Numbered from the stretch's first letter, positions 1-64,000 are shown. The stretch is DNA of 64,000 nucleotides from Pseudorhodobacter antarcticus (GCA_945862465.1 CAMAYO010000001.1:37988-101987), one strand, 5' to 3'. Numbers and translations: made by a program. The notes: generated from the sequence alone by a model not told the origin.

Positions 1-2438
1 GGCTGTTAGGGCGGCTGGACCGCGCTTTGGAAAGCTTTGCCCATCCGGCAGCGGCGCGGGCCTATGGCTGGGACATCGGCCAAGCGGACCAGCATAATGC
101 GTCTTTGTGGGCGATTGAGCCGGCCGAAAAGCGTGTGGCTGTAGCGGGGCTTTTGGTTGATTTCAAGGATCGGATTAGACCGATTCTGTCGGATTGCCCG
201 CGACAGGTGATCCATAATGATGCGAATGATTACAATGTCTTGCTAGACGAAGCTGGTGCTGTTTGCGGCCTTTTGGACTTTGGCGATATGGTCGAAAGCT
301 GGCGCGTTGTGGAACTTGCCGTGGCCTGCGCCTATGCCTTGATCGGGGCGCAAGACCCTATGGACGCGATCTTGCCTTTGGTGTCGGCCTATCACGCCGA
401 AAACCCGTTGCGAGAGGCGGAGATCGAGGCGCTTTTCCCCCTGATCAAGCTGCGCTATGCGGTGTCGATCACCATGGCGGCTGTGCAAATTCGCGCCAAC
501 CCCGAAAACGCCTATCTGCTGATCAGCCAAGAGGATGTCTGGCGCGAATTGCAGCGGCTTTGCGCCATGACCGCAAGGCTTGCCACTCTGCGCCTGCGGG
601 CGGCGTGCGGGTTTGATCCTGTGGCAGGGGCGGGCAAGGTGGAGCGGTGGCTTTATGCCAACGCCCATGCTTTTGCGCCTGTGCTGGACCCTTCGTTTTT
701 GGGCAAAGACGCGCAGGTTGCGCCCTATGGCGCGATGCGGGCAGAAGATGGCGCACAAAAGCCCCACCTTGGCATCGACATTCATGCGCCCGCACGCTCA
801 ACGGTGCAGGCCGCTTTCGCTGGGCGGGTGGCGTTCCTTTCAACCTCAACCGTTCTGCTAGAGCATGACGCTATGGGCCAAACCTTTTGGACACTTTATG
901 GCGCTTTGTCGCCCGACAGTTTGAAAGCGCTGCGCTTGGCGCAGCAGATCAGCGGGGGAGAGGGTTTTGCAACCCTTTCAAGCTCGGCACATCTGCATTT
1001 GCAAATTGTGACGGATCATTTGGGGCTGGGGGCCGAAATGCCCCAAATCGCGACCGAAGGGGATTGGGCCGTTTGGCGCGCCATCTCGCCCGATCCTTCT
1101 GGGGTTCTTGGCCTGCCCATGCCCGCCGCCGTGACCGTGCCGCGCCCCGCAGCCCAGTTGGTGGCCGAACGCCAGCGCCGTTTGGGGCGGTCGCTGTCCA
1201 CCGCCTATGCGCCGGACCCGCTTAAGATCGTGGGTGGCGAAGGATGTTATTTGATCGACGATCAGGGCCGCCGCTGGCTGGATATGGTCAACAACGTGGC
1301 CCATTGCGGCCACGCCCATCCGCGCGTGGTGGCGGCAGGCCAAGCGCAAATGGCGCGGCTGAACACCAATGCGCGCTACCTGCACGATGGGCTGATGGAC
1401 TATGCCGAGCGCTTGACTGCGCTGTTCCCCGCGCCTTTGTCGGTCTGCTTCTTTGTCAATTCTGGCAGCGAGGCGAATGACTTGGCCATCCGCTTGGCCC
1501 GTGCGGCCACGGGGCAACATGATTTGATCTGCGTCGATCACGCCTATCACGGCCATGTCACCAGCCTGATTGATGTCAGCCCCTATAAGTTCAACGGCAA
1601 GGGCGGCGCGGGTTGCCCGCCCCATGTGCGGGTGGCGGATATGCCTGATCCCTATCGTGGGCGCTGGCGTTACGGTGATGCCGGGGCAGGGCAGGGATAT
1701 GCCCAAAGCGTGGCCGATCAGGTGACGGCTTTGCAGAAACAGGGTCGTGGACCGGCGCTGTTTTTGTCAGAAGGTATCCTTGGCACCGGCGGCCAGATCG
1801 TGCCGCCGCAGGGCTACTTGGCTGCGGCCTATGCCCATGTGCGCAAAGCGGGCGGCCTGTGTTTGGCCGATGAGGTGCAGGTGGGCTTTGGGCGCATAGG
1901 GTCCCATATGTGGGCCTTTGAGGCGCAAGGTGTGGTGCCCGACATCGTGACCTTGGGCAAGCCCATCGGCAACGGCCACCCGATGGCGGCTGTGATCACC
2001 ACACCCGCCATCGCCAATGCTTTCGCCAATGGGATGGAGTATTTCAACACTTTCGGCGGCAATCCCGTCTCGGCAGCCATCGGGCTTGCCGTGCTGGATG
2101 TGATCCGCGACGAAAGGCTGATGGCGCATTGTCAGGCCATGGGCCAGCGCCTGATGGATGGTGCAAGGGAACTGGCCAAGCGGCACGAGGCGATTGGCGA
2201 AGTGCGGGGCTTGGGCCTGTTCAACGGGATCGAACTGGTGCAAGACCGCGCCACCCTTGCCCCCGCGCCCGACCTTCTTGCCCGTGTGATCACCCGCATG
2301 AAGCAAGATCACCAGATTTTGCTGTCCAGCGAGGGGCCCTTGCACAATGTGCTGAAAATCAAGCCGCCCGCCGCCTTTAGCGCCGCTGATTGCGACCGAT
2401 TCTTGCACGGCTTGGACCAAGCCTTGGCCGCTGGATAG
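1..2438 (+). CDS. Three-domain fusion, 5' truncated by window: APH/hydroxylysine-kinase-like phosphotransferase + M23/LytM-like domain + class III PLP aminotransferase
   Basis: Frame is open back to the window edge ([12 protein letters not shown]...). Motifs: [14 protein letters not shown] (kinase catalytic loop), HLGIDIHAP and HLHLQ (M23-like), [18 protein letters not shown] and [13 protein letters not shown] (AT-III, PLP lysine region). Confidence 0.85.
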
Positions 2439-2453
2439 GCCCCCCGAAACCGA

Positions 2454-2482
2454 AAACGGCGCGCCACTGGGGCGCGCCGTTT
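2454..2482. terminator. Bidirectional intrinsic terminator between convergent genes
   Basis: Perfect 12-bp stem AAACGGCGCGCC / GGCGCGCCGTTT with 5-nt loop between two convergent CDSs. Confidence 0.8.
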
Positions 2483-2500
2483 CAAAAGTGTTCGCAGGTA

Positions 2501-3820
<1,320 letters not shown>

Positions 3821-3859
3821 TTACCCGTGGATTGTAACAAGGGGAAGAGGGGGCGGGGG

Positions 3860-4738
3860 TTAGGCGCGCTTTGAGCGTGCGCGGGCACGTTCGCGGGCGA
3901 AGGAATACAGGCCCGATCCGATGATGATGGCGGCACCCAGCAGGGTTAGACGGTCGGGGAATTCGGCAAAGGCGATGACGCCCAGCAAGATCGCAAAGAT
4001 CAGACGGGAGTAGCGGAAGGGCGAGACCACCGACACCTCGCCCGTGCGCGCGGCCGAGGTGATGGCCCAATATCCTGCCGTGCCGACGATCAAAGCGCCC
4101 AACATCATGCCTGATTGTTCCCAGTCTGGCATCACAGGCGTCTGAAACGCCAGCATCCCCGCGCCCAAGAGGGCTACCGAGGCTATGCCCCAAGCGGAAA
4201 CCTGCGTCGTGGAAAACTCTGGCGGCACCATGCGCGAGGCCAAGTCACGCAAGCCAAGGCCCGCGACCGTCACCAGCACCCACAAAGCTGCAGGGCTAAA
4301 GCCGTCCATCCCCGGACGGATCACCAGCAAAACGCCGCAAAAGCCCAAGGCAATTGCCGCCCACCGCCGCCAGCCGACCTTTTCGCCCATAAACAACGCC
4401 GCCCCCATCGTCACGGCCAAGGGCATGGCTTGCAGCACGGCAGACACTGTGGCCAAGGGCACAGAGGCCAGCGCCGTGATATAGGCAATCGTGCCCACCA
4501 TCTCGCCCGCGTTGCGCGCCAGAACCCATGGGTGCAGCGCATCACGGGTGAAGGTGCGCTTGCCTTCATAGCGGGCGAGGGCTGCGAAAAAGGCCCAGCT
4601 GAACAGGCAGGTCACAAGCAAAATCTCGCCCGTTGGAATATCGCGGGCGGCGAATTTCAGGAACATGTCTTCCAGCCCAAACAAGGCCATCGAGGCCGTC
4701 ATCAAGCCAATGCCGCGCAGATTGTCGGCGGGGGTCAT
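3860..4738 (-). CDS. DMT/EamA family transporter
   Basis: About 10 hydrophobic segments, EamA-like repeats (SVPLATVSAVLQAMPLAVTMGAALFMGEKVGWRRW). Confidence 0.88.
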   Translation of the reverse strand: MTPADNLRGIGLMTASMALFGLEDMFLKFAARDIPTGEILLVTCLFSWAFFAALARYEGKRTFTRDALHPWVLARNAGEMVGTIAYITALASVPLATVSAVLQAMPLAVTMGAALFMGEKVGWRRWAAIALGFCGVLLVIRPGMDGFSPAALWVLVTVAGLGLRDLASRMVPPEFSTTQVSAWGIASVALLGAGMLAFQTPVMPDWEQSGMMLGALIVGTAGYWAITSAARTGEVSVVSPFRYSRLIFAILLGVIAFAEFPDRLTLLGAAIIIGSGLYSFARERARARSKRA

Positions 4739-5157
4739 ACTGGCCCTGCGTCTTTACGGGTGGGAACGCCCAAAAGTTCCAAACGGTGGCCGATCAATTG
4801 ATAGCCTAGGCGGGCGGCAATTTTTTCCTGCAGGGCTTCAATCTCGGGATCGACAAATTCGATCACTTGGCCGGTGGTGACATCGATCAAATGGTCATGG
4901 TGGTCGCGTTCGGCATCTTCATAGCGCGCGCGGCCATCGCCGAATTCGTGACGCTCCAGCAGGCCCGCCTCTTCAAACAGTTTCACCGTGCGGTAGACCG
5001 TTGCCAGCGAGATGCGCGCGTCGATGCGTGCGGCGCGGGCGTAAAGCTCTTCGACATCGGGGTGATCAAAGGCCTCGCCCAGAACGCGCGCGATCACGCG
5101 GCGCTGGTCGGTCATGCGCAGGCCCTTGGCCATGCTGCGGGCGATGATGTCGGTCAT
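4735..5157 (-). CDS. Fur family metalloregulator
   Basis: MTQRRVIARVL...ISLATVYRTVKLFEEAGLLERHEFGDGRARYE...HHDHLIDVTTGQVIEF; real start at 5157 inside a longer ORF; 4-nt overlap with the next gene. Confidence 0.92.
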   Translation of the reverse strand: MTDIIARSMAKGLRMTDQRRVIARVLGEAFDHPDVEELYARAARIDARISLATVYRTVKLFEEAGLLERHEFGDGRARYEDAERDHHDHLIDVTTGQVIEFVDPEIEALQEKIAARLGYQLIGHRLELLGVPTRKDAGPV

Positions 5158-5292
5158 GGCGCGTCCTTTTGCTGAAGGCGCTTTAGGCCAAATACACCCC
5201 AACGGCCAGAGGATTGATGCCATGCGCCCGAATGGCCGCTTGACGCTGGCGGTCAAGGCGCGAAAGGTGGCCGCGAAATTCGGGGGGCTATC

Positions 5293-6180
5293 ATGCGCAA
5301 AGACAGGTTGGACGGCTTTGGATTTGCAACCTTGCTTGCCGTGGCGGGGATATTGGCGGCCAACCAGATTATCATCAAGATCGTCGACAAGGGCCTGCAA
5401 CCTGTTTTCTTTGCCGGCGCGCGGTCGGCCATTGCCATTTTGTTTGTGGCGGCGTGGATGGCCTATCGCGGGCTTTTGGGTCGGATGCGCTGGGCCGATC
5501 TGGGGCCCGGGGTGTTGATCGGCACGGTCTTTGCGATTGAGTTCATCGGCCTTTTCATTGCCCTTGACCTCACCACTGTCGGCCACGCCGCTTTGATCAT
5601 GTATTCCATGCCGGTCTGGATGGGCATTTTGGCGCATTTTTTCATTCCCGGTGAACGCGCCACGCCGATGAAGGCCGCAGGGCTTGCGCTGGCCTTTTTG
5701 GGCACGGCTTGGGCCATCACCTCGCGTGGGGGGGCCAATGCGGGGCAGGTCAGTTGGTTGGGCGATGCCTGCGCTTTGGTAGGCGCCTTGGGCTGGGCGG
5801 GCACGGCGTTTATTGCGCGCACCTCGCGGCTGAAAGATGCGGGGCCAGAGGCGCAATTGTTCTGGATGGTGATCGTCTCGGCCCCAATTCTTCTGGCGGT
5901 CTCGCCTTTGTTTGGGCCCTTGATCCGCGATGTCACGCCGATGCATTGGGTGTGGCTGGTGATACAATCGGGCGTGGTTGTGGCGGGGGGCTTTGTGACG
6001 TGGATGTGGCTTTTGTCGGTTTATCCGACCTCCACCGTCGCCTCGTTTTCTTTCCTGACCCCGATTCTGTCGATTCTGCTGGGCCATTTTTTGTTTGGCG
6101 AGGTCTTGAGCCTTACCCTTTTGGGTGCCGCGGCCTTGGTGTCGGTGGGGATCATCTTGATCAACCAAAAGGCCCGTTAA
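5293..6180 (+). CDS. DMT/EamA family transporter
   Basis: Multi-TM protein with EamA duplicated repeats. Confidence 0.88.
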   Translation: MRKDRLDGFGFATLLAVAGILAANQIIIKIVDKGLQPVFFAGARSAIAILFVAAWMAYRGLLGRMRWADLGPGVLIGTVFAIEFIGLFIALDLTTVGHAALIMYSMPVWMGILAHFFIPGERATPMKAAGLALAFLGTAWAITSRGGANAGQVSWLGDACALVGALGWAGTAFIARTSRLKDAGPEAQLFWMVIVSAPILLAVSPLFGPLIRDVTPMHWVWLVIQSGVVVAGGFVTWMWLLSVYPTSTVASFSFLTPILSILLGHFLFGEVLSLTLLGAAALVSVGIILINQKAR

Positions 6181-6385
6181 GGGCAAAGCCTGATTCCACG
6201 CCCAAGGTGTGGATGATCAAGCGCGGCATTTGGCATGGGCCAAGTGGTCTTTTTGCATGGCTATTTTGTCCCCGATCCACAGCGTCAAACCCTTCATCCC
6301 CTGCTTTGTCCACAGGCGCGAAACGGTGGCGAAAACGCCACACCTAGACGCAGACTGCACGTCAAGCACAAAATATAGCTTTTTT

Positions 6386-6403
6386 GACAATAATTTTGTT
6401 GTC
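6386..6403. promoter_or_regulatory. Candidate operator palindrome upstream of nrdJ
   Basis: GACAATAATTTTGTTGTC, imperfect 18-bp palindrome (7/9 pairs), in the AT-rich part of the 430-nt upstream region. Confidence 0.35.
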
Positions 6404-6610
6404 GATCGCTAAATCTTGCGTCAGTTTGATCAGGTCGGGGCACAGCCGAATAACAGGCGGGCCGTGACGGGGACAAATTAGATCGATCACAGCCTCAATT
6501 TCGAGGAGCGCGCCTGACATCGGGGGCGATTTGTGGCGTGTCGACATTGCCCGGGGATCAACGAAGGACGGGGCCAAACGAGCCTCGCCAGAAAAAGGAG
6601 TGACGGGGCA

Positions 6611-9600
6611 ATGAAGATCGAGCGCAAGTTTACATCCAATGATACCGGAGCCTATGGGGCGCTGAGTTTTCAGGTGACCACCTCGGAAATTCGCAATCCT
6701 GACGGCAAGGTCGTGTTCCGCAACGAAGCGGTCGAGGTGCCCGACGGCTGGAGCCAAGTGGCAGCCGACGTTCTGGCGCAGAAATACTTCCGCAAGGCGG
6801 GCATTCCTGCCGTGACCAAGCGCGTGTCTGAAAAAGGCGTGCCGCGCTTTTTGTGGCGTCAAGTGCCCGATCTGGAAGCGCTAGAGCAGTTGCCCGCCGA
6901 CAAGCGCTATGTCGGTGAAACCAGCGCCAAGCAGGTGTTTGATCGCTTGGCGGGTGCGTGGACCTATTGGGGCTGGAAGGGCGGCTATTTCACGACCGAA
7001 GCCGATGCCAAAGCCTATTTTGACGAGATGCGCTTTATGCTGGCGCGTCAGATGGCGGCCCCCAACTCTCCGCAATGGTTCAACACCGGTCTGCATTGGG
7101 CTTACGGTATCGATGGCCCGTCACAGGGTCACTACTATGTCGATCACCAGACCAAGGTGCTGACCAAGTCGAACTCGGCCTATGAACATCCCCAGCCCCA
7201 CGCCTGCTTTATTCAGTCGGTGCGCGATGATTTGGTGGGCGATGGCGGGATCATGGACCTGTGGGTGCGTGAAGCACGCCTGTTCAAATACGGCTCTGGC
7301 ACCGGCACCAACTTCTCGTCGCTGCGCGGCGAGGGAGAGCATCTGTCGGGCGGCGGCAAATCGTCGGGCCTGATGGGCTTTTTGAAAATCGGCGACCGTG
7401 CTGCGGGCGCTATCAAATCGGGCGGCACCACACGCCGTGCGGCCAAGATGGTGATCTGCGATATGGATCACCCCGATGTGGAAGCTTTCATCAACTGGAA
7501 AGTGATCGAAGAGCAAAAGGTGGCCTCGCTGGTCGCCGGTTCCAAGGCGCATGAAGCGCGCCTGAACGAGATTTTCACCGCCATTCGCACATGGGATGGG
7601 TCGTCGGAAGATTCGGTTGATCCGGCCAAGAACCCCGCGCTGAAAGCGGCGATCAAATCGGCCAAAAAAGCCATGATCCCCGACACCTACACCTTCCGTA
7701 TCCTGCAATACGCCAAGCAGGGCTTCACCTCGATCGAATTCCCCACCTATGACACCGATTGGGATTCCGAAGCCTATATGACGGTTTCGGGCCAAAACTC
7801 GAACAACTCGGTTCGGGTGACGGATTCCTTCCTGAAGGCTGTCAAAGACGATCTGCCGTGGGAATTGATCCGCCGCACCGATGGCAAAGTAGCCAAGACC
7901 ATCTCAGCGCGCGAGTTGTGGGACCAGATCGGCCACGCCGCTTGGGCCTGTGCTGACCCGGGCATCCAGTTTCACGACACGGTCAATGCGTGGCACACCT
8001 GCCCCGAAGATGGGCCAATCCGTGGATCGAACCCGTGTTCGGAATATATGTTCTTGGATGATACGGCCTGCAATCTGGCCTCGATGAACTTGCTGACGTT
8101 CCAAAAGAACGCCAAGTTTGACGCCGAAGCCTATATGCACGCGACACGGCTTTGGACGATCACGCTGGAAATTTCGGTGATGATGGCGCAGTTCCCATCC
8201 AAGGAAATTGCCCAGCTGTCTTATGATTTCCGCACCTTGGGCCTAGGCTATGCCAACATTGGCGGTTTGCTGATGACGATGGGCCTAGGCTATGACAGCA
8301 AAGAAGGTCGCGCTTTGTGCGGGGCGCTGACAGCGCTTATGACGGGCGTATCCTATGCCACCTCGGCCGAGATGGCCAAGGAATTGGGCGCTTTCCCCAG
8401 CTATGATCGTAACGCCAAACACATGCTGCGCGTGATCCGCAACCACCGCGCGGCAGCCCATGGCACGGGCGCTTATCAGGGGCTGAATGTTGATCCGGTC
8501 ACGCTGGACCATCGCAACTGCCCCGATCAGACGCTGGTGGCCTTGGCCAAATCGGCTTGGGATGAGGCACTGGCCTTGGGCGAGGTGCATGGCTATCGCA
8601 ACGCGCAAACCACCGTTATCGCCCCCACGGGTACAATCGGGCTGGTGATGGATTGCGACACCACGGGCATCGAGCCTGACTTCGCCTTGGTTAAGTTCAA
8701 GAAACTGGCGGGCGGCGGTTACTTTAAGATCATCAACCAATCGGTTCCGGGCGCTTTGGAAACCTTGGGCTATCCCAGCCACCAAATCGCCGAGATGGTG
8801 GCCTATGCCGTGGGCCACGGGTCTATCGCGCAGGCCCCTGCGATCAACCACACCTCGCTGATCGGTCACGGCTTTGGCCCGCGCGAGATTGAAAAGATCG
8901 AAGCGGCCCTGCCCACGGCCTTTGACATCCGCTTTGTCTTTAACCAATGGACGCTGGGTGAAGATTTCTGCAAAGGCACCTTGGGCATTCCGGCTGACAA
9001 GATGGCTGACCCCAGCTTTGACCTGCTGCGCCATTTGGGCTTTACCAAGGCCCAGATCGACGCCTGCAACGACCATGTTTGCGGCACGATGACGCTGGAA
9101 GGCGCGCCCTTCCTGAAGCAGCACCACTACAACGTCTTCGATTGCGCCAATGCTTGCGGCAAAAAGGGCAAGCGGTATTTGTCGGTGGAAAGCCATATCT
9201 ACATGATGGCGGCGGCACAGTCGTTCATCTCGGGCGCTATTTCCAAGACGATCAATATGCCCAACTCGGCCAGCATCTCGGAAACGCTTGCGGCTTATGA
9301 GTTGTCGCATTCCTTGGGCATCAAGGCGAACGCGCTGTACCGCGATGGATCAAAGCTGAGCCAACCGCTGGCCTCGGCACTGATCGAAGACGATGAAGAG
9401 GCCGAAGAAATCCTCGCATCTGGGTCGGCGCAGGAAAAGGCGGCGGTGATTGCCGAGAAGATCGTTGAAAAGATCATCATCAAGGAAATCATCCGCACCA
9501 ACCGCGAAAAGCTGCCCGAACGGCGCAAGGGCTATACGCAAAAGGCCATCGTGGGCGGGCACAAGGTTTACCTGCGCACCGGCGAATACGGCGATGGCCG

Positions 9601-10306
9601 CTTGGGCGAGATTTTCATCGATATGCACAAGGAAGGTGCGGGCTTCCGCGCCATGATGAACAACTTCGCCATCGCGATCTCGGTTGGCCTGCAATACGGC
9701 GTGCCCTTGGACGAATATGTCGAAGCCTTCACCTTCACCCGCTTTGAACCGGCGGGCATGGTGCAGGGCAATGATTCTGTCAAGAATGCCACCTCGATCC
9801 TGGATTACATCTTCCGCGAACTGGCGATTTCTTACCTAGACCGCACCGATCTGGCGCATGTGAAGCCCACGGGCCATTCGTTCGACGATCTGGGTCGTGG
9901 CGATGAAGAGGGCAAGCGCAACATCTCGGATCTGTCCGAAACGGCGGCGACGCGCGGGCTAGAGGTGATCAAGCAAATCTCCTCAACCGGCTATCTGCGC
10001 AAGCGCGTGCCGCAGGATTTGGTGGTGCTGCAAGGTGGCATGGGGATGACGGGCTTTTCCGGCATGGGGGCTGCGGGCGATATGACCGCAACCTTGCTGA
10101 TGCCAGAAGCCGCTAAGATTGCGGTTGGTGGCGGCATTGCCTCGACGGCCCTTTCGTCCGGCACGGTCAGCATGGACCAACGCTCTAAAGCCAAGATGCA
10201 GGGCTATGAAGGCGATCCGTGCGGCGAGTGCGGCAACTACACGCTGGTGCGCAACGGCACCTGCATGAAGTGCAACACCTGCGGCGGGACGAGCGGGTGT
10301 AGCTGA
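6611..10306 (+). CDS. nrdJ: Vitamin B12-dependent (class II) ribonucleoside-diphosphate reductase
   Basis: [21 protein letters not shown]...; RNR motifs ([44 protein letters not shown]); Cys-rich C-terminus [28 protein letters not shown]. Confidence 0.95.
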
Positions 10307-10333
10307 TAGCTCTTAATAGCGCGCAAGTTTTGA

Positions 10334-10363
10334 GGGGCGGGACCGCAGGGTCTTGCCCCTTTT
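10334..10363 (+). terminator. Intrinsic terminator after nrdJ
   Basis: 11-bp stem GGGGCGGGACC/GGTCTTGCCCC (two G-U pairs), 4-nt loop, followed by TTTT. Confidence 0.75.
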
Positions 10364-10437
10364 GCGTGGCGACAGGTGGGGGCGTTGCAGCCTCCGGCGG
10401 GGATATTTGGGCACGTATGAAAGGGGGGGGCGGGGGC

Positions 10438-11307
10438 CTAGTTGCCTTGGCGCAGACGCCAGACGCCGTGGGTGATCAATGCCGCAAGGATGACCCCGCC
10501 GCCGATCAGGGTAAGGGGGGTGGGCGCTTCGTTTAGTACGGCCCAAACCAGCAGGGGCGAGGCTACGATTTCCAGCATGGTGATCATCGAGACTTCCGCC
10601 GCGGGCAGGTGGCGCGGGCCGATCATTTGCAAAGCACAGCCCCCCGCCAACACCACAGCGCCGCTGATGGTGACAAGGCCGATTTGCCCAATATCAAAGC
10701 TGGCATGGGGCGCGAAAGGATAGGCCAGCAAGGCGGTTGCAAAATATCCAAGCCCCGCAGACACGATCAGGCTTTGCGCGCCGGTTTTGCGCAGGATGAC
10801 GTAATAGGCCGCCGCAGAGGCCGCATTCAAGAACGCGATGAAATCCCCCCACAGATGCCCACCGCCCAGCGACCCGCTGGCAATAACCCCCACGCCGGTA
10901 AAGACGGCGAGCATGCACAGCATCGTCATAGGCGCGATCCGCTCGCGCAAAAGCACAAAAGCCAAAAGGGCCGAGAGGAACGGCGAGGAGGCATAAAGCA
11001 GCATGGTGTTGGCGACACTCGTCTGCCCCAAGGCCATCAGATACAAAAATGACCCAAGTCCTTGCGCGAGGATCAGCAAGAGTGAGGGCCAAGACAGCAA
11101 AACCCGCCACGAGGGAATCAGATGCGGCGCAAAAAGCGCTGTGCCCACCAGCGTGACCGACCCACCAATCATGCCGCGCCAGATGGCGACATCCATCACA
11201 TTGGCCCCGATCAACCGCACCAAAAGCGCATCAGGCACAAACAGGGCCGCACCCGCCAAGGTATAGGCAAGGCCAAGGCGCGGATTGGGGGTGAAAGTTT
11301 GGCTCAT
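10438..11307 (-). CDS. DMT/EamA family transporter
   Basis: Multi-TM protein with EamA-like repeats. Confidence 0.88.
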   Translation of the reverse strand: MSQTFTPNPRLGLAYTLAGAALFVPDALLVRLIGANVMDVAIWRGMIGGSVTLVGTALFAPHLIPSWRVLLSWPSLLLILAQGLGSFLYLMALGQTSVANTMLLYASSPFLSALLAFVLLRERIAPMTMLCMLAVFTGVGVIASGSLGGGHLWGDFIAFLNAASAAAYYVILRKTGAQSLIVSAGLGYFATALLAYPFAPHASFDIGQIGLVTISGAVVLAGGCALQMIGPRHLPAAEVSMITMLEIVASPLLVWAVLNEAPTPLTLIGGGVILAALITHGVWRLRQGN

Positions 11308-11393
11308 GCTGCCAGAAATCAGGTCTTGGCGCGAAAGGGAAGTGTTGACGCTGCGACACAGATGAACAAGTCTTGCCCAAAGCGGAGGATCCG

Positions 11394-12413
11394 ATGGACT
11401 TTGTACATTTTCTGTCTAGCCATATGCTGGACCCCGCTTTGGGCGGCAAGGCGCTGTATCGCAATGTGGTGGCGCAGGCCATTCATGCGGAAGCCGTAGG
11501 CTATGACGGCGTGGGCCTGCCAGAACACCATTTGGTCAATATCTTGCTGATCCCCTCTCCGTTGCAAATGGCGGTCAAGATTGCAGCCCACACCAAGCGG
11601 GTGCGCTTGGTGACATCGGTTTGCCAACTGCCGCTGCGCGATATGCGCGTCTTTGCCGGAGAGGTTATTCAGGCCCAAGCCCTGTGCGATGGCCGTTTGA
11701 TGCTGGGCGTGGGCAAGGGGGCGTTTGGGTTTGAAACCGAACTGATGGCCGTTCCTTTTGCTGAAACCAAGCCGCGCTTTGAAGAGGCGCTGGCGGTGCT
11801 GGAAGCGTTGCTGACCCGCGCGGATGTGGCGTGGGACGGGGTGCATTACAAGTTTGACGCCCTGACCATCATGCCGCGCCCCGAAGACCCTATTCCCCTG
11901 ATGCTGGGCGTCATGCTTCCTGCGGGGATCGAAGCGGCCGCAGCCAAGGGCTATCATGTGCAAACCACGCCCTTGGGGGCCACGCATGGTCAGCTCGAGG
12001 CGCAAGTTTCGGCCTTTCATCGCGGTAAGGCTGCGGGCGGCCATGCCAACCGGCTGTCACTGCAACGGGGCGTGTATTTGGTGAATTCCGAAGCCGAGCG
12101 CCGCCGGATGGTGGCCTTTGCGCACCGCTATTACTCCAGCTTTGACAATGTCTTTGGCGGGCCGGGGATTGTCGATCAGGGCATCATCCGCCCACTGCCG
12201 CGCAGCCAGACCCCAGAAGAATTGGGCCAGAACATCTTGATTTGCCAAAAGGATCAGATGATCGACCGTCTGGCCGAATATGCCGCCCTTGGGATTGACG
12301 AGATCATCGTCACCTCCAACTTCGGCCAGCCGCAAGACGAGACGCTGGCCATGATGACCCAATTTGCGGCCGAGATCATGCCGCAGTTTCGCCCCCACCC
12401 CATCGCCGCTTAA
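11394..12413 (+). CDS. LLM class (luciferase-like) flavin-dependent monooxygenase
   Basis: MDFVHFLSSHMLDP...GYDGVGLPEHHLVNILLIPSPLQMAVKIAAHTKRVRLVTSVCQLPLRDMRVFAGEVIQ; RBS GGAGG. Confidence 0.88.
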   Translation: MDFVHFLSSHMLDPALGGKALYRNVVAQAIHAEAVGYDGVGLPEHHLVNILLIPSPLQMAVKIAAHTKRVRLVTSVCQLPLRDMRVFAGEVIQAQALCDGRLMLGVGKGAFGFETELMAVPFAETKPRFEEALAVLEALLTRADVAWDGVHYKFDALTIMPRPEDPIPLMLGVMLPAGIEAAAAKGYHVQTTPLGATHGQLEAQVSAFHRGKAAGGHANRLSLQRGVYLVNSEAERRRMVAFAHRYYSSFDNVFGGPGIVDQGIIRPLPRSQTPEELGQNILICQKDQMIDRLAEYAALGIDEIIVTSNFGQPQDETLAMMTQFAAEIMPQFRPHPIAA

Positions 12414-12422
12414 GGAGCCGCC

Positions 12423-12614
12423 ATGCCCGTGATCCGTATTGATATGTTTGAAGGCCGCACCACAGCGCAAAAGCGCGCCTGTGCCGAAGCTGTGACCAAG
12501 GCTTGGGTCGATACCTGCGGCGGCACACCTGCTTCGGTGACGATTATCTTTGGCGATGTGGCCAAAAGCGATTGGGCCACGGCGGGGCGCTTGGCCTCTG
12601 ACCCCAAGGAATAA
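12423..12614 (+). CDS. 4-oxalocrotonate tautomerase family protein
   Basis: 63 aa, MPVIRIDMFEGRTTAQKRACAEAVTKAWVDTCGGTPASVTIIFGDV with candidate catalytic Pro1 after Met. Confidence 0.87.
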   Translation: MPVIRIDMFEGRTTAQKRACAEAVTKAWVDTCGGTPASVTIIFGDVAKSDWATAGRLASDPKE

Positions 12615-12617
12615 GCC

Positions 12618-13385
12618 ATGCGCAGCGCCTATTCGGTGGCGGGCGAGGGGCCGGCCCTGTTCTTGATCCACGGCATTGGCGCGCGGCGGGCCACGTTTGA
12701 CAGGCTGGTCGAAGGCTTAAGCGATCGGTTCACCTGCATCTCCTACGACCTGCGCGGGCATGGGCTGTCGCCCTTACCTGCGGGCCAGTTTGGCTTGGAT
12801 GATCTGGTGGACGACCTAGAGGAGTTGCGCGCCCGCCTTGGTATCGGACAGGCGCATTTTGCGGGGCACTCCTTGGGCGGCATGATCGGGCCGCGCTATG
12901 CGCTGCGCTATCCTGACAGGGTGCTGTCGCTGGGCCTGTGGTCAACTGCCGCCTTTCGCACTGAGGATGACAGCGCCAAGGTGATGGGCGTGGTAAAACT
13001 GATGCGCGAAAAGGGGATCGGTCCGGTGCTGGATACGCTGACCGCGCGCTGGTTCACCGATGCATTTTGCGCCGCCCGCCCCGATGTGATCGACTGGCGC
13101 AAGCGTCAGGTGATGGACACCGACGCGAACGTTTTCCTGAACGTCTTTGATATCTATGCTGAAATTGAAATGGCCCCATGGCTGCATCAGGTGAAAGCCC
13201 CCTGCCAGATCATCACCGGCGCGTTGGATGGCGGCTGCAACCCGCGCCTGAACACGCTTATCCATCAGGCGCTTGCGGGATCAGAGCTGGTGATCCTAGA
13301 CAAGCTCAAACACGCGATCTTCATCGAGGCGAGTGAGGTGGTTCTGCCCCATGTGCGACAGTTCTTGCTGGCGCAGGGTGGGTAA
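12618..13385 (+). CDS. Alpha/beta hydrolase (3-oxoadipate enol-lactonase-like)
   Basis: LFLIHGIGARRATFD, nucleophile elbow GHSLGG, KHAIFIEA; starts 4 nt after the tautomerase stop. Confidence 0.87.
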   Translation: MRSAYSVAGEGPALFLIHGIGARRATFDRLVEGLSDRFTCISYDLRGHGLSPLPAGQFGLDDLVDDLEELRARLGIGQAHFAGHSLGGMIGPRYALRYPDRVLSLGLWSTAAFRTEDDSAKVMGVVKLMREKGIGPVLDTLTARWFTDAFCAARPDVIDWRKRQVMDTDANVFLNVFDIYAEIEMAPWLHQVKAPCQIITGALDGGCNPRLNTLIHQALAGSELVILDKLKHAIFIEASEVVLPHVRQFLLAQGG

Positions 13386-13472
13386 GGATTGGGCGCGGGG
13401 CGTAAGTCTGCGCCGCCCGCCCTTGGCTTTCCGGCCCGTCTGACGCAGAAGGGCGTCCGAACGGAGACAGCC

Positions 13473-14603
13473 ATGACCCAACGCTTTGCTTTTGACATTC
13501 ATGCCAAAGATGGCCGCGCGCGCACCGGGGTGATTTCAACCCCAAGGGGCGATATTCGCACGCCGGCCTTTATGCCGGTGGGCACGGCGGCCACTGTCAA
13601 AGCGATGATGCCAGAATCCGTGCGCGCCACGGGGGCGGATATTCTCTTGGGCAACACCTACCATCTGATGCTGCGCCCCACGGCGGAACGCATCGCCGCT
13701 TTGGGCGGGTTGCACCAGTTCATGAACTGGCAGCGCCCGATCCTGACCGATTCCGGCGGGTTTCAGGTGATGAGCCTGTCGGCTTTGCGCAAACTGACCG
13801 AAGAGGGCGTGCGCTTTTCATCGCATATCGACGGGTCAAAACATATGCTAACCCCCGAGCGCAGCATGGAGATCCAGCGCCTTTTGGGGTCTGACATTGT
13901 GATGTGCTTTGACGAATGCCCCGCCTTGCCCGCCACCGATGCGGCGGTGGCGCAATCGATGCGGATGTCGATGCGCTGGGCGGATCGCTCGCGCCAGGCC
14001 TTTGGCGACAGGCCGGGGCACGCGCTCTTTGGCATTCAACAAGGCGGCGTGAACCGTGATCTGCGCGGCGAAAGTGCCCAAGCCCTGCGGGCCATTGGTT
14101 TTGATGGCTATGCTGTGGGCGGCCTTGCCGTGGGCGAGGGGCAAGACGCCATGTTCGGTGTGCTAGACTATGCCCCCGATATGCTGCCCGAAGATAAGCC
14201 GCGCTATCTGATGGGCGTGGGCAAGCCTGATGACATTGTGGGGGCTGTGGAACGCGGCATTGATATGATGGATTGTGTGCTGCCCTCGCGCTCTGGCCGC
14301 ACGGGGCAGGTTTGGACACGGCGCGGCCCGGTGGCGATCAAGAACGCCCGCCACCAAAACGACCCGCGCCCGATTGATGAGGATTGCACCTGCCCCTGCT
14401 GCCAAGGCTACAGCCGCGCCTATCTGCACCATGTGTTTAAGGCCGAAGAGATTATCTCCAGCATGCTTTTGACATGGCACAACCTGCATTATTTCCAAGA
14501 GTTGATGCAGGGCCTGCGGGGTGCCATTGCCGCGGGTAATTTGGCGGGCTTTGTGGCCCAGTTTCATGCCCAGCGCGCGCAAGGCGATATTGAACCCTTA
14601 TAA
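13473..14603 (+). CDS. tgt: Queuine tRNA-ribosyltransferase
   Basis: [19 protein letters not shown]..., [24 protein letters not shown], zinc motif [16 protein letters not shown]. Confidence 0.96.
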
Positions 14604-14677
14604 GCCCCCAAGGCGCCGCACGCCTGTCTTTTTGCGCGCCCCGCTACCCAATCGGGCCCTTGCACCTTGCCCCCCAT

Positions 14678-14703
14678 CGTCTCATGATCTTGAAAATGAG
14701 ACG
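14678..14703. promoter_or_regulatory. Inverted repeat upstream of lon
   Basis: CGTCTCAT-GATCTTGAAA-ATGAGACG, perfect 8-bp arms, 10-nt spacer. Confidence 0.45.
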
Positions 14704-14714
14704 GGCAGGGATGG

Positions 14715-14745
14715 TTGACATGGCCCCTCGGCCACACCAGATAAA
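14715..14745 (+). promoter_or_regulatory. Candidate lon promoter
   Basis: TTGACA at 14715-14720 and AGATAA/GATAAA at 14739-14745, spacing 18-19 nt. Confidence 0.45.
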
Positions 14746-14818
14746 GTTGGCGAGCAGGGGAAGGCCCGAAGGTTGCCGACGATCGGGACACAGGCCTTCC
14801 TGCTAGAAAGGAACGAAG

Positions 14819-17227
14819 ATGACGGACAAGTTGTCACCCAGTTACCCCGTGTTGCCGTTGCGCGACATTGTGGTGTTTCCCCATATGATTGTGCCCTTGT
14901 TTGTGGGCCGCGAAAAATCGGTCCGCGCCTTGGAAGAGGTCATGGCCGATGACAAGCAAATCTTGCTGTCCAGCCAGATTGACCCTTCGGTCGATGATCC
15001 GGCGATTGATGGCATCTACCGCGTGGGCGTTTTGGCCAATGTGCTGCAACTGCTGAAATTGCCCGATGGCACGGTGAAGGTGCTGGTCGAAGGCAAGGGC
15101 CGTGTGAAGATCACCGAATTTGTCGACAACCCCTCGTTCTTTGAGGCCCGTGTGTCGCGGTTGACCGAAGTTCCCGGCGATAAAGCCTCGTCCGAGGCTA
15201 TGTTGCGGTCGGTGACGGATGAATTCGAACGCTATGCCAAAATCAAAAAGAACATCCCCGAAGAGGCGCTGCAAGCCGTGGCTGACACGACCGAACCGGC
15301 CCGTCTGGCTGATTTGGTCGCAGGGCATCTGGGTGCGGATGTCGCGCTGAAACAAGACATCTTGGAAACGCTGGACGTGGCCGAGCGGTTGGAAAAGATC
15401 TTCGGCCATATGCAGGGCGAAATGTCTGTCTTGCAGGTCGAGAAAAAGATCAAATCGCGGGTGAAAACCCAGATGGAAAAGACCCAGCGCGAATACTATT
15501 TGAATGAGCAGATGAAGGCCATTCAGAAGGAATTGGGCGACGGCGAGGAAGGCCAAAACGAGCTGGCCGAGCTGGAAGAGCGTATCTTCACGACCAAGTT
15601 CAGCAAAGAAGCCCGCGAAAAGGCGGAAGCCGAGTTCAAAAAGCTGAAATCCATGAGCCCGATGAGTGCGGAAGCCACCGTGGTGCGCAACTATCTGGAT
15701 TGGCTGCTGTCGGTTCCATGGGGCGTCAAAAGCCGTGTGAAAAAAGACTTGATCGAGGCGCAAAAGGTGCTGGACCAAGACCATTACGGCTTGGACAAGG
15801 TCAAAGAGCGCATCGTGGAATATCTGGCGGTGCAAGCCCGTTCGGCCAAGCTTAAGGGACCGATCCTGTGCCTTGTTGGCCCACCGGGTGTGGGCAAGAC
15901 CAGCCTTGGCCGCTCGGTTGCCAAGGCCACGGGGCGCGAGTTTATCCGCATCTCGTTGGGCGGTGTGCGCGACGAATCGGAAATTCGCGGCCATCGGCGC
16001 ACTTATATCGGGTCGATGCCCGGTAAGATCATTCAGGCGCTGAAAAAGGCGAAAACCACCAACCCGCTGATCTTGCTTGATGAAATTGACAAGATGGGTC
16101 AGGACTTCCGCGGTGACCCAGCCTCAGCCATGCTAGAGGTGTTGGATCCGGAACAAAACGCCACCTTCACCGACCATTACATGGAGGTCGAATACGACCT
16201 GTCCAACGTGATGTTCATCACCACGGCCAATTCCTACAACATGCCCGGCCCGCTGCTTGACCGGATGGAGATCATTCCGCTGTCGGGTTACACCGAAGAT
16301 GAAAAGCTGGAAATCGCCAAGGGCCATTTGCTGCCTAAGCAGGTCAAGGCCAATGGGCTCAAGCGCGGTGAATTTGCCGTGTCGGATGCCGCTTTGACCC
16401 ATGTGATCCGCTACTACACACGCGAAGCCGGTGTGCGGAACTTGGAACGTGAGATTGCCAAACTGGGGCGCAAGGCGATCACGGATATTCTCAAAGCCAA
16501 AACCACGTCGGTCGATGTCGATGTGGCCAAGGTGGAAGAATATCTGGGCGTGCAGCGCTATCGCCATGGGCTGGCCGAAAAGGAAGATCAGGTGGGTGTT
16601 GTCACCGGATTGGCTTGGACGTCTGTGGGCGGTGAGATCTTGCAGATCGAAGCCCTGCGCCTGCCCGGCAAGGGCCGGATGAAGACCACCGGCAAGCTGG
16701 GCGATGTGATGAAGGAATCGATTGATGCAGCGGCCTCTTATGTCCGCTCGATCAGCCCCGAACTGGGGGTGAAGCCGCCCAAGTTTGAAACGATGGACAT
16801 TCACGTGCACGTGCCCGAAGGGGCGACGCCCAAGGATGGCCCCTCGGCAGGCTTGGCGATGGTGACATCGATTGTGTCGGTGATCACCGGCATTGCGGTG
16901 CGCAAAGATGTGGCCATGACGGGTGAAGTGACCCTGCGCGGCAATGCTTTGCCCATTGGCGGCCTAAAAGAAAAGCTGCTGGCAGCGCTGCGGGCAGGGA
17001 TGACGACGGTGTTTATCCCCGAAGAAAACGCCAAGGATCTGATCGACATTCCGGAAAATGTGAAACAGGGATTGAAGATCATCCCCGTGAGCCACGTGCG
17101 CGAAGTGCTGAAAATAGCCTTGGTGCGCGACCCCGTGCCGGTGGAATGGGACGAGGCGGCAGAAGAAGCCGCAGCCCTTGCCCGCCAAGCGCGGCGCGAC
17201 GAAGTGGCCGCGCCAACGGCACATTGA
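14819..17227 (+). CDS. lon: ATP-dependent protease La
   Basis: PVLPLRDIVVFPHMIVPLFVGREKS, GPPGVGKTSLGRSVAKATGR, PKDGPSAGLAM (catalytic Ser). Confidence 0.97.
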   Translation: MTDKLSPSYPVLPLRDIVVFPHMIVPLFVGREKSVRALEEVMADDKQILLSSQIDPSVDDPAIDGIYRVGVLANVLQLLKLPDGTVKVLVEGKGRVKITEFVDNPSFFEARVSRLTEVPGDKASSEAMLRSVTDEFERYAKIKKNIPEEALQAVADTTEPARLADLVAGHLGADVALKQDILETLDVAERLEKIFGHMQGEMSVLQVEKKIKSRVKTQMEKTQREYYLNEQMKAIQKELGDGEEGQNELAELEERIFTTKFSKEAREKAEAEFKKLKSMSPMSAEATVVRNYLDWLLSVPWGVKSRVKKDLIEAQKVLDQDHYGLDKVKERIVEYLAVQARSAKLKGPILCLVGPPGVGKTSLGRSVAKATGREFIRISLGGVRDESEIRGHRRTYIGSMPGKIIQALKKAKTTNPLILLDEIDKMGQDFRGDPASAMLEVLDPEQNATFTDHYMEVEYDLSNVMFITTANSYNMPGPLLDRMEIIPLSGYTEDEKLEIAKGHLLPKQVKANGLKRGEFAVSDAALTHVIRYYTREAGVRNLEREIAKLGRKAITDILKAKTTSVDVDVAKVEEYLGVQRYRHGLAEKEDQVGVVTGLAWTSVGGEILQIEALRLPGKGRMKTTGKLGDVMKESIDAAASYVRSISPELGVKPPKFETMDIHVHVPEGATPKDGPSAGLAMVTSIVSVITGIAVRKDVAMTGEVTLRGNALPIGGLKEKLLAALRAGMTTVFIPEENAKDLIDIPENVKQGLKIIPVSHVREVLKIALVRDPVPVEWDEAAEEAAALARQARRDEVAAPTAH

Positions 17228-17230
17228 CAA

Positions 17231-17256
17231 AAAAGGCGCCCTGCAGGGCGCCTTTT
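17231..17256. terminator. Intrinsic terminator after lon
   Basis: Perfect 26-bp palindrome AAAAGGCGCCCTGCAGGGCGCCTTTT. Confidence 0.85.
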
Positions 17257-17268
17257 GCTTCAGGCCAT

Positions 17269-17320
17269 GATTTTTCGCAGAAAAATCGGGTTGGGCCAGT
17301 CGGTTTTTCTGCGAAAAATC
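17269..17320. repeat. Paired nested palindromic element
   Basis: GATTTTTCGCAGAAAAATC (perfect hairpin) and GGTTTTTCTGCGAAAAATC; the two units are also inverted copies of each other (1 mismatch), 14 nt apart. Confidence 0.7.
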
Positions 17321-17456
17321 TGTGCCCCTACGATCCACAAGCCGGCTTTTTTCAAGCCGTTCAGACCCGCCTCTGTCAAGAATCTGTCACTTTGGCCAAG
17401 GCTTCGCGCATCGGCCCCTTGCAGCTGATTTCGAACCCGACTAACAAGCCGTCATC

Positions 17457-17531
17457 GGGCGATTAGCTCAGCGGTAGAGCGCTTCGTTCACATCGAAGAT
17501 GTCAGCGGTTCAAATCCGTTATCGCCCACCA
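17457..17531 (+). tRNA. tRNA-Val(CAC)
   Basis: Acceptor GGGCGAT/ATCGCCC, anticodon arm CTTCG-TTCACAT-CGAAG, TTCAAAT T-loop, encoded CCA. Confidence 0.93.
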
Positions 17532-17620
17532 TTTTAGCCAAGCGCGCCCCCAAAAGGGCGCGCTTTGTGCGTTCAAAGGGGATTGCGTTGCGGGCAGACC
17601 TTGGCTAGACCGCAATCTGC

Positions 17621-17696
17621 GGGTTGTTAGCTCAGTTGGTAGAGCGTCTCGTTTACACCGAGAATGTCGGCGGTTCGAGCCCGTCACGACCCACCA
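17621..17696 (+). tRNA. tRNA-Val(TAC)
   Basis: Acceptor GGGTTGT/ACGACCC, anticodon arm TCTCG-TTTACAC-CGAGA, TTCGAGC T-loop, encoded CCA. Confidence 0.94.
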
Positions 17697-17794
17697 ATTC
17701 CCCCGCCCTGCCCTTTCGAACAGCTTCTGTGCAGTGCTGCGCTTTTGGCTTTGGCGCTTTGCGCCTATATAGGGCCAAAGACAGGAGCCCGAAG

Positions 17795-18730
17795 ATGAGC
17801 TGGAACCCCGACCTTGATCGTTCAATTCCGCTGGGCAGTGCTGTGGATGCGATTGAAACGGTTATCATCCCGCGTGCTCGTGATCTGGGCGGGTTTGAAG
17901 TGCGCCGAGCCTTACCCTCGACCCAGCGGCAGATGGTGGGGCCGTTTATCTTTTTTGACCAAATGGGTCCGGCAGAGTTTCTGACAGGGCAGGGCATCGA
18001 TGTGCGCCCGCATCCCCATATTGGCTTGGCCACGGTGACCTATCTTCTGAAAGGCCATATCCATCACCGCGACTCATTGGGGACAGATGCCTGGATTGAT
18101 CCGGGTTCGGTCAACCTGATGGTGGCAGGGCAGGGGATCACCCATTCCGAACGGATGGACGGCCCCGCCCGCCAAGCGCCGCAAAGCCTGTTTGGCTTGC
18201 AAACTTGGCTGGCCCTGCCGCTAGACCGCGAAGATGACGCGCCAGCCTTTGTTCATGTGCCCGAAGCTGACCTGCCCGTGCTTCAGGCCGAAGGCAAGCA
18301 CGTGCGCTTGATCTTGGGCAACGCTTGGGGCGTTCAAGGGGCCCGCGCCCCGTCAGAGGCGCTTTACGCCGATGCCACCTTGGCTGCGGGGGCTGTGTTG
18401 CCCTTGCCCGATACCCACGAAGATCGCGGCGTTTATATCTTGCAGGGTGAGGTTTCGGTGGGCGGGTTGACCCACCGTGCGGGGGAGATGCTGGTCTTTC
18501 GCCCGGGCGACAGGCTTGGCGTTACAGCGGGCCCACAAGGCGCGCGCCTGATGGTGTTGGGCGGGGCTACGATGGAAGGGCCGCGCCATATTTGGTGGAA
18601 CTTTGTGGCCTCTTCCAAAGAACGGATCGAGGCTGCCAAAGAAGCCTGGCGCGCTGGCGATTGGCAGCATGGCCGCTTTCAACTGCCGCCCGGTGACAGT
18701 GCTGAATTCATCCCCGCGCCTGACCGCTAA
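17795..18730 (+). CDS. Pirin family protein
   Basis: RRALPSTQRQMVGPFIFFDQMGPAEFLTGQGIDVRPHPHIGLATVTYLLKGHIHHRDSLGT. Confidence 0.93.
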   Translation: MSWNPDLDRSIPLGSAVDAIETVIIPRARDLGGFEVRRALPSTQRQMVGPFIFFDQMGPAEFLTGQGIDVRPHPHIGLATVTYLLKGHIHHRDSLGTDAWIDPGSVNLMVAGQGITHSERMDGPARQAPQSLFGLQTWLALPLDREDDAPAFVHVPEADLPVLQAEGKHVRLILGNAWGVQGARAPSEALYADATLAAGAVLPLPDTHEDRGVYILQGEVSVGGLTHRAGEMLVFRPGDRLGVTAGPQGARLMVLGGATMEGPRHIWWNFVASSKERIEAAKEAWRAGDWQHGRFQLPPGDSAEFIPAPDR

Positions 18731-18853
18731 GCTTGCCCGTGCAAGGACGGGTCAGGAAAGGGGCCTTGGGCCAGAATTTTGGCCATGGACGCTTGACGCC
18801 GCTGTCATGCTTCCGTAATACCCCGACACGTTCGGGCGGGCCCGGATGGCTTT

Positions 18854-18930
18854 GCGGTGGTAGCTCAGTTGGTTAGAGTACCGGCCTGTCACGCCGGGGG
18901 TCGCGGGTTCGAGCCCCGTCCACCGCGCCA
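18854..18930 (+). tRNA. tRNA-Asp(GTC)
   Basis: Acceptor GCGGTGG/CCACCGC, anticodon arm CCGGC-CTGTCAC-GCCGG, discriminator G, encoded CCA. Confidence 0.95.
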
Positions 18931-18943
18931 TTTGCCCCAAATG

Positions 18944-18980
18944 AAAACGCCCTCCGGCAACGGGGGGCGTTTCGTTTTTT
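18944..18980 (+). terminator. Intrinsic terminator after tRNA-Asp
   Basis: AAACGCCCTCC...GGGGGGCGTTT stem followed by a T-rich tract (CGTTTTTT). Confidence 0.7.
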
Positions 18981-18982
18981 CC

Positions 18983-19417
18983 CTAAAGGGTCATGCGGTA
19001 GCGGATATGACCATCGGCCAGCACAAAGCTGTCATAAAGCTTGCGCGCCGCTGCGTTGCCGACATCGGTGTGCCAATACAGCCTGTGCCAGCCCCGTGCG
19101 CGGGCCAGCGTTTGCAGATCGGCAATCAGCGCGCGGCCTAGCCCTTGGCCACGCGCTTCTGGTGCGACGAACAGATCCTCAAGATAGCAATCCTCGCCCA
19201 TCACCCAGCTGGATGGGTGGTGGTGGTGCATGGCAAAGCCCAAAACCACGCCACCCACCTCGGCCACGCGCAGGCCCATGGGGCTGGCAGGGTCCATCAG
19301 GCGGGCCCAAGTGTGGGCGGTGATGGCAGGGGCAAGCGGGTGCTGGTAATAGTCCAGATAGCCTTGCCACAGGCCTTCCCACGCTGCCCTGTCGCCCGCG
19401 ACAGCATCGCGGATCAT
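18983..19417 (-). CDS. GNAT family N-acetyltransferase
   Basis: EDCYLEDLFVAPEARGQGLGRALIADLQTLARARGWHRLYWHT. Confidence 0.92.
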   Translation of the reverse strand: MIRDAVAGDRAAWEGLWQGYLDYYQHPLAPAITAHTWARLMDPASPMGLRVAEVGGVVLGFAMHHHHPSSWVMGEDCYLEDLFVAPEARGQGLGRALIADLQTLARARGWHRLYWHTDVGNAAARKLYDSFVLADGHIRYRMTL

Positions 19418-20799
19418 GCCAGCTTCTCCAACACCCGCGCCCAAGAGCGGATGCCTTTGTGAAAGCTGGTGATGTCATATTTCTCATTGGGAGAATGGAT
19501 TTGGTCGTCATCCTTGGCAAAGCCCATCAGGATCGCATCCATGCCGAGATAGGTCTTGAAATACCCCGCCACGGGAATCGACCCCCCTGCGCCGACAAAG
19601 GCCGCAGCAATCCCCCATTCCTCGGTCAAGGCTTGGCGGGCGGCGGCAAAGGCGGGATGGGTGATTTGCATGACGGAAGCGGGCGAGTTGCCGTGGCCTT
19701 TCCATTCTACCGTGCAATCGGCGGGCAGTTGCGCTTCTACCCAAGCGCGAAAGGCTTGGCGCAGCGCATGGGGGTCTTGGTCACCCACAAGGCGGAAGCT
19801 GACCTTGGCGTGCGCCTCGGCGGGAAGGACGGTTTTGAAGCCGTCGCCGGTATAGCCGCCCCAGATGCCGTTCACCTCGGCGGTTGGGCGCGACCAAAGC
19901 TTTTCCAAAGGTGTGCGGTCTTGCTCGCCCGCAGGCACCGATAGGCCCACATCGCCCAAGAAACGCGCATGATCGAACGACAGGTTCTGCCACTGCGACC
20001 GCAGATCATCGGACAATTCGCCCACCCCGTCATAAAATCCGGGTACGGTGACATGGCCTTCGGCGTCATGCAGGCGCGAGAGGATGCGCGTTAGAATATG
20101 GATCGGGTTTTGCGCCAACCCGCCATACATGCCCGAATGCAAATCACGGTTGGCGGCGTGGATCGTCAACTCTTCGCCCAAGAGCCCGCGCAGCATGGTG
20201 GTGACAGCCGGCGTGCGGCCTTCAAACATCCCCGTGTCGCAGATCAGCGCCACATCGGCGCTCAGTTCGGTTGCATTGGCTTTCAGGAAAGGGATCAGGG
20301 AGGGCGAGCCTGATTCCTCCTCGCCCTCCAAAAAGATCGTAAGCTTGCCGGGCAGCGTGCCATGCACGGACTTCCACGCGCGGCAAGCTTCGATAAAGGT
20401 CATCAGCTGGCCCTTATCATCCGACGTGCCCCGCCCGCGCAGCACTTGACCCTTGGGGGTTTCTTCGATCGCTGGATCAAAAGGATCGCGCGTCCAAAGA
20501 GCCAAAGGGTCCACCGGCTGCACATCGTAATGCCCATAAAACAGCAGATGCGTCCCGCTGCCAGTTCCGCCATGTGCCACCACCATCGGATGGCCGGGCG
20601 TTGGGCGCGCGCTGGCTGCAAAGCCAAGTTCGCCCAAATCGCGCACCAGCCAATCGGCCGCACGGGCGCAATCGGCCTTATAGGCCGGATCAGTGGAAAT
20701 CGACGGGATCCGCAGCAGGTCAATCAAGCGATCCAGCGCTTTCGGCAGGTCGCTGTCGATACGGGCCAAAACGGCGTCAAGGATGGAGGGCGTGGGCAT
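19414..20799 (-). CDS. M20 family metallopeptidase (dipeptidase)
   Basis: LLFYGHYDVQPVDPLALWTRDPFDP, GRGTSDDKGQLMTFIEA, EGEEESGSPSL; start at 20799 within the longer ORF. Confidence 0.93.
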   Translation of the reverse strand: MPTPSILDAVLARIDSDLPKALDRLIDLLRIPSISTDPAYKADCARAADWLVRDLGELGFAASARPTPGHPMVVAHGGTGSGTHLLFYGHYDVQPVDPLALWTRDPFDPAIEETPKGQVLRGRGTSDDKGQLMTFIEACRAWKSVHGTLPGKLTIFLEGEEESGSPSLIPFLKANATELSADVALICDTGMFEGRTPAVTTMLRGLLGEELTIHAANRDLHSGMYGGLAQNPIHILTRILSRLHDAEGHVTVPGFYDGVGELSDDLRSQWQNLSFDHARFLGDVGLSVPAGEQDRTPLEKLWSRPTAEVNGIWGGYTGDGFKTVLPAEAHAKVSFRLVGDQDPHALRQAFRAWVEAQLPADCTVEWKGHGNSPASVMQITHPAFAAARQALTEEWGIAAAFVGAGGSIPVAGYFKTYLGMDAILMGFAKDDDQIHSPNEKYDITSFHKGIRSWARVLEKLA

Positions 20800-20914
20800 G
20801 TCAATCTCTGCTTTGCATAAGGGCTGAGCCAACCCTAACAGGCGCACAGGGACTGTCCAGCCGCCGATTTTCGCGCTAAAGACGGACACGGTAGACATGA
20901 GAGAGGCAGACAGA

Positions 20915-21322
20915 ATGCACAAGGTGTTGGGATGGGGATTGGCCGCTGCGCTGACAGGCGGAATGGCTTTGGCCGAGGATGTGCAGGTCGAGGTTAGCAT
21001 CTTGGACGCCAGCCAAGTGACCTTGCATCTTTACCCCTTTCTAAAGGCAGAAGAGCTGGCAACCCTGCGCCTTGTCGCCACCAACCGCGACGCGTTGAGC
21101 GTGTTTGTACCCTCAAAAGACGCCAGCCATTTCGCGGCCCTTGCCTTGGCCCCGGCTGACGGCTTTTTGCAAGACGGCGCTCCCGCAGCGACAGCCGTGG
21201 CCCTTAGCGATTTTCCTGATGCCCAAGCCGCCAATACCGCTGCCCTTGCCGCTTGTGACGCCCAGCGCGACCCCAGCACCGAGGCTTGTGTTGTCGTGCT
21301 AGAGGTCGGCCCCGCCCCTTAA
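20915..21322 (+). CDS. Hypothetical secreted protein
   Basis: N-terminal signal peptide MHKVLGWGLAAALTGGMALA; no family recognised; alternative start at 20897. Confidence 0.6.
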   Translation: MHKVLGWGLAAALTGGMALAEDVQVEVSILDASQVTLHLYPFLKAEELATLRLVATNRDALSVFVPSKDASHFAALALAPADGFLQDGAPAATAVALSDFPDAQAANTAALAACDAQRDPSTEACVVVLEVGPAP

Positions 21323-21342
21323 TCTGCGGGTCGTAATGGTTG

Positions 21343-21385
21343 AAAAGTGCGCACACGCTCTGGGAGAGTGCTGCACTTTTTGGCT
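21343..21385 (+). terminator. Hairpin with T-tract (terminator or attenuator)
   Basis: AAAAGTGC...GCACTTTT outer stem with an inner CGCTCT-GGG-AGAGTG stem, then TTTTTGG. Confidence 0.55.
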
Positions 21386-21559
21386 TATGCGCTGGTTGTA
21401 ATGAAAATGCGTTCAACGCTCTGCGCGGGTGGGCGCTTATTGAAAACTTTACCTGCAAAACGCCTTGCCATGTGCTAAGGTTTACGAAATACGACGGCAA
21501 ACGAGTCGCCCATAAGGGGCACATAAGATTTGCTCTGGGGCAGAGATGGGACAAGACGA

Positions 21560-22783
21560 ATGATCGGGCGGAAAATCCGCACACCGATGGTAGAAGTGGA
21601 CAAGCCAAAGGGCTTTGACGACTTTGAATTGCGCCTTGGCGATATGATGCGCGGCGAGCGCGCAACCATGGGCAAATCTTTGCTGGATGTGCAGCGTGAG
21701 TTGAAGATCAAAGCCAGCTATATCGCCGCCATCGAAAATGCGGATGCCTCGGCCTTCGAATCGCCGGGTTTCGTTGCGGGTTATGTGCGGTCTTATGCGC
21801 GCTACTTGGGCATGGAACCCGACGATGTTTTTGCCCATTTCTGCCGTGAGGCAAAGTTTGAAGTGGCTCATGGCATGTCGGCGGCGGCCTCAGGGCAGAT
21901 GATCAAGGCGGCGCGCAACCGCGTGCCCATCGAAAAGCACGACCCGTTTGTGCATTCCAGCTTTGTGCCGCAAGCAGCTGGCCTGTTTTCCAAGGTGGAA
22001 GCGGGGGCCATCGGCTCTTTTGCGGTGCTGATCGCTTTGGTCGCAGCTTTGGGCTACGGCGGCTGGTCGCTGCTGCAAGAAGTGCAGCGCGTGCAACTTG
22101 CGCCGGTCAATGAGGCCCCGGTTGTGGTGGCCGAAATTGCGCCCTTGGGCGATGTGGCTGCTGATGCGCCTTTGGCCCTGTCGGCCCAGATTTCGGGGCA
22201 GGCGGGGGATGCAACGGCCCCAGTTAGCAACGCTGCCGCCGATAGGCTTTACAGCCCGCAGGCCCTGAGCGTGCCGGTGATGACCCCGCGTGATGGACCA
22301 ATTGCAGCCATCAATCCTGACGCGGCGGTTATGCCGGCCCAATCTGCGGTGGATCAAGCCGTGGCACAGGCGGTAACGGCGGAACCTGACGTGCAGGTCG
22401 TGGCCGATGCTGCCCCGAGCGTGGAAATTTTGGCCGTCCGCCCCGCTTGGGTGCGCGTCTCGGCGGCCGATGGCACGGTGCTCTTTGAAAAGGTGCTGGA
22501 TGCTGGCGAACGCTACAGGGTACCGGCCTTGGCGCAAGCCCCGTTGCTGCGTGCGGGCAATTCGGCTTCGGTCTATTTCTCGGTCAATGGGAAAACCTAT
22601 GGCCCCGCCTCGCCCGGATCGCAGGTGGTTAAGAACCTATCGCTGGCCGTGGATGATGTGACCGCAACCTTCCAACTGGCCGATCTGTCCGGCGATGCCG
22701 ATCTGGCGCATTTTGTCGACGTGGCAGAGGCAGCGCAGGTCAAAGCCCCCGCTGACACCGCCGCCACCGCGCCGCAAAACTAA
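21560..22783 (+). CDS. RodZ-like helix-turn-helix/DUF4115 domain protein
   Basis: ELRLGDMMRGERATMGKSLLDVQRELKIKASYIAAIENADASAFESPGFVAGYVRSYARYLGM, single TM segment, C-terminal DUF4115-like domain (RPAWVRVSAADGTVLFEKVLDAGERY). Confidence 0.9.
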   Translation: MIGRKIRTPMVEVDKPKGFDDFELRLGDMMRGERATMGKSLLDVQRELKIKASYIAAIENADASAFESPGFVAGYVRSYARYLGMEPDDVFAHFCREAKFEVAHGMSAAASGQMIKAARNRVPIEKHDPFVHSSFVPQAAGLFSKVEAGAIGSFAVLIALVAALGYGGWSLLQEVQRVQLAPVNEAPVVVAEIAPLGDVAADAPLALSAQISGQAGDATAPVSNAAADRLYSPQALSVPVMTPRDGPIAAINPDAAVMPAQSAVDQAVAQAVTAEPDVQVVADAAPSVEILAVRPAWVRVSAADGTVLFEKVLDAGERYRVPALAQAPLLRAGNSASVYFSVNGKTYGPASPGSQVVKNLSLAVDDVTATFQLADLSGDADLAHFVDVAEAAQVKAPADTAATAPQN

Positions 22784-22855
22784 CTTTTTCACCGCAGTCT
22801 GATTGCAGCCGCGCATTTCAGCGCCTATCGTGCTTGTACAAAGCATGAGGCCCGC

Positions 22856-23971
22856 ATGACACACAATCCGATCCGTCCGTGGCGCAACATAGACCGCCGT
22901 GTCAGCCGCCAAATCCGCGTGGGCCGTGTTCTGGTCGGCGGCGATGCCCCGATTTCGGTGCAGACCATGACGAACACGATCACCTCTGATGTGAAGGCCA
23001 CTTTAGAGCAGGTTCAACGCTGTGCCATAGCCGGCGCCGACATTGTGCGCATCTCGACGCCGGATGAAGATGCCACCCGTGCCTTAAAGGCCATTGTGGC
23101 CGAAAGCCCTGTGCCCATCGTGGCCGACATTCATTTCCACTACAAACGCGCCATTGAAGCCGCCGTTGCAGGCGCTGCCTGCCTGCGCATCAACCCCGGC
23201 AATATCGGCGATGCCAAGCGCGTCGCCGAGGTGGTGAAAGCCGCCAAGGATTATGGCTGTTCCATCCGCATCGGGGTGAATGCAGGGTCTTTGGAAAAGC
23301 ATCTGTTGGATAAATACGGCGAGCCTTGCCCCGATGCCATGGTTGAAAGCGGGATGGATCACATCAAGCTGTTGCAAGACAACGACTTTCACGAATTCAA
23401 GATCTCGGTCAAAGCCTCGGATGTCTTCATGGCGGCGGCGGCCTATCAGCAACTGGCGTCGGTCACCGATGCGCCCATCCATCTGGGCATCACGGAAGCG
23501 GGGGGGCTGACCTCTGGCACGGTAAAGTCGGCCATTGGTCTGGGCAACCTGCTTTGGTCGGGCATTGGGGACACGATCCGCGTCAGCCTATCGGCCGATC
23601 CGGTGGAAGAGGTGAAGGTGGGGTTTGAAATCCTCAAAAGCCTTGGTCTGCGCCATCGTGGTGTGACGATCATCTCTTGCCCATCCTGCGCGCGGCAAGG
23701 GTTTGACGTGATCAAGACCGTCTCGGCGCTGGAGGACCGACTGGCGCATATCACCACCTCGCTGAGCCTCTCGATCATCGGTTGCGTGGTGAACGGCCCC
23801 GGAGAGGCGCTGATGACTGACATCGGCTTTACCGGCGGGGGGGCGGGCAAAGGCATGGTTTATCTTGCGGGCAAGCAAGACCATACTTTGGGCAATGACA
23901 AAATGATCGATCACATTGTGGATTTGGTCGAACAAAAAGCCGCTGAACTGGAAGCGGCCAAGGCCGACTGA
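22856..23971 (+). CDS. ispG: 4-hydroxy-3-methylbut-2-en-1-yl diphosphate synthase
   Basis: [66 protein letters not shown]. Confidence 0.96.
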
Positions 23972-24048
23972 CGGCGGCTTTTTCGCCGAAGACTTAGACG
24001 CGCCTCGGGGCTTTGCCCTTGTCGTTCGGCCCGCAGCACCCTTGAGCC

Positions 24049-24792
24049 TTAGCCTGCGCGTTCTTGGTCGACGATTTTTTGCATATCCGCTTCGGGCAGA
24101 TAGCCGCGCAGCAAGGTGCCGTTGATCACAAAGGTCGGTGTGCCCGTGATGTTCAAAGCCCCGGCCAGATCATGGTTGGCTTGGATCACGGCCATCACCT
24201 CGGCACTTTCCATCATGGTTGCCACTTCGGCCCCGTCAAAGCCCAAGTCTGCGGCCAAACGGCCCAAAGTTTCGGCATCAGGCGATCCGCGCAGGTCGAT
24301 CAGCGCGTCATGCGCCGCCTTATAGGCATCATCGCCATGCAGCATTCGCATCGCGATGGCGAATTTGGACGAGATCAGCGAATCGTCGCCCAAGATCGGA
24401 AATTCTTTGACAACAAAGCGAATGTCGCCATCGGCCTTTATCAAATCTTCGACTTCGGCATAGGCTTTGCGGCAATAGCCGCAGCGATAGTCCATGAACT
24501 CGACGATGGTGACCGACCCGTCTGGATTGCCGCCAACCCAACTGGCCGGATCCTTGAAAATAGCTGCCGAATTGGTTTGCAGCATATCAACATCCGCCTG
24601 CTGATCGGCGCGCGCCTTGCGGTCTTGCAAAATCTGCATCGCCTCGACGATCACCTCGGGATTATCCAACAGATATTGCCGCACTTCGCCGTGGAAGGCG
24701 TCTTTTTCTGCGGGATTCATCTCGCCCAAGCCTCCGGCAAGGGCGGTCAGGGGGAACAGGCAAAGCGACAGGACGAAAGCGAAGCGGCGCAT
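24049..24792 (-). CDS. DsbA-family thiol:disulfide interchange protein (secreted)
   Basis: Signal peptide; VTIVEFMDYRCGYCRKAY (CGYC active site); NITGTPTFVING. Confidence 0.93.
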   Translation of the reverse strand: MRRFAFVLSLCLFPLTALAGGLGEMNPAEKDAFHGEVRQYLLDNPEVIVEAMQILQDRKARADQQADVDMLQTNSAAIFKDPASWVGGNPDGSVTIVEFMDYRCGYCRKAYAEVEDLIKADGDIRFVVKEFPILGDDSLISSKFAIAMRMLHGDDAYKAAHDALIDLRGSPDAETLGRLAADLGFDGAEVATMMESAEVMAVIQANHDLAGALNITGTPTFVINGTLLRGYLPEADMQKIVDQERAG

Positions 24793-24993
24793 GGGAAGCC
24801 TTTGATCAGTGCAGCGCAAAGCAGGCGCCGCAATACTATGGCCCCCAAGATGCGGCAGGACCGGTCCAAGCGCAATCCCTGTTGGGCCGTCGCAATAGGC
24901 GGGATTGCACCGGCTTTTGCGCCCCGTGACGGCAAGTTTTTTGACCTATGGCGCCGCTTGCCTGTATAGAGGCGCTTCATACAGGGGTGCGCT

Positions 24994-27567
24994 GTGCTGC
25001 GTTTTGTTCTGTCGTTCTTCGGGGCTATCTTTTCAACGGTCACTTTGGGGCTGTTGTTCGCAGCCTTGACAGTAGGCGGCATTTTCTCGATCTATGGCCG
25101 CGATCTGCCCAGCCATGAAAGCTTGGCCCAATATGCCCCGCCGACGATCAGCCGGATCTATTCGGCTGAGGGCAAGTTGATGGACGAATTTGCCACCGAG
25201 CGCCGCCTGTTTGTGCCGATTGGTGACATTCCTGTGCTGGTTAAAGACGCCTTTATCTCGGCCGAGGATAAGCACTTTTACACCCATGTGGGCTATGATG
25301 TGCAAGGCATGATGGCCGCCGCCTACGAGGCCATCAAGACGCGCGGCCAAGTCAAACGCGGTGCGTCCACCATCACCCAGCAGGTCACCAAGAACTTCCT
25401 GCTGTCAGGCGACAAGACTGTGGCACGCAAGATTAAGGAAATCATTCTAGCGACTCGGCTGGAACAGACCCTGTCCAAGGACCGCATTCTGGAACTGTAT
25501 CTTAACGAGATTTTCTTGGGCCAAAACTCTTACGGTGTGGCCGCTGCAGCCCAAACCTATTTCAACAAAACGCTCGAGGAACTTACCCCTGCCGAAGCCG
25601 CAACCCTTGCCTCTTTCCCAAAAGCCCCGTCCGAATTTCACCCCGTGCGCGCCAAGGAGCGTTTGCTGGAACGGCGCAATTATGTGCTGAATGAAATGGT
25701 GCAGAACGGCTACCTTGACGCCGCCTTGGGCCAATCTGCCACAGACGAGCCTTTGCGCACCGTGCAGGGCGGCGATATCCCCACCTTCCGCACCGATATG
25801 CCGCCGCGCGATTACTTTACCGATGAAATCCGCCGCCAATTGTCAGGCACCTTTGGCGAGAACGAGTTCTTCTCTGGCGGTCTGTCGATCCGCGCCACCG
25901 AAGACCCGCAGTTGCAGAAAATCGCCGCCAAAGCCCTGCGCGAGGGGCTTGAAAAATACGACCGCGATCAGGGCGTTTGGCGCGGCACGGGCAAGACCTT
26001 GCCGCCAGATCAGTTGACCCCCGACGCATGGCGCGTGGCCTTATCGGATGTGGCGGGCCTGCCTCGCGATGTCGAAGGCTGGCGCGCCGCAGTGGTGCTG
26101 TCGGTGGCCGAGGCGAGTGCGACTGTTGGCATCGAAGGCGAAGAGGTCCCCGCTGAAATTCCCGCCAAGGATGTCACCTGGGCCAAGAAGCGCTTGGCAG
26201 ATGGCACTTTGGGCCGCAAGGCCAAGGTGCCTGCCGATTTGGTTGCCGTGGGCGATGTGGTCATGGTGCGCGCCCTGCTGGCCGACGATGGCAGTTTTGA
26301 CCGCTGGTCGCTGCGCCAAGTGCCCGAGGTGCAGGGCGGCTTTATGGCGATGGATGTGAACACGGGCCGGGTTATGGCGATGCAGGGCGGCTTTTCCTAT
26401 CAGGATTCGGTCTTTAATCGCGCCACCCAAGCGGCGCGCCAACCGGGGTCCTCGTTCAAACCCTTCGTCTATGCCGCAGCGTTGGATTCGCGCTTTACCC
26501 CTGCCACGATGGTGGTTGATGCCCCCATTATGGTGAACACGCCGCAGGGTCTGTGGACGCCCAAAAACAGCCATGACAAGTTCTTTGGCCCCGCCCCCCT
26601 GCGCACGGGGATCGAGCAAAGCCGCAATCTCATGACGATCCGCATCGCCAAAGAAGTGGGGATGGACACGATCGCGGGCTATGCCGAACGCTTTGGAGTT
26701 TATGACCAGATGCAACCCTTGCTCGCCAATTCCTTGGGCGCGCAGGAAAGCACTTTGTTCAAGATGGTGGCCTCTTATGCCATGTTCGCCAATGGGGGAG
26801 AGCGGGTTGAACCCACCTTGGTTGACCGCGTGCAAGACCGCTATGGTGCGACGATCTATCGCCACGATGCGCGCACCTGTGTTGACTGTGGCATGGACAA
26901 CCTGCCGCAGGGCGCGGGCCTGACCATCACCACCAACCGCGAGCGCGTGATGAACGCCATAACCGCCTATCAGCTGACCTCGATGATGGAAGGCGTGATC
27001 CAGCGTGGCACGGCGACCAATGTGCAATTGCCCGTTCCCGTGGCCGGAAAAACGGGCACGACAAACGAGGCAAAGGATGTCTGGTTCATAGGCTTTACTT
27101 CGAACGTCGTGGCGGGGTGCTACATGGGCTATGACAACCCGCGCGGTCTTGGGCCCAAGGCCTTTGGCGGCACGCTGTGCGTTCCGGTGTTTCAGGCCTT
27201 TATGGAAGAGGCGGTGAAACGCTATGGCGGAACCGCGTTCAAACTGCCGCCCGGCGGGCATTTCGTTAACATCGATCGTTACACCGGCGAACAACTGCCC
27301 GATGACGCCACAGGCCCCAATGTGCAGGCCGAATATTTCCGCGATGGCGAAGAATTGGTCTTTGGCGCAGGGGCCACGGTGGATGGCGGCTTTGCCATGG
27401 GCCAAGACCTGCCGGTCTTTGCCCCCGGCGAGACGTCAGAGTTGGCGCAGCAAGACCCAGTTGACCTCGCAGCGGAACCCCAGGCGCCTGCCACGCCCGC
27501 CCCCCCCGCCGATGGGGCCGAGGAAAAGGCCAAGTTCGGCAGCGTCAGTTCCGGCGGGCTTTATTAA
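24994..27567 (+). CDS. mrcA: Penicillin-binding protein 1A
   Basis: Glycosyltransferase motifs (EDKHFYTHVGYD, KRGASTITQQVTKNFLL) and transpeptidase motifs (QPGSSFKPFVYAAAL, VAGKTGTTNEAKDVWFIGF). Confidence 0.95.
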   Translation: MLRFVLSFFGAIFSTVTLGLLFAALTVGGIFSIYGRDLPSHESLAQYAPPTISRIYSAEGKLMDEFATERRLFVPIGDIPVLVKDAFISAEDKHFYTHVGYDVQGMMAAAYEAIKTRGQVKRGASTITQQVTKNFLLSGDKTVARKIKEIILATRLEQTLSKDRILELYLNEIFLGQNSYGVAAAAQTYFNKTLEELTPAEAATLASFPKAPSEFHPVRAKERLLERRNYVLNEMVQNGYLDAALGQSATDEPLRTVQGGDIPTFRTDMPPRDYFTDEIRRQLSGTFGENEFFSGGLSIRATEDPQLQKIAAKALREGLEKYDRDQGVWRGTGKTLPPDQLTPDAWRVALSDVAGLPRDVEGWRAAVVLSVAEASATVGIEGEEVPAEIPAKDVTWAKKRLADGTLGRKAKVPADLVAVGDVVMVRALLADDGSFDRWSLRQVPEVQGGFMAMDVNTGRVMAMQGGFSYQDSVFNRATQAARQPGSSFKPFVYAAALDSRFTPATMVVDAPIMVNTPQGLWTPKNSHDKFFGPAPLRTGIEQSRNLMTIRIAKEVGMDTIAGYAERFGVYDQMQPLLANSLGAQESTLFKMVASYAMFANGGERVEPTLVDRVQDRYGATIYRHDARTCVDCGMDNLPQGAGLTITTNRERVMNAITAYQLTSMMEGVIQRGTATNVQLPVPVAGKTGTTNEAKDVWFIGFTSNVVAGCYMGYDNPRGLGPKAFGGTLCVPVFQAFMEEAVKRYGGTAFKLPPGGHFVNIDRYTGEQLPDDATGPNVQAEYFRDGEELVFGAGATVDGGFAMGQDLPVFAPGETSELAQQDPVDLAAEPQAPATPAPPADGAEEKAKFGSVSSGGLY

Positions 27568-27615
27568 CCGCGCAAGCAAAAGGCCATGACGCCGCTTGCC
27601 CCGCCCGCCGTCTAT

Positions 27616-27639
27616 CGCTAAATCCGGCGCTAAATCCGG
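27616..27639. repeat. Tandem 12-bp repeat upstream of prfB
   Basis: CGCTAAATCCGG x2, exact and contiguous. Confidence 0.85.
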
Positions 27640-27667
27640 CGCAACGCCGTAACCCAAAAGGTCCTTC

Positions 27668-28795
27668 ATGCGCTCTGAAACCCAAAATCATGTCGATGCG
27701 ATCAAAAAGTCGCTGACGCTCTTGGGGCAACGGATGGATATTGAAACCGCCCCGCATCGGCTGGAAGAGTTCAACGCGCTGATCGAAAACCCCGATCTGT
27801 GGAACGACCCCGCCAAGGCGCAAAAGCTGATGCGCGAGCGGCAGGGGTTGATCGAGGCGCAATCTACCTATGATCTTATCTCCTCTGGCTTGCGCGACAA
27901 TGTCGAGTTGATCGAGATGGGCGAGGCAGAAGCCGATGCCGAGATTGTGGCCGAAGCGGAAGCGGCCCTTAAATCCCTCACCGAACTTGCCGCTCAAAAA
28001 GAGCTTGAGGCGCTGTTGGACGGCGAAGCCGATGGCAACGACACGTTCCTAGAGATCAACGCAGGCGCTGGCGGCACCGAAAGCTGCGACTGGGCCTCGA
28101 TCTTGTCGCGGATGTATGTGCGTTGGGCCGAGAAAAAGGGCTACACCGTTGAGATGCAGTCTGAAACGGCTGGGGAAGAGGCGGGGATACGTTCGGTCGG
28201 CTATAAGATCAGCGGCAAGAACGCTTACGGCTGGCTGAAATCGGAAGCCGGCGTGCACCGTTTGGTGCGTATCAGCCCGTTTGATTCGGCAGCGCGGCGG
28301 CACACGTCCTTTAGCTCGGTCTGGGTCTATCCCGTGGTGGATGACAATATCGAGATCGAGGTGCAGGATAAAGACATCCGCATTGATACCTACCGCTCGT
28401 CGGGCGCGGGTGGACAGCACGTCAACAAGACCGACTCGGCCGTGCGGATCACCCACTTTCCCAGCGGCATCGTGGTGACCTCGTCCCTGAAATCGCAACA
28501 CCAGAACCGCGACATCGCCATGCAGGCTTTGAAATCGCGCCTGTATCAGCAGGAATTGGATAAGCGCAACGCCGCCATCCTAGAAGCGCATGAAAGCAAG
28601 GGCGAGGCGGGCTGGGGCAACCAGATCCGCTCCTATGTTTTGCAGCCCTATCAGATGGTCAAAGACCTGCGCACGGGCGTGGAAACCAGCGATACCCAAG
28701 GCGTGCTGGATGGCGATTTGGACAAGTTCATGGCCGCGACCTTGGCCAAGGATGTGTCGGGCAAAAGCCGCGCTGATGCGATGGGCGAAGACTAA
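27668..28795 (+). CDS. prfB: Peptide chain release factor 2
   Basis: GAGGTESCDWASILSRMY, SSGAGGQHVNKTDSAVRITH; SPF tripeptide (RISPFDSAARRHTSF); uninterrupted ORF. Confidence 0.96.
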   Translation: MRSETQNHVDAIKKSLTLLGQRMDIETAPHRLEEFNALIENPDLWNDPAKAQKLMRERQGLIEAQSTYDLISSGLRDNVELIEMGEAEADAEIVAEAEAALKSLTELAAQKELEALLDGEADGNDTFLEINAGAGGTESCDWASILSRMYVRWAEKKGYTVEMQSETAGEEAGIRSVGYKISGKNAYGWLKSEAGVHRLVRISPFDSAARRHTSFSSVWVYPVVDDNIEIEVQDKDIRIDTYRSSGAGGQHVNKTDSAVRITHFPSGIVVTSSLKSQHQNRDIAMQALKSRLYQQELDKRNAAILEAHESKGEAGWGNQIRSYVLQPYQMVKDLRTGVETSDTQGVLDGDLDKFMAATLAKDVSGKSRADAMGED

Positions 28796-30213
28796 ACCCG
28801 CCGGATCAGGCCAAATGCCGATACCGCCGCTGCGGCCAAGGCCAGCACCGCACAGGTGGCCGCAATATGGGCAAAGGCCAGACTGCTGGCTGCATCATGG
28901 GACGCAGACGCTTGGGCCAGCCCAAAGCCCGGCATATCGGCGCTGACAGGCCCATAAGACCAAAGCGCAATACGCCCCATCAGCGCCACGGCGATCAACC
29001 CCGCCGCCCGCGCTGTGGCATTGTTGATGCCAGAGGCCGCCCCTTGGTCACTCTCTGGGGCTGCGGCCATCACGCAAGCGGTCAGCGGCCCCACCACCAA
29101 AGCCAGTCCAAGACCCGTCAGCAGGCAAAACGGCGCTGTCAGATGCCAGAAATCTTGGGCAGGGGCAAAGTGGGCGATCAGCCCATAGGCCAAGGCCACC
29201 ATTAGGCTACCAAGCGTCAAGGGCCAGCCAAAGCCAATCCTTTCGGCCAAGCGCCCCGCGCGGCCTGAGAGAAGGGCAATGCAGATTGAAATTGGCAAGA
29301 ACGCCGCCGTCACCCCCAAGGGCGTGATGTGCCAAACGGAAATCGCGGTCATTGGCAGATAGAAACTCACCCCGTTCAGCCCGATATAGAGCAGCAGCGT
29401 TGCCAAGTTGACGGCGCTGAATTGGCGGTTGGCAAACAGGTCTAGCCTGATCATTGGGGCTTTCAGACGGGATTCGACCCACAGAAAGGCCACTGCGGCA
29501 GCTATCGCCAGCAGTCCTGCGGGCAAGGCCAAAGCCTCGCCCTCGGTCAAGGCGACGGCCATGGCGCCCAAACACAGGGTTGCCAGCACTGCGCCCCAGA
29601 TATCCACCTTTGTGCCCGGTCGGCCCTGATCGGGAATGGCATGGCGCGCCAAAAGCCACAGTGCGCCTGCGCCAAGGGGCAGGTTCATGGCAAAGATCAC
29701 CCGCCACACGCCCTCTCCGCCCAAGGTCAGCACCAAGCCGCCCAAGATCGGCCCCGCTGCCGTGGTGGCGGTAGAGGCCGCAGCCCAAAGCCCCAGCGCG
29801 CGGCCCCGATCAGCGCGGTCATAAGCACGCGAGACAAGGGTCATCGACCCCGGCACCATAAAGGCCGCTCCCACCCCTTGCAGCACCCGTGCGGCAATCA
29901 TTAATGGCATCGAGGGCGCTATGGCACACAGCAGTGACGCCGCCATAAAGGCCACGATCCCGCCTTGAAACACCCTAACCACGCCAAAGCGGTCAGACAT
30001 GGCCCCGCCCACCAGCACCAACGCTGTGACTGCCAGCAAATACCCCGCCTGCACCCATTGCGCCGTGGCAAGCGTGCCGCCCAGACTGGCGCGGATGGCG
30101 GGCAAGGCTATGGCCGTCACAGACGAATCAATAAACCCCATGGCCGAAGCCATGACAGCGGCCGCCAACAAATAGACGGGTTTGCCACGCAAAAGAGAAG
30201 GGGGGGATGTCAT
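28792..30213 (-). CDS. MFS transporter (DHA2-like)
   Basis: Multi-TM protein; FIDSSVTAIALPAIRASLGGTLATAQWVQAGYLLAVTALVLVGGAMSDRFG. Confidence 0.9.
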   Translation of the reverse strand: MTSPPSLLRGKPVYLLAAAVMASAMGFIDSSVTAIALPAIRASLGGTLATAQWVQAGYLLAVTALVLVGGAMSDRFGVVRVFQGGIVAFMAASLLCAIAPSMPLMIAARVLQGVGAAFMVPGSMTLVSRAYDRADRGRALGLWAAASTATTAAGPILGGLVLTLGGEGVWRVIFAMNLPLGAGALWLLARHAIPDQGRPGTKVDIWGAVLATLCLGAMAVALTEGEALALPAGLLAIAAAVAFLWVESRLKAPMIRLDLFANRQFSAVNLATLLLYIGLNGVSFYLPMTAISVWHITPLGVTAAFLPISICIALLSGRAGRLAERIGFGWPLTLGSLMVALAYGLIAHFAPAQDFWHLTAPFCLLTGLGLALVVGPLTACVMAAAPESDQGAASGINNATARAAGLIAVALMGRIALWSYGPVSADMPGFGLAQASASHDAASSLAFAHIAATCAVLALAAAAVSAFGLIRRV

Positions 30214-30324
30214 AAAGCCAAGGTGGCCCGTCACAGGCCAAGCGTCTAGACGTTTCGCGACCTTGCCGTGGCGACTTTTGCTGCGGTGGGCACCGGTTTT
30301 CCGATGCCCAGCCCAGACCTATCT

Positions 30325-30825
30325 TTAGGCGATTTCGCCGTCTGCATCCGCACCCGGTGCGGGCAGGGCCGTACGGCCTGCCGACAGCGGGTCATCCTGC
30401 CGCTGCACCGAGCCTTCAAAATGCGCGCCGGCTTCGATGGCGATGGTTTTGTGGATGATATCCCCTTCGACCCGCGCGGTCGAGGTGAGGCGCACTTTCA
30501 ATCCACGCACCCGCCCAATGACACGGCCATTGACGACAATGTCATCGGCCACAATCTCGCCCCGAATGGTGGCGGTTTCCCCCACAATCAGCATATGGGC
30601 GCGGATATCGCCTTCCACCGTGCCTTCGACCTGAATGTCGCCGGCGGTTTTCAGGTTGCCCACAACCGTCAGATCAGACGACAGGATGGACGTGCCCGCT
30701 TTGCCCTTGGGGGCCAAAGGCGTGTAGTCCATCAAAGGTTTGATCAGCGGCGTTTCCGGCGCTTTGGTTTTTTCGGTATCACCCGGCTTGGAGCCGGTTT
30801 CGTTGATGCGGCTTTTAGAAAACAT
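30325..30825 (-). CDS. Bactofilin (polymer-forming cytoskeletal protein)
   Basis: SILSSDLTVVGNLKTAGDIQVEGTVEGDIRAHMLIVGETATIRGEIVADDIVVNGRVIGRV. Confidence 0.93.
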   Translation of the reverse strand: MFSKSRINETGSKPGDTEKTKAPETPLIKPLMDYTPLAPKGKAGTSILSSDLTVVGNLKTAGDIQVEGTVEGDIRAHMLIVGETATIRGEIVADDIVVNGRVIGRVRGLKVRLTSTARVEGDIIHKTIAIEAGAHFEGSVQRQDDPLSAGRTALPAPGADADGEIA

Positions 30826-32155
30826 CTCTCGCTGCCTTTATAAAGGTCATCGGGTTCACCGGCTTTCCGCTTAAGCGAACCTCGTAGTGAAGGTGTGTGC
30901 CAGTAGATCGGCCTGAATTGCCCATATCACCGATTTTTTCGCCACGCGATATCTTTTGACCAACCTTGACGTCAATCTGCGATAAGTGGCCGTAGCGGGT
31001 TTCGATGCCAAAGATATGGCGGATCTTAATCAGGCGGCCATAGCCCCCTTCCCAACCGGCATAGATCACCGTGCCGTCGGCTGTTGCAAAAATCGATGTG
31101 CCGTAATCGCCCGCCAAATCTTGCCCCTCGTGCATGCGGGCCGATCCGTTGATTGGGTCGTTGCGCCCGCCAAACCCTGAGGTCAGGCGAAAACGCGATT
31201 GCAAGGGCATGCCCAAGGGCACCTTAAAGGCCGCGATACGGTACAGGTTCAGCGTGTCTAGGTCTTGCAAGATGGCGTTGATGCGCGGCTCATCAGGGCT
31301 GTTGGGCAGGCCCATGGACGAAAACGAAATGGGCGCAAGCGGCCCCCCTTGGCCCGAATAGCCTGATCTGACTGCAGCAATCAGATCATCTGGGTTTAGG
31401 CCTACCGAGGTGAACATTTTGTTCAAAGGCTCGACCGAGATGGTCAGCGCGTCTTCCAGCTTGCCAAAGATGATGGCGTTGCGCGATTCCAGCTGTTGCT
31501 TTTGCAGAGCAACGGCGGCGGTTTTGGCCTCTTCGGCCGTCACACGGGCGGCTTCGGCGTCGCGGTCTTTGGCGGTTTCGGTTAGGGCATTGGCCATCAG
31601 GGCCAAGGTCGTCGCAACATCCTGCGCCCTTTCCGCTTCGGTCGGGGCGGCGCCTGCCTGCTCTGTGCGCGCGGCCTTGGCCTCGGCGATCATGGCGCGG
31701 GCTTCATCGCGCTCATGGATGGTGCGGCGCAGGGTGGATTGGATCACGTCAATTCCCGTCTCCAGCTCGCGCAGGCGGGTTTCAGAGGCCAAAAGCCGCT
31801 CTTGCATCGCCGAAACTTGCTTGAGCGCCAGATTGAACCGCTCTTGCGCGCCAGCCGCCTCGGCCACGCGAAGGTCGCGGTCGGTCGACAGATCGTTGAG
31901 GCGTTGTTCAAACAGGCCGGTTTGGCGCTGGATCTGGTCGCGCGATGAACCGGCATTGATGAAATCCATCAGCAAGATGGCCGAAGCCAGCAAGAACCAT
32001 CCCACCGCCAGTCCGCCCACGGCTAGGCTGATGGCTTGGGTCAGCGGGCGCAGGCGCACAAAGCGGGTGGTGGCATCTGATTTCAGGAACAGGCGTTGTT
32101 CGGGCAGCCACGGCTCTAAAGCGGTTTCGATCCGGTGGGACAACCTAAGAAGCAT
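30815..32155 (-). CDS. M23 family metallopeptidase with N-terminal TM and coiled coil
   Basis: MHEGQDLAGDYGTSIFATADGTVIYAGWEGGYGRLIKIRH, STGTHLHYEVRLSGKPVNPM; 11-nt overlap with bactofilin. Confidence 0.93.
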   Translation of the reverse strand: MLLRLSHRIETALEPWLPEQRLFLKSDATTRFVRLRPLTQAISLAVGGLAVGWFLLASAILLMDFINAGSSRDQIQRQTGLFEQRLNDLSTDRDLRVAEAAGAQERFNLALKQVSAMQERLLASETRLRELETGIDVIQSTLRRTIHERDEARAMIAEAKAARTEQAGAAPTEAERAQDVATTLALMANALTETAKDRDAEAARVTAEEAKTAAVALQKQQLESRNAIIFGKLEDALTISVEPLNKMFTSVGLNPDDLIAAVRSGYSGQGGPLAPISFSSMGLPNSPDEPRINAILQDLDTLNLYRIAAFKVPLGMPLQSRFRLTSGFGGRNDPINGSARMHEGQDLAGDYGTSIFATADGTVIYAGWEGGYGRLIKIRHIFGIETRYGHLSQIDVKVGQKISRGEKIGDMGNSGRSTGTHLHYEVRLSGKPVNPMTFIKAARDVF

Positions 32156-32284
32156 GGCATGGCTCCGTTCTGGAACAGGGGCGAAAGCGCAGCCCAGAAC
32201 GGGCATCTGTCTTGAGTAGACAGCGCGCCCCAGTCCTTCAACCGCTTTGACGCCACGGCCCCCAGCCCTTGCGGGAATCCGCCG

Positions 32285-33127
32285 TCAAGCGGCAAATGGG
32301 TTGTCAGCGGCGGCGTCCACATCTTGGGTCAGGGGCCAATAAAAATCGGGGGGCAATCCCGCTTCGGCGCGTTTTTCTTCGTTGAAGGGCGGCTTCAACA
32401 CCCCGTGGAAATAGCGCCGGACAAGGGCGTGAAAGGCCTCTTTGGGGTCAAGCCCATCGCGCCCACAAAGCCAGTTGAACCATTTCGATCCATAGGCCAC
32501 ATGGGCCACTTCTTCGGCGTAAATCACCTGCAAGGCTGCAAGGGCCTGCGCATTGCCAGCCTTTTCAAACAGCGCGATCATCCCGGGCGTCACATCCAAG
32601 CCGCGCGCTTCCAGCACCATGGGCACCACGGCCAATCGGCCCAAAAAATCCTCAGCCGTATCCTCGGCGGCGCGCCACATTCCGGCATGGGCGGGCATGG
32701 CGCCATAAAAAGAGTCCATGCTTTCAAGGCAGTCGCAGAGCAAGTTAAAGTGCTTGGCTTCGTCGTCAGCGGCTTTGACCCAGTCGTCGAAATAGCCAAG
32801 CGGCACGGGCACATGGGCAAAGCGGGCGATGATATCCCAATGCAGATCGACAGCATTCAGTTCGATATGCGCAATGGCATGCAGCATGGCGATGCGGCCC
32901 AAGGCGCTGGTGGGCCTGCGGCGCGGCACATCGCGGGGCGAGAGCAGGTCAGGCTTTTCGGGCCGTGCGGGTTGCAGGGGCGGTTGGGCGTGGCCGATCG
33001 CCAAGGGTTGGCCTGCCGCGCGGGCCGCAAACCATGTGGCTGCGTGTTTGCGCCCAAGGGCGGTCTTGGCGCGGCCATCGGCGGTGGTCAGCACCTCGAC
33101 GGCCATTTGCGACAGCGTTTGGGACAT
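32285..33127 (-). CDS. DUF455 (ferritin-like) family protein
   Basis: LHAIAHIELNAVDLHWDIIARF...DEAKHFNLLCDCLESM...EEVAHVAYGSKWFNWLC. Confidence 0.9.
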   Translation of the reverse strand: MSQTLSQMAVEVLTTADGRAKTALGRKHAATWFAARAAGQPLAIGHAQPPLQPARPEKPDLLSPRDVPRRRPTSALGRIAMLHAIAHIELNAVDLHWDIIARFAHVPVPLGYFDDWVKAADDEAKHFNLLCDCLESMDSFYGAMPAHAGMWRAAEDTAEDFLGRLAVVPMVLEARGLDVTPGMIALFEKAGNAQALAALQVIYAEEVAHVAYGSKWFNWLCGRDGLDPKEAFHALVRRYFHGVLKPPFNEEKRAEAGLPPDFYWPLTQDVDAAADNPFAA

Positions 33128-33148
33128 CGGTTCTCTTTCTGGGCACCC

Positions 33149-33616
33149 TTAGCCCTTCAGGTGGGCCAAAACCTCGGCCGCATGGCCTTTGACCTTATCG
33201 ACCTTCCAGATATGCGCGATTTTGCCCGCGCCGTCGATCAAGAAGGTTGATCGCAGCACCCCCTGCACCAGTTTGCCAAAGAACAGCTTTTCGCCAAAAG
33301 CCCCCCAGCTTTCCATCATCTGGGTGTCTTTGGCCGACAGCAGCGGCATGTTGATGCCCATTTTGGCGATAAACTTATCATGCTTGGCCACGCTGTCTTT
33401 CGACAGGCCCAAAACCACAACCCCCAAGGCTGCAAATTCGGGCAGAAGGGCGTTGAAATCCATCACCTGATTGGTGCAAGAGGGCGTGCCATCGGCGCCA
33501 TAAGCGAACAGCACCACAGGCTTAGGGCGCAGGGTAGACAGGGTCACAAGCGCGCCACCGTCACGGGGCAGGGTGAAATCTGGGGCCATTTGGCCGAGGG
33601 CGATGTCAGACGTCAT
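33149..33616 (-). CDS. Peroxiredoxin (AhpC/TSA, Bcp-like)
   Basis: LGQMAPDFTLPRDGGALVTLSTLRPKPVVLFAYGADGTPSCTNQVMDFNALL; start at 33616 within the longer ORF. Confidence 0.88.
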   Translation of the reverse strand: MTSDIALGQMAPDFTLPRDGGALVTLSTLRPKPVVLFAYGADGTPSCTNQVMDFNALLPEFAALGVVVLGLSKDSVAKHDKFIAKMGINMPLLSAKDTQMMESWGAFGEKLFFGKLVQGVLRSTFLIDGAGKIAHIWKVDKVKGHAAEVLAHLKG

Positions 33617-33659
33617 GGGCGGCTCCTTGCCTTTTGGGGTATTATCTCTTGGGCATCTA

Positions 33660-33687
33660 GTTGCCTTTCGGCAAAGATAAAGGCAAC
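33660..33687. promoter_or_regulatory. Nested inverted repeat in bcp/AsmA divergent intergenic region
   Basis: GTTGCCTTT-N10-AAAGGCAAC (perfect 9-bp arms); also TTGCC-TTTC-GGCAA inside it. Confidence 0.5.
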
Positions 33688-33715
33688 GGCTGTGCAAGGG
33701 TTAGATGAGGCAGGC

Positions 33716-36700
33716 ATGACAAGCGCAGGGCAGGGCGATGGGGCGGGGCAAGAACCCCTAGCCCCCGTGACAGACCCGGCGCAGGCCGTGCCTGCGCCCC
33801 GCAAACGCTTTGCCCTGCGCAAGCGCCCCAATCCCCCGCGCCGTCATGGCAGCGGGCTTTGGGGGCGGTTGATTTTTCTGGCCGTTGTCTTTGGCCTTAC
33901 CGCGCTGACCTTGCAGCTTTTGGGCCGCACCTTGCCCATGCCCGTCTGGGTCGTGGCCGAGGTCGAGGCGCGGCTGAACCGCAGTTTGGCCGATGGGTTG
34001 CCCGGCAGCGCCCTGTCTTTGGGCGGGATTGAGCTGACAGTGGGCGAGGATTGGGTGCCCCATATAGTGCTGGACGATCTGCGCTTGTTGCAAGCGGGGG
34101 GCCAAACACTTTTGGCCTTGCCCGAAACCTTTTTGAACCTTGATCCTTCTGGCCTTCCCCAAGGCCAGTTGCGTGCCAAAAGCCTGCGGATCGTGGGGGC
34201 GCATATTGACCTGCGCCGCGATGGCCAAGGCAATCTTCTTATGGCCTTGGGCAGCGGTGCGGGGCCACAGATTGACAACCTCGCCACGGTCTTTGCCAGC
34301 CTTGACCGCGCCTTTGCGCTGCCCGCTTTGGCGCACCTGACCCAAGTGCAGATCGAAGGCTTAAGCCTGACCCTGACCGACCAACGCACAGGCCGCATTT
34401 GGCAAGTGGGCGACGGGCTTGTGACGCTTGACAACCGCGAGGCCGAGATTGCCGCGCAAATGAGCCTCTCTTTGGTCGCAGGCGGCACGGCCACCACCCG
34501 CGCTTTGCTTACCGCGGTGGCCGCCAAAGGGGCGGGATCGGCCCGTGTGTCGGTGCAGGTCGAAAATGTTGCGGCCAAGGATTTGGCGGCGCAAACGCCC
34601 GTTCTTGGATGGCTTGGCGTGCTGGATGCCCCGATTTCGGGGCGGCTTGCGGCAACGCTGGATCGTCAAGGCGTCTCGGCGGTTGAGGGGCGGTTGGATA
34701 TTGGTGCAGGCGCCTTGCAGCCCGCCCCCAACGCCACACCGATAGCCTTTGATCGCGCCAGTCTTGGGTTGGGCTATGACCCATCGGCGGGTCGCATTGT
34801 GCTAAGCGATCTGTCGGTGCAAAGCCGCACCCTGCGGGTCGCGACCAAGGGCCAAGTTTATTTGGTGGATGCGGCGGGCCAAAAGATCACTGGCGCGCTG
34901 TCGGGTCGCATTCCTGCGGCTTTCTTGGGCCAAATTCAGATTTCCGACCTGTCGGTTGACCCTGCGGGATTGTTTTCAGCCCCTGTCACCTTTCACCAAG
35001 GGGCGGTTGATGTGCGGCTGAAGCTGGACCCTTTCACGCTGGACATCGGGCAACTGTCCTTATCCGAAGGGGGCGAGCATCTGGGCCTGTCGGGGCAGAT
35101 CAGCGCCGATCCTACCGGATGGCGCGTGGCTTTGGACCTGACGCTGAACCAAATCTCGCGCGACAGGCTTTTGGCGCTGTGGCCGTTGCGTTTGGTGACG
35201 GGCACACGCAACTGGGTGGAAAGCAACATCCGCAATGCCGACTTGTCAGGCCTGCGCGCCAGCGTGCGCTTGGCCCCGGGGGCGGAAACCAAGACCGAAC
35301 TGTCCTATGGCTTCTCGCAGGCCGAATTGCGCATCATGCCCAAAATGCCGCCTGTGACAGGGGCCGATGGCTATGCCACCATTCAGGGCAAGACCTATAC
35401 GCTTGTCATGTCAAAGGGCAGCGTCACCCCACCCGAGGGGGGGGTGTTGGATGTGGCGGGCACGGTCTTTGCCGTGCCGGACATCACGCTGAAACCTGCG
35501 GTCGCCGATATTGACCTCCATATGGCGGGGGCGCTGACCGCTGTTTTGTCGCTGATGGATCAACCTCCCTTCAATTATCTGCAAAAGGCAGGACAGCCGG
35601 TGGATTTGGGGCAGGGCCAAGCCAGCCTTTCGGCTCAGATCAGCTTTCCCATGAAGGGGCGGGTTATGCCTTGGGACGTCAGCTTTGAGATTGCAGCCAA
35701 GGTGACAGATTTTGCCTCTGATGTTTTGATCAAGGGGCATCATCTCACCTCTCCGTTGCTGACGGTCGTGGCAACGCCGAAAGGCTTGACCATCTCGGGC
35801 AAGGGGTTGATCGGGCAGGTGCCTTTTGACGGGCGCTTTGTGCAAGATTTGCCCGACAATGGCCCCAACCCGCAAGAACAGGCGCTGCAAGATGGCTTGA
35901 CCGAGGGCATATACATTGCCGTTGCCCCGCGCCCCGTGCCGCCCGCGCAAGTGACGGGCCAAGTGACCCTGTCGCAGGCGGCGGTGGCCGAGTTTGCCCT
36001 GGGCCTGCCCGAACGCATGATATCTGGCGCGGCCCAAGCCGATGTGACGCTGGATTTGCCCAAAGGGGCCGCGCCGCTTTTGGCGCTGCGCTCGGATCTG
36101 GCGGGTATGACTTTGGCACTTCCCGACTTGCGTTGGGTAAAACCTTCAAGCGAATCTGGTAGGTTAGAAGCCGATATTCGACTTGGGGCTGCCCCCGAAG
36201 TGACGCGTTTAAACATTTCCGGCGCGGGGCTGAACGCCAAGGGCAAGGTGTTGCTGCATGCCGATGGCAAGCTGAATGTGGCGCGGTTTGATACGGTGAC
36301 ACTCGCGCCGTGGCTGGAAGGTTCTGCCGAAATCACCGCCCAAGGTGACGGCCAGCCTGTGGCATTGGCCATGACAGCGGGCACAATTGATCTGCAAAAT
36401 TTCCCTCAAACCAGCGCCAGCGTGCCTGACGTTACCACCAACGCAGGCAACCCAATCCGAATCTCGGCCCAGTCGGTCAAGCTGGCCGATAGCCTGCGTA
36501 TCACGGGGTTTGCGGGCAGCTTTTCCACCCAAGGCGGCTTTAACGGTGCCTTCAGCGGTGCCTTGAATGATGCCGCGCCCATCACTGGCATCGCAGTGCC
36601 CAGCCGCAATGGCACAGCGGTGCGGATCAAGTCTGACGATGCGGGCCTTGCGATGAAAGCGGCGGGGGTATTCTCGGCAGCGCAAGGCGGCAGCCTGTCG

Positions 36701-37216
36701 ATGACGCTGATCCCCCGGGCCGAGGCGGGAACCTATGAAGGATCGGCCGCGATCAAAGACATTCGGGTCAACAACGGGTCTGTGATGGTGGATCTGCTTT
36801 CGGCCATTTCGGTGGTGGGGCTGTTGGACCAGTTGCGTGGCGCGGGGATTGTGTTTGACACAACCTATTCGCAATTTGTCATCACCCCCAAAACGATTGA
36901 AGTGCAGCGTGGGTCAGCCATTGGCACCTCGATGGGGGTGTCGTTTGAAGGGCTTTATCATTCGGACACCGACCGCTTGGATATGCGCGGCGTTGTGTCA
37001 CCGATTTATGTGTTGAACGGATTGGGTTCTATCCTGACAAAGCGGGGGGAGGGGTTGTTTGGCTTTGCCTATACGCTGCAAGGCCCTGCCAAGACGGCAG
37101 AGGTGTCTGTCAACCCGCTGTCGATCTTGACCCCCGGCATGGTGCGCGACCTGTTTCGTGCGCCTGCGCCCTCGTTAGATTTACCGGCCAGTCCGGCGCA
37201 AAGTGGGGGCGGCTGA
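33716..37216 (+). CDS. AsmA/YhdP-like large envelope protein (DUF3971-type)
   Basis: Single N-terminal TM, very long beta-rich protein with a C-terminal AsmA-like region ([22 protein letters not shown]). Confidence 0.8.
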
Positions 37217-38250
37217 TGAACCTGTCGGATTTCGACTTTGACCTGCCCGAGGCTTTGATAGCGACCCGCCCCGCCCGCCCGCGCTCTGCAGCGCGGCTTT
37301 TGGTCGCTGACGGCCATGGGCTGCGCGACCTTTTTGTGCGCGATCTGGTGGATCAGTTTCGCGCGGGCGACAGGCTGATCTTGAACAACACCCGCGTGAT
37401 CCCCGCGCGTCTGTTTGGCACGCGCCAAAGGCTGGACGCTGTGGCCAAGGTAGAGGTGACGCTGCTGGAACCTTTGGCCCAAGGCTGGCGCGCTTTGGCC
37501 AAGCCTTTGCGCAAGGTGCAGGTGGGCGAGGTGATCCGCTTTTCGGATGATCTCTCGGCCACGGTGGCGCAGAAGTCGGAAACCGATCTGACGCTGGCCT
37601 TTAACCTAACCGGCCCTGATTTTGACGCGGCATTGCAGGCGGCAGGTCAAATGCCCTTGCCGCCCTATATCGCGGCCAAGCGCCCCGCCGATGCGCAAGA
37701 TAACGACGATTACCAAACCGTTTTCGCCCGCCATCTTGGGGCTGTGGCAGCGCCCACGGCCAGCTTGCATTTTGAACCGTGGCTGTTGCAAGCCTTGGCC
37801 GACAAGGGCGTGAACTTCACCGAAGTCACCCTGCACGTGGGGGCGGGCACCTTTTTGCCGGTCAAGGTGGACGATGTCACCACCCACAAAATGCACGCCG
37901 AGTGGGGCGAGGTGACGCCAGGGGCTGCGGCAGAGATCACCGCCACCAAGCAGGCGGGGGGGCGGGTTATTCCGGTGGGCACCACGGCATTGCGGCTCAT
38001 CGAAACGGCGGCCCGCACCACGGGCCAAGTGCAGGCATGGTGTGGGCCTACGGATATTTTCATCTATCCCGGCTTTCGCTTTGCCGTCACCGACGCCTTG
38101 ATGACCAACTTTCACCTGCCCAAATCCACCTTGCTGATGCTGGTGTCTGCCCTGATGGGGGTGGAGCGGATGCGCCACGTTTACGCCCATGCCGTTTCCA
38201 ACGGCTATCGTTTCTTTTCCTATGGCGATTCGTCGCTGTTGATCCCCTAA
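37216..38250 (+). CDS. queA: S-adenosylmethionine:tRNA ribosyltransferase-isomerase
   Basis: [84 protein letters not shown]. Confidence 0.97.
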
Positions 38251-38269
38251 TGCCCTGTCAGGAGCCTAA

Positions 38270-39508
38270 ATGCTGAAAGTTCTTGCCCATTCTTGGCCGC
38301 TCTTGCTGGGCGTTATGCTGCTTATGGTGGGCAACGGGGTGCAGGGCACGCTTTTGGGTGTGCGGGGCGCTTTAGAGCAATTCACAACATTCCAGCTTTC
38401 CATCGTGATGTCAGCCTATTTTCTGGGATTTTTGGGCGGGTCACGCCTTGCGCCGTCGATGATCCGGCGGGTGGGCCATGTGCGGGTGTTCTCGGCCTTG
38501 GGGTCGTTGATCTCGGCTGTGCTGATCTTGTTCCCCTTGGTGCTGGATTGGATGGCGTGGTCGGTTTTGCGGGTGCTGATCGGGTTTTGCTTTTCGGGCA
38601 TCTATGTCACGGCGGAAAGCTGGCTGAACAACACCGCCACGAATGAAACCCGCGGGCAGGCGCTGTCAGCCTATATGATCGTGCAAATGTTAGGCATCAT
38701 CGCCAGTCAAGGGTTGCTGGCCTTGGGCGACCCCGCGGGGTTTGGGCTGTTCATCATCCCCTCGGTTCTGGTTTCGTTGGCGTTTATGCCCATTCTCTTG
38801 GCCGACACCCCCGCGCCGACCTTTGACGACGCCCAGCGCATCAGCTTTGCCAAGCTGTTTGCCACCTCGCCCTTGGGCTGCGTGGGGATGCTGCTGACGG
38901 GGGGGATTTTTGCGGGGATGTTTGGCATGGCCTCGGTTTGGGGGGCGATGCAGGGGTTAAGCTTTGGCCAGATCGCGGCTTTTGGGGGCACGCTGTATCT
39001 GGGCGGGCTGGTGCTGCAATATCCGATCGGCTGGGCCTCTGACAGGATGGACAGGCGCGCCTTAATCATGGGGCTGTCGGCGGTTGGGACTGTGCTAATG
39101 GTCTTGGCGAGCTTTGTGCCCTTGCCGTTCTCGTTGATCTTGGGCGTGGCACTGCTGTTGGGCGGCATCATCAACCCTTTGTATTCGCTGCTGATTGCCC
39201 TCACGAACGACTACCTTAGCAAAGAGGATATGCCCGGCGCTTCGGCGGGATTGATCTTTCTGAACGGGTTTGGCGCGATCTTTGGCCCGCTGGTATCGGG
39301 CTGGTTCATGGCGCAAATCGGGGCGGGGGGGTATTTTCTGTTTCTTGGGCTGCTGTTTGCCGCCCTTGCCGGATACGCCGCATGGCGCATCAGCCGCAGG
39401 TCTGGCCCTGTGGAGCAAGCCAGTTTCACGGGCCTATCCCCCACCGCAAGCTCGCTTGCCGTGGGGGCTGTGATGGAACAAGAACCCCGCACCCGCCGCG
39501 CGGGTTGA
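38270..39508 (+). CDS. MFS transporter
   Basis: About 12 TM segments; MVGNGVQGTLLGVRGALEQFTTFQLSIVMSAYFLGFLGG. Confidence 0.88.
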   Translation: MLKVLAHSWPLLLGVMLLMVGNGVQGTLLGVRGALEQFTTFQLSIVMSAYFLGFLGGSRLAPSMIRRVGHVRVFSALGSLISAVLILFPLVLDWMAWSVLRVLIGFCFSGIYVTAESWLNNTATNETRGQALSAYMIVQMLGIIASQGLLALGDPAGFGLFIIPSVLVSLAFMPILLADTPAPTFDDAQRISFAKLFATSPLGCVGMLLTGGIFAGMFGMASVWGAMQGLSFGQIAAFGGTLYLGGLVLQYPIGWASDRMDRRALIMGLSAVGTVLMVLASFVPLPFSLILGVALLLGGIINPLYSLLIALTNDYLSKEDMPGASAGLIFLNGFGAIFGPLVSGWFMAQIGAGGYFLFLGLLFAALAGYAAWRISRRSGPVEQASFTGLSPTASSLAVGAVMEQEPRTRRAG

Positions 39509-39558
39509 TTGCGCGGGGGCTTTGAACCTGTCACCCTGCGGCAAAATAGGGGTGCGGC

Positions 39559-40146
39559 ATGGATGATCCGGTTGAGGTTTTAGAATTTTGGCTGGGCACG
39601 GTTGGGCCCAAAGGCTGGTATGCGGGCGGTGAAGAGTTGGACGCAATGTGCCGCGACCAATGTCTTGATCTGTGGCAAGCGGCCAAGGATGGCGGGTTGG
39701 ATCATTGGGTCGATGGCACGGTGGGCACGCTGGCGTTTTTGATCCTGACCGACCAATTGCCGCGCAATATGTTTCGCGGCCAAGCCGACAGCTTTAGAAC
39801 CGATCCCTTGGCCCTGTCGGCTGCCCGCCGCGCCTTGGATGAAGGTTGGGATATGGGCGCGCCCGAACCAGAGCGGCAGTTTTTCTATATGCCGTTTGAG
39901 CATTCGGAAGACACCGCCGACCAAAGCCGCGCCGTGCGGTTGATGGAAGAGCGCTTGCCCTCAGATCCCGAAATGGCCCTGCACGCGCGCGCCCATGCCG
40001 AAATCATCACCCGATTTGGCCGCTTCCCCTCGCGCAATTCTGCTTTGGGCCGCGAAAACACAGCGGCAGAGACAGCGTTTCTGACCGAGGGCGGCTATGG
40101 CGCGGTGGTGACAGCACTTCAAGCCAGCCATGCAAAAGACGCATAG
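39559..40146 (+). CDS. DUF924 family protein
   Basis: VLEFWLGTVGPKGWY...LTDQLPRNMFRGQADSFRTD...FFYMPFEHSEDTADQ. Confidence 0.9.
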   Translation: MDDPVEVLEFWLGTVGPKGWYAGGEELDAMCRDQCLDLWQAAKDGGLDHWVDGTVGTLAFLILTDQLPRNMFRGQADSFRTDPLALSAARRALDEGWDMGAPEPERQFFYMPFEHSEDTADQSRAVRLMEERLPSDPEMALHARAHAEIITRFGRFPSRNSALGRENTAAETAFLTEGGYGAVVTALQASHAKDA

Positions 40147-40221
40147 GCCCTAGGCGCGGGTAAGCTTGCTTGAAGTTTTTAGATAGTTTAAGGCCAAACT
40201 ACTTTTGGTGGGAGAGTGAAG

Positions 40222-41616
40222 ATGGCAGCGCAAAGCTTTGATGTGGTGGTGATAGGGTCCGGTCCCGGCGGCTATGTTGCGGCGATCCGTGCCGCGCAAC
40301 TTGGCCAAAAGGTCGCCATTGTTGAGCGTGAAAATCTGGGTGGCATTTGCCTGAACTGGGGCTGTATCCCAACGAAAGCCTTGCTGCGCTCTGCCGAAGT
40401 GTTCCACCTGATGCACCGGGCCAAGGAATTTGGCCTGTCGGTGACGGGGGCCAGCTTTGATTTGGAGGCTGTGGTGGCGCGCTCTCGTGGGGTGGCCAAG
40501 CAACTGTCGGGCGGCATCAGCCATCTGATGAAGAAGAACAAAATCACTGTGTTCATGGGTGTTGCCACCATTCCCAAGGCGGGGATTGTGTCGGTCAAGA
40601 CCGACAAGGGTGTGGAAGAGCTGACGGGCAAGGCGATTATCCTCGCCACCGGTGCGCGGGCGCGGGAATTGCCGGGGCTGGAAGCTGACGGCGATTTGGT
40701 CTGGACCTATCGGCACGCTTTGCAACCCAAGCGGATGCCCAAGAAGCTGCTGGTCATCGGATCAGGTGCCATTGGCATCGAATTTGCCAGCTTCTTTAAC
40801 ACTTTGGGTGCTGATACCACCGTGGTTGAGGTGATGGACCGTGTTTTGCCGGTGGAAGACGCCGAAATATCGGCCTTTGCCAAGAAGGCTTTCGTCAAGC
40901 AAGGCATGAAAATCCTTGAAAAAACCACGGTCAAAAAGCTGGATCGTTCGGCGGGCAAGGTCGTGGCACATCTAGAGGATGCCAATGGCACGACCACGGC
41001 AGAATTTGATACCGTGATCTCTGCCGTGGGCATCGTGGGCAATGTCGAAGGGCTGGGGCTGGAAGCTTTGGGCGTTAAGATTGACCGCACCCATGTGGTC
41101 ACGGATGAATTCTGCCGCACAGGCGTGGCCGGCCTTTATGCCATTGGCGACATCGCCGGCGCGCCGTGGCTTGCGCATAAGGCCAGCCATGAAGGTGTCA
41201 TGGTGGCCGAACTTGTCGCGGGCGGCCATCCGCATCCGATCAAACCGGGGTCCATCGCGGGCTGCACCTATTGCCATCCGCAGGTGGCTTCGGTGGGTAT
41301 GACAGAACAAAAGGCCAAGGATGCGGGATTTGAGATCAAAGTTGGTCGCTTCCCCTTTAACGGCAACGGCAAAGCGATAGCTTTGGGTGAGGCGGAAGGC
41401 TTCATCAAAACCGTGTTTGACGCCAAAACAGGCGAGCTGTTGGGCGCGCATATGATCGGCGCGGAAGTGACCGAACTGATCCAAGGCTATGTCATCGGCC
41501 GCCAGTTGGAGACCACCGAAGAAGACCTGATGAACACGGTTTTCCCGCATCCGACCTTGTCAGAGATGATGCACGAATCGGTGCTGGATGCCTACGGACG
41601 CGCTCTGCATATGTAA
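40222..41616 (+). CDS. lpdA: Dihydrolipoyl dehydrogenase
   Basis: DVVVIGSGPGGYVAAIRAAQLGQKVAIVERENLGGICLNWGCIPTKALL; NTVFPHPTLSEMMHES. Confidence 0.95.
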   Translation: MAAQSFDVVVIGSGPGGYVAAIRAAQLGQKVAIVERENLGGICLNWGCIPTKALLRSAEVFHLMHRAKEFGLSVTGASFDLEAVVARSRGVAKQLSGGISHLMKKNKITVFMGVATIPKAGIVSVKTDKGVEELTGKAIILATGARARELPGLEADGDLVWTYRHALQPKRMPKKLLVIGSGAIGIEFASFFNTLGADTTVVEVMDRVLPVEDAEISAFAKKAFVKQGMKILEKTTVKKLDRSAGKVVAHLEDANGTTTAEFDTVISAVGIVGNVEGLGLEALGVKIDRTHVVTDEFCRTGVAGLYAIGDIAGAPWLAHKASHEGVMVAELVAGGHPHPIKPGSIAGCTYCHPQVASVGMTEQKAKDAGFEIKVGRFPFNGNGKAIALGEAEGFIKTVFDAKTGELLGAHMIGAEVTELIQGYVIGRQLETTEEDLMNTVFPHPTLSEMMHESVLDAYGRALHM

Positions 41617-41641
41617 GGCGCTGGTCCTGCAACGCATCAAG

Positions 41642-41665
41642 CGGGGGGCATCGGCCCCCCGTTTT
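41642..41665 (+). terminator. Intrinsic terminator after lpdA
   Basis: CGGGGGGC-ATCG-GCCCCCCG-TTTT. Confidence 0.8.
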
Positions 41666-41676
41666 GCATTGCGGCC

Positions 41677-42036
41677 TTAAACCTTGGCAACCGCGCCGCC
41701 GCCTTGCACCCAATTGGCAAAGCCGCCCAAGTTATGGGCCGAATAGCCCAGCTTTTGCAGCGCTTGTGCCGCCATGCCCGACCGCCCGCCCGAGGCGCAA
41801 AAGACGGCGATCGTCTTGCCCGCAAAGCGTTTGTCGAAATCGGGGCCCTTGGGGTCAGCCTTCATTGCTATCAGCGACACGGGAATATGGATGGACCCTT
41901 TGGCCGTGCCAGAGGCTTGAAGCTCGGCCTTTTCGCGCACATCGACCAAAAGCATCTGGCCTGCGGCGACTTGGGCGGCCACCTCGGCCATGGTCAGTTT
42001 GGGTTGGGCGGGGGCAGAGCGCAGGAAATTGAACAT
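41677..42036 (-). CDS. Single-domain rhodanese-like protein
   Basis: MLLVDVREKAELQASGTAKGSIHIPVSL, CASGGRSGMAAQALQKLGY. Confidence 0.92.
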   Translation of the reverse strand: MFNFLRSAPAQPKLTMAEVAAQVAAGQMLLVDVREKAELQASGTAKGSIHIPVSLIAMKADPKGPDFDKRFAGKTIAVFCASGGRSGMAAQALQKLGYSAHNLGGFANWVQGGGAVAKV

Positions 42037-42062
42037 CGGTTTGCCTTTCTTGGGGTGGTTTA

Positions 42063-42088
42063 TATATATTCAGAAAATCAAATATGTA
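42063..42088. promoter_or_regulatory. AT-rich inverted repeat upstream of the rhodanese gene
   Basis: TATATATT-N10-AATATGTA (8-bp arms, 1 mismatch). Confidence 0.4.
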
Positions 42089-42123
42089 AAGCCCTAGAGA
42101 TAAGTTTCATCTCTTAAGTTTAA

Positions 42124-42138
42124 GTTCATCCTTTGTTC
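42124..42138 (+). promoter_or_regulatory. Candidate LexA (SOS) box of uvrA
   Basis: GTTCATCCTTTGTTC = GTTC-N7-GTTC, the alphaproteobacterial LexA consensus, 63 nt before the uvrA ATG. Confidence 0.8.
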
Positions 42139-42200
42139 ACACTTTCCGGTTGGAAACCGCGGCGCGAAGGCCTATCTTCCCCGGACTTATGGGGTAGGTC

Positions 42201-45062
42201 ATGGCTGAGCAGAAGTTCATCGAAGTGCGCGGTGCGCGCGAGCATAATCTGAAGAACGTCGATTTGGATATTCCGCGTGACCAGTTCGTGGTGATCACGG
42301 GGCTGTCGGGGTCGGGCAAATCTTCGCTGGCGTTCGATACGATCTATGCCGAAGGCCAGCGCCGCTATGTGGAAAGCCTGTCGGCCTATGCGCGGCAGTT
42401 TCTGGATATGGCGGGCAAGCCCGATGTTGATCATATCAGCGGCCTGTCGCCCGCCATTTCGATTGAGCAAAAGACCACCTCGAAAAACCCGCGCTCCACC
42501 GTGGGCACGGTCACCGAGATTTACGATTACCTGCGCTTGCTGTTCGCGCGGGTTGGTATTCCCTATTCGCCCGCCACTGGCCTGCCCATCACCGCGATGC
42601 AGGTGCAAGACATGGTCGACGCCGTCATGGCGATGGAAGAAGGCGCGCGGGCCTATCTGCTGGCCCCCTTGGTGCGCGACCGCAAGGGTGAATACCGCAA
42701 AGAATTCCTCGACTTGCGCAAGCAAGGCTTTCAGCGCGTCAAGGTCGATGGCACCTTTTACGATCTGGATGAACCGCCCACGCTGGACAAAAAACTGCGC
42801 CATGACATCGACGTTGTGGTTGACCGCATCGTGGTGCGCGATGGTTTGCAGACACGGCTGGCCGACAGCTTCCGCACGGCGCTCAACTTGGCCGATGGCA
42901 TTGCTGTCATCGAAACCGCCCCCGCCGAGGGTGAGCCTGTGCGCATCACCTATTCGGAAAAATTCGCCTGCCCGGTCAGCGGTTTTACCATCGCCGAAAT
43001 CGAACCCCGCCTGTTTTCCTTCAACGCCCCCTTTGGGGCGTGCCCCGTCTGCGACGGCTTGGGGATGGAACTGTTCTTTGACGAGCGCCTTGTCGTGCCC
43101 GACCAAAGCCTGACCCTTGCGCAGGGGGCTATTGCACCTTGGGCCAAATCGAAATCGCCCTACTTCACCCAAACTGTCGACGCCATGGCGACCCACTATG
43201 GCTTTGATAGGAAAAAGAAATGGAAAGACTTGCCCGATGCGGTGAAAGAGGTTTTCCTGCGTGGATCGGCTGGCGAAGAGATTGAGTTTCGCTATGACGA
43301 AGGTGGGCGCATCTATACCGTGAAGCGCATCTTTGAAGGCGTCATCCCCAATATGGAACGTCGCTACAAAGAAACCGACTCGGCGTGGAGCCGCGAAGAG
43401 ATGGAGCGCTTTCAAAACAACCGCCCCTGCGGCACCTGCAAAGGGTACCGCCTGCGCCCCGAAGCCTTGGCCGTGAAAATCGCGGGCCTGCACGCGGGCC
43501 AAGTGGTGCAAATGTCGATTGCTGAGGCCTTTGCATGGGTGGGCGCTGTGCCCGAACAACTCACGGGCCAGCAGAACGAGATTGCCAAAGCGATCCTTAA
43601 AGAAATCCGCGAAAGGCTGGGGTTTTTGGTGAACGTCGGCCTGAACTACCTGACGATGAGCCGCAATGCTGGCACCCTGTCGGGCGGGGAAAGCCAACGG
43701 ATTCGTCTGGCCTCACAAATCGGGTCGGGGTTGACGGGGGTGCTTTATGTGCTCGACGAACCCTCGATCGGGCTGCACCAGCGCGACAATGACAGACTTT
43801 TGACCACGCTGAAAAACCTGCGCGATGCGGGCAATACCGTGTTGGTGGTGGAACATGACGAAGACGCCATCCGCGAGGCGGATTATGTCTTTGACATGGG
43901 GCCGGGGGCGGGGGTGCATGGCGGCATGGTGGTGTCGCGCGGCACACCGGCCCAAATTGCCGCCGACCCTGCCAGCATGACGGGGCAGTATCTGTCGGGC
44001 GCGCGGTCAATCCCCGTGGCCAAGGTGCGCCGCAAGGGCAATGGCAAAAAGCTGACAGTGGTGAACGCCACGGGCAACAACCTAAAGGGTATGACGGCTG
44101 ATTTCCCCTTGGGAATGTTTGTCTGCGTCACAGGTGTTTCGGGCGGCGGCAAATCGACGTTGACGATTGAAACCCTGTTCAAAACCGCAGCCACCCGCTT
44201 GAACGGCGCGCATGAAACGCCAGCGCCTTGCGAGACGATCAAAGGCTTTGAGCATCTGGATAAGGTGATCGACATTGATCAGCGCGCCATTGGCCGCACC
44301 CCTCGGTCAAACCCTGCGACCTATACCGGCGCTTTCACCCCGATCCGCGATTGGTTTGCAGGCCTGCCCGAATCCAAGGCGCGCGGCTACCAATCAGGGC
44401 GCTTTTCGTTCAACGTCAAAGGCGGGCGGTGCGAGGCCTGTCAGGGCGACGGCGTGATCAAGATTGAGATGCACTTTTTGCCCGACGTCTATGTGACTTG
44501 CGAGACCTGCAAAGGCCAACGCTACAATCGCGAGACTTTGGAAATTAAGTTCAAGAACAAAAGCATTGCTGACGTTCTGGACATGACCTGCGAAGAGGCC
44601 GCCCAGTTTTTCCAAGCCGTCCCCGCCATTCGCGACAAGATGGATGCTTTGTGCGAGGTAGGTCTTGGCTATATAAAAGTGGGCCAACAAGCCACGACCT
44701 TATCGGGGGGCGAGGCGCAAAGGGTGAAGCTTTCCAAAGAACTGTCGCGCCGTGCCACGGGCAAGACGCTGTATATCTTGGATGAACCCACAACTGGCCT
44801 GCATTTTGACGATGTGCGCAAGCTGCTGGAAGTGCTGCATTCCTTGGTCGATCAGGGCAACACCGTGGTGGTGATTGAACACAACCTAGACGTGATCAAA
44901 ACTGCCGACTGGCTGATAGATATTGGCCCCGAAGGCGGCGATGGCGGCGGCGAGATCGTGGCCACCGGCACGCCAGAACAGGTGGCCGAAATAGCGGCCA
45001 GCCACACCGGCCGCTATTTGAAACCTATGCTGGCCACGGCCAAGCGGGGCAGGGTGGCTTAG
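42201..45062 (+). CDS. uvrA: Excinuclease ABC subunit A
   Basis: [56 protein letters not shown]; zinc-finger and ABC signature motifs. Confidence 0.98.
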
Positions 45063-45256
45063 TTGGTCTTGGTGCCCAAAACCTTGTAAAGCGGGCAAAA
45101 GTTTAGCACGGCTGTGCCCAGTACAATCACGCCAAAGACGGCTTTGGCCCAATGCCACGGGCCCATGCCGTGATCCATAAAGAACCAAACAAGCAGCCCC
45201 GCCCCGATCAGGATGCGCAGGACTCGGTCGGTTGTGCCTACATTGGCGGTGAACAT
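45059..45256 (-). CDS. DUF2892/YgaP-type inner membrane protein
   Basis: [26 protein letters not shown]...[23 protein letters not shown]. Confidence 0.9.
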
Positions 45257-45317
45257 GGGAACTCTCCTATACATGGGTCAACTGAGGCCAAGTATAGGTG
45301 GTTTTGAATGTGAGGCC

Positions 45318-45331
45318 TTGATCTACATCAC
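45318..45331 (-). promoter_or_regulatory. Candidate FNR/FnrL-type box upstream of the DUF2892 gene
   Basis: TTGATCTACATCAC matches TTGAT-N4-ATCAA at 9/10 positions. Confidence 0.35.
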
Positions 45332-45341
45332 GCCAAAGAAA

Positions 45342-45363
45342 AAGGCCCTCTGACGAGGGCCTT
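45342..45363 (-). terminator. Intrinsic terminator for mmsA (minus strand)
   Basis: AAGGCCCTC-TGAC-GAGGGCCTT; minus-strand reading is followed by TTTTTCTTT. Confidence 0.78.
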
Positions 45364-45387
45364 GATCTAGAGCAGAAGGATAAGAGC

Positions 45388-46887
45388 TTAGTCCATCTGC
45401 TTGAAGTTCAGGCTTGCGCCCTCTTTGATCCCCGAAGGCCAGCGCGAGGTGATGGTCTTGGTGCGGGTGTAAAAGCGGAAACTGTCCGGCCCGTGCTGGT
45501 TCAAATCGCCAAAGGCCGATTTCTTCCAGCCGCCAAAGGTGTGATAGGCCAGCGGCACGGGAATTGGCACGTTGATGCCGATCATGCCCACGTTGATGCG
45601 GTTGGCAAAATCGCGGGCTGTGTCACCATCACGGGTGAAAATCGCAGTGCCGTTGCCATATTCATGGTCCATCGCCAGCTTCAGCGCCTCTTCATAGGTT
45701 TGGGCGCGCACGGTTGACAGAACCGGCCCGAAGATTTCCTTGCGATAAATCTCCATATCCGCGGTGACATGGTCAAACAAATGCGGGCCGACAAAGAAGC
45801 CGTCCTCATAGCCCTGCATTTTAAACCCGCGCCCGTCGACCACCAGTTTGGCACCCGCCGCCACGCCCGATTCAACCAACCGCAGGATATTGGCCTTGGC
45901 CGCTGCGGTGACTACAGGGCCGTAATCAACATCATTGCCGCCGGTATAAGGCCCAACCTTCAGCTTTTCGATGCGTGGGATCAGTTTGGCAATCAAGCGG
46001 TCTGCCGTTTCATCGCCCACGGGCACCGCCACCGAAATTGCCATGCAGCGTTCGCCCGCCGCACCGTAACCTGCGCCCACCAATGCATCCGCTGCCAGAT
46101 CCATATCGGCATCGGGCATGATGATCATATGGTTCTTAGCGCCGCCAAAGCACTGCACGCGCTTGCCGTTGGCTGTGCCGCGCGAATAGATGTATTCGGC
46201 AATGGGCGTAGACCCAACAAAGCCCACGCCCGCAATCTGCGGGTTGTCCAAGATGGCGTCGACCGATTCCTTATCGCCGTTCACCACTTGCAGCACGCCG
46301 TCTGGCAGGCCCGCTTCTTGCATCAGTTCTGCCAGCATCATCGGCACGGATGGGTCACGTTCTGACGGCTTTAGGATAAACGCATTGCCGCAGGCCAAAG
46401 CTGGCCCCATTTTCCACATCGGGATCATTGCGGGGAAGTTGAAGGGCGTAATCCCGGCGGCAACCCCAATCGGTTGGCGCATCGAATACATATCAATGCC
46501 GGGGCCAGCGGAATCGGTGAACTCACCCTTCAGCAGGTGCGGTGCACCGATGCAAAACTCGATCACTTCCAAGCCGCGCTGAATGTCACCCTTGGCGTCG
46601 GGCACGGTCTTGCCATGTTCCGACGAAAGCGCCACGGCCAGCTTATCCATGTCGCGGTTCAAGAGGCGCACGAATTCCATCATCACGCGGGCACGGCGCT
46701 GCGGGTTGGTGGCACCCCACTTCACCTGTGCTGCGGCCGCAGCGGCGGTGGCGGCGTCAAGCTCTGCCTTGCTGGCCAAGGCGACATGAGCCTGCACTTC
46801 GCCTGTGGCGGGGTTGTAAACGGGGGCGGTGCGCCCCGAGGTTCCAGCGACGTGTTTGCCGTTGATCCAGTGTCCGATGTGCTTCAT
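45388..46887 (-). CDS. mmsA: CoA-acylating methylmalonate-semialdehyde dehydrogenase
   Basis: ITPFNFPAMIPMWKMGPALACGNAFILKPSERDPSVPMMLAELMQEAGLPDGVLQVVNG; GAAGERCMAISVAV. Confidence 0.93.
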   Translation of the reverse strand: MKHIGHWINGKHVAGTSGRTAPVYNPATGEVQAHVALASKAELDAATAAAAAAQVKWGATNPQRRARVMMEFVRLLNRDMDKLAVALSSEHGKTVPDAKGDIQRGLEVIEFCIGAPHLLKGEFTDSAGPGIDMYSMRQPIGVAAGITPFNFPAMIPMWKMGPALACGNAFILKPSERDPSVPMMLAELMQEAGLPDGVLQVVNGDKESVDAILDNPQIAGVGFVGSTPIAEYIYSRGTANGKRVQCFGGAKNHMIIMPDADMDLAADALVGAGYGAAGERCMAISVAVPVGDETADRLIAKLIPRIEKLKVGPYTGGNDVDYGPVVTAAAKANILRLVESGVAAGAKLVVDGRGFKMQGYEDGFFVGPHLFDHVTADMEIYRKEIFGPVLSTVRAQTYEEALKLAMDHEYGNGTAIFTRDGDTARDFANRINVGMIGINVPIPVPLAYHTFGGWKKSAFGDLNQHGPDSFRFYTRTKTITSRWPSGIKEGASLNFKQMD

Positions 46888-46918
46888 GGCATCCTCCTAA
46901 GTTGGCCGCACAATAGCC

Positions 46919-46974
46919 TTGCACAAATGCCGAATAAAGAGGCAAGATTTCAAAAGGGCTTTGCAGGAATGCAA
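46919..46974. promoter_or_regulatory. Paired LTTR-type sites in the mmsA/LysR divergent promoter
   Basis: TTGCA-CAAA-TGCCG (46919-46932) and TTGCA-GGAA-TGCAA (46961-46974), start-to-start 42 bp. Confidence 0.5.
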
Positions 46975-46985
46975 TGGGGGCGGCG

Positions 46986-47870
46986 ATGGATTGGGACGAT
47001 TTGCGCATCTTTCTGGCCGTGGCGCGGCATGAAAGCCTGTCTGCCGCGGGGCGGGCGTTAAAGATTGATCCTGCCACCGTGGGCCGGCGCATAGCGCGGC
47101 TGGAGGATTCCATAGGCGCGCGCCTGTTCGCCAAAGGCCCGCAAGGCTATGCCCTGACCGACGAAGGGGCCCGCCTGTTAACCCACGCCGAACGTGCCGA
47201 AGCTGCGATGGAGGGCGCGGCTGAGGCTTTGACGGGGCCAGAGGGCCTGACAGGCCAAATTCGCATCGGCGCACCTGATGGCTGCGCGAACTACTTGCTG
47301 CCGCAGGTTCTGGCCCGCATCTGCGATGCAAACCCCGGGCTAGAGGTGCAGGTCGTGGCCCTGCCGCGTGTGTTCAACCTATCAAAGCGCGAGGCAGATA
47401 TGGCCATCGCCGTCTCGCGCCCCACCGCAGGGCGCTTGACCGTGCAAAAGCTGACAGATTACAGCCTGCATCTGGCAGCCTCAGAAGACTATCTGGCAGC
47501 ACACCCACCGATCAAAGGCCCGCAAGACCTGCAAGCGCACCGCTTTGTGGGCTACATTCCCGACATGATCTTTGACAAAGAGCTGGATTATCTGGCCGAG
47601 ATTGGGGTGAAGCCGCCGCCATTGGCGTCAAACTCTGTCTCGGTTCAGCTGAACTTTCTGCGCCACGGCGCTGGCTTGGGCGTGGTGCATGACTTTGCCT
47701 TGCCCGCCGCCCCCGAACTGGTGCGGGTTATTCCCGACCAAATCCGCCTGCAGCGCAGCTTTTGGCTGATCCGCCACGCAGATGATGGGCGGGTGGATCG
47801 GCTGAACCGCTTTGCGGCCCTTCTCACGGCCGAGGTGCGCGCCGAAATGCTGCGCCTTGAAGCCGCCTAA
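46986..47870 (+). CDS. LysR family transcriptional regulator
   Basis: MDWDDLRIFLAVARHESLSAAGRALKIDPATVGRRIARLEDSIGARLFAKGPQGY. Confidence 0.93.
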   Translation: MDWDDLRIFLAVARHESLSAAGRALKIDPATVGRRIARLEDSIGARLFAKGPQGYALTDEGARLLTHAERAEAAMEGAAEALTGPEGLTGQIRIGAPDGCANYLLPQVLARICDANPGLEVQVVALPRVFNLSKREADMAIAVSRPTAGRLTVQKLTDYSLHLAASEDYLAAHPPIKGPQDLQAHRFVGYIPDMIFDKELDYLAEIGVKPPPLASNSVSVQLNFLRHGAGLGVVHDFALPAAPELVRVIPDQIRLQRSFWLIRHADDGRVDRLNRFAALLTAEVRAEMLRLEAA

Positions 47871-47942
47871 GCCCGCACTTTTGCCCCTTGCGCCCGCAGC
47901 CATCGTCATGTTGCTTAGGCCCATCACTTTGCGGAGCATCCT

Positions 47943-48443
47943 ATGCGCATCGGCCTATATCCCGGCACCTTTGACCCAATCACCTTGGGCCATATCGACA
48001 TCATCCAACGCGCCATGGCGATGGTTGACCGCTTGGTGATTGGGGTTGCCATCAACCGCGATAAAGCGCCGCTGTTTGCCTTGGAAGAGCGCGTGTTCAT
48101 GGTGGAAGAAGAGTGCCGCGAAATTGCCGCAAGGGTGGGCGGCGAGATTGTGGTGCATCCGTTTGAAAACCTGCTGATTGATTGCGCCCGCGATGTGGGG
48201 GCGGGCATTATCATTCGTGGATTGCGGGCTGTGGCGGATTTTGAATATGAATTCCAAATGGTTGGCATGAACCGCGCCTTAGATTCGTCGATTGAGACGG
48301 TGTTTTTGATGGCCGATGCCCGCCGTCAGGCGATTGCGTCAAAGCTGGTGAAAGAGATTTGTCGCTTGGGTGGTGATGTGTCAAAGTTTGTGACGCCCGC
48401 GGTGGATGCGGCCTTGGTGCGGCGGTTGCGCCGCAAGGCTTAG
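47943..48443 (+). CDS. coaD: Pantetheine-phosphate adenylyltransferase
   Basis: MRIGLYPGTFDPITLGHIDIIQRAM; IIRGLRAVADFEYEFQM. Confidence 0.96.
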   Translation: MRIGLYPGTFDPITLGHIDIIQRAMAMVDRLVIGVAINRDKAPLFALEERVFMVEEECREIAARVGGEIVVHPFENLLIDCARDVGAGIIIRGLRAVADFEYEFQMVGMNRALDSSIETVFLMADARRQAIASKLVKEICRLGGDVSKFVTPAVDAALVRRLRRKA

Positions 48444-48606
48444 GGCCAAAATTTCAGCTGAAGGTGCTTTTTTCTGCGCCTGTTAGGCTTGTATTAAGGA
48501 GCTTGGCCCAAACTGGGGCCATGAACCCTGAAACGCGCCCTGTATTCCTTGGTCTTTTGCCCGCCGCCCGATGGTGGCAGGGCGCCCCCATCTCGGGGGG
48601 CTCGGC

Positions 48607-49698
48607 ATGGGCCTAAGCTTGAACAATTTGCGCCTTAAAGCCGCCCGCATATTGGTGCTGGCCTTGTGGTTGCACCTGCCGCTGGGTTTTGGTCTGGCCT
48701 ATCTTACGCACAGCGATCCCATCCCCGCTGTGGTTCTGATGGCGGTCTTGGGGTGCGTGGCGACAGTTGTGGTCTTGCGCCGGAACATCGCGCCCCTTGG
48801 GGTGGTGCTGGTGGCCTTGGCCTTTGGCGGGGCATTGACGATCCTTTGCGGTGCTCTGCAGGTAAGCCCGTGGCACGCGCCAACCCCGATCTATGCCGCC
48901 ACTGCACTGGCCCTGACCCTTCCGATGTGCAGCGGCCCTGCCGTTTTGGCCTGTGCCGCGATGGTCTTATTACCACAATTTGTTCTTATGGGCTTGGGTC
49001 TTGCGGGCATCAACACGGTGCCGTCAGACCTGCAGGGGATGTGGTGGTCTGCGGCGGCTTTCATGCTTGAAGCAGCTGTATTGGCCCTTTTGGCGCAGGC
49101 CATTGGGCTTTTGCTACACAAGGCGCAAGCCACTGCGACCGCCGCGCGGCAAGAGGCTGAAAGCCTTTGGCAGCAGCGCACCACTTTGCAGCTATCCCAG
49201 GCCCAGTTTGTTGCGGGCCTGATCGACCGGATCACAGGCTTGGCGCAAGACCCCGCCGCGTCTCCACCCGCCGCAACGGCCTTTCCCTTTGCCTTTGCTG
49301 AGGTGGAAAGGGCAGTTGATCTGCTGGCCTTCAAGCTGCGGGGAGGGTGTTTGACGGAAATTTCCGGCTTTGCCCAGTTGGATCTTGCCGCAGCCACAGC
49401 CCAAATGGCGGGATGTTTGCATGATCAATCCACGCGCCTGACGGCGATTTGCCAAGCGTCGCAAGGGGCTTACAGGGCCAAGGTCTTGCACAACTTGGCG
49501 CGTGATCTAGAAGATATCACAGAACAATCGCAGCAGATCGCAGCCTTTGCGGCGGATTTGTCCCACACGGCGGAAGCCTATATCAAAACCCCGTTGCTGG
49601 GGCGCGCGCATCTGCCAAAGATGCCCTTAGCGCCAGACTTGTGCTTGGGCAACCCAACCAAACCTATACAAGCGCGACCTTGGACGCTGGCCGCATAG
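48607..49698 (+). CDS. Hypothetical multi-TM membrane protein with helical cytoplasmic tail
   Basis: Five to six predicted TM segments then an amphipathic helical tail (HDQSTRLTAICQASQGAYRAKVLHNLARDLEDITEQSQQIAAFAADL); family not recognised. Confidence 0.65.
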   Translation: MGLSLNNLRLKAARILVLALWLHLPLGFGLAYLTHSDPIPAVVLMAVLGCVATVVVLRRNIAPLGVVLVALAFGGALTILCGALQVSPWHAPTPIYAATALALTLPMCSGPAVLACAAMVLLPQFVLMGLGLAGINTVPSDLQGMWWSAAAFMLEAAVLALLAQAIGLLLHKAQATATAARQEAESLWQQRTTLQLSQAQFVAGLIDRITGLAQDPAASPPAATAFPFAFAEVERAVDLLAFKLRGGCLTEISGFAQLDLAAATAQMAGCLHDQSTRLTAICQASQGAYRAKVLHNLARDLEDITEQSQQIAAFAADLSHTAEAYIKTPLLGRAHLPKMPLAPDLCLGNPTKPIQARPWTLAA

Positions 49699-49704
49699 CA
49701 TTTC

Positions 49705-50655
49705 TTAACGCCGCCACAAACTTTGCCGCTCGTGATGCTGGATCGTCGCGGCCAAGGTTTCAAATTGGCCGGCCAGAAAGCTGCGGAGCCGCCTTGCCGC
49801 GGGGCTAAGGCCCAAGGCGCTGCGATACATCAGACCCAGTTTGCGATCAGGATGTTCAATGCGAATGGACAGCGCGGCCACACGATATTGGCGGCGCAAT
49901 GAAAACAGCACCGAATAGGGCAGCACCGTCAAACTGTCAGACCCCGCCAGCATGCCCATCACCGCCGAGAGGCTGCCGCCCGAATAGCTGATGCGGATTT
50001 GTTCCGTGCTGATCGTCGACAGCACCCGCTGCAAATCGGCATAAAGCGGGCTGTTCGCAGGTGGGGCTATCCAAGGAAAGCGCAACAAGTCTGCCGCCGT
50101 CACCGCAGGGCCATGCAGCAAAGGGTGGCCCTCGCGCGCGGCAATCACATTGCGTCCCGGCAGCAGCGTGTCAAAGCTTAAGCCTTCGGGCAGATCATCA
50201 GGCCGCAGCGGGCAAATCGCCAGATCCAGTGCCCCGCTTTGCACCAGTGTTGCCAGATCGGGCGCATAGCCATAGCTTTGTTCCAGCCGCACATCGGGGT
50301 TTTGCGCCTGAAACCCCGCGATCATCGCCACAATCACCCCGTCCATGAACACCGGCGTCCCCGCCACGCGCACCGCCCCCGCTTTGCCCAGCCGGAAACT
50401 TTGCACCGCTTGGCCCGCCGCTTGGGATGCTTGAAGAATACGCGCGCCTTCCTCGGCCAAACGAGCGCCCAATTCTGTTGGCTGCAAAGGTCGCCTACCG
50501 GGCACAAAAAGCGCAGCCCCCAAGCGCGCCTCAAGCGCAGCCACTGATCGTGACAGGGCGGGCTGCGATTTGCCCAAAAGGGCTGCGCCTTCGGTCAAAC
50601 CACCCGCCTGCACGATGGCGGCGAGGATTTCGAGCTGTCTGGGATCTATCTTCAT
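49705..50655 (-). CDS. LysR family transcriptional regulator (divergent from the hydroxyquinol operon)
   Basis: MKIDPRQLEILAAIVQAGGLTEGAALLGKSQPALSRSVAALEARLGAALFVPGRRPLQPTELG. Confidence 0.93.
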   Translation of the reverse strand: MKIDPRQLEILAAIVQAGGLTEGAALLGKSQPALSRSVAALEARLGAALFVPGRRPLQPTELGARLAEEGARILQASQAAGQAVQSFRLGKAGAVRVAGTPVFMDGVIVAMIAGFQAQNPDVRLEQSYGYAPDLATLVQSGALDLAICPLRPDDLPEGLSFDTLLPGRNVIAAREGHPLLHGPAVTAADLLRFPWIAPPANSPLYADLQRVLSTISTEQIRISYSGGSLSAVMGMLAGSDSLTVLPYSVLFSLRRQYRVAALSIRIEHPDRKLGLMYRSALGLSPAARRLRSFLAGQFETLAATIQHHERQSLWRR

Positions 50656-50668
50656 ACCAAAATGGTAT
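50654..50668. promoter_or_regulatory. LysR-type operator (ATAC-N7-GTAT)
   Basis: ATACCAAAATGGTAT: perfect 5-bp arms and a T-N11-A core between divergent LysR and maleylacetate reductase genes. Confidence 0.65.
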
Positions 50669-50733
50669 AAAGCTACGGCATAAATCGATCAAGTTTCAAA
50701 TTTATATCCGCTAGCCTGAGGGTGGAGACTGCG

Positions 50734-51819
50734 ATGACCCAATTACCCACCTTTGCCCTGCGCCTTTCCGCCCTGCGCGCGCAGTTTGGGCAAGCGGCGG
50801 CACAAGCGATAGCGGCGGCTTTGCAGCAGATGTCGTTGTCGCGTGCTGTGCTTTTGGCCACCCCCGGCCATGCTGACCAAGCGCACGACATGGCCGCACA
50901 GATCGGCCCCAGCGTGGTGGCTGTTCTGCCGGTAGCGCAAATGCACACACCGGTTGAGGTGACCCAGCACGCCTTACCGCATGTGCTGGCCGCAAAGGCC
51001 GATGCGTTGATATCGTTCGGCGGCGGGTCTGTCACCGGCCTAGGCAAGGCGCTGGCCCTACACACCCACTTGCCCCATATCGCCGTGCCCACCACCCATG
51101 CGGGGTCCGAAGTGACCGGTATTTTGGGCCAAACCGAAGCGGGGCGCAAAACCACGCTGACCGATGCGCGCCTGCAACCACAGGTGGTGATCTATGACCC
51201 GCGCCTGATTGCCAGCCTGCCGGCGCAGATCACCGTCACCTCGGCGCTGAACGCGCTGGCCCACGCGGTCGAGGCGCTTTACGCCCCTGACCGCAACCCC
51301 GTGACCAGCACTTTGGCGCTGCAAGGCGCGCAGGCGTTGGTCACTGCTTTGCCCAAGGTTTTGGAAAACCTGCACAATCTGCAAGCCCGCGCCGATTGCC
51401 AATATGGCGGTTTCCTCTGCGGCCTTGTTCTGGGCCAAGTTGGCATGGGCTTGCACCACAAGCTGTGCCACACCTTGGGCGGCAGTTTTGGGCTGCCCCA
51501 TGCGCAAACCCATGCGGTGATTTTGCCCCATGCCGTGGCCTATAACGAGGCGGCTGTGCCCGATCTTCTGGCCCCCTTGGCGCGTATCCTAAACGCCCCT
51601 AGCGCGGGGCAGGGGCTCTACGCCCTTTCCGCAAGCCTACACGCCCCCCAATCGCTGCGCGATCTTGGGCTGGCCGAAGCCGATCTTGACCGCGCCGCAG
51701 ACCTTGCGACGCAATCCCCTTATCCCAACCCAAGCCCCTTGGAAAAGCCCGCCCTGCGCGCCCTGTTACAGGCCGCATGGGAGGGCCATCCCCCAAAACC
51801 CAGAGGTTATCATGGCTGA
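50734..51819 (+). CDS. Maleylacetate reductase (iron-containing alcohol dehydrogenase superfamily)
   Basis: SFGGGSVTGLGKALALHTHLPHIAVPTTHAGSEVTGILGQTEAGRKTTLTDARLQPQVVIYDPRL; HKLCHTLGGSFGLPHAQTHAVILPH. Confidence 0.9.
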   Translation: MTQLPTFALRLSALRAQFGQAAAQAIAAALQQMSLSRAVLLATPGHADQAHDMAAQIGPSVVAVLPVAQMHTPVEVTQHALPHVLAAKADALISFGGGSVTGLGKALALHTHLPHIAVPTTHAGSEVTGILGQTEAGRKTTLTDARLQPQVVIYDPRLIASLPAQITVTSALNALAHAVEALYAPDRNPVTSTLALQGAQALVTALPKVLENLHNLQARADCQYGGFLCGLVLGQVGMGLHHKLCHTLGGSFGLPHAQTHAVILPHAVAYNEAAVPDLLAPLARILNAPSAGQGLYALSASLHAPQSLRDLGLAEADLDRAADLATQSPYPNPSPLEKPALRALLQAAWEGHPPKPRGYHG

Positions 51820-53566
51820 CATCACCACCGAGGTTCTTATCATCGGCACCGGCCCCGCAGGCTCTGCCACGGCGGCCCTTTTGGCCAGTTACGGCGTGGA
51901 AAACCTTGTGATCAACCGCTACCGCTGGCTGGCCAACACGCCGCGCGCCCATATCACCAACCAACGCTGCATGGAGGTGCTGCGCGATCTGGGCCACGAG
52001 GTGGAAGACGAAGCCTATCTGTTCGCCACCCCGCAAGAAAAGATGGGCGAGAACATCTTTTGCGTTAGCCTTGCGGGTGAAGAGATTGGCCGGATGAATT
52101 CTTGGGGCACCCATCCCATGTCAAAAGCGGAACACCTTTTGTCTTCGCCTTGCGAAATGAACGACCTGCCGCAAACCTTTATGGAGCCGCTGCTGTTCAA
52201 AACCGCCTGCCAGCGCGGCAGCCAAAGCCGGATGAGCGTGGAATATCTGCACCATGTACAAGACGACACCGGAGTGACCACCACTTGCCGCGACAAGCTG
52301 ACGGGCAAGGATTTCACCGTCCGCTCAAAATATCTGGTCGGGGCGGATGGGGGCAATTCGCTTGTGGCGGAACACGCGGGCCTGCCGTTTGAAGGCAAGA
52401 TGGGCGTTGGCGGGTCGATGAACATTCTGTTTCGCGCCGATCTGTCAAAGTATGTCTCTCACCGGCCTTCGGTTCTGTATTGGGTGATGCAACCCGGTGC
52501 AGATGTGGGCGGTATCGGCATGGGGCTGGTGCGCATGGTGCGGCCTTGGAATGAATGGCTGATCGTTTGGGGCTATGACATCAACCAGCCTGCACCTGTG
52601 GTCGATGCGGCCCTTGCGACCCAAGTGGCACGTCAGTTGGTGGGCGACCCTGATCTGGAAATTGATCTGATCTCGGCCAATACGTGGACGGTGAACAATA
52701 TGTTCGCCACCCATATGCAAAACAACCGCGTGTTTATCATGGGCGATGCGGCGCATCGGCATCCGCCGTCAAACGGGCTGGGGTCAAACACCTCGATCCA
52801 AGATGGGTTCAACTTGGCGTGGAAGCTGGCGATGGTGGTTAAGGGGCAGGCAGCACCCGCTTTGCTGGAAAGCTATTCCACCGAACGCGCCCCCATTGCG
52901 CGCCAGATCGTCACCCGCGCCAACCAATCCATCGGCGAGTTCGGCCCGATCTTCCAAGCCCTCGGCATGACAGGCGGCACCGATCACGACAAGATCCGCG
53001 CCAATATGGAAGCCCGCGCCGATGCGACCCTCGCGGGCGAGGCGCAGCGCGCCGCCCTGCGCGAGGCGATTGCGTTCAAGAAATACGAATTCGACGCCCA
53101 CGGGATCGAGATGAACCAACGTTACCGCAGCACCGCTGTGGTCACCGATGGCCAGATGGAACCCGCGTTTGAACTGGATGCGGTGTTGCACTACCAACCC
53201 ACCACTTGGCCCGGCGCGCGCTTGCCCCATGTCTGGATCTTTGACGCTGCGGGCAAAAAGCATTCCACGCTTGATCTCTGCGGCCATGGTCGCTTTGCCC
53301 TGTTCACCGGTATTGGTGGCGAGGCTTGGGTAGAAGCCGCCCGCAGCCTTGGCGCGGAACTGGGGCTTACCATCGACACGCGCCTGATCGGCCCGCGCCA
53401 CGCCCTGCTGGACCACACCGGCGATTGGGCCCGCGCGCGCGAAGTGTCAGACGCGGGCTGCGTTCTGGTGCGCCCTGACCACCATGTCGCTTGGCGGGCC
53501 GATAGCCTGACGGATACTCCCCTAGCCGACCTGAAGCGCGTGCTTAAATCGATCTTGGGGCGCTAA
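51812..53566 (+). CDS. FAD-dependent aromatic hydroxylase (TfdB/resorcinol-hydroxylase-like)
   Basis: VLIIGTGPAGSATAALLASYGVENLVINRYRWLANTPRAHITNQRCMEVLRDLG; GDAAHRHPPSNGLGSNTSIQDGFNLAWKLA. Confidence 0.88.
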   Translation: MADITTEVLIIGTGPAGSATAALLASYGVENLVINRYRWLANTPRAHITNQRCMEVLRDLGHEVEDEAYLFATPQEKMGENIFCVSLAGEEIGRMNSWGTHPMSKAEHLLSSPCEMNDLPQTFMEPLLFKTACQRGSQSRMSVEYLHHVQDDTGVTTTCRDKLTGKDFTVRSKYLVGADGGNSLVAEHAGLPFEGKMGVGGSMNILFRADLSKYVSHRPSVLYWVMQPGADVGGIGMGLVRMVRPWNEWLIVWGYDINQPAPVVDAALATQVARQLVGDPDLEIDLISANTWTVNNMFATHMQNNRVFIMGDAAHRHPPSNGLGSNTSIQDGFNLAWKLAMVVKGQAAPALLESYSTERAPIARQIVTRANQSIGEFGPIFQALGMTGGTDHDKIRANMEARADATLAGEAQRAALREAIAFKKYEFDAHGIEMNQRYRSTAVVTDGQMEPAFELDAVLHYQPTTWPGARLPHVWIFDAAGKKHSTLDLCGHGRFALFTGIGGEAWVEAARSLGAELGLTIDTRLIGPRHALLDHTGDWARAREVSDAGCVLVRPDHHVAWRADSLTDTPLADLKRVLKSILGR

Positions 53567-53567
53567 G

Positions 53568-54440
53568 ATGGAAGCGGGATATTTCACCGAAAGCGACAGC
53601 GCAGAAGTTGTCATTGCCCGCAACGCCGCCGCCAAATCGGAACGGCTTGCGCAGGTGATGGCGGTGCTGACCCGCCATATCCATGCGGCCGTGAAAGAGA
53701 TTGAACCGACCACCGAAGAATGGATGACCGCGTTGCAATTTCTAACCGCCACAGGCCAGATGTGCAGCGATTGGCGGCAGGAATATATCCTGTTTTCCGA
53801 TATCATGGGCGTGTCGATGCTGGTCGATGCGATCAACAATCGCAAACCCTCTGGCGCGTCAGAATCCACCGTCTTGGGGCCGTTCCATCTGGCCGATGCC
53901 CCCGAATTGCCCATGGGGGCGAATATCTGTCTTGATGACAAGGGCGAGGCGATGCTGGTGCGTGGGCGTATTGTTGACACGTCGGGCAACCCGATACCCC
54001 AAGCCAAGATTGATGTCTGGCAAGCCAATGACGAAGGCTTTTACGATGTGCAGCAAAAGGGCATCCAGCCTGATTTCAACCTGCGCGGGGTGTTTCGCAC
54101 CGGCGCTGATGGGCGCTATTGGTTCAAGGGGGTGAAGCCCAAATTCTATCCCATCCCCGATGATGGCCCTGTGGGCAAGTTGCTGGGGGCTTTGGGCCGC
54201 CACCCCTTCCGCCCCGCGCATTTGCATTATATCCTGGAAGCCCAAGGGTTTGACACGCTTGTCACCCATATCTTCGACCCCGATGATCCCTATATCCATT
54301 CCGATGCGGTCTTTGGCGTCAAGCAAAGCTTGCTCGCGAAGTTTGATCTGATCACCGACCCCGCCCGCATCGCGGCAGAAGGCATGGATGGCCCGTTCCA
54401 TCTTGTGGAACATGATTTCGTTCTGGCGGCCAAAGCATGA
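53568..54440 (+). CDS. Hydroxyquinol 1,2-dioxygenase (intradiol)
   Basis: ESTVLGPFHLADAPELPMGANI; GNPIPQAKIDVWQANDEGFYDVQ; YWFKGVKPKFYPIPDDGPVGKLL...HPFRPAHLHYIL. Confidence 0.9.
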   Translation: MEAGYFTESDSAEVVIARNAAAKSERLAQVMAVLTRHIHAAVKEIEPTTEEWMTALQFLTATGQMCSDWRQEYILFSDIMGVSMLVDAINNRKPSGASESTVLGPFHLADAPELPMGANICLDDKGEAMLVRGRIVDTSGNPIPQAKIDVWQANDEGFYDVQQKGIQPDFNLRGVFRTGADGRYWFKGVKPKFYPIPDDGPVGKLLGALGRHPFRPAHLHYILEAQGFDTLVTHIFDPDDPYIHSDAVFGVKQSLLAKFDLITDPARIAAEGMDGPFHLVEHDFVLAAKA

Positions 54441-55261
54441 CAAAGCCCTGCATCCTTTGCGTGGCGATCACAGGGTCACTGCCCACCAAAGCCAATAACC
54501 CCGCCGTGCCAATCACGATTGCCGAGCAGATCGAAAGCACCCAAGCGGCGTTTGAAGCGGGGGCGAGTATCGCCCATTGCCACGTGCGCGATGACGAGGG
54601 CAAACCTACCTCCGACCCCGACCGCTTTGCGCGCTTGGTTGAGGGGTTAAAGACCCATTGCCCCGGCATGATCATTCAACTGTCCACAGGCGGGCGGTCG
54701 GGTGCTGGCACGGCGCGGGGGGGCATGCTGCCCCTGCGCCCCGATATGGCCAGCCTGTCGGTCGGGTCAAACAACTTCCCTACCCGCGTTTACGAAAACC
54801 CGCCGGATTTGGTCGATTGGCTGGCGGCAGAAATGCTGAAATACAACGTGAAGCCTGAAATCGAATGCTTCGACCTGTCGCATATCGTGCAAGCTGCATC
54901 CATGGCGCGCGATGGGCGCTTGGCGAACCCGCTTTATGTGCAGTTCGTGATGGGCGTGAAAAATGCCATGCCAGCGGATGAGCGGATTTTTGACTTTTAC
55001 ATCGAAACCCTCAATCGCCTTGCCCCCACCGCCCTATGGTGTGCGGCAGGCATTGGCCCTGAGCAATTGACCATCAACGAATGGGCCATCGCCAAGGGCG
55101 GTCATACCCGCACGGGCATGGAGGATAACGTGCGCCTAGACCGCGACCGCTTGGCGCCGTCAAACGCCGCCCTTGTGAAGCGCGCGGTGGATTTGTGCGA
55201 TAAATACCAACGCCCTGTCGCCACTTGGGCACAGGCCCGTGCGATGCTGGGGCTGGCATGA
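54437..55261 (+). CDS. BKACE family beta-keto acid cleavage enzyme (DUF849), copy 1
   Basis: PCILCVAITGSLPTKANNPAVPITIAEQ; IAHCHVRDDEGKPTSDPDRF (metal/HxHxRD motif); IIQLSTGGRSG; ATGA overlap with the dioxygenase. Confidence 0.9.
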   Translation: MTKPCILCVAITGSLPTKANNPAVPITIAEQIESTQAAFEAGASIAHCHVRDDEGKPTSDPDRFARLVEGLKTHCPGMIIQLSTGGRSGAGTARGGMLPLRPDMASLSVGSNNFPTRVYENPPDLVDWLAAEMLKYNVKPEIECFDLSHIVQAASMARDGRLANPLYVQFVMGVKNAMPADERIFDFYIETLNRLAPTALWCAAGIGPEQLTINEWAIAKGGHTRTGMEDNVRLDRDRLAPSNAALVKRAVDLCDKYQRPVATWAQARAMLGLA

Positions 55262-55263
55262 CA

Positions 55264-56007
55264 TTAGCCTGCCAGCCTCCCCTCCAGATCGGCCTTGACC
55301 GCCAAAAGCGCGGCCGTGACAAGCGCGCGCCGTTCGGCAAAGCGCGAGGTCGGGATGGGCAGGGATATGGCAAACACCTCGCCGCTAAAGTCGCGAAAGG
55401 CGATGCCTATGGCGGAAATGCCCTCGGTGTGGTCGTCGTTATCCTCGGCGAAGCCCAGTTTGCGCGCCAAGGCGAGGCGGGCGAGCAAGATGGGCAGATT
55501 GCCAGAGCCTTGGCCCCATTCGGCTTGGGCCAGCTCGATTGCGGCGTCTTCGGGCAAGATCGACAGGGCGGCGCGGCCGTTGGCGGTGGTGGTCAGGGGG
55601 AAATGCTCTCCGACAGACGAAACTGCCCGCAGGCGGTGGCTGCCCTGCACCTGATCCAAAAACACCATCTGCCCGCCGCGCAGGGCCGACAGATCAACCG
55701 TCTCGCCCGTGGCAGCCATCAGGGCGGTCAGATGCGGGCGGCACAGATCAACGGTGTTGGTGCGCGCCGCTTCGGCCAAAGCTTGCAGCTCTGGCCCCAA
55801 ACGCACGCCAGCGGCGCGGGTGGCGACAAGCAGGCGTTCGTCGATCAAGGCCGCGACAATGCGCTGCACAGTCGAACGGGGCAGGGCGACCCTATCGGCG
55901 ATTTGCCCAAGGCTCAGGCCCGTCTGGCTATCTTTCAACGCGCGCAGCACGGCGGCGGCGCGTGCGATCACCTGAATGCCGTCTTTGGTTTTCCCGCCGT
56001 CCTTCAT
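55264..56007 (-). CDS. IclR family transcriptional regulator
   Basis: IQVIARAAAVLRALKDSQTGLSLGQIADRVALPRSTVQRIVAALIDERLL; ISAIGIAFRDFSGEVFAISLPIP. Confidence 0.94.
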   Translation of the reverse strand: MKDGGKTKDGIQVIARAAAVLRALKDSQTGLSLGQIADRVALPRSTVQRIVAALIDERLLVATRAAGVRLGPELQALAEAARTNTVDLCRPHLTALMAATGETVDLSALRGGQMVFLDQVQGSHRLRAVSSVGEHFPLTTTANGRAALSILPEDAAIELAQAEWGQGSGNLPILLARLALARKLGFAEDNDDHTEGISAIGIAFRDFSGEVFAISLPIPTSRFAERRALVTAALLAVKADLEGRLAG

Positions 56008-56044
56008 GGTCGCCCTATGCCAGAGCCTACGCGCCGATTCCAGC

Positions 56045-56099
56045 CCGCAATGCGATACAGCCCCCTCATAGCGCGGGAATCATTTGACCGCAATGCGGT
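56045..56099. promoter_or_regulatory. Paired candidate IclR operator sites
   Basis: CCGCAATGCG at 56045-56054 and again at 56089-56098 within the perfect palindrome ACCGCAATGCGGT (56087-56099); 44-bp spacing. Confidence 0.5.
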
Positions 56100-56195
56100 G
56101 CATATGTATCGTCATGCAAGACGGCGCTTTGCGATAGGTGGGGCGCACGGGATGGGCTTGGCCAAGGCCAGCCAAAGATCGGGGGAGGTTTAAGA

Positions 56196-57032
56196 ATGGT
56201 CACTGTGCGCGGCATCGAATTCCAGGGCAACTTGGACAACACCATGGGGCTAGAGTTTTACAACCTGTCCCACCGCTTCGGGTTTCAGCACCCGAACTGG
56301 CCCTACTTTCAGGATGTTCAGATCGAACGCATCCATTACATGGCCAAATCCGGCGTTCTAAGCCAGCGCATCACCACCACGATGCACGCCACCACCCATA
56401 TCGACGCCCCCGCCCATGTGGTGCAAGGCACGCCCTTTATCAACGAAGTGCCTCTGCCGCATTTCTTTGGCACGGGGATTGTGGTCAGCTTGCCCAAGAA
56501 GAAATGGGAGCCGATTACAGGCGAAGATTTGGAAAAGGCCTGCGGCCACGCCATCCGCCCCGGTGATGTGCTGATCATCAACACAGGCTGGCACAAGCAG
56601 TATGAAGACGGCGATTACTTTGCCTATTGCCCGGGTTTTGTGCCTTCGGCGGGCGAATGGATGGTCAAGAAAGGCGTCAAGGTCGTGGGCCACGACACCC
56701 AAGCCAATGATCACCCCTTGGCCACCGCGATTGGCCCGCAACGCAACGGCCCGCTGCTGCCGCATCTGAAGAAAGAGTATTTCGAATGGTCCGGCGGGCG
56801 CGATTGGGCCGTGGATTTCCCCGATTGGGAACCTGTCCACCAGATCCTGTTCAAAGCGGGCATTTTGGGCATCGAAAACGTCGGTGGCGATTTGGATGCC
56901 GTCACCGGCAAACGCTGCACCTTTGCCTTCTTCCCGTGGAACTGGGATCGCGGCGATGGCTGCATCATCCGCTTGGTTGCGATGATCGACAAAAGCCAAG
57001 GCTACCGGATCGAAGCCGGTGAGGCGTTTTAA
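56196..57032 (+). CDS. Cyclase family protein (kynurenine-formamidase-like metal hydrolase)
   Basis: TTMHATTHIDAPAHVVQGTPF (metal-binding HxxTHxDxPxH motif); VLIINTGWHKQYE. Confidence 0.88.
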   Translation: MVTVRGIEFQGNLDNTMGLEFYNLSHRFGFQHPNWPYFQDVQIERIHYMAKSGVLSQRITTTMHATTHIDAPAHVVQGTPFINEVPLPHFFGTGIVVSLPKKKWEPITGEDLEKACGHAIRPGDVLIINTGWHKQYEDGDYFAYCPGFVPSAGEWMVKKGVKVVGHDTQANDHPLATAIGPQRNGPLLPHLKKEYFEWSGGRDWAVDFPDWEPVHQILFKAGILGIENVGGDLDAVTGKRCTFAFFPWNWDRGDGCIIRLVAMIDKSQGYRIEAGEAF

Positions 57033-57108
57033 ACTTTCAAGCGGGGGGGCCAGCCCCCCGCATCCCCCGAAGTCGTTAGATCAGGATGACCTAGAAAGGC
57101 CAAGACCC

Positions 57109-57459
57109 ATGCTGGTGAAACGCTTTGAAGAGGCAACGCCCTACGATGCCCCCAACCATCGGGGCGTGGTCGGTTTGCGCTTGCAGGGGTTTGAGGCGGG
57201 CGGGCCAACCAACCAATGGGTGGGCTTTTCGCAGTTCCTGCCGGGTGGCGGGGCGGGGCCGGATTCGACCCCGTTTGAGAAGGTCTATGTCGTTCTGGAA
57301 GGTTCGATGACGGTGATCGTGGCGGGTCAGGAAAGCGTGCTGGGGCCGATGGATTCTGTCACCATCGCGCCCGGCGAAGTGCGCGAAATTGTCAACCGGT
57401 CGCACCATGTCTGCAAGATGCTGGTGGTGATCCCTTACCCTGCGAAGGTGCCAGCATGA
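57109..57459 (+). CDS. Small cupin-domain protein
   Basis: PGGGAGPDSTPFEKVYVVLEGSMTVIVAGQESVLGPMDSVTIAPGEVREIVNRSHHVCKMLVV. Confidence 0.87.
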   Translation: MLVKRFEEATPYDAPNHRGVVGLRLQGFEAGGPTNQWVGFSQFLPGGGAGPDSTPFEKVYVVLEGSMTVIVAGQESVLGPMDSVTIAPGEVREIVNRSHHVCKMLVVIPYPAKVPA

Positions 57460-58250
57460 GCCTTCCAAACCCGTTGGATATGTTCGATGTCAAAGGCAAG
57501 GTCGCGCTGATCACCGGCGCGTCTGGGGCCTTTGGGGCGGTTGCTGCGCGGGTTCTGGCGGGGGCGGGGTGCCGCTTGGTGCTGGCCGCTGGCAAGGCAA
57601 GTGAGCTTGCCGCCATCGCTGCCGAATGCCGCGCTGGCGGGGCCGAGGTGGTAGAGGTCAACACAAGACCGGAGTCTGAAACCGCTTGCACCGCCTTGGT
57701 GGCTGCGGCGGTGGCGGCGTTTGGCAGTTTGGATATTCTGGTTGTCGCGTCTGGCATGAACAAGGTTGCCAAGATCGACGACATGGCGCCGGAAACCTTT
57801 CTGGCCGTGATGGATGCCAATGTGACCCAGTCTTGGCTTTTGGCCCGTGCCGCCACTGTGCAGATGAAGGCGCAGGGGCGAGGCGGCAAGATCGTGCTGG
57901 TATCCTCAGCGCGCGGGCTTTTGGGCCATCCGGCGGGTTACACCGCCTATTGCGCCAGCAAGGCTGCGGTCGATGGCATGACCAAGGCCTTGGGCTGCGA
58001 ATTGGGGCCAACGGGGATTACAGTTAACGCCATTGCGCCGACGGTGTTTCGCTCGCCGCTCACCGCATGGATGTTTGACGATACGGACAACGCCAAGGCC
58101 GTGCGCGGTGGCTTTTTGGCGCGCGTGCCTAAGGGCCGCTTGGGCGAGCCAGAGGATTTGGCGGGGCCACTGTTGTTTTTAGCCTCACGTGCGTCAGATT
58201 TCTACACGGGCCACATTCTTTATGCCGATGGCGGCTATACGGCGGGATGA
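57456..58250 (+). CDS. SDR family oxidoreductase
   Basis: GKVALITGASGAFGAVAARVLAGAG; GYTAYCASKAAVDGMTKALGCELGPTGITVNAIAPTVF. Confidence 0.93.
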   Translation: MSLPNPLDMFDVKGKVALITGASGAFGAVAARVLAGAGCRLVLAAGKASELAAIAAECRAGGAEVVEVNTRPESETACTALVAAAVAAFGSLDILVVASGMNKVAKIDDMAPETFLAVMDANVTQSWLLARAATVQMKAQGRGGKIVLVSSARGLLGHPAGYTAYCASKAAVDGMTKALGCELGPTGITVNAIAPTVFRSPLTAWMFDDTDNAKAVRGGFLARVPKGRLGEPEDLAGPLLFLASRASDFYTGHILYADGGYTAG

Positions 58251-58251
58251 G

Positions 58252-59175
58252 ATGACACAGGCGCAGATAGCGGTGATCGGGGCGGGGTTGATGGGGCATG
58301 GTATCGCCCTGACCTTTGCGCGCGCCGGTCATGCGGTGCGCGTGACGGACCCTGTGGCCGAAGCGCGGGCTGCTTTGATGGCGCGCGTCACTGACAGCTT
58401 GCGGCTGATGGGCGTGGCTAAGGAAGACATCGCGCAAATCTTGCCGCGCATCACGGTCGTCGATGGTATCGCCGCCGCTGTCAACGACGCTGCATTTGTC
58501 TTTGAAGCTGCGCCTGAAAAGATGGCGTTGAAGCAGGCGATCTTTGCCGAAATTGAAACAGCAGCGCCTGCGACGGCGATCTTGTGTTCCAACACCTCTG
58601 TCATGCCGATCACCCAGATCATGGCTAACTTGGCCGATAAGTCCCGCGCGCTTGGCACCCATTGGTGGAACCCGCCGCATCTTATTCCGCTCGTTGAGGT
58701 GATCCGCACGGCTGACACCAGCGAAGCCGCGATGGAGGCCACGATGCACCTGTTGGCGGGGGCGGGCAAAACCCCCGTGCGGGTGGAAAAGGATGTGCCC
58801 GGTTTCATCGGCAACCGCTTGCAGCACGCGCTCTGGCGCGAGGCTGTTTCGCTGGTGGAACGCGGTATCTGCGATGCCAAGGCGGTCGATGCCGTGATCA
58901 AGGCCAGCTTTGGCCGCAGGCTTGCGGTGCTGGGGCCTTTGGAGAATGCCGATCTGGTGGGAACCGATCTGACGCTCGACATCCACACCACCGTGCTGGC
59001 CGATCTGGAAAGCCGCCCCGGCCCATCGCCTCTGCTGGCGCAGATGGTGGCTGAAGGGCGCTTGGGGATGAAGTCGGGCCAAGGCTTTCACGACTGGACC
59101 CCCGATCAGGCACAAGACTTGCGCGCCAAAGTGGTTTCGCATCTTTTGGCGCTTGAAAAGCTGTTGGAGGGGTAG
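58252..59175 (+). CDS. 3-hydroxyacyl-CoA dehydrogenase family protein (possible 3-hydroxy-acid dehydrogenase)
   Basis: IAVIGAGLMGHGIALTFARAGHAVRVTDP; GTHWWNPPHLIPLVEVI; VEKDVPGFIGNRLQHALWREAVSLVERGI. Confidence 0.92.
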   Translation: MTQAQIAVIGAGLMGHGIALTFARAGHAVRVTDPVAEARAALMARVTDSLRLMGVAKEDIAQILPRITVVDGIAAAVNDAAFVFEAAPEKMALKQAIFAEIETAAPATAILCSNTSVMPITQIMANLADKSRALGTHWWNPPHLIPLVEVIRTADTSEAAMEATMHLLAGAGKTPVRVEKDVPGFIGNRLQHALWREAVSLVERGICDAKAVDAVIKASFGRRLAVLGPLENADLVGTDLTLDIHTTVLADLESRPGPSPLLAQMVAEGRLGMKSGQGFHDWTPDQAQDLRAKVVSHLLALEKLLEG

Positions 59176-59331
59176 ATGCACTCAAACCCCTTACACCCCA
59201 AGACCCCGCGCTTAGGACCAAATCCCGCAGGCGCGCAAAAAGGCCCACACCGGGCGCAGGAGACGAACGTTTAAACCGACCCCTCGGCACATGAAAGACC
59301 GGCGGGGCAACCATCACTCTGGGAGGAAAGA

Positions 59332-60603
59332 ATGGCTCACTTCACCTATACGCGGCGCAAGTTCATCACAGCCACCACGGGGCTTATCGCGGCCCCCGCG
59401 ATTTTGCGTGCCAACCGCGCTTTGGCGCAGGACGGCGTGTTCAAAATCGGCTTTGTCGCCCCCACTACCGGCCCCTTGGCAGGCTTTGGCGAGGCGCAGG
59501 ATTGGATCTTGGCTGGCCTGAAAGACACGCTGGCCGGCATGACCAACAATGGCAAACCGGTCCAGATTGAAATCATCACCAAAGACAGCCAATCCAACCC
59601 CAACCGCGCAGCGGAAGTGGCGCAGGATTTGATCTTGAACGAAGGCATCAACCTGATGCTCACCCATGCCACGCCCGACACGACCAACCCCGTGGCCGAC
59701 CAGTGCGAGTTGAACGAGATCCCCTGCATTTCGACCAACGCGCCGTGGCAGCCCTATTTCTTTGGCCGTGGCGGTGCGCCGGATGTGGGCTTTAACTACA
59801 CTTACCACTTCTTCTGGGGGCTAGAGGATATCATCGCGAACTTCACCGCGATCTGGGATGCCTCGGGTGTCGCTAAAAAGGTCGGCGGGCTGTTTCCGAA
59901 TGATGCGGATGGCAACGCTTGGGGCGATGCCAATCTGGGCCTGCCCGGCCCCTTGGCCGCCGCTGGGTACGAACTGACCGATCCGGGCCGCTATCAGCCG
60001 ATGAACAACGATTTCACCAGCCAGATTGCGGCCTTTAAGGCGTCGGGCTGTGAAATTGTCACGGGCGTGATGATCCCGCCCGATTTCGCGACCTTCTGGG
60101 CCCAAGCCGCCCAACAGGGCTTTACGCCCAAGGTTGTGACGATCGGCAAGGCGCTGCTCTTCCCGTCATCCGTTGACGCGCTGGGCGATCGGGGCGATGG
60201 CTTGACGACCGAAGTGTGGTGGACGCCGGATTACCCCTATTCCTCTTCGCTGACCGGCGTTTCGGCCAAAGACTTTGGCGCGGCCTATGTGGCCGATACC
60301 GGCAAGCCGTGGACATCGACGCTGGGCTTTAGCCATGCGATCTTTGAGGTGGGTCTGGACGTGATCAAACGCGCCGCAGATCTGACCGACAAGGCATCGA
60401 TCATGGAGGCGATCACAGCCACCAACCTGAACACCCTGGTCGGGCCGATCAACTGGGCCAATGGTCCGGTCAAGAACGTGACCAAAACGCCCTTGGCGGG
60501 TGGTCAGTGGCAGCGTGTCGATGGCAAGCTGGAACTGAAGATCGTCAACAACATGCAGAACCCGCAATTGCCCCTGACGGGTGAATTGAAACTGCTGGCC
60601 TGA
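59332..60603 (+). CDS. Branched-chain amino-acid-type ABC transporter substrate-binding protein, Tat-exported
   Basis: Twin-arginine signal YTRRKFITATTGLIAAPAILRANRALAQ; periplasmic binding fold (KIGFVAPTTGPLAGFGEAQDW). Confidence 0.9.
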   Translation: MAHFTYTRRKFITATTGLIAAPAILRANRALAQDGVFKIGFVAPTTGPLAGFGEAQDWILAGLKDTLAGMTNNGKPVQIEIITKDSQSNPNRAAEVAQDLILNEGINLMLTHATPDTTNPVADQCELNEIPCISTNAPWQPYFFGRGGAPDVGFNYTYHFFWGLEDIIANFTAIWDASGVAKKVGGLFPNDADGNAWGDANLGLPGPLAAAGYELTDPGRYQPMNNDFTSQIAAFKASGCEIVTGVMIPPDFATFWAQAAQQGFTPKVVTIGKALLFPSSVDALGDRGDGLTTEVWWTPDYPYSSSLTGVSAKDFGAAYVADTGKPWTSTLGFSHAIFEVGLDVIKRAADLTDKASIMEAITATNLNTLVGPINWANGPVKNVTKTPLAGGQWQRVDGKLELKIVNNMQNPQLPLTGELKLLA

Positions 60604-60652
60604 TCAATGTGCTGGGGACCGCATTGGCCCCCAGCTTGCCAAAGGGTGGCGT

Positions 60653-61375
60653 ATGACGCTGTTATCGCTGGAAAACCTGTCAAAAAGCTACGGGGCTTTG
60701 AAAGTCACCGACGACATCTCACTCAGCGTGGCGCAGGGTGAGATTGTGGGCATTTTGGGGCCCAATGGCGCGGGCAAGACCACGCTGTTCAATCTGGTCG
60801 CAGGCACGGTGCAGCCCAATGCGGGGCGCGTGGTGTTTGCGGGCCAAGATGTGACGGGGCTTGACGCCTCGACCCGCTGTCGCATGGGCATTTCGCGCAG
60901 CTTTCAGATTCCGCACCCTTTCAACGGCATGACCGTTTTTGAAAACATCCTTGTGGGCGCCACCTTTGGCCGCCCGAATGCCACGGCCCCCCACGCCCGC
61001 GCGGCCGAGGTGTTGCGCCTGACAGGCCTTGCGCGGCGCGCCAATGACAAGGCGGGGGCGCTGACCCTGCTAGAACGCAAACGGCTAGAGATGGCGCGGG
61101 CTTTGGCCACCGACCCGGCGCTGTTGCTGCTGGATGAAATAGCCGGCGGCTTGACCGAACGCGAATGCCAAGCGCTGCTGGATGCTGTGCGCGAAGTGCA
61201 TGCCACGGGGGTGACGATTGTGTGGATCGAACATGTGGTGCACGCCCTGCTGTCGGTGGCGCAGCGACTGGTTGTGGTGGATTTTGGCGTGAAGATCGCC
61301 GATGGCCCGCCCGCCGAAGTTCTCGCCTCAAAAGACGTGCAGTCGGTTTACATGGGGGCCGAAGAGCATGTCTGA
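60653..61375 (+). CDS. ABC transporter ATP-binding protein (LivG type)
   Basis: GPNGAGKTTLFNLVAGTVQP; LLLLDEIAGGLTERE. Confidence 0.94.
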   Translation: MTLLSLENLSKSYGALKVTDDISLSVAQGEIVGILGPNGAGKTTLFNLVAGTVQPNAGRVVFAGQDVTGLDASTRCRMGISRSFQIPHPFNGMTVFENILVGATFGRPNATAPHARAAEVLRLTGLARRANDKAGALTLLERKRLEMARALATDPALLLLDEIAGGLTERECQALLDAVREVHATGVTIVWIEHVVHALLSVAQRLVVVDFGVKIADGPPAEVLASKDVQSVYMGAEEHV

Positions 61376-62069
61376 CGGCTTGGTGGTGGAAGGTGTTGAA
61401 AGCTTTTATGGCGATTTCAAAGCCTTGCATGGCGTGTCGCTGGCGTTAGAGCCGGGCAAGGTGCTGGCCTTGATCGGGGCGAACGGCGCGGGAAAATCAA
61501 CGCTGCTCAAATCCATCTGCGGCTTGGTGTCGCCCAAGGCGGGGCGTGTCACATGGCGCGGACGTGACATTACGGGGCTGGGGGGCGCACAGACTGTGGC
61601 ACTTGGCATAGCCCTTGTGCCCGAAGGTCGCCGCTTGTTTAAATCGCTCTCGGTCGAGGAAAATCTGATCTTGGGCGGGCAAATCGGCCGCTCTGGCCCT
61701 TGGGGGTTGCAGCGGCTTTATGACCTGTTCCCCATTCTGCAAGAAAAACGCCACCAACCTGCCACCTCACTTTCGGGCGGGCAGCAACAGATGGTGGCGA
61801 TTGGCCGCGCCTTGATGTCAAATCCCGATCTGGTGCTGTTTGACGAGCTAAGTCTTGGCCTTGCGCCCATCGTGATCAAAGACATCTACGCTCAACTGCC
61901 CAAAATCACGGGGCAGGGGATGAGTGCGATCTTGGTCGAGCAAGACGTGACCCGTGCGCTGAACGCCGCCAACCAATTCCTGTGTCTGGTCGAGGGGCGG
62001 GTTTCGTTGTCTGGCAAGCCCCAAGACCACAGCCGCGACGCGATTTCCGCCGCTTATTTCGGAACCTAA
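61368..62069 (+). CDS. ABC transporter ATP-binding protein (LivF type)
   Basis: GANGAGKSTLLKSICGLVSPKAG; ATSLSGGQQQMVAIGRALMSNPDLVLFDELSLGLAP. Confidence 0.94.
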   Translation: MSDGLVVEGVESFYGDFKALHGVSLALEPGKVLALIGANGAGKSTLLKSICGLVSPKAGRVTWRGRDITGLGGAQTVALGIALVPEGRRLFKSLSVEENLILGGQIGRSGPWGLQRLYDLFPILQEKRHQPATSLSGGQQQMVAIGRALMSNPDLVLFDELSLGLAPIVIKDIYAQLPKITGQGMSAILVEQDVTRALNAANQFLCLVEGRVSLSGKPQDHSRDAISAAYFGT

Positions 62070-62070
62070 A

Positions 62071-62934
62071 ATGGATTTGATCAACATCATTTTGCAAGGC
62101 GTTCTGGTCGGCGGGCTTTATGCGCTGTTTGCCGCGGGCCTGTCGCTGATCTTTGGCGTGATGCGTTTGGTCAACATCGCGCACGGCGATCTGATCGTGT
62201 TGGCCGCCTATATCGCGATGGAGGTGATCAGGCTTTCGGGCCTGCCGCCCTTGGTGGCGCTGATCTTCGTTGTGCCGGTGATGGCGGCCTTTGGCTATGC
62301 CCTGCAACGCGGCATCTTGAACCGCACTTTGGGCGGTGATCTGCTGCCCCCCTTGCTCGTCAGCTTTGGCCTGTCGGTGATCTTGCAAAACGGGCTGCTG
62401 GCGGTCTTTACCGCTGACAGCCGCAAGCTGGATGCGGGGGTGTTGGAAACCGCCTCGGTCAGCTTTGGCGGCCTGTCGATCGGCCTTTTGCCCGCGCTGA
62501 TGTTTGCCACCGCCGTGGCTGTGATCGCAGCCTTGCAATTCATGTTCTACAAAACCGCCCTAGGCCGCGCCTTTCGCGCGACATCTGACGATGCCGAGAT
62601 TGCGGAACTGATGGGCCTAGACCGCCGCCGCGTTTACGCTTGGGCTATGGCGTTGTGCTTAGGCGTGGTGGCGATTGCAGGGGTGTTCTTGGCGATCCGG
62701 TCGAACTTTGACCCGTTCATGGGCCCGGGCCGGCTGATTTTCGGCTTTGAAGCGGTGATCATCGGTGGCTTGGGCAACCTGTGGGGCACGCTGGCGGGCG
62801 GGGTGATCTTGGGTGTGGCCCAAGGGTTGGGTGCGGCGATTGACCCGGGTTGGCAGATACTGGCGGGCCATGTGGCGTTCTTGCTGATCTTGGCCATCAA
62901 ACCGCGCGGATTGTTTCCAAGGATGGACGGATGA
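62071..62934 (+). CDS. Branched-chain amino-acid-type ABC transporter permease (LivH type)
   Basis: ILQGVLVGGLYALFAAGLSLIFGVMRLVNIAHGDLIVLAAYIA. Confidence 0.94.
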   Translation: MDLINIILQGVLVGGLYALFAAGLSLIFGVMRLVNIAHGDLIVLAAYIAMEVIRLSGLPPLVALIFVVPVMAAFGYALQRGILNRTLGGDLLPPLLVSFGLSVILQNGLLAVFTADSRKLDAGVLETASVSFGGLSIGLLPALMFATAVAVIAALQFMFYKTALGRAFRATSDDAEIAELMGLDRRRVYAWAMALCLGVVAIAGVFLAIRSNFDPFMGPGRLIFGFEAVIIGGLGNLWGTLAGGVILGVAQGLGAAIDPGWQILAGHVAFLLILAIKPRGLFPRMDG

Positions 62935-63935
62935 TGCAGTTTACCATTTCCCGCGCCACAATCACGTCACGCATCGCGGGCGTCTTTGCCCTTCTGCTGC
63001 TGGTGGTGCTGGCCGCAGCGCCTTGGTGGGCCAGCTCGTCATTCCTGCATTTGGCTGGCGAGTTCGCCGTCTACCTCGCCCTTGCCACCCTTTGGAACCT
63101 GCTTGCGGGCTATACCGGCCTCGTCTCGGTCGGCCAGCAAGCCTATGTCGGCTTGGGCGGCTATATCACCTTCAGCTTGGCGCTGTTCTTGGGCGTGCAT
63201 CCTTTGTTGGCGATCCCCTTGGCGGGGCTGGTGGCGGCCTTGGTCGCCATACCCGTGGCTTCGCTGGTGTTTCGCTTAGCAGGGGCCTATTTCGCCATCG
63301 GCACTTGGGTCATGGCCGAGGTGTTTCGCCTGATCGCCGCCCAAGCCACCGCTTTGGGTGGTGGGTCAGGCATCAGCCTGCCCGCCACTGTCACCAAGGA
63401 ATTGGGCGGCAAATGGCTGCGCGAGGCGTCGATTTTTTGGCTCGCCTTGGCGCTTGGTGCAGGTTGCTTGGCGCTGGTCTATCTGCTGCTGCGTTCGCGC
63501 ATCGGGCTGGCGCTGACGGCCATCCGCGACAGCGAGGTGGCATCAACTTCGCTGGGCATCCGCATCGGGCGGGTGAAACATGTGCTTTATGTGCTAGTGG
63601 CGGGGCTTACGGCGATGATCGGCGCGCTGATCAGCCTGCAAAAACTGCGCGTTTCGCCGGATGCGGCGTTCAGCGTGAACGACTGGACAGCCTTTGTGAT
63701 TTTCATCGTCGTCATCGGCGGCATCGGCACGATTGAAGGGCCAATCATCGGCACGATCGTCTATTTCCTGCTGCGGGAATTTCTGGCCGATTTCGGCACG
63801 CTTTATCTGCTGTTTCTGGGCACCTTGGCCATCGTGGTGATGCTGGGCGCCCCCAAGGGCCTGTGGGGCTATGCGGCGGAACGCTTTGGCTGGTCGCTGT
63901 TTCCGGTCGGCTACCGCATTCATTTTAAGGAGTAA
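62931..63935 (+). CDS. Branched-chain amino-acid-type ABC transporter permease (LivM type)
   Basis: LWNLLAGYTGLVSVGQQAYVGLGGYITFSLAL; SEVASTSLGIRIGRVKHVLYV; start 62931 or 62934. Confidence 0.93.
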   Translation: MMQFTISRATITSRIAGVFALLLLVVLAAAPWWASSSFLHLAGEFAVYLALATLWNLLAGYTGLVSVGQQAYVGLGGYITFSLALFLGVHPLLAIPLAGLVAALVAIPVASLVFRLAGAYFAIGTWVMAEVFRLIAAQATALGGGSGISLPATVTKELGGKWLREASIFWLALALGAGCLALVYLLLRSRIGLALTAIRDSEVASTSLGIRIGRVKHVLYVLVAGLTAMIGALISLQKLRVSPDAAFSVNDWTAFVIFIVVIGGIGTIEGPIIGTIVYFLLREFLADFGTLYLLFLGTLAIVVMLGAPKGLWGYAAERFGWSLFPVGYRIHFKE

Positions 63936-63938
63936 TTT

Positions 63939-64000
63939 ATGGCCAAGCGCCCAAAGACAATCATCACCTGTGCCATCACGGGGGCGATCCACACCCCCAC
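63939..64000 (+). CDS. BKACE family protein (DUF849), copy 2, 3' truncated by window end
   Basis: ATG at 63939 reads MAKRPKTIITCAITGAIHTP, the characteristic BKACE N-terminus. Confidence 0.75.
   Translation, partial: MAKRPKTIITCAITGAIHTP

Follow-up and report, generated by a model that had tools for sequence, protein, structure and literature searches.

A hydroxyquinol operon of Pseudorhodobacter antarcticus that probably ends in 3-oxoadipate cleavage by a BKACE, a gene pairing that recurs in Rhodobacteraceae

The window analysed here, a 64,000-nucleotide stretch of Pseudorhodobacter antarcticus DNA, carries a four-gene operon whose last gene encodes a BKACE. From sequence comparisons, we put at roughly 0.85 the probability that this operon degrades a phenolic compound via hydroxyquinol, and that the BKACE cleaves the resulting 3-oxoadipate before ScoAB and a thiolase complete the breakdown. 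The genes concerned are:

49705..50655, minus strand: LysR-type regulator, divergent from the operon (PF00126/PF03466)
50734..51819, plus strand: maleylacetate reductase, maleylacetate to 3-oxoadipate (PDB 3w5s, E 3e-108; 3hl0, E 3e-104; Fe-ADH domain)
51812..53566, plus strand: FAD-dependent hydroxylase of the phenol type, probably making hydroxyquinol from resorcinol or a related phenol, judging the substrate from context (PF01494)
53568..54440, plus strand: hydroxyquinol 1,2-dioxygenase, hydroxyquinol to maleylacetate (8r2x, E 3e-95; 1tmx, E 3e-70)
54437..55261, plus strand: BKACE, 3-oxoadipate:acetyl-CoA acetyltransferase equivalog NF053568 (487 bits; PF05853, 316 bits)
55264..56007, minus strand: IclR-type regulator, convergent with the operon (PF01614/PF09339)
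56196..59175, plus strand: cyclase-family protein, cupin, SDR and 3-hydroxyacyl-CoA dehydrogenase-like protein (domain matches)
59332..63935, plus strand: branched-chain-amino-acid-type ABC transporter (gene calls and related clusters)

The reductase and hydroxylase genes overlap by 8 nt, the hydroxylase and dioxygenase genes are separated by 1 nt, and the dioxygenase and BKACE genes share a 4-nt ATGA overlap; the BKACE gene stands in one operon with the producers of 3-oxoadipate, maleylacetate reductase and hydroxyquinol dioxygenase. Gene coordinates together with structure and profile matches bore out the four-gene plus-strand arrangement, the coordinates, overlaps and families given in a preliminary description of this DNA, and its observation that PcaIJ and PcaF are missing from the visible cluster extends to the whole 64-kb window, in which no homolog of PcaI, PcaJ or PcaF was found. 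The dioxygenase is nearer to hydroxyquinol dioxygenases (8r2x, 1tmx) than to catechol dioxygenases, which match at best with E 3e-37, about 60 orders of magnitude more weakly than 8r2x. The best PDB match of the hydroxylase is 2-hydroxybiphenyl 3-monooxygenase (E 9e-177), followed by 2,4-dichlorophenol hydroxylase (E 1e-134). A LysR homolog lies beside the maleylacetate reductase gene in many related hydroxyquinol clusters, and the divergent LysR-type gene is likely the regulator of the operon. Neighbors like those at 56196..59175 are also found downstream of a hydroxyquinol dioxygenase lacking a BKACE in another genome (locus L223), and the binding protein of the ABC transporter is approximately 50-56% identical to counterparts within related hydroxyquinol clusters.

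In the proposed pathway, the FAD hydroxylase would make hydroxyquinol from a phenolic compound, the dioxygenase would turn this by ring opening into maleylacetate, which maleylacetate reductase would convert to 3-oxoadipate; ring opening and maleylacetate reduction are established chemistry for both enzyme families. Judging from equivalog membership and context, the BKACE would then condense 3-oxoadipate with acetyl-CoA and cleave it to succinyl-CoA and acetoacetate, after which ScoAB (succinyl-CoA:3-ketoacid CoA-transferase) would activate acetoacetate and an acetyl-CoA acetyltransferase would split the activated form to acetyl-CoA. C-C cleavage would precede CoA transfer, the reverse of the classical order with PcaIJ and PcaF.

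The BKACE family is said to be that described by Bastard and colleagues in 2014, and the operon BKACE very likely converts 3-oxoadipate and acetyl-CoA to succinyl-CoA and acetoacetate, since it passes the NCBIfam equivalog NF053568, "3-oxoadipate:acetyl-CoA acetyltransferase" (curated cut-off 350 bits), by 137 bits (487.3 bits over residues 2-273), while the other four of the five BKACEs encoded in the genome fail. One of these four exceeds the cut-off of the 3,5-dioxohexanoate equivalog, and another adjoins a carnitine 3-dehydrogenase-like gene scoring just below its own cut-off, thus providing an internal control for specificity. By alignment, the predicted zinc ligands H47, H49 and E229 and the R225/D230 pair correspond to Kce residues 46, 48, 230, 226 and 231 and are invariant in 140 sequences. 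Arg87 and Arg117 are likewise invariant in the 140 clade sequences, but absent from Kce and the four paralogs, and these clade-specific residues could bind the distal carboxylate. The operon enzyme has the fold, zinc site and reaction type of the Kce of lysine fermentation (PDB 2y7d), but differs from it in its predicted substrate, in having Leu in place of Kce Glu14, and in the two arginines. With the enzyme after which NF053568 is named, from Cupriavidus necator H16, the operon BKACE shares the equivalog, the zinc ligands and the Arg/Asp pair, and it is approximately 65-95% identical to the relatives compared; the context in Cupriavidus is ben/cat, whereas that of the operon studied here is the hydroxyquinol branch.

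Close relatives of the operon BKACE include 3fa5, 3chv and 3no5. In 42 of 80 named relatives, pcaH/pcaG lie directly upstream of the BKACE gene, with other pca genes nearby in eight more and hydroxyquinol genes in three. The Ruegeria pomeroyi 3chv protein is encoded in a pcaQ-pobA-pcaC-pcaH-pcaG-BKACE locus, a Paracoccus denitrificans protein identical to 3fa5 after pcaG, and Cupriavidus homologs 96-97% identical to 3no5 in the order catA-benABCD-transporter-BKACE. Close BKACE relatives thus end all three intradiol branches (pca, ben/cat and hydroxyquinol), and since the protocatechuate, catechol and hydroxyquinol routes converge only at 3-oxoadipate, this distribution argues for that substrate.

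Of 397 genomes of the family of the window (Rhodobacteraceae), 52 were scored as hydroxyquinol genomes (dioxygenase match at E <= 1e-90). In 18 of the 52, the BKACE gene follows the dioxygenase gene directly and in the same orientation, and in a nineteenth it lies within 400 nt; the pair is also present in the sister metagenome-assembled genome, G001. Being recurrent in at least 19 genomes of the family, the adjacency is not a matter of chance. In a tree of 141 rows, the hydroxyquinol label needs 11 changes, at least three of which are forced by well-supported branches, and a single origin of the pair, imposed as a one-clade constraint, was rejected (AU test, p=0.011). By these tree comparisons, hydroxyquinol operons acquired a BKACE on more than one occasion. 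Two hydroxyquinol loci coexist in genome G297, one ending in BKACE and the other in PcaI-PcaJ-PcaF (L202 and L218).

The only two-subunit CoA-transferase of the window's genome, ScoAB, is of the SCOT type (Bacillus subtilis ScoA, 3cdk, E 4e-99) and approximately 41% identical to PcaI; the genome also encodes a thiolase of the acetyl-CoA acetyltransferase type. The BKACE gene is directly followed by scoA in three pca operons (L310, L242 and L153, the last from Yoonia vestfoldensis), with an ATGA overlap in L310, and the three products are 80-86% identical to the ScoA of the window's genome and approximately 40-43% to PcaI. Arithmetically, BKACE, SCOT and thiolase sum to 3-oxoadipate + CoA -> succinate + acetyl-CoA, which equals the sum of PcaIJ and PcaF; the classical route has the same substrate and net products, but uses other enzymes, transfers CoA before cleavage and has no acetoacetate intermediate. 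The "CoA-transferase-free" cleavage suggested in the preliminary description therefore applies to the activation of 3-oxoadipate only, as acetoacetate needs SCOT or a similar enzyme, present here as ScoAB.

Genes of the classical finish were sought by family searches of the window's genome, an assembly 92% complete in 155 contigs, in which a pcaIJ pair might still lie outside the assembled sequence. Among complete genes, TIGR02429 separates PcaI-type (approximately 310-375 bits) from ScoA-type proteins (186-255 bits), and neither this 92% complete assembly, with a best score of 237 bits for a SCOT-like protein, nor the sister genome contains a PcaI-type gene. The genome-wide search for pcaIJ and pcaF proposed earlier thus returned no pcaI, but did return one solitary pcaF, at a contig edge (C110:16-1209; 671 bits against a cut-off of 597). 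The function originally proposed for the BKACE is well supported by the equivalog model, the gene context across genomes and the missing pcaI in both assemblies.

Across the family, NF053568 BKACEs occur in 276 and PcaI in 66 of the 397 genomes, and the anticorrelation between them is weak (p=0.11, ignoring phylogeny). Among the 52 hydroxyquinol genomes, BKACE and PcaI tend to replace each other, with 33 having BKACE only, seven PcaI only, nine both and three neither (odds ratio 0.12, p=0.006, ignoring phylogeny); pcaI is found in two of the 18 genomes with the dioxygenase-BKACE pair compared to 14 of the 34 without it (p=0.03). A strict replacement of pcaIJ by BKACE is too strong a claim given the nine with both genes and the family-wide p value. 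The sample includes one further genome from the genus of the window (G087), which has PcaI and no NF053568 BKACE.

Could the classical finish still be the main one, with ScoAB or an unassembled PcaIJ activating 3-oxoadipate with succinyl-CoA, PcaF thiolysing 3-oxoadipyl-CoA, and BKACE serving as an accessory bypass? PcaF exceeds its equivalog cut-off in both the window's genome and the sister genome, and neither contains paa genes that would account for it (PF05138 search), so the search lends no support to linking the lone pcaF with phenylacetate, and ScoAB acting on 3-oxoadipate followed by PcaF stays conceivable. The incomplete assembly and the nine hydroxyquinol genomes with both genes point the same way, and in Halomonas BKACE and PcaF occur within one locus, indicating that one route does not always exclude the other. 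On the other hand, PcaI-type genes are found in neither genome, the sole CoA-transferase pair is SCOT-like, the pcaF of the sister genome is solitary, preceded by a gene of opposite orientation, and adjoins neither the operon nor a CoA-transferase, and BKACE is present without pcaI in 33 of the 52 hydroxyquinol genomes. We therefore regard a mainly classical finish as unlikely; the lone PcaF may belong to dicarboxylate oxidation or to a classical route running in parallel.

More doubtful still is a BKACE whose main substrate would be a methyl-, chloro- or aryl-substituted 3-oxoadipate derived from a substituted hydroxyquinol. The nearest solved relatives act on 6-chlorohydroxyquinol (dioxygenase) and on 2-hydroxybiphenyl or 2,4-dichlorophenol (hydroxylase), and promiscuity has been reported for BKACEs (PMC4922564); however, members of this clade also stand at the end of pca and ben/cat operons, whose pathways are unsubstituted, and the operon BKACE passes the 3-oxoadipate equivalog. 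That chance brought a Kce- or dehydrocarnitine-type enzyme into the operon is scarcely credible, even though the RefSeq product name for the family is "3-keto-5-aminohexanoate cleavage protein". The operon protein scores 253 bits against the Kce model, below the cut-off of 382, has Leu where Kce has Glu14, and keeps a recurrent adjacency to the dioxygenase, while separate BKACEs in the genome carry the carnitine and 3,5-dioxohexanoate links. A plain Kce or dehydrocarnitine assignment was rejected on these model scores and paralogs; placement with such enzymes, named beforehand as the result that would speak against 3-oxoadipate cleavage, was tested and did not occur.

The cleavage of 3-oxoadipate by a BKACE is not the new terminal step that the preliminary description took it for, and a new reaction was rejected, since it is a named NCBIfam equivalog and this finish has already been put forward for operons of the protocatechuate and catechol branches (PMC8963497, PMC12379598, PMC6449761). 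A comparative study from 2019 proposed a COG3246 protein as the beta-ketoadipate cleavage enzyme of catechol metabolism and noted the association of COG3246 with pcaHG in other bacteria (PMC6449761); in the Ralstonia eutropha H16 catechol regulon described there, the protein likewise stands at the proposed end of an intradiol pathway, but in the catechol branch and on comparative genomics alone. In Methylobacterium, the pca cluster has a DUF849 gene but no pcaIJF (PMC8963497), and M. extorquens supplied with pcaHGBL and kce grows on protocatechuate (PMC12379598). This pcaHG-kce-pcaB-pcaL arrangement also has a BKACE gene by the ring-cleavage genes, replacing pcaIJ/pcaF in the operon, but belongs to the protocatechuate branch, whereas the operon studied here would proceed from hydroxyquinol via maleylacetate and its reductase. 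A re-analysis of the original enzyme screen includes beta-ketoadipate among its substrate classes (PMC4922564). No paper combining hydroxyquinol with DUF849 was found in the searched literature, subscription journals lying mostly outside it, and within that literature the BKACE finish of the hydroxyquinol branch looks unreported. What is new is that the BKACE finish occurs in a hydroxyquinol operon, that it was recruited there repeatedly, that the family as a whole favors it, and that scoA comes directly after the BKACE gene in some pca operons.

These observations bear on the terminal steps of aromatic breakdown by Roseobacter-type bacteria, which in 2025 were called incomplete for more than 20 years. 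In Roseovarius nubinhibens, a CoA-transferase interpreted as PcaIJ was required for growth on 4-hydroxybenzoate while pcaF was dispensable, and crosstalk with beta-oxidation thiolases, with acetyl-CoA acetyltransferase compensating, was invoked; BKACE is not mentioned (PMC12442348). As both routes predict the need for a CoA-transferase, this requirement is compatible with either. Roseovarius sp. 217, named as pcaF-deficient in the same study (PMC12442348), has a BKACE gene in its pca operon; its sole transferase is of the ScoA type, and none of its proteins exceeds the PcaF cut-off. This gene content suggests that the R. nubinhibens crosstalk may be re-read. We give an even chance to the broader proposal that BKACE, SCOT and acetoacetyl-CoA thiolase, rather than PcaIJ and PcaF, form the main beta-ketoadipate finish of Rhodobacteraceae, hydroxyquinol included, with the R. 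nubinhibens crosstalk as its signature.

With this operon, the third intradiol branch joins those with a BKACE finish, which emerges as modular and repeatedly recruited; this is strong natural evidence for 3-oxoadipate as the substrate. In the family sample, the BKACE finish appears to outnumber the textbook one, and many complete pathways will consequently be called broken by annotation pipelines searching for pcaIJF.

The genes IclR-cyclase-cupin-SDR-hydroxyacyl-CoA dehydrogenase-ABC transporter form a block at 55264-63935 of the window, and the same block likewise comes after hydroxyquinol dioxygenase in genome G043 (locus L223), where the BKACE (PF05853 enzyme) is absent and a PcaI-type gene lies elsewhere in the genome. 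Several hydroxyquinol clusters (L194, L196, L200, and L202) encode another intradiol dioxygenase, with 42-46% identity, whose gene lies at their far end, about 10 kb upstream of that for hydroxyquinol dioxygenase. In genome G123 (L220), the match to the BKACE downstream of hydroxyquinol dioxygenase spans only 94 residues at 65% identity, and this gene is possibly broken or misassembled.

A pcaF-type thiolase above the equivalog cut-off stands alone in the genome of the window (G000:C110:16-1209, L015), as does its counterpart in the sister MAG (G001:C4:36201-37394, L145), and neither a pcaI-type gene nor paa genes were found in the genomes carrying these solitary thiolases. Pca-type loci of Halomonas (L067, L071, and L074) and Billgrantia (L072, L080, and L081) contain a BKACE together with a PcaF-type thiolase, and both finishes of 3-oxoadipate breakdown may therefore coexist at these loci. 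In Yoonia vestfoldensis SKA53, a homologue of the acetoacetate CoA-transferase subunit gene scoA lies downstream in the pca operon with BKACE (L153, C1:721396-722626) as two pieces in differing reading frames, which may reflect a frameshift or a sequencing error. BKACEs of the NF053568 type (3-oxoadipate:acetyl-CoA acetyltransferase) were also observed without a ring-cleavage gene nearby (L027, L040, L055, L061, and about 20 more loci), and these may have a role in unlinked pathways.
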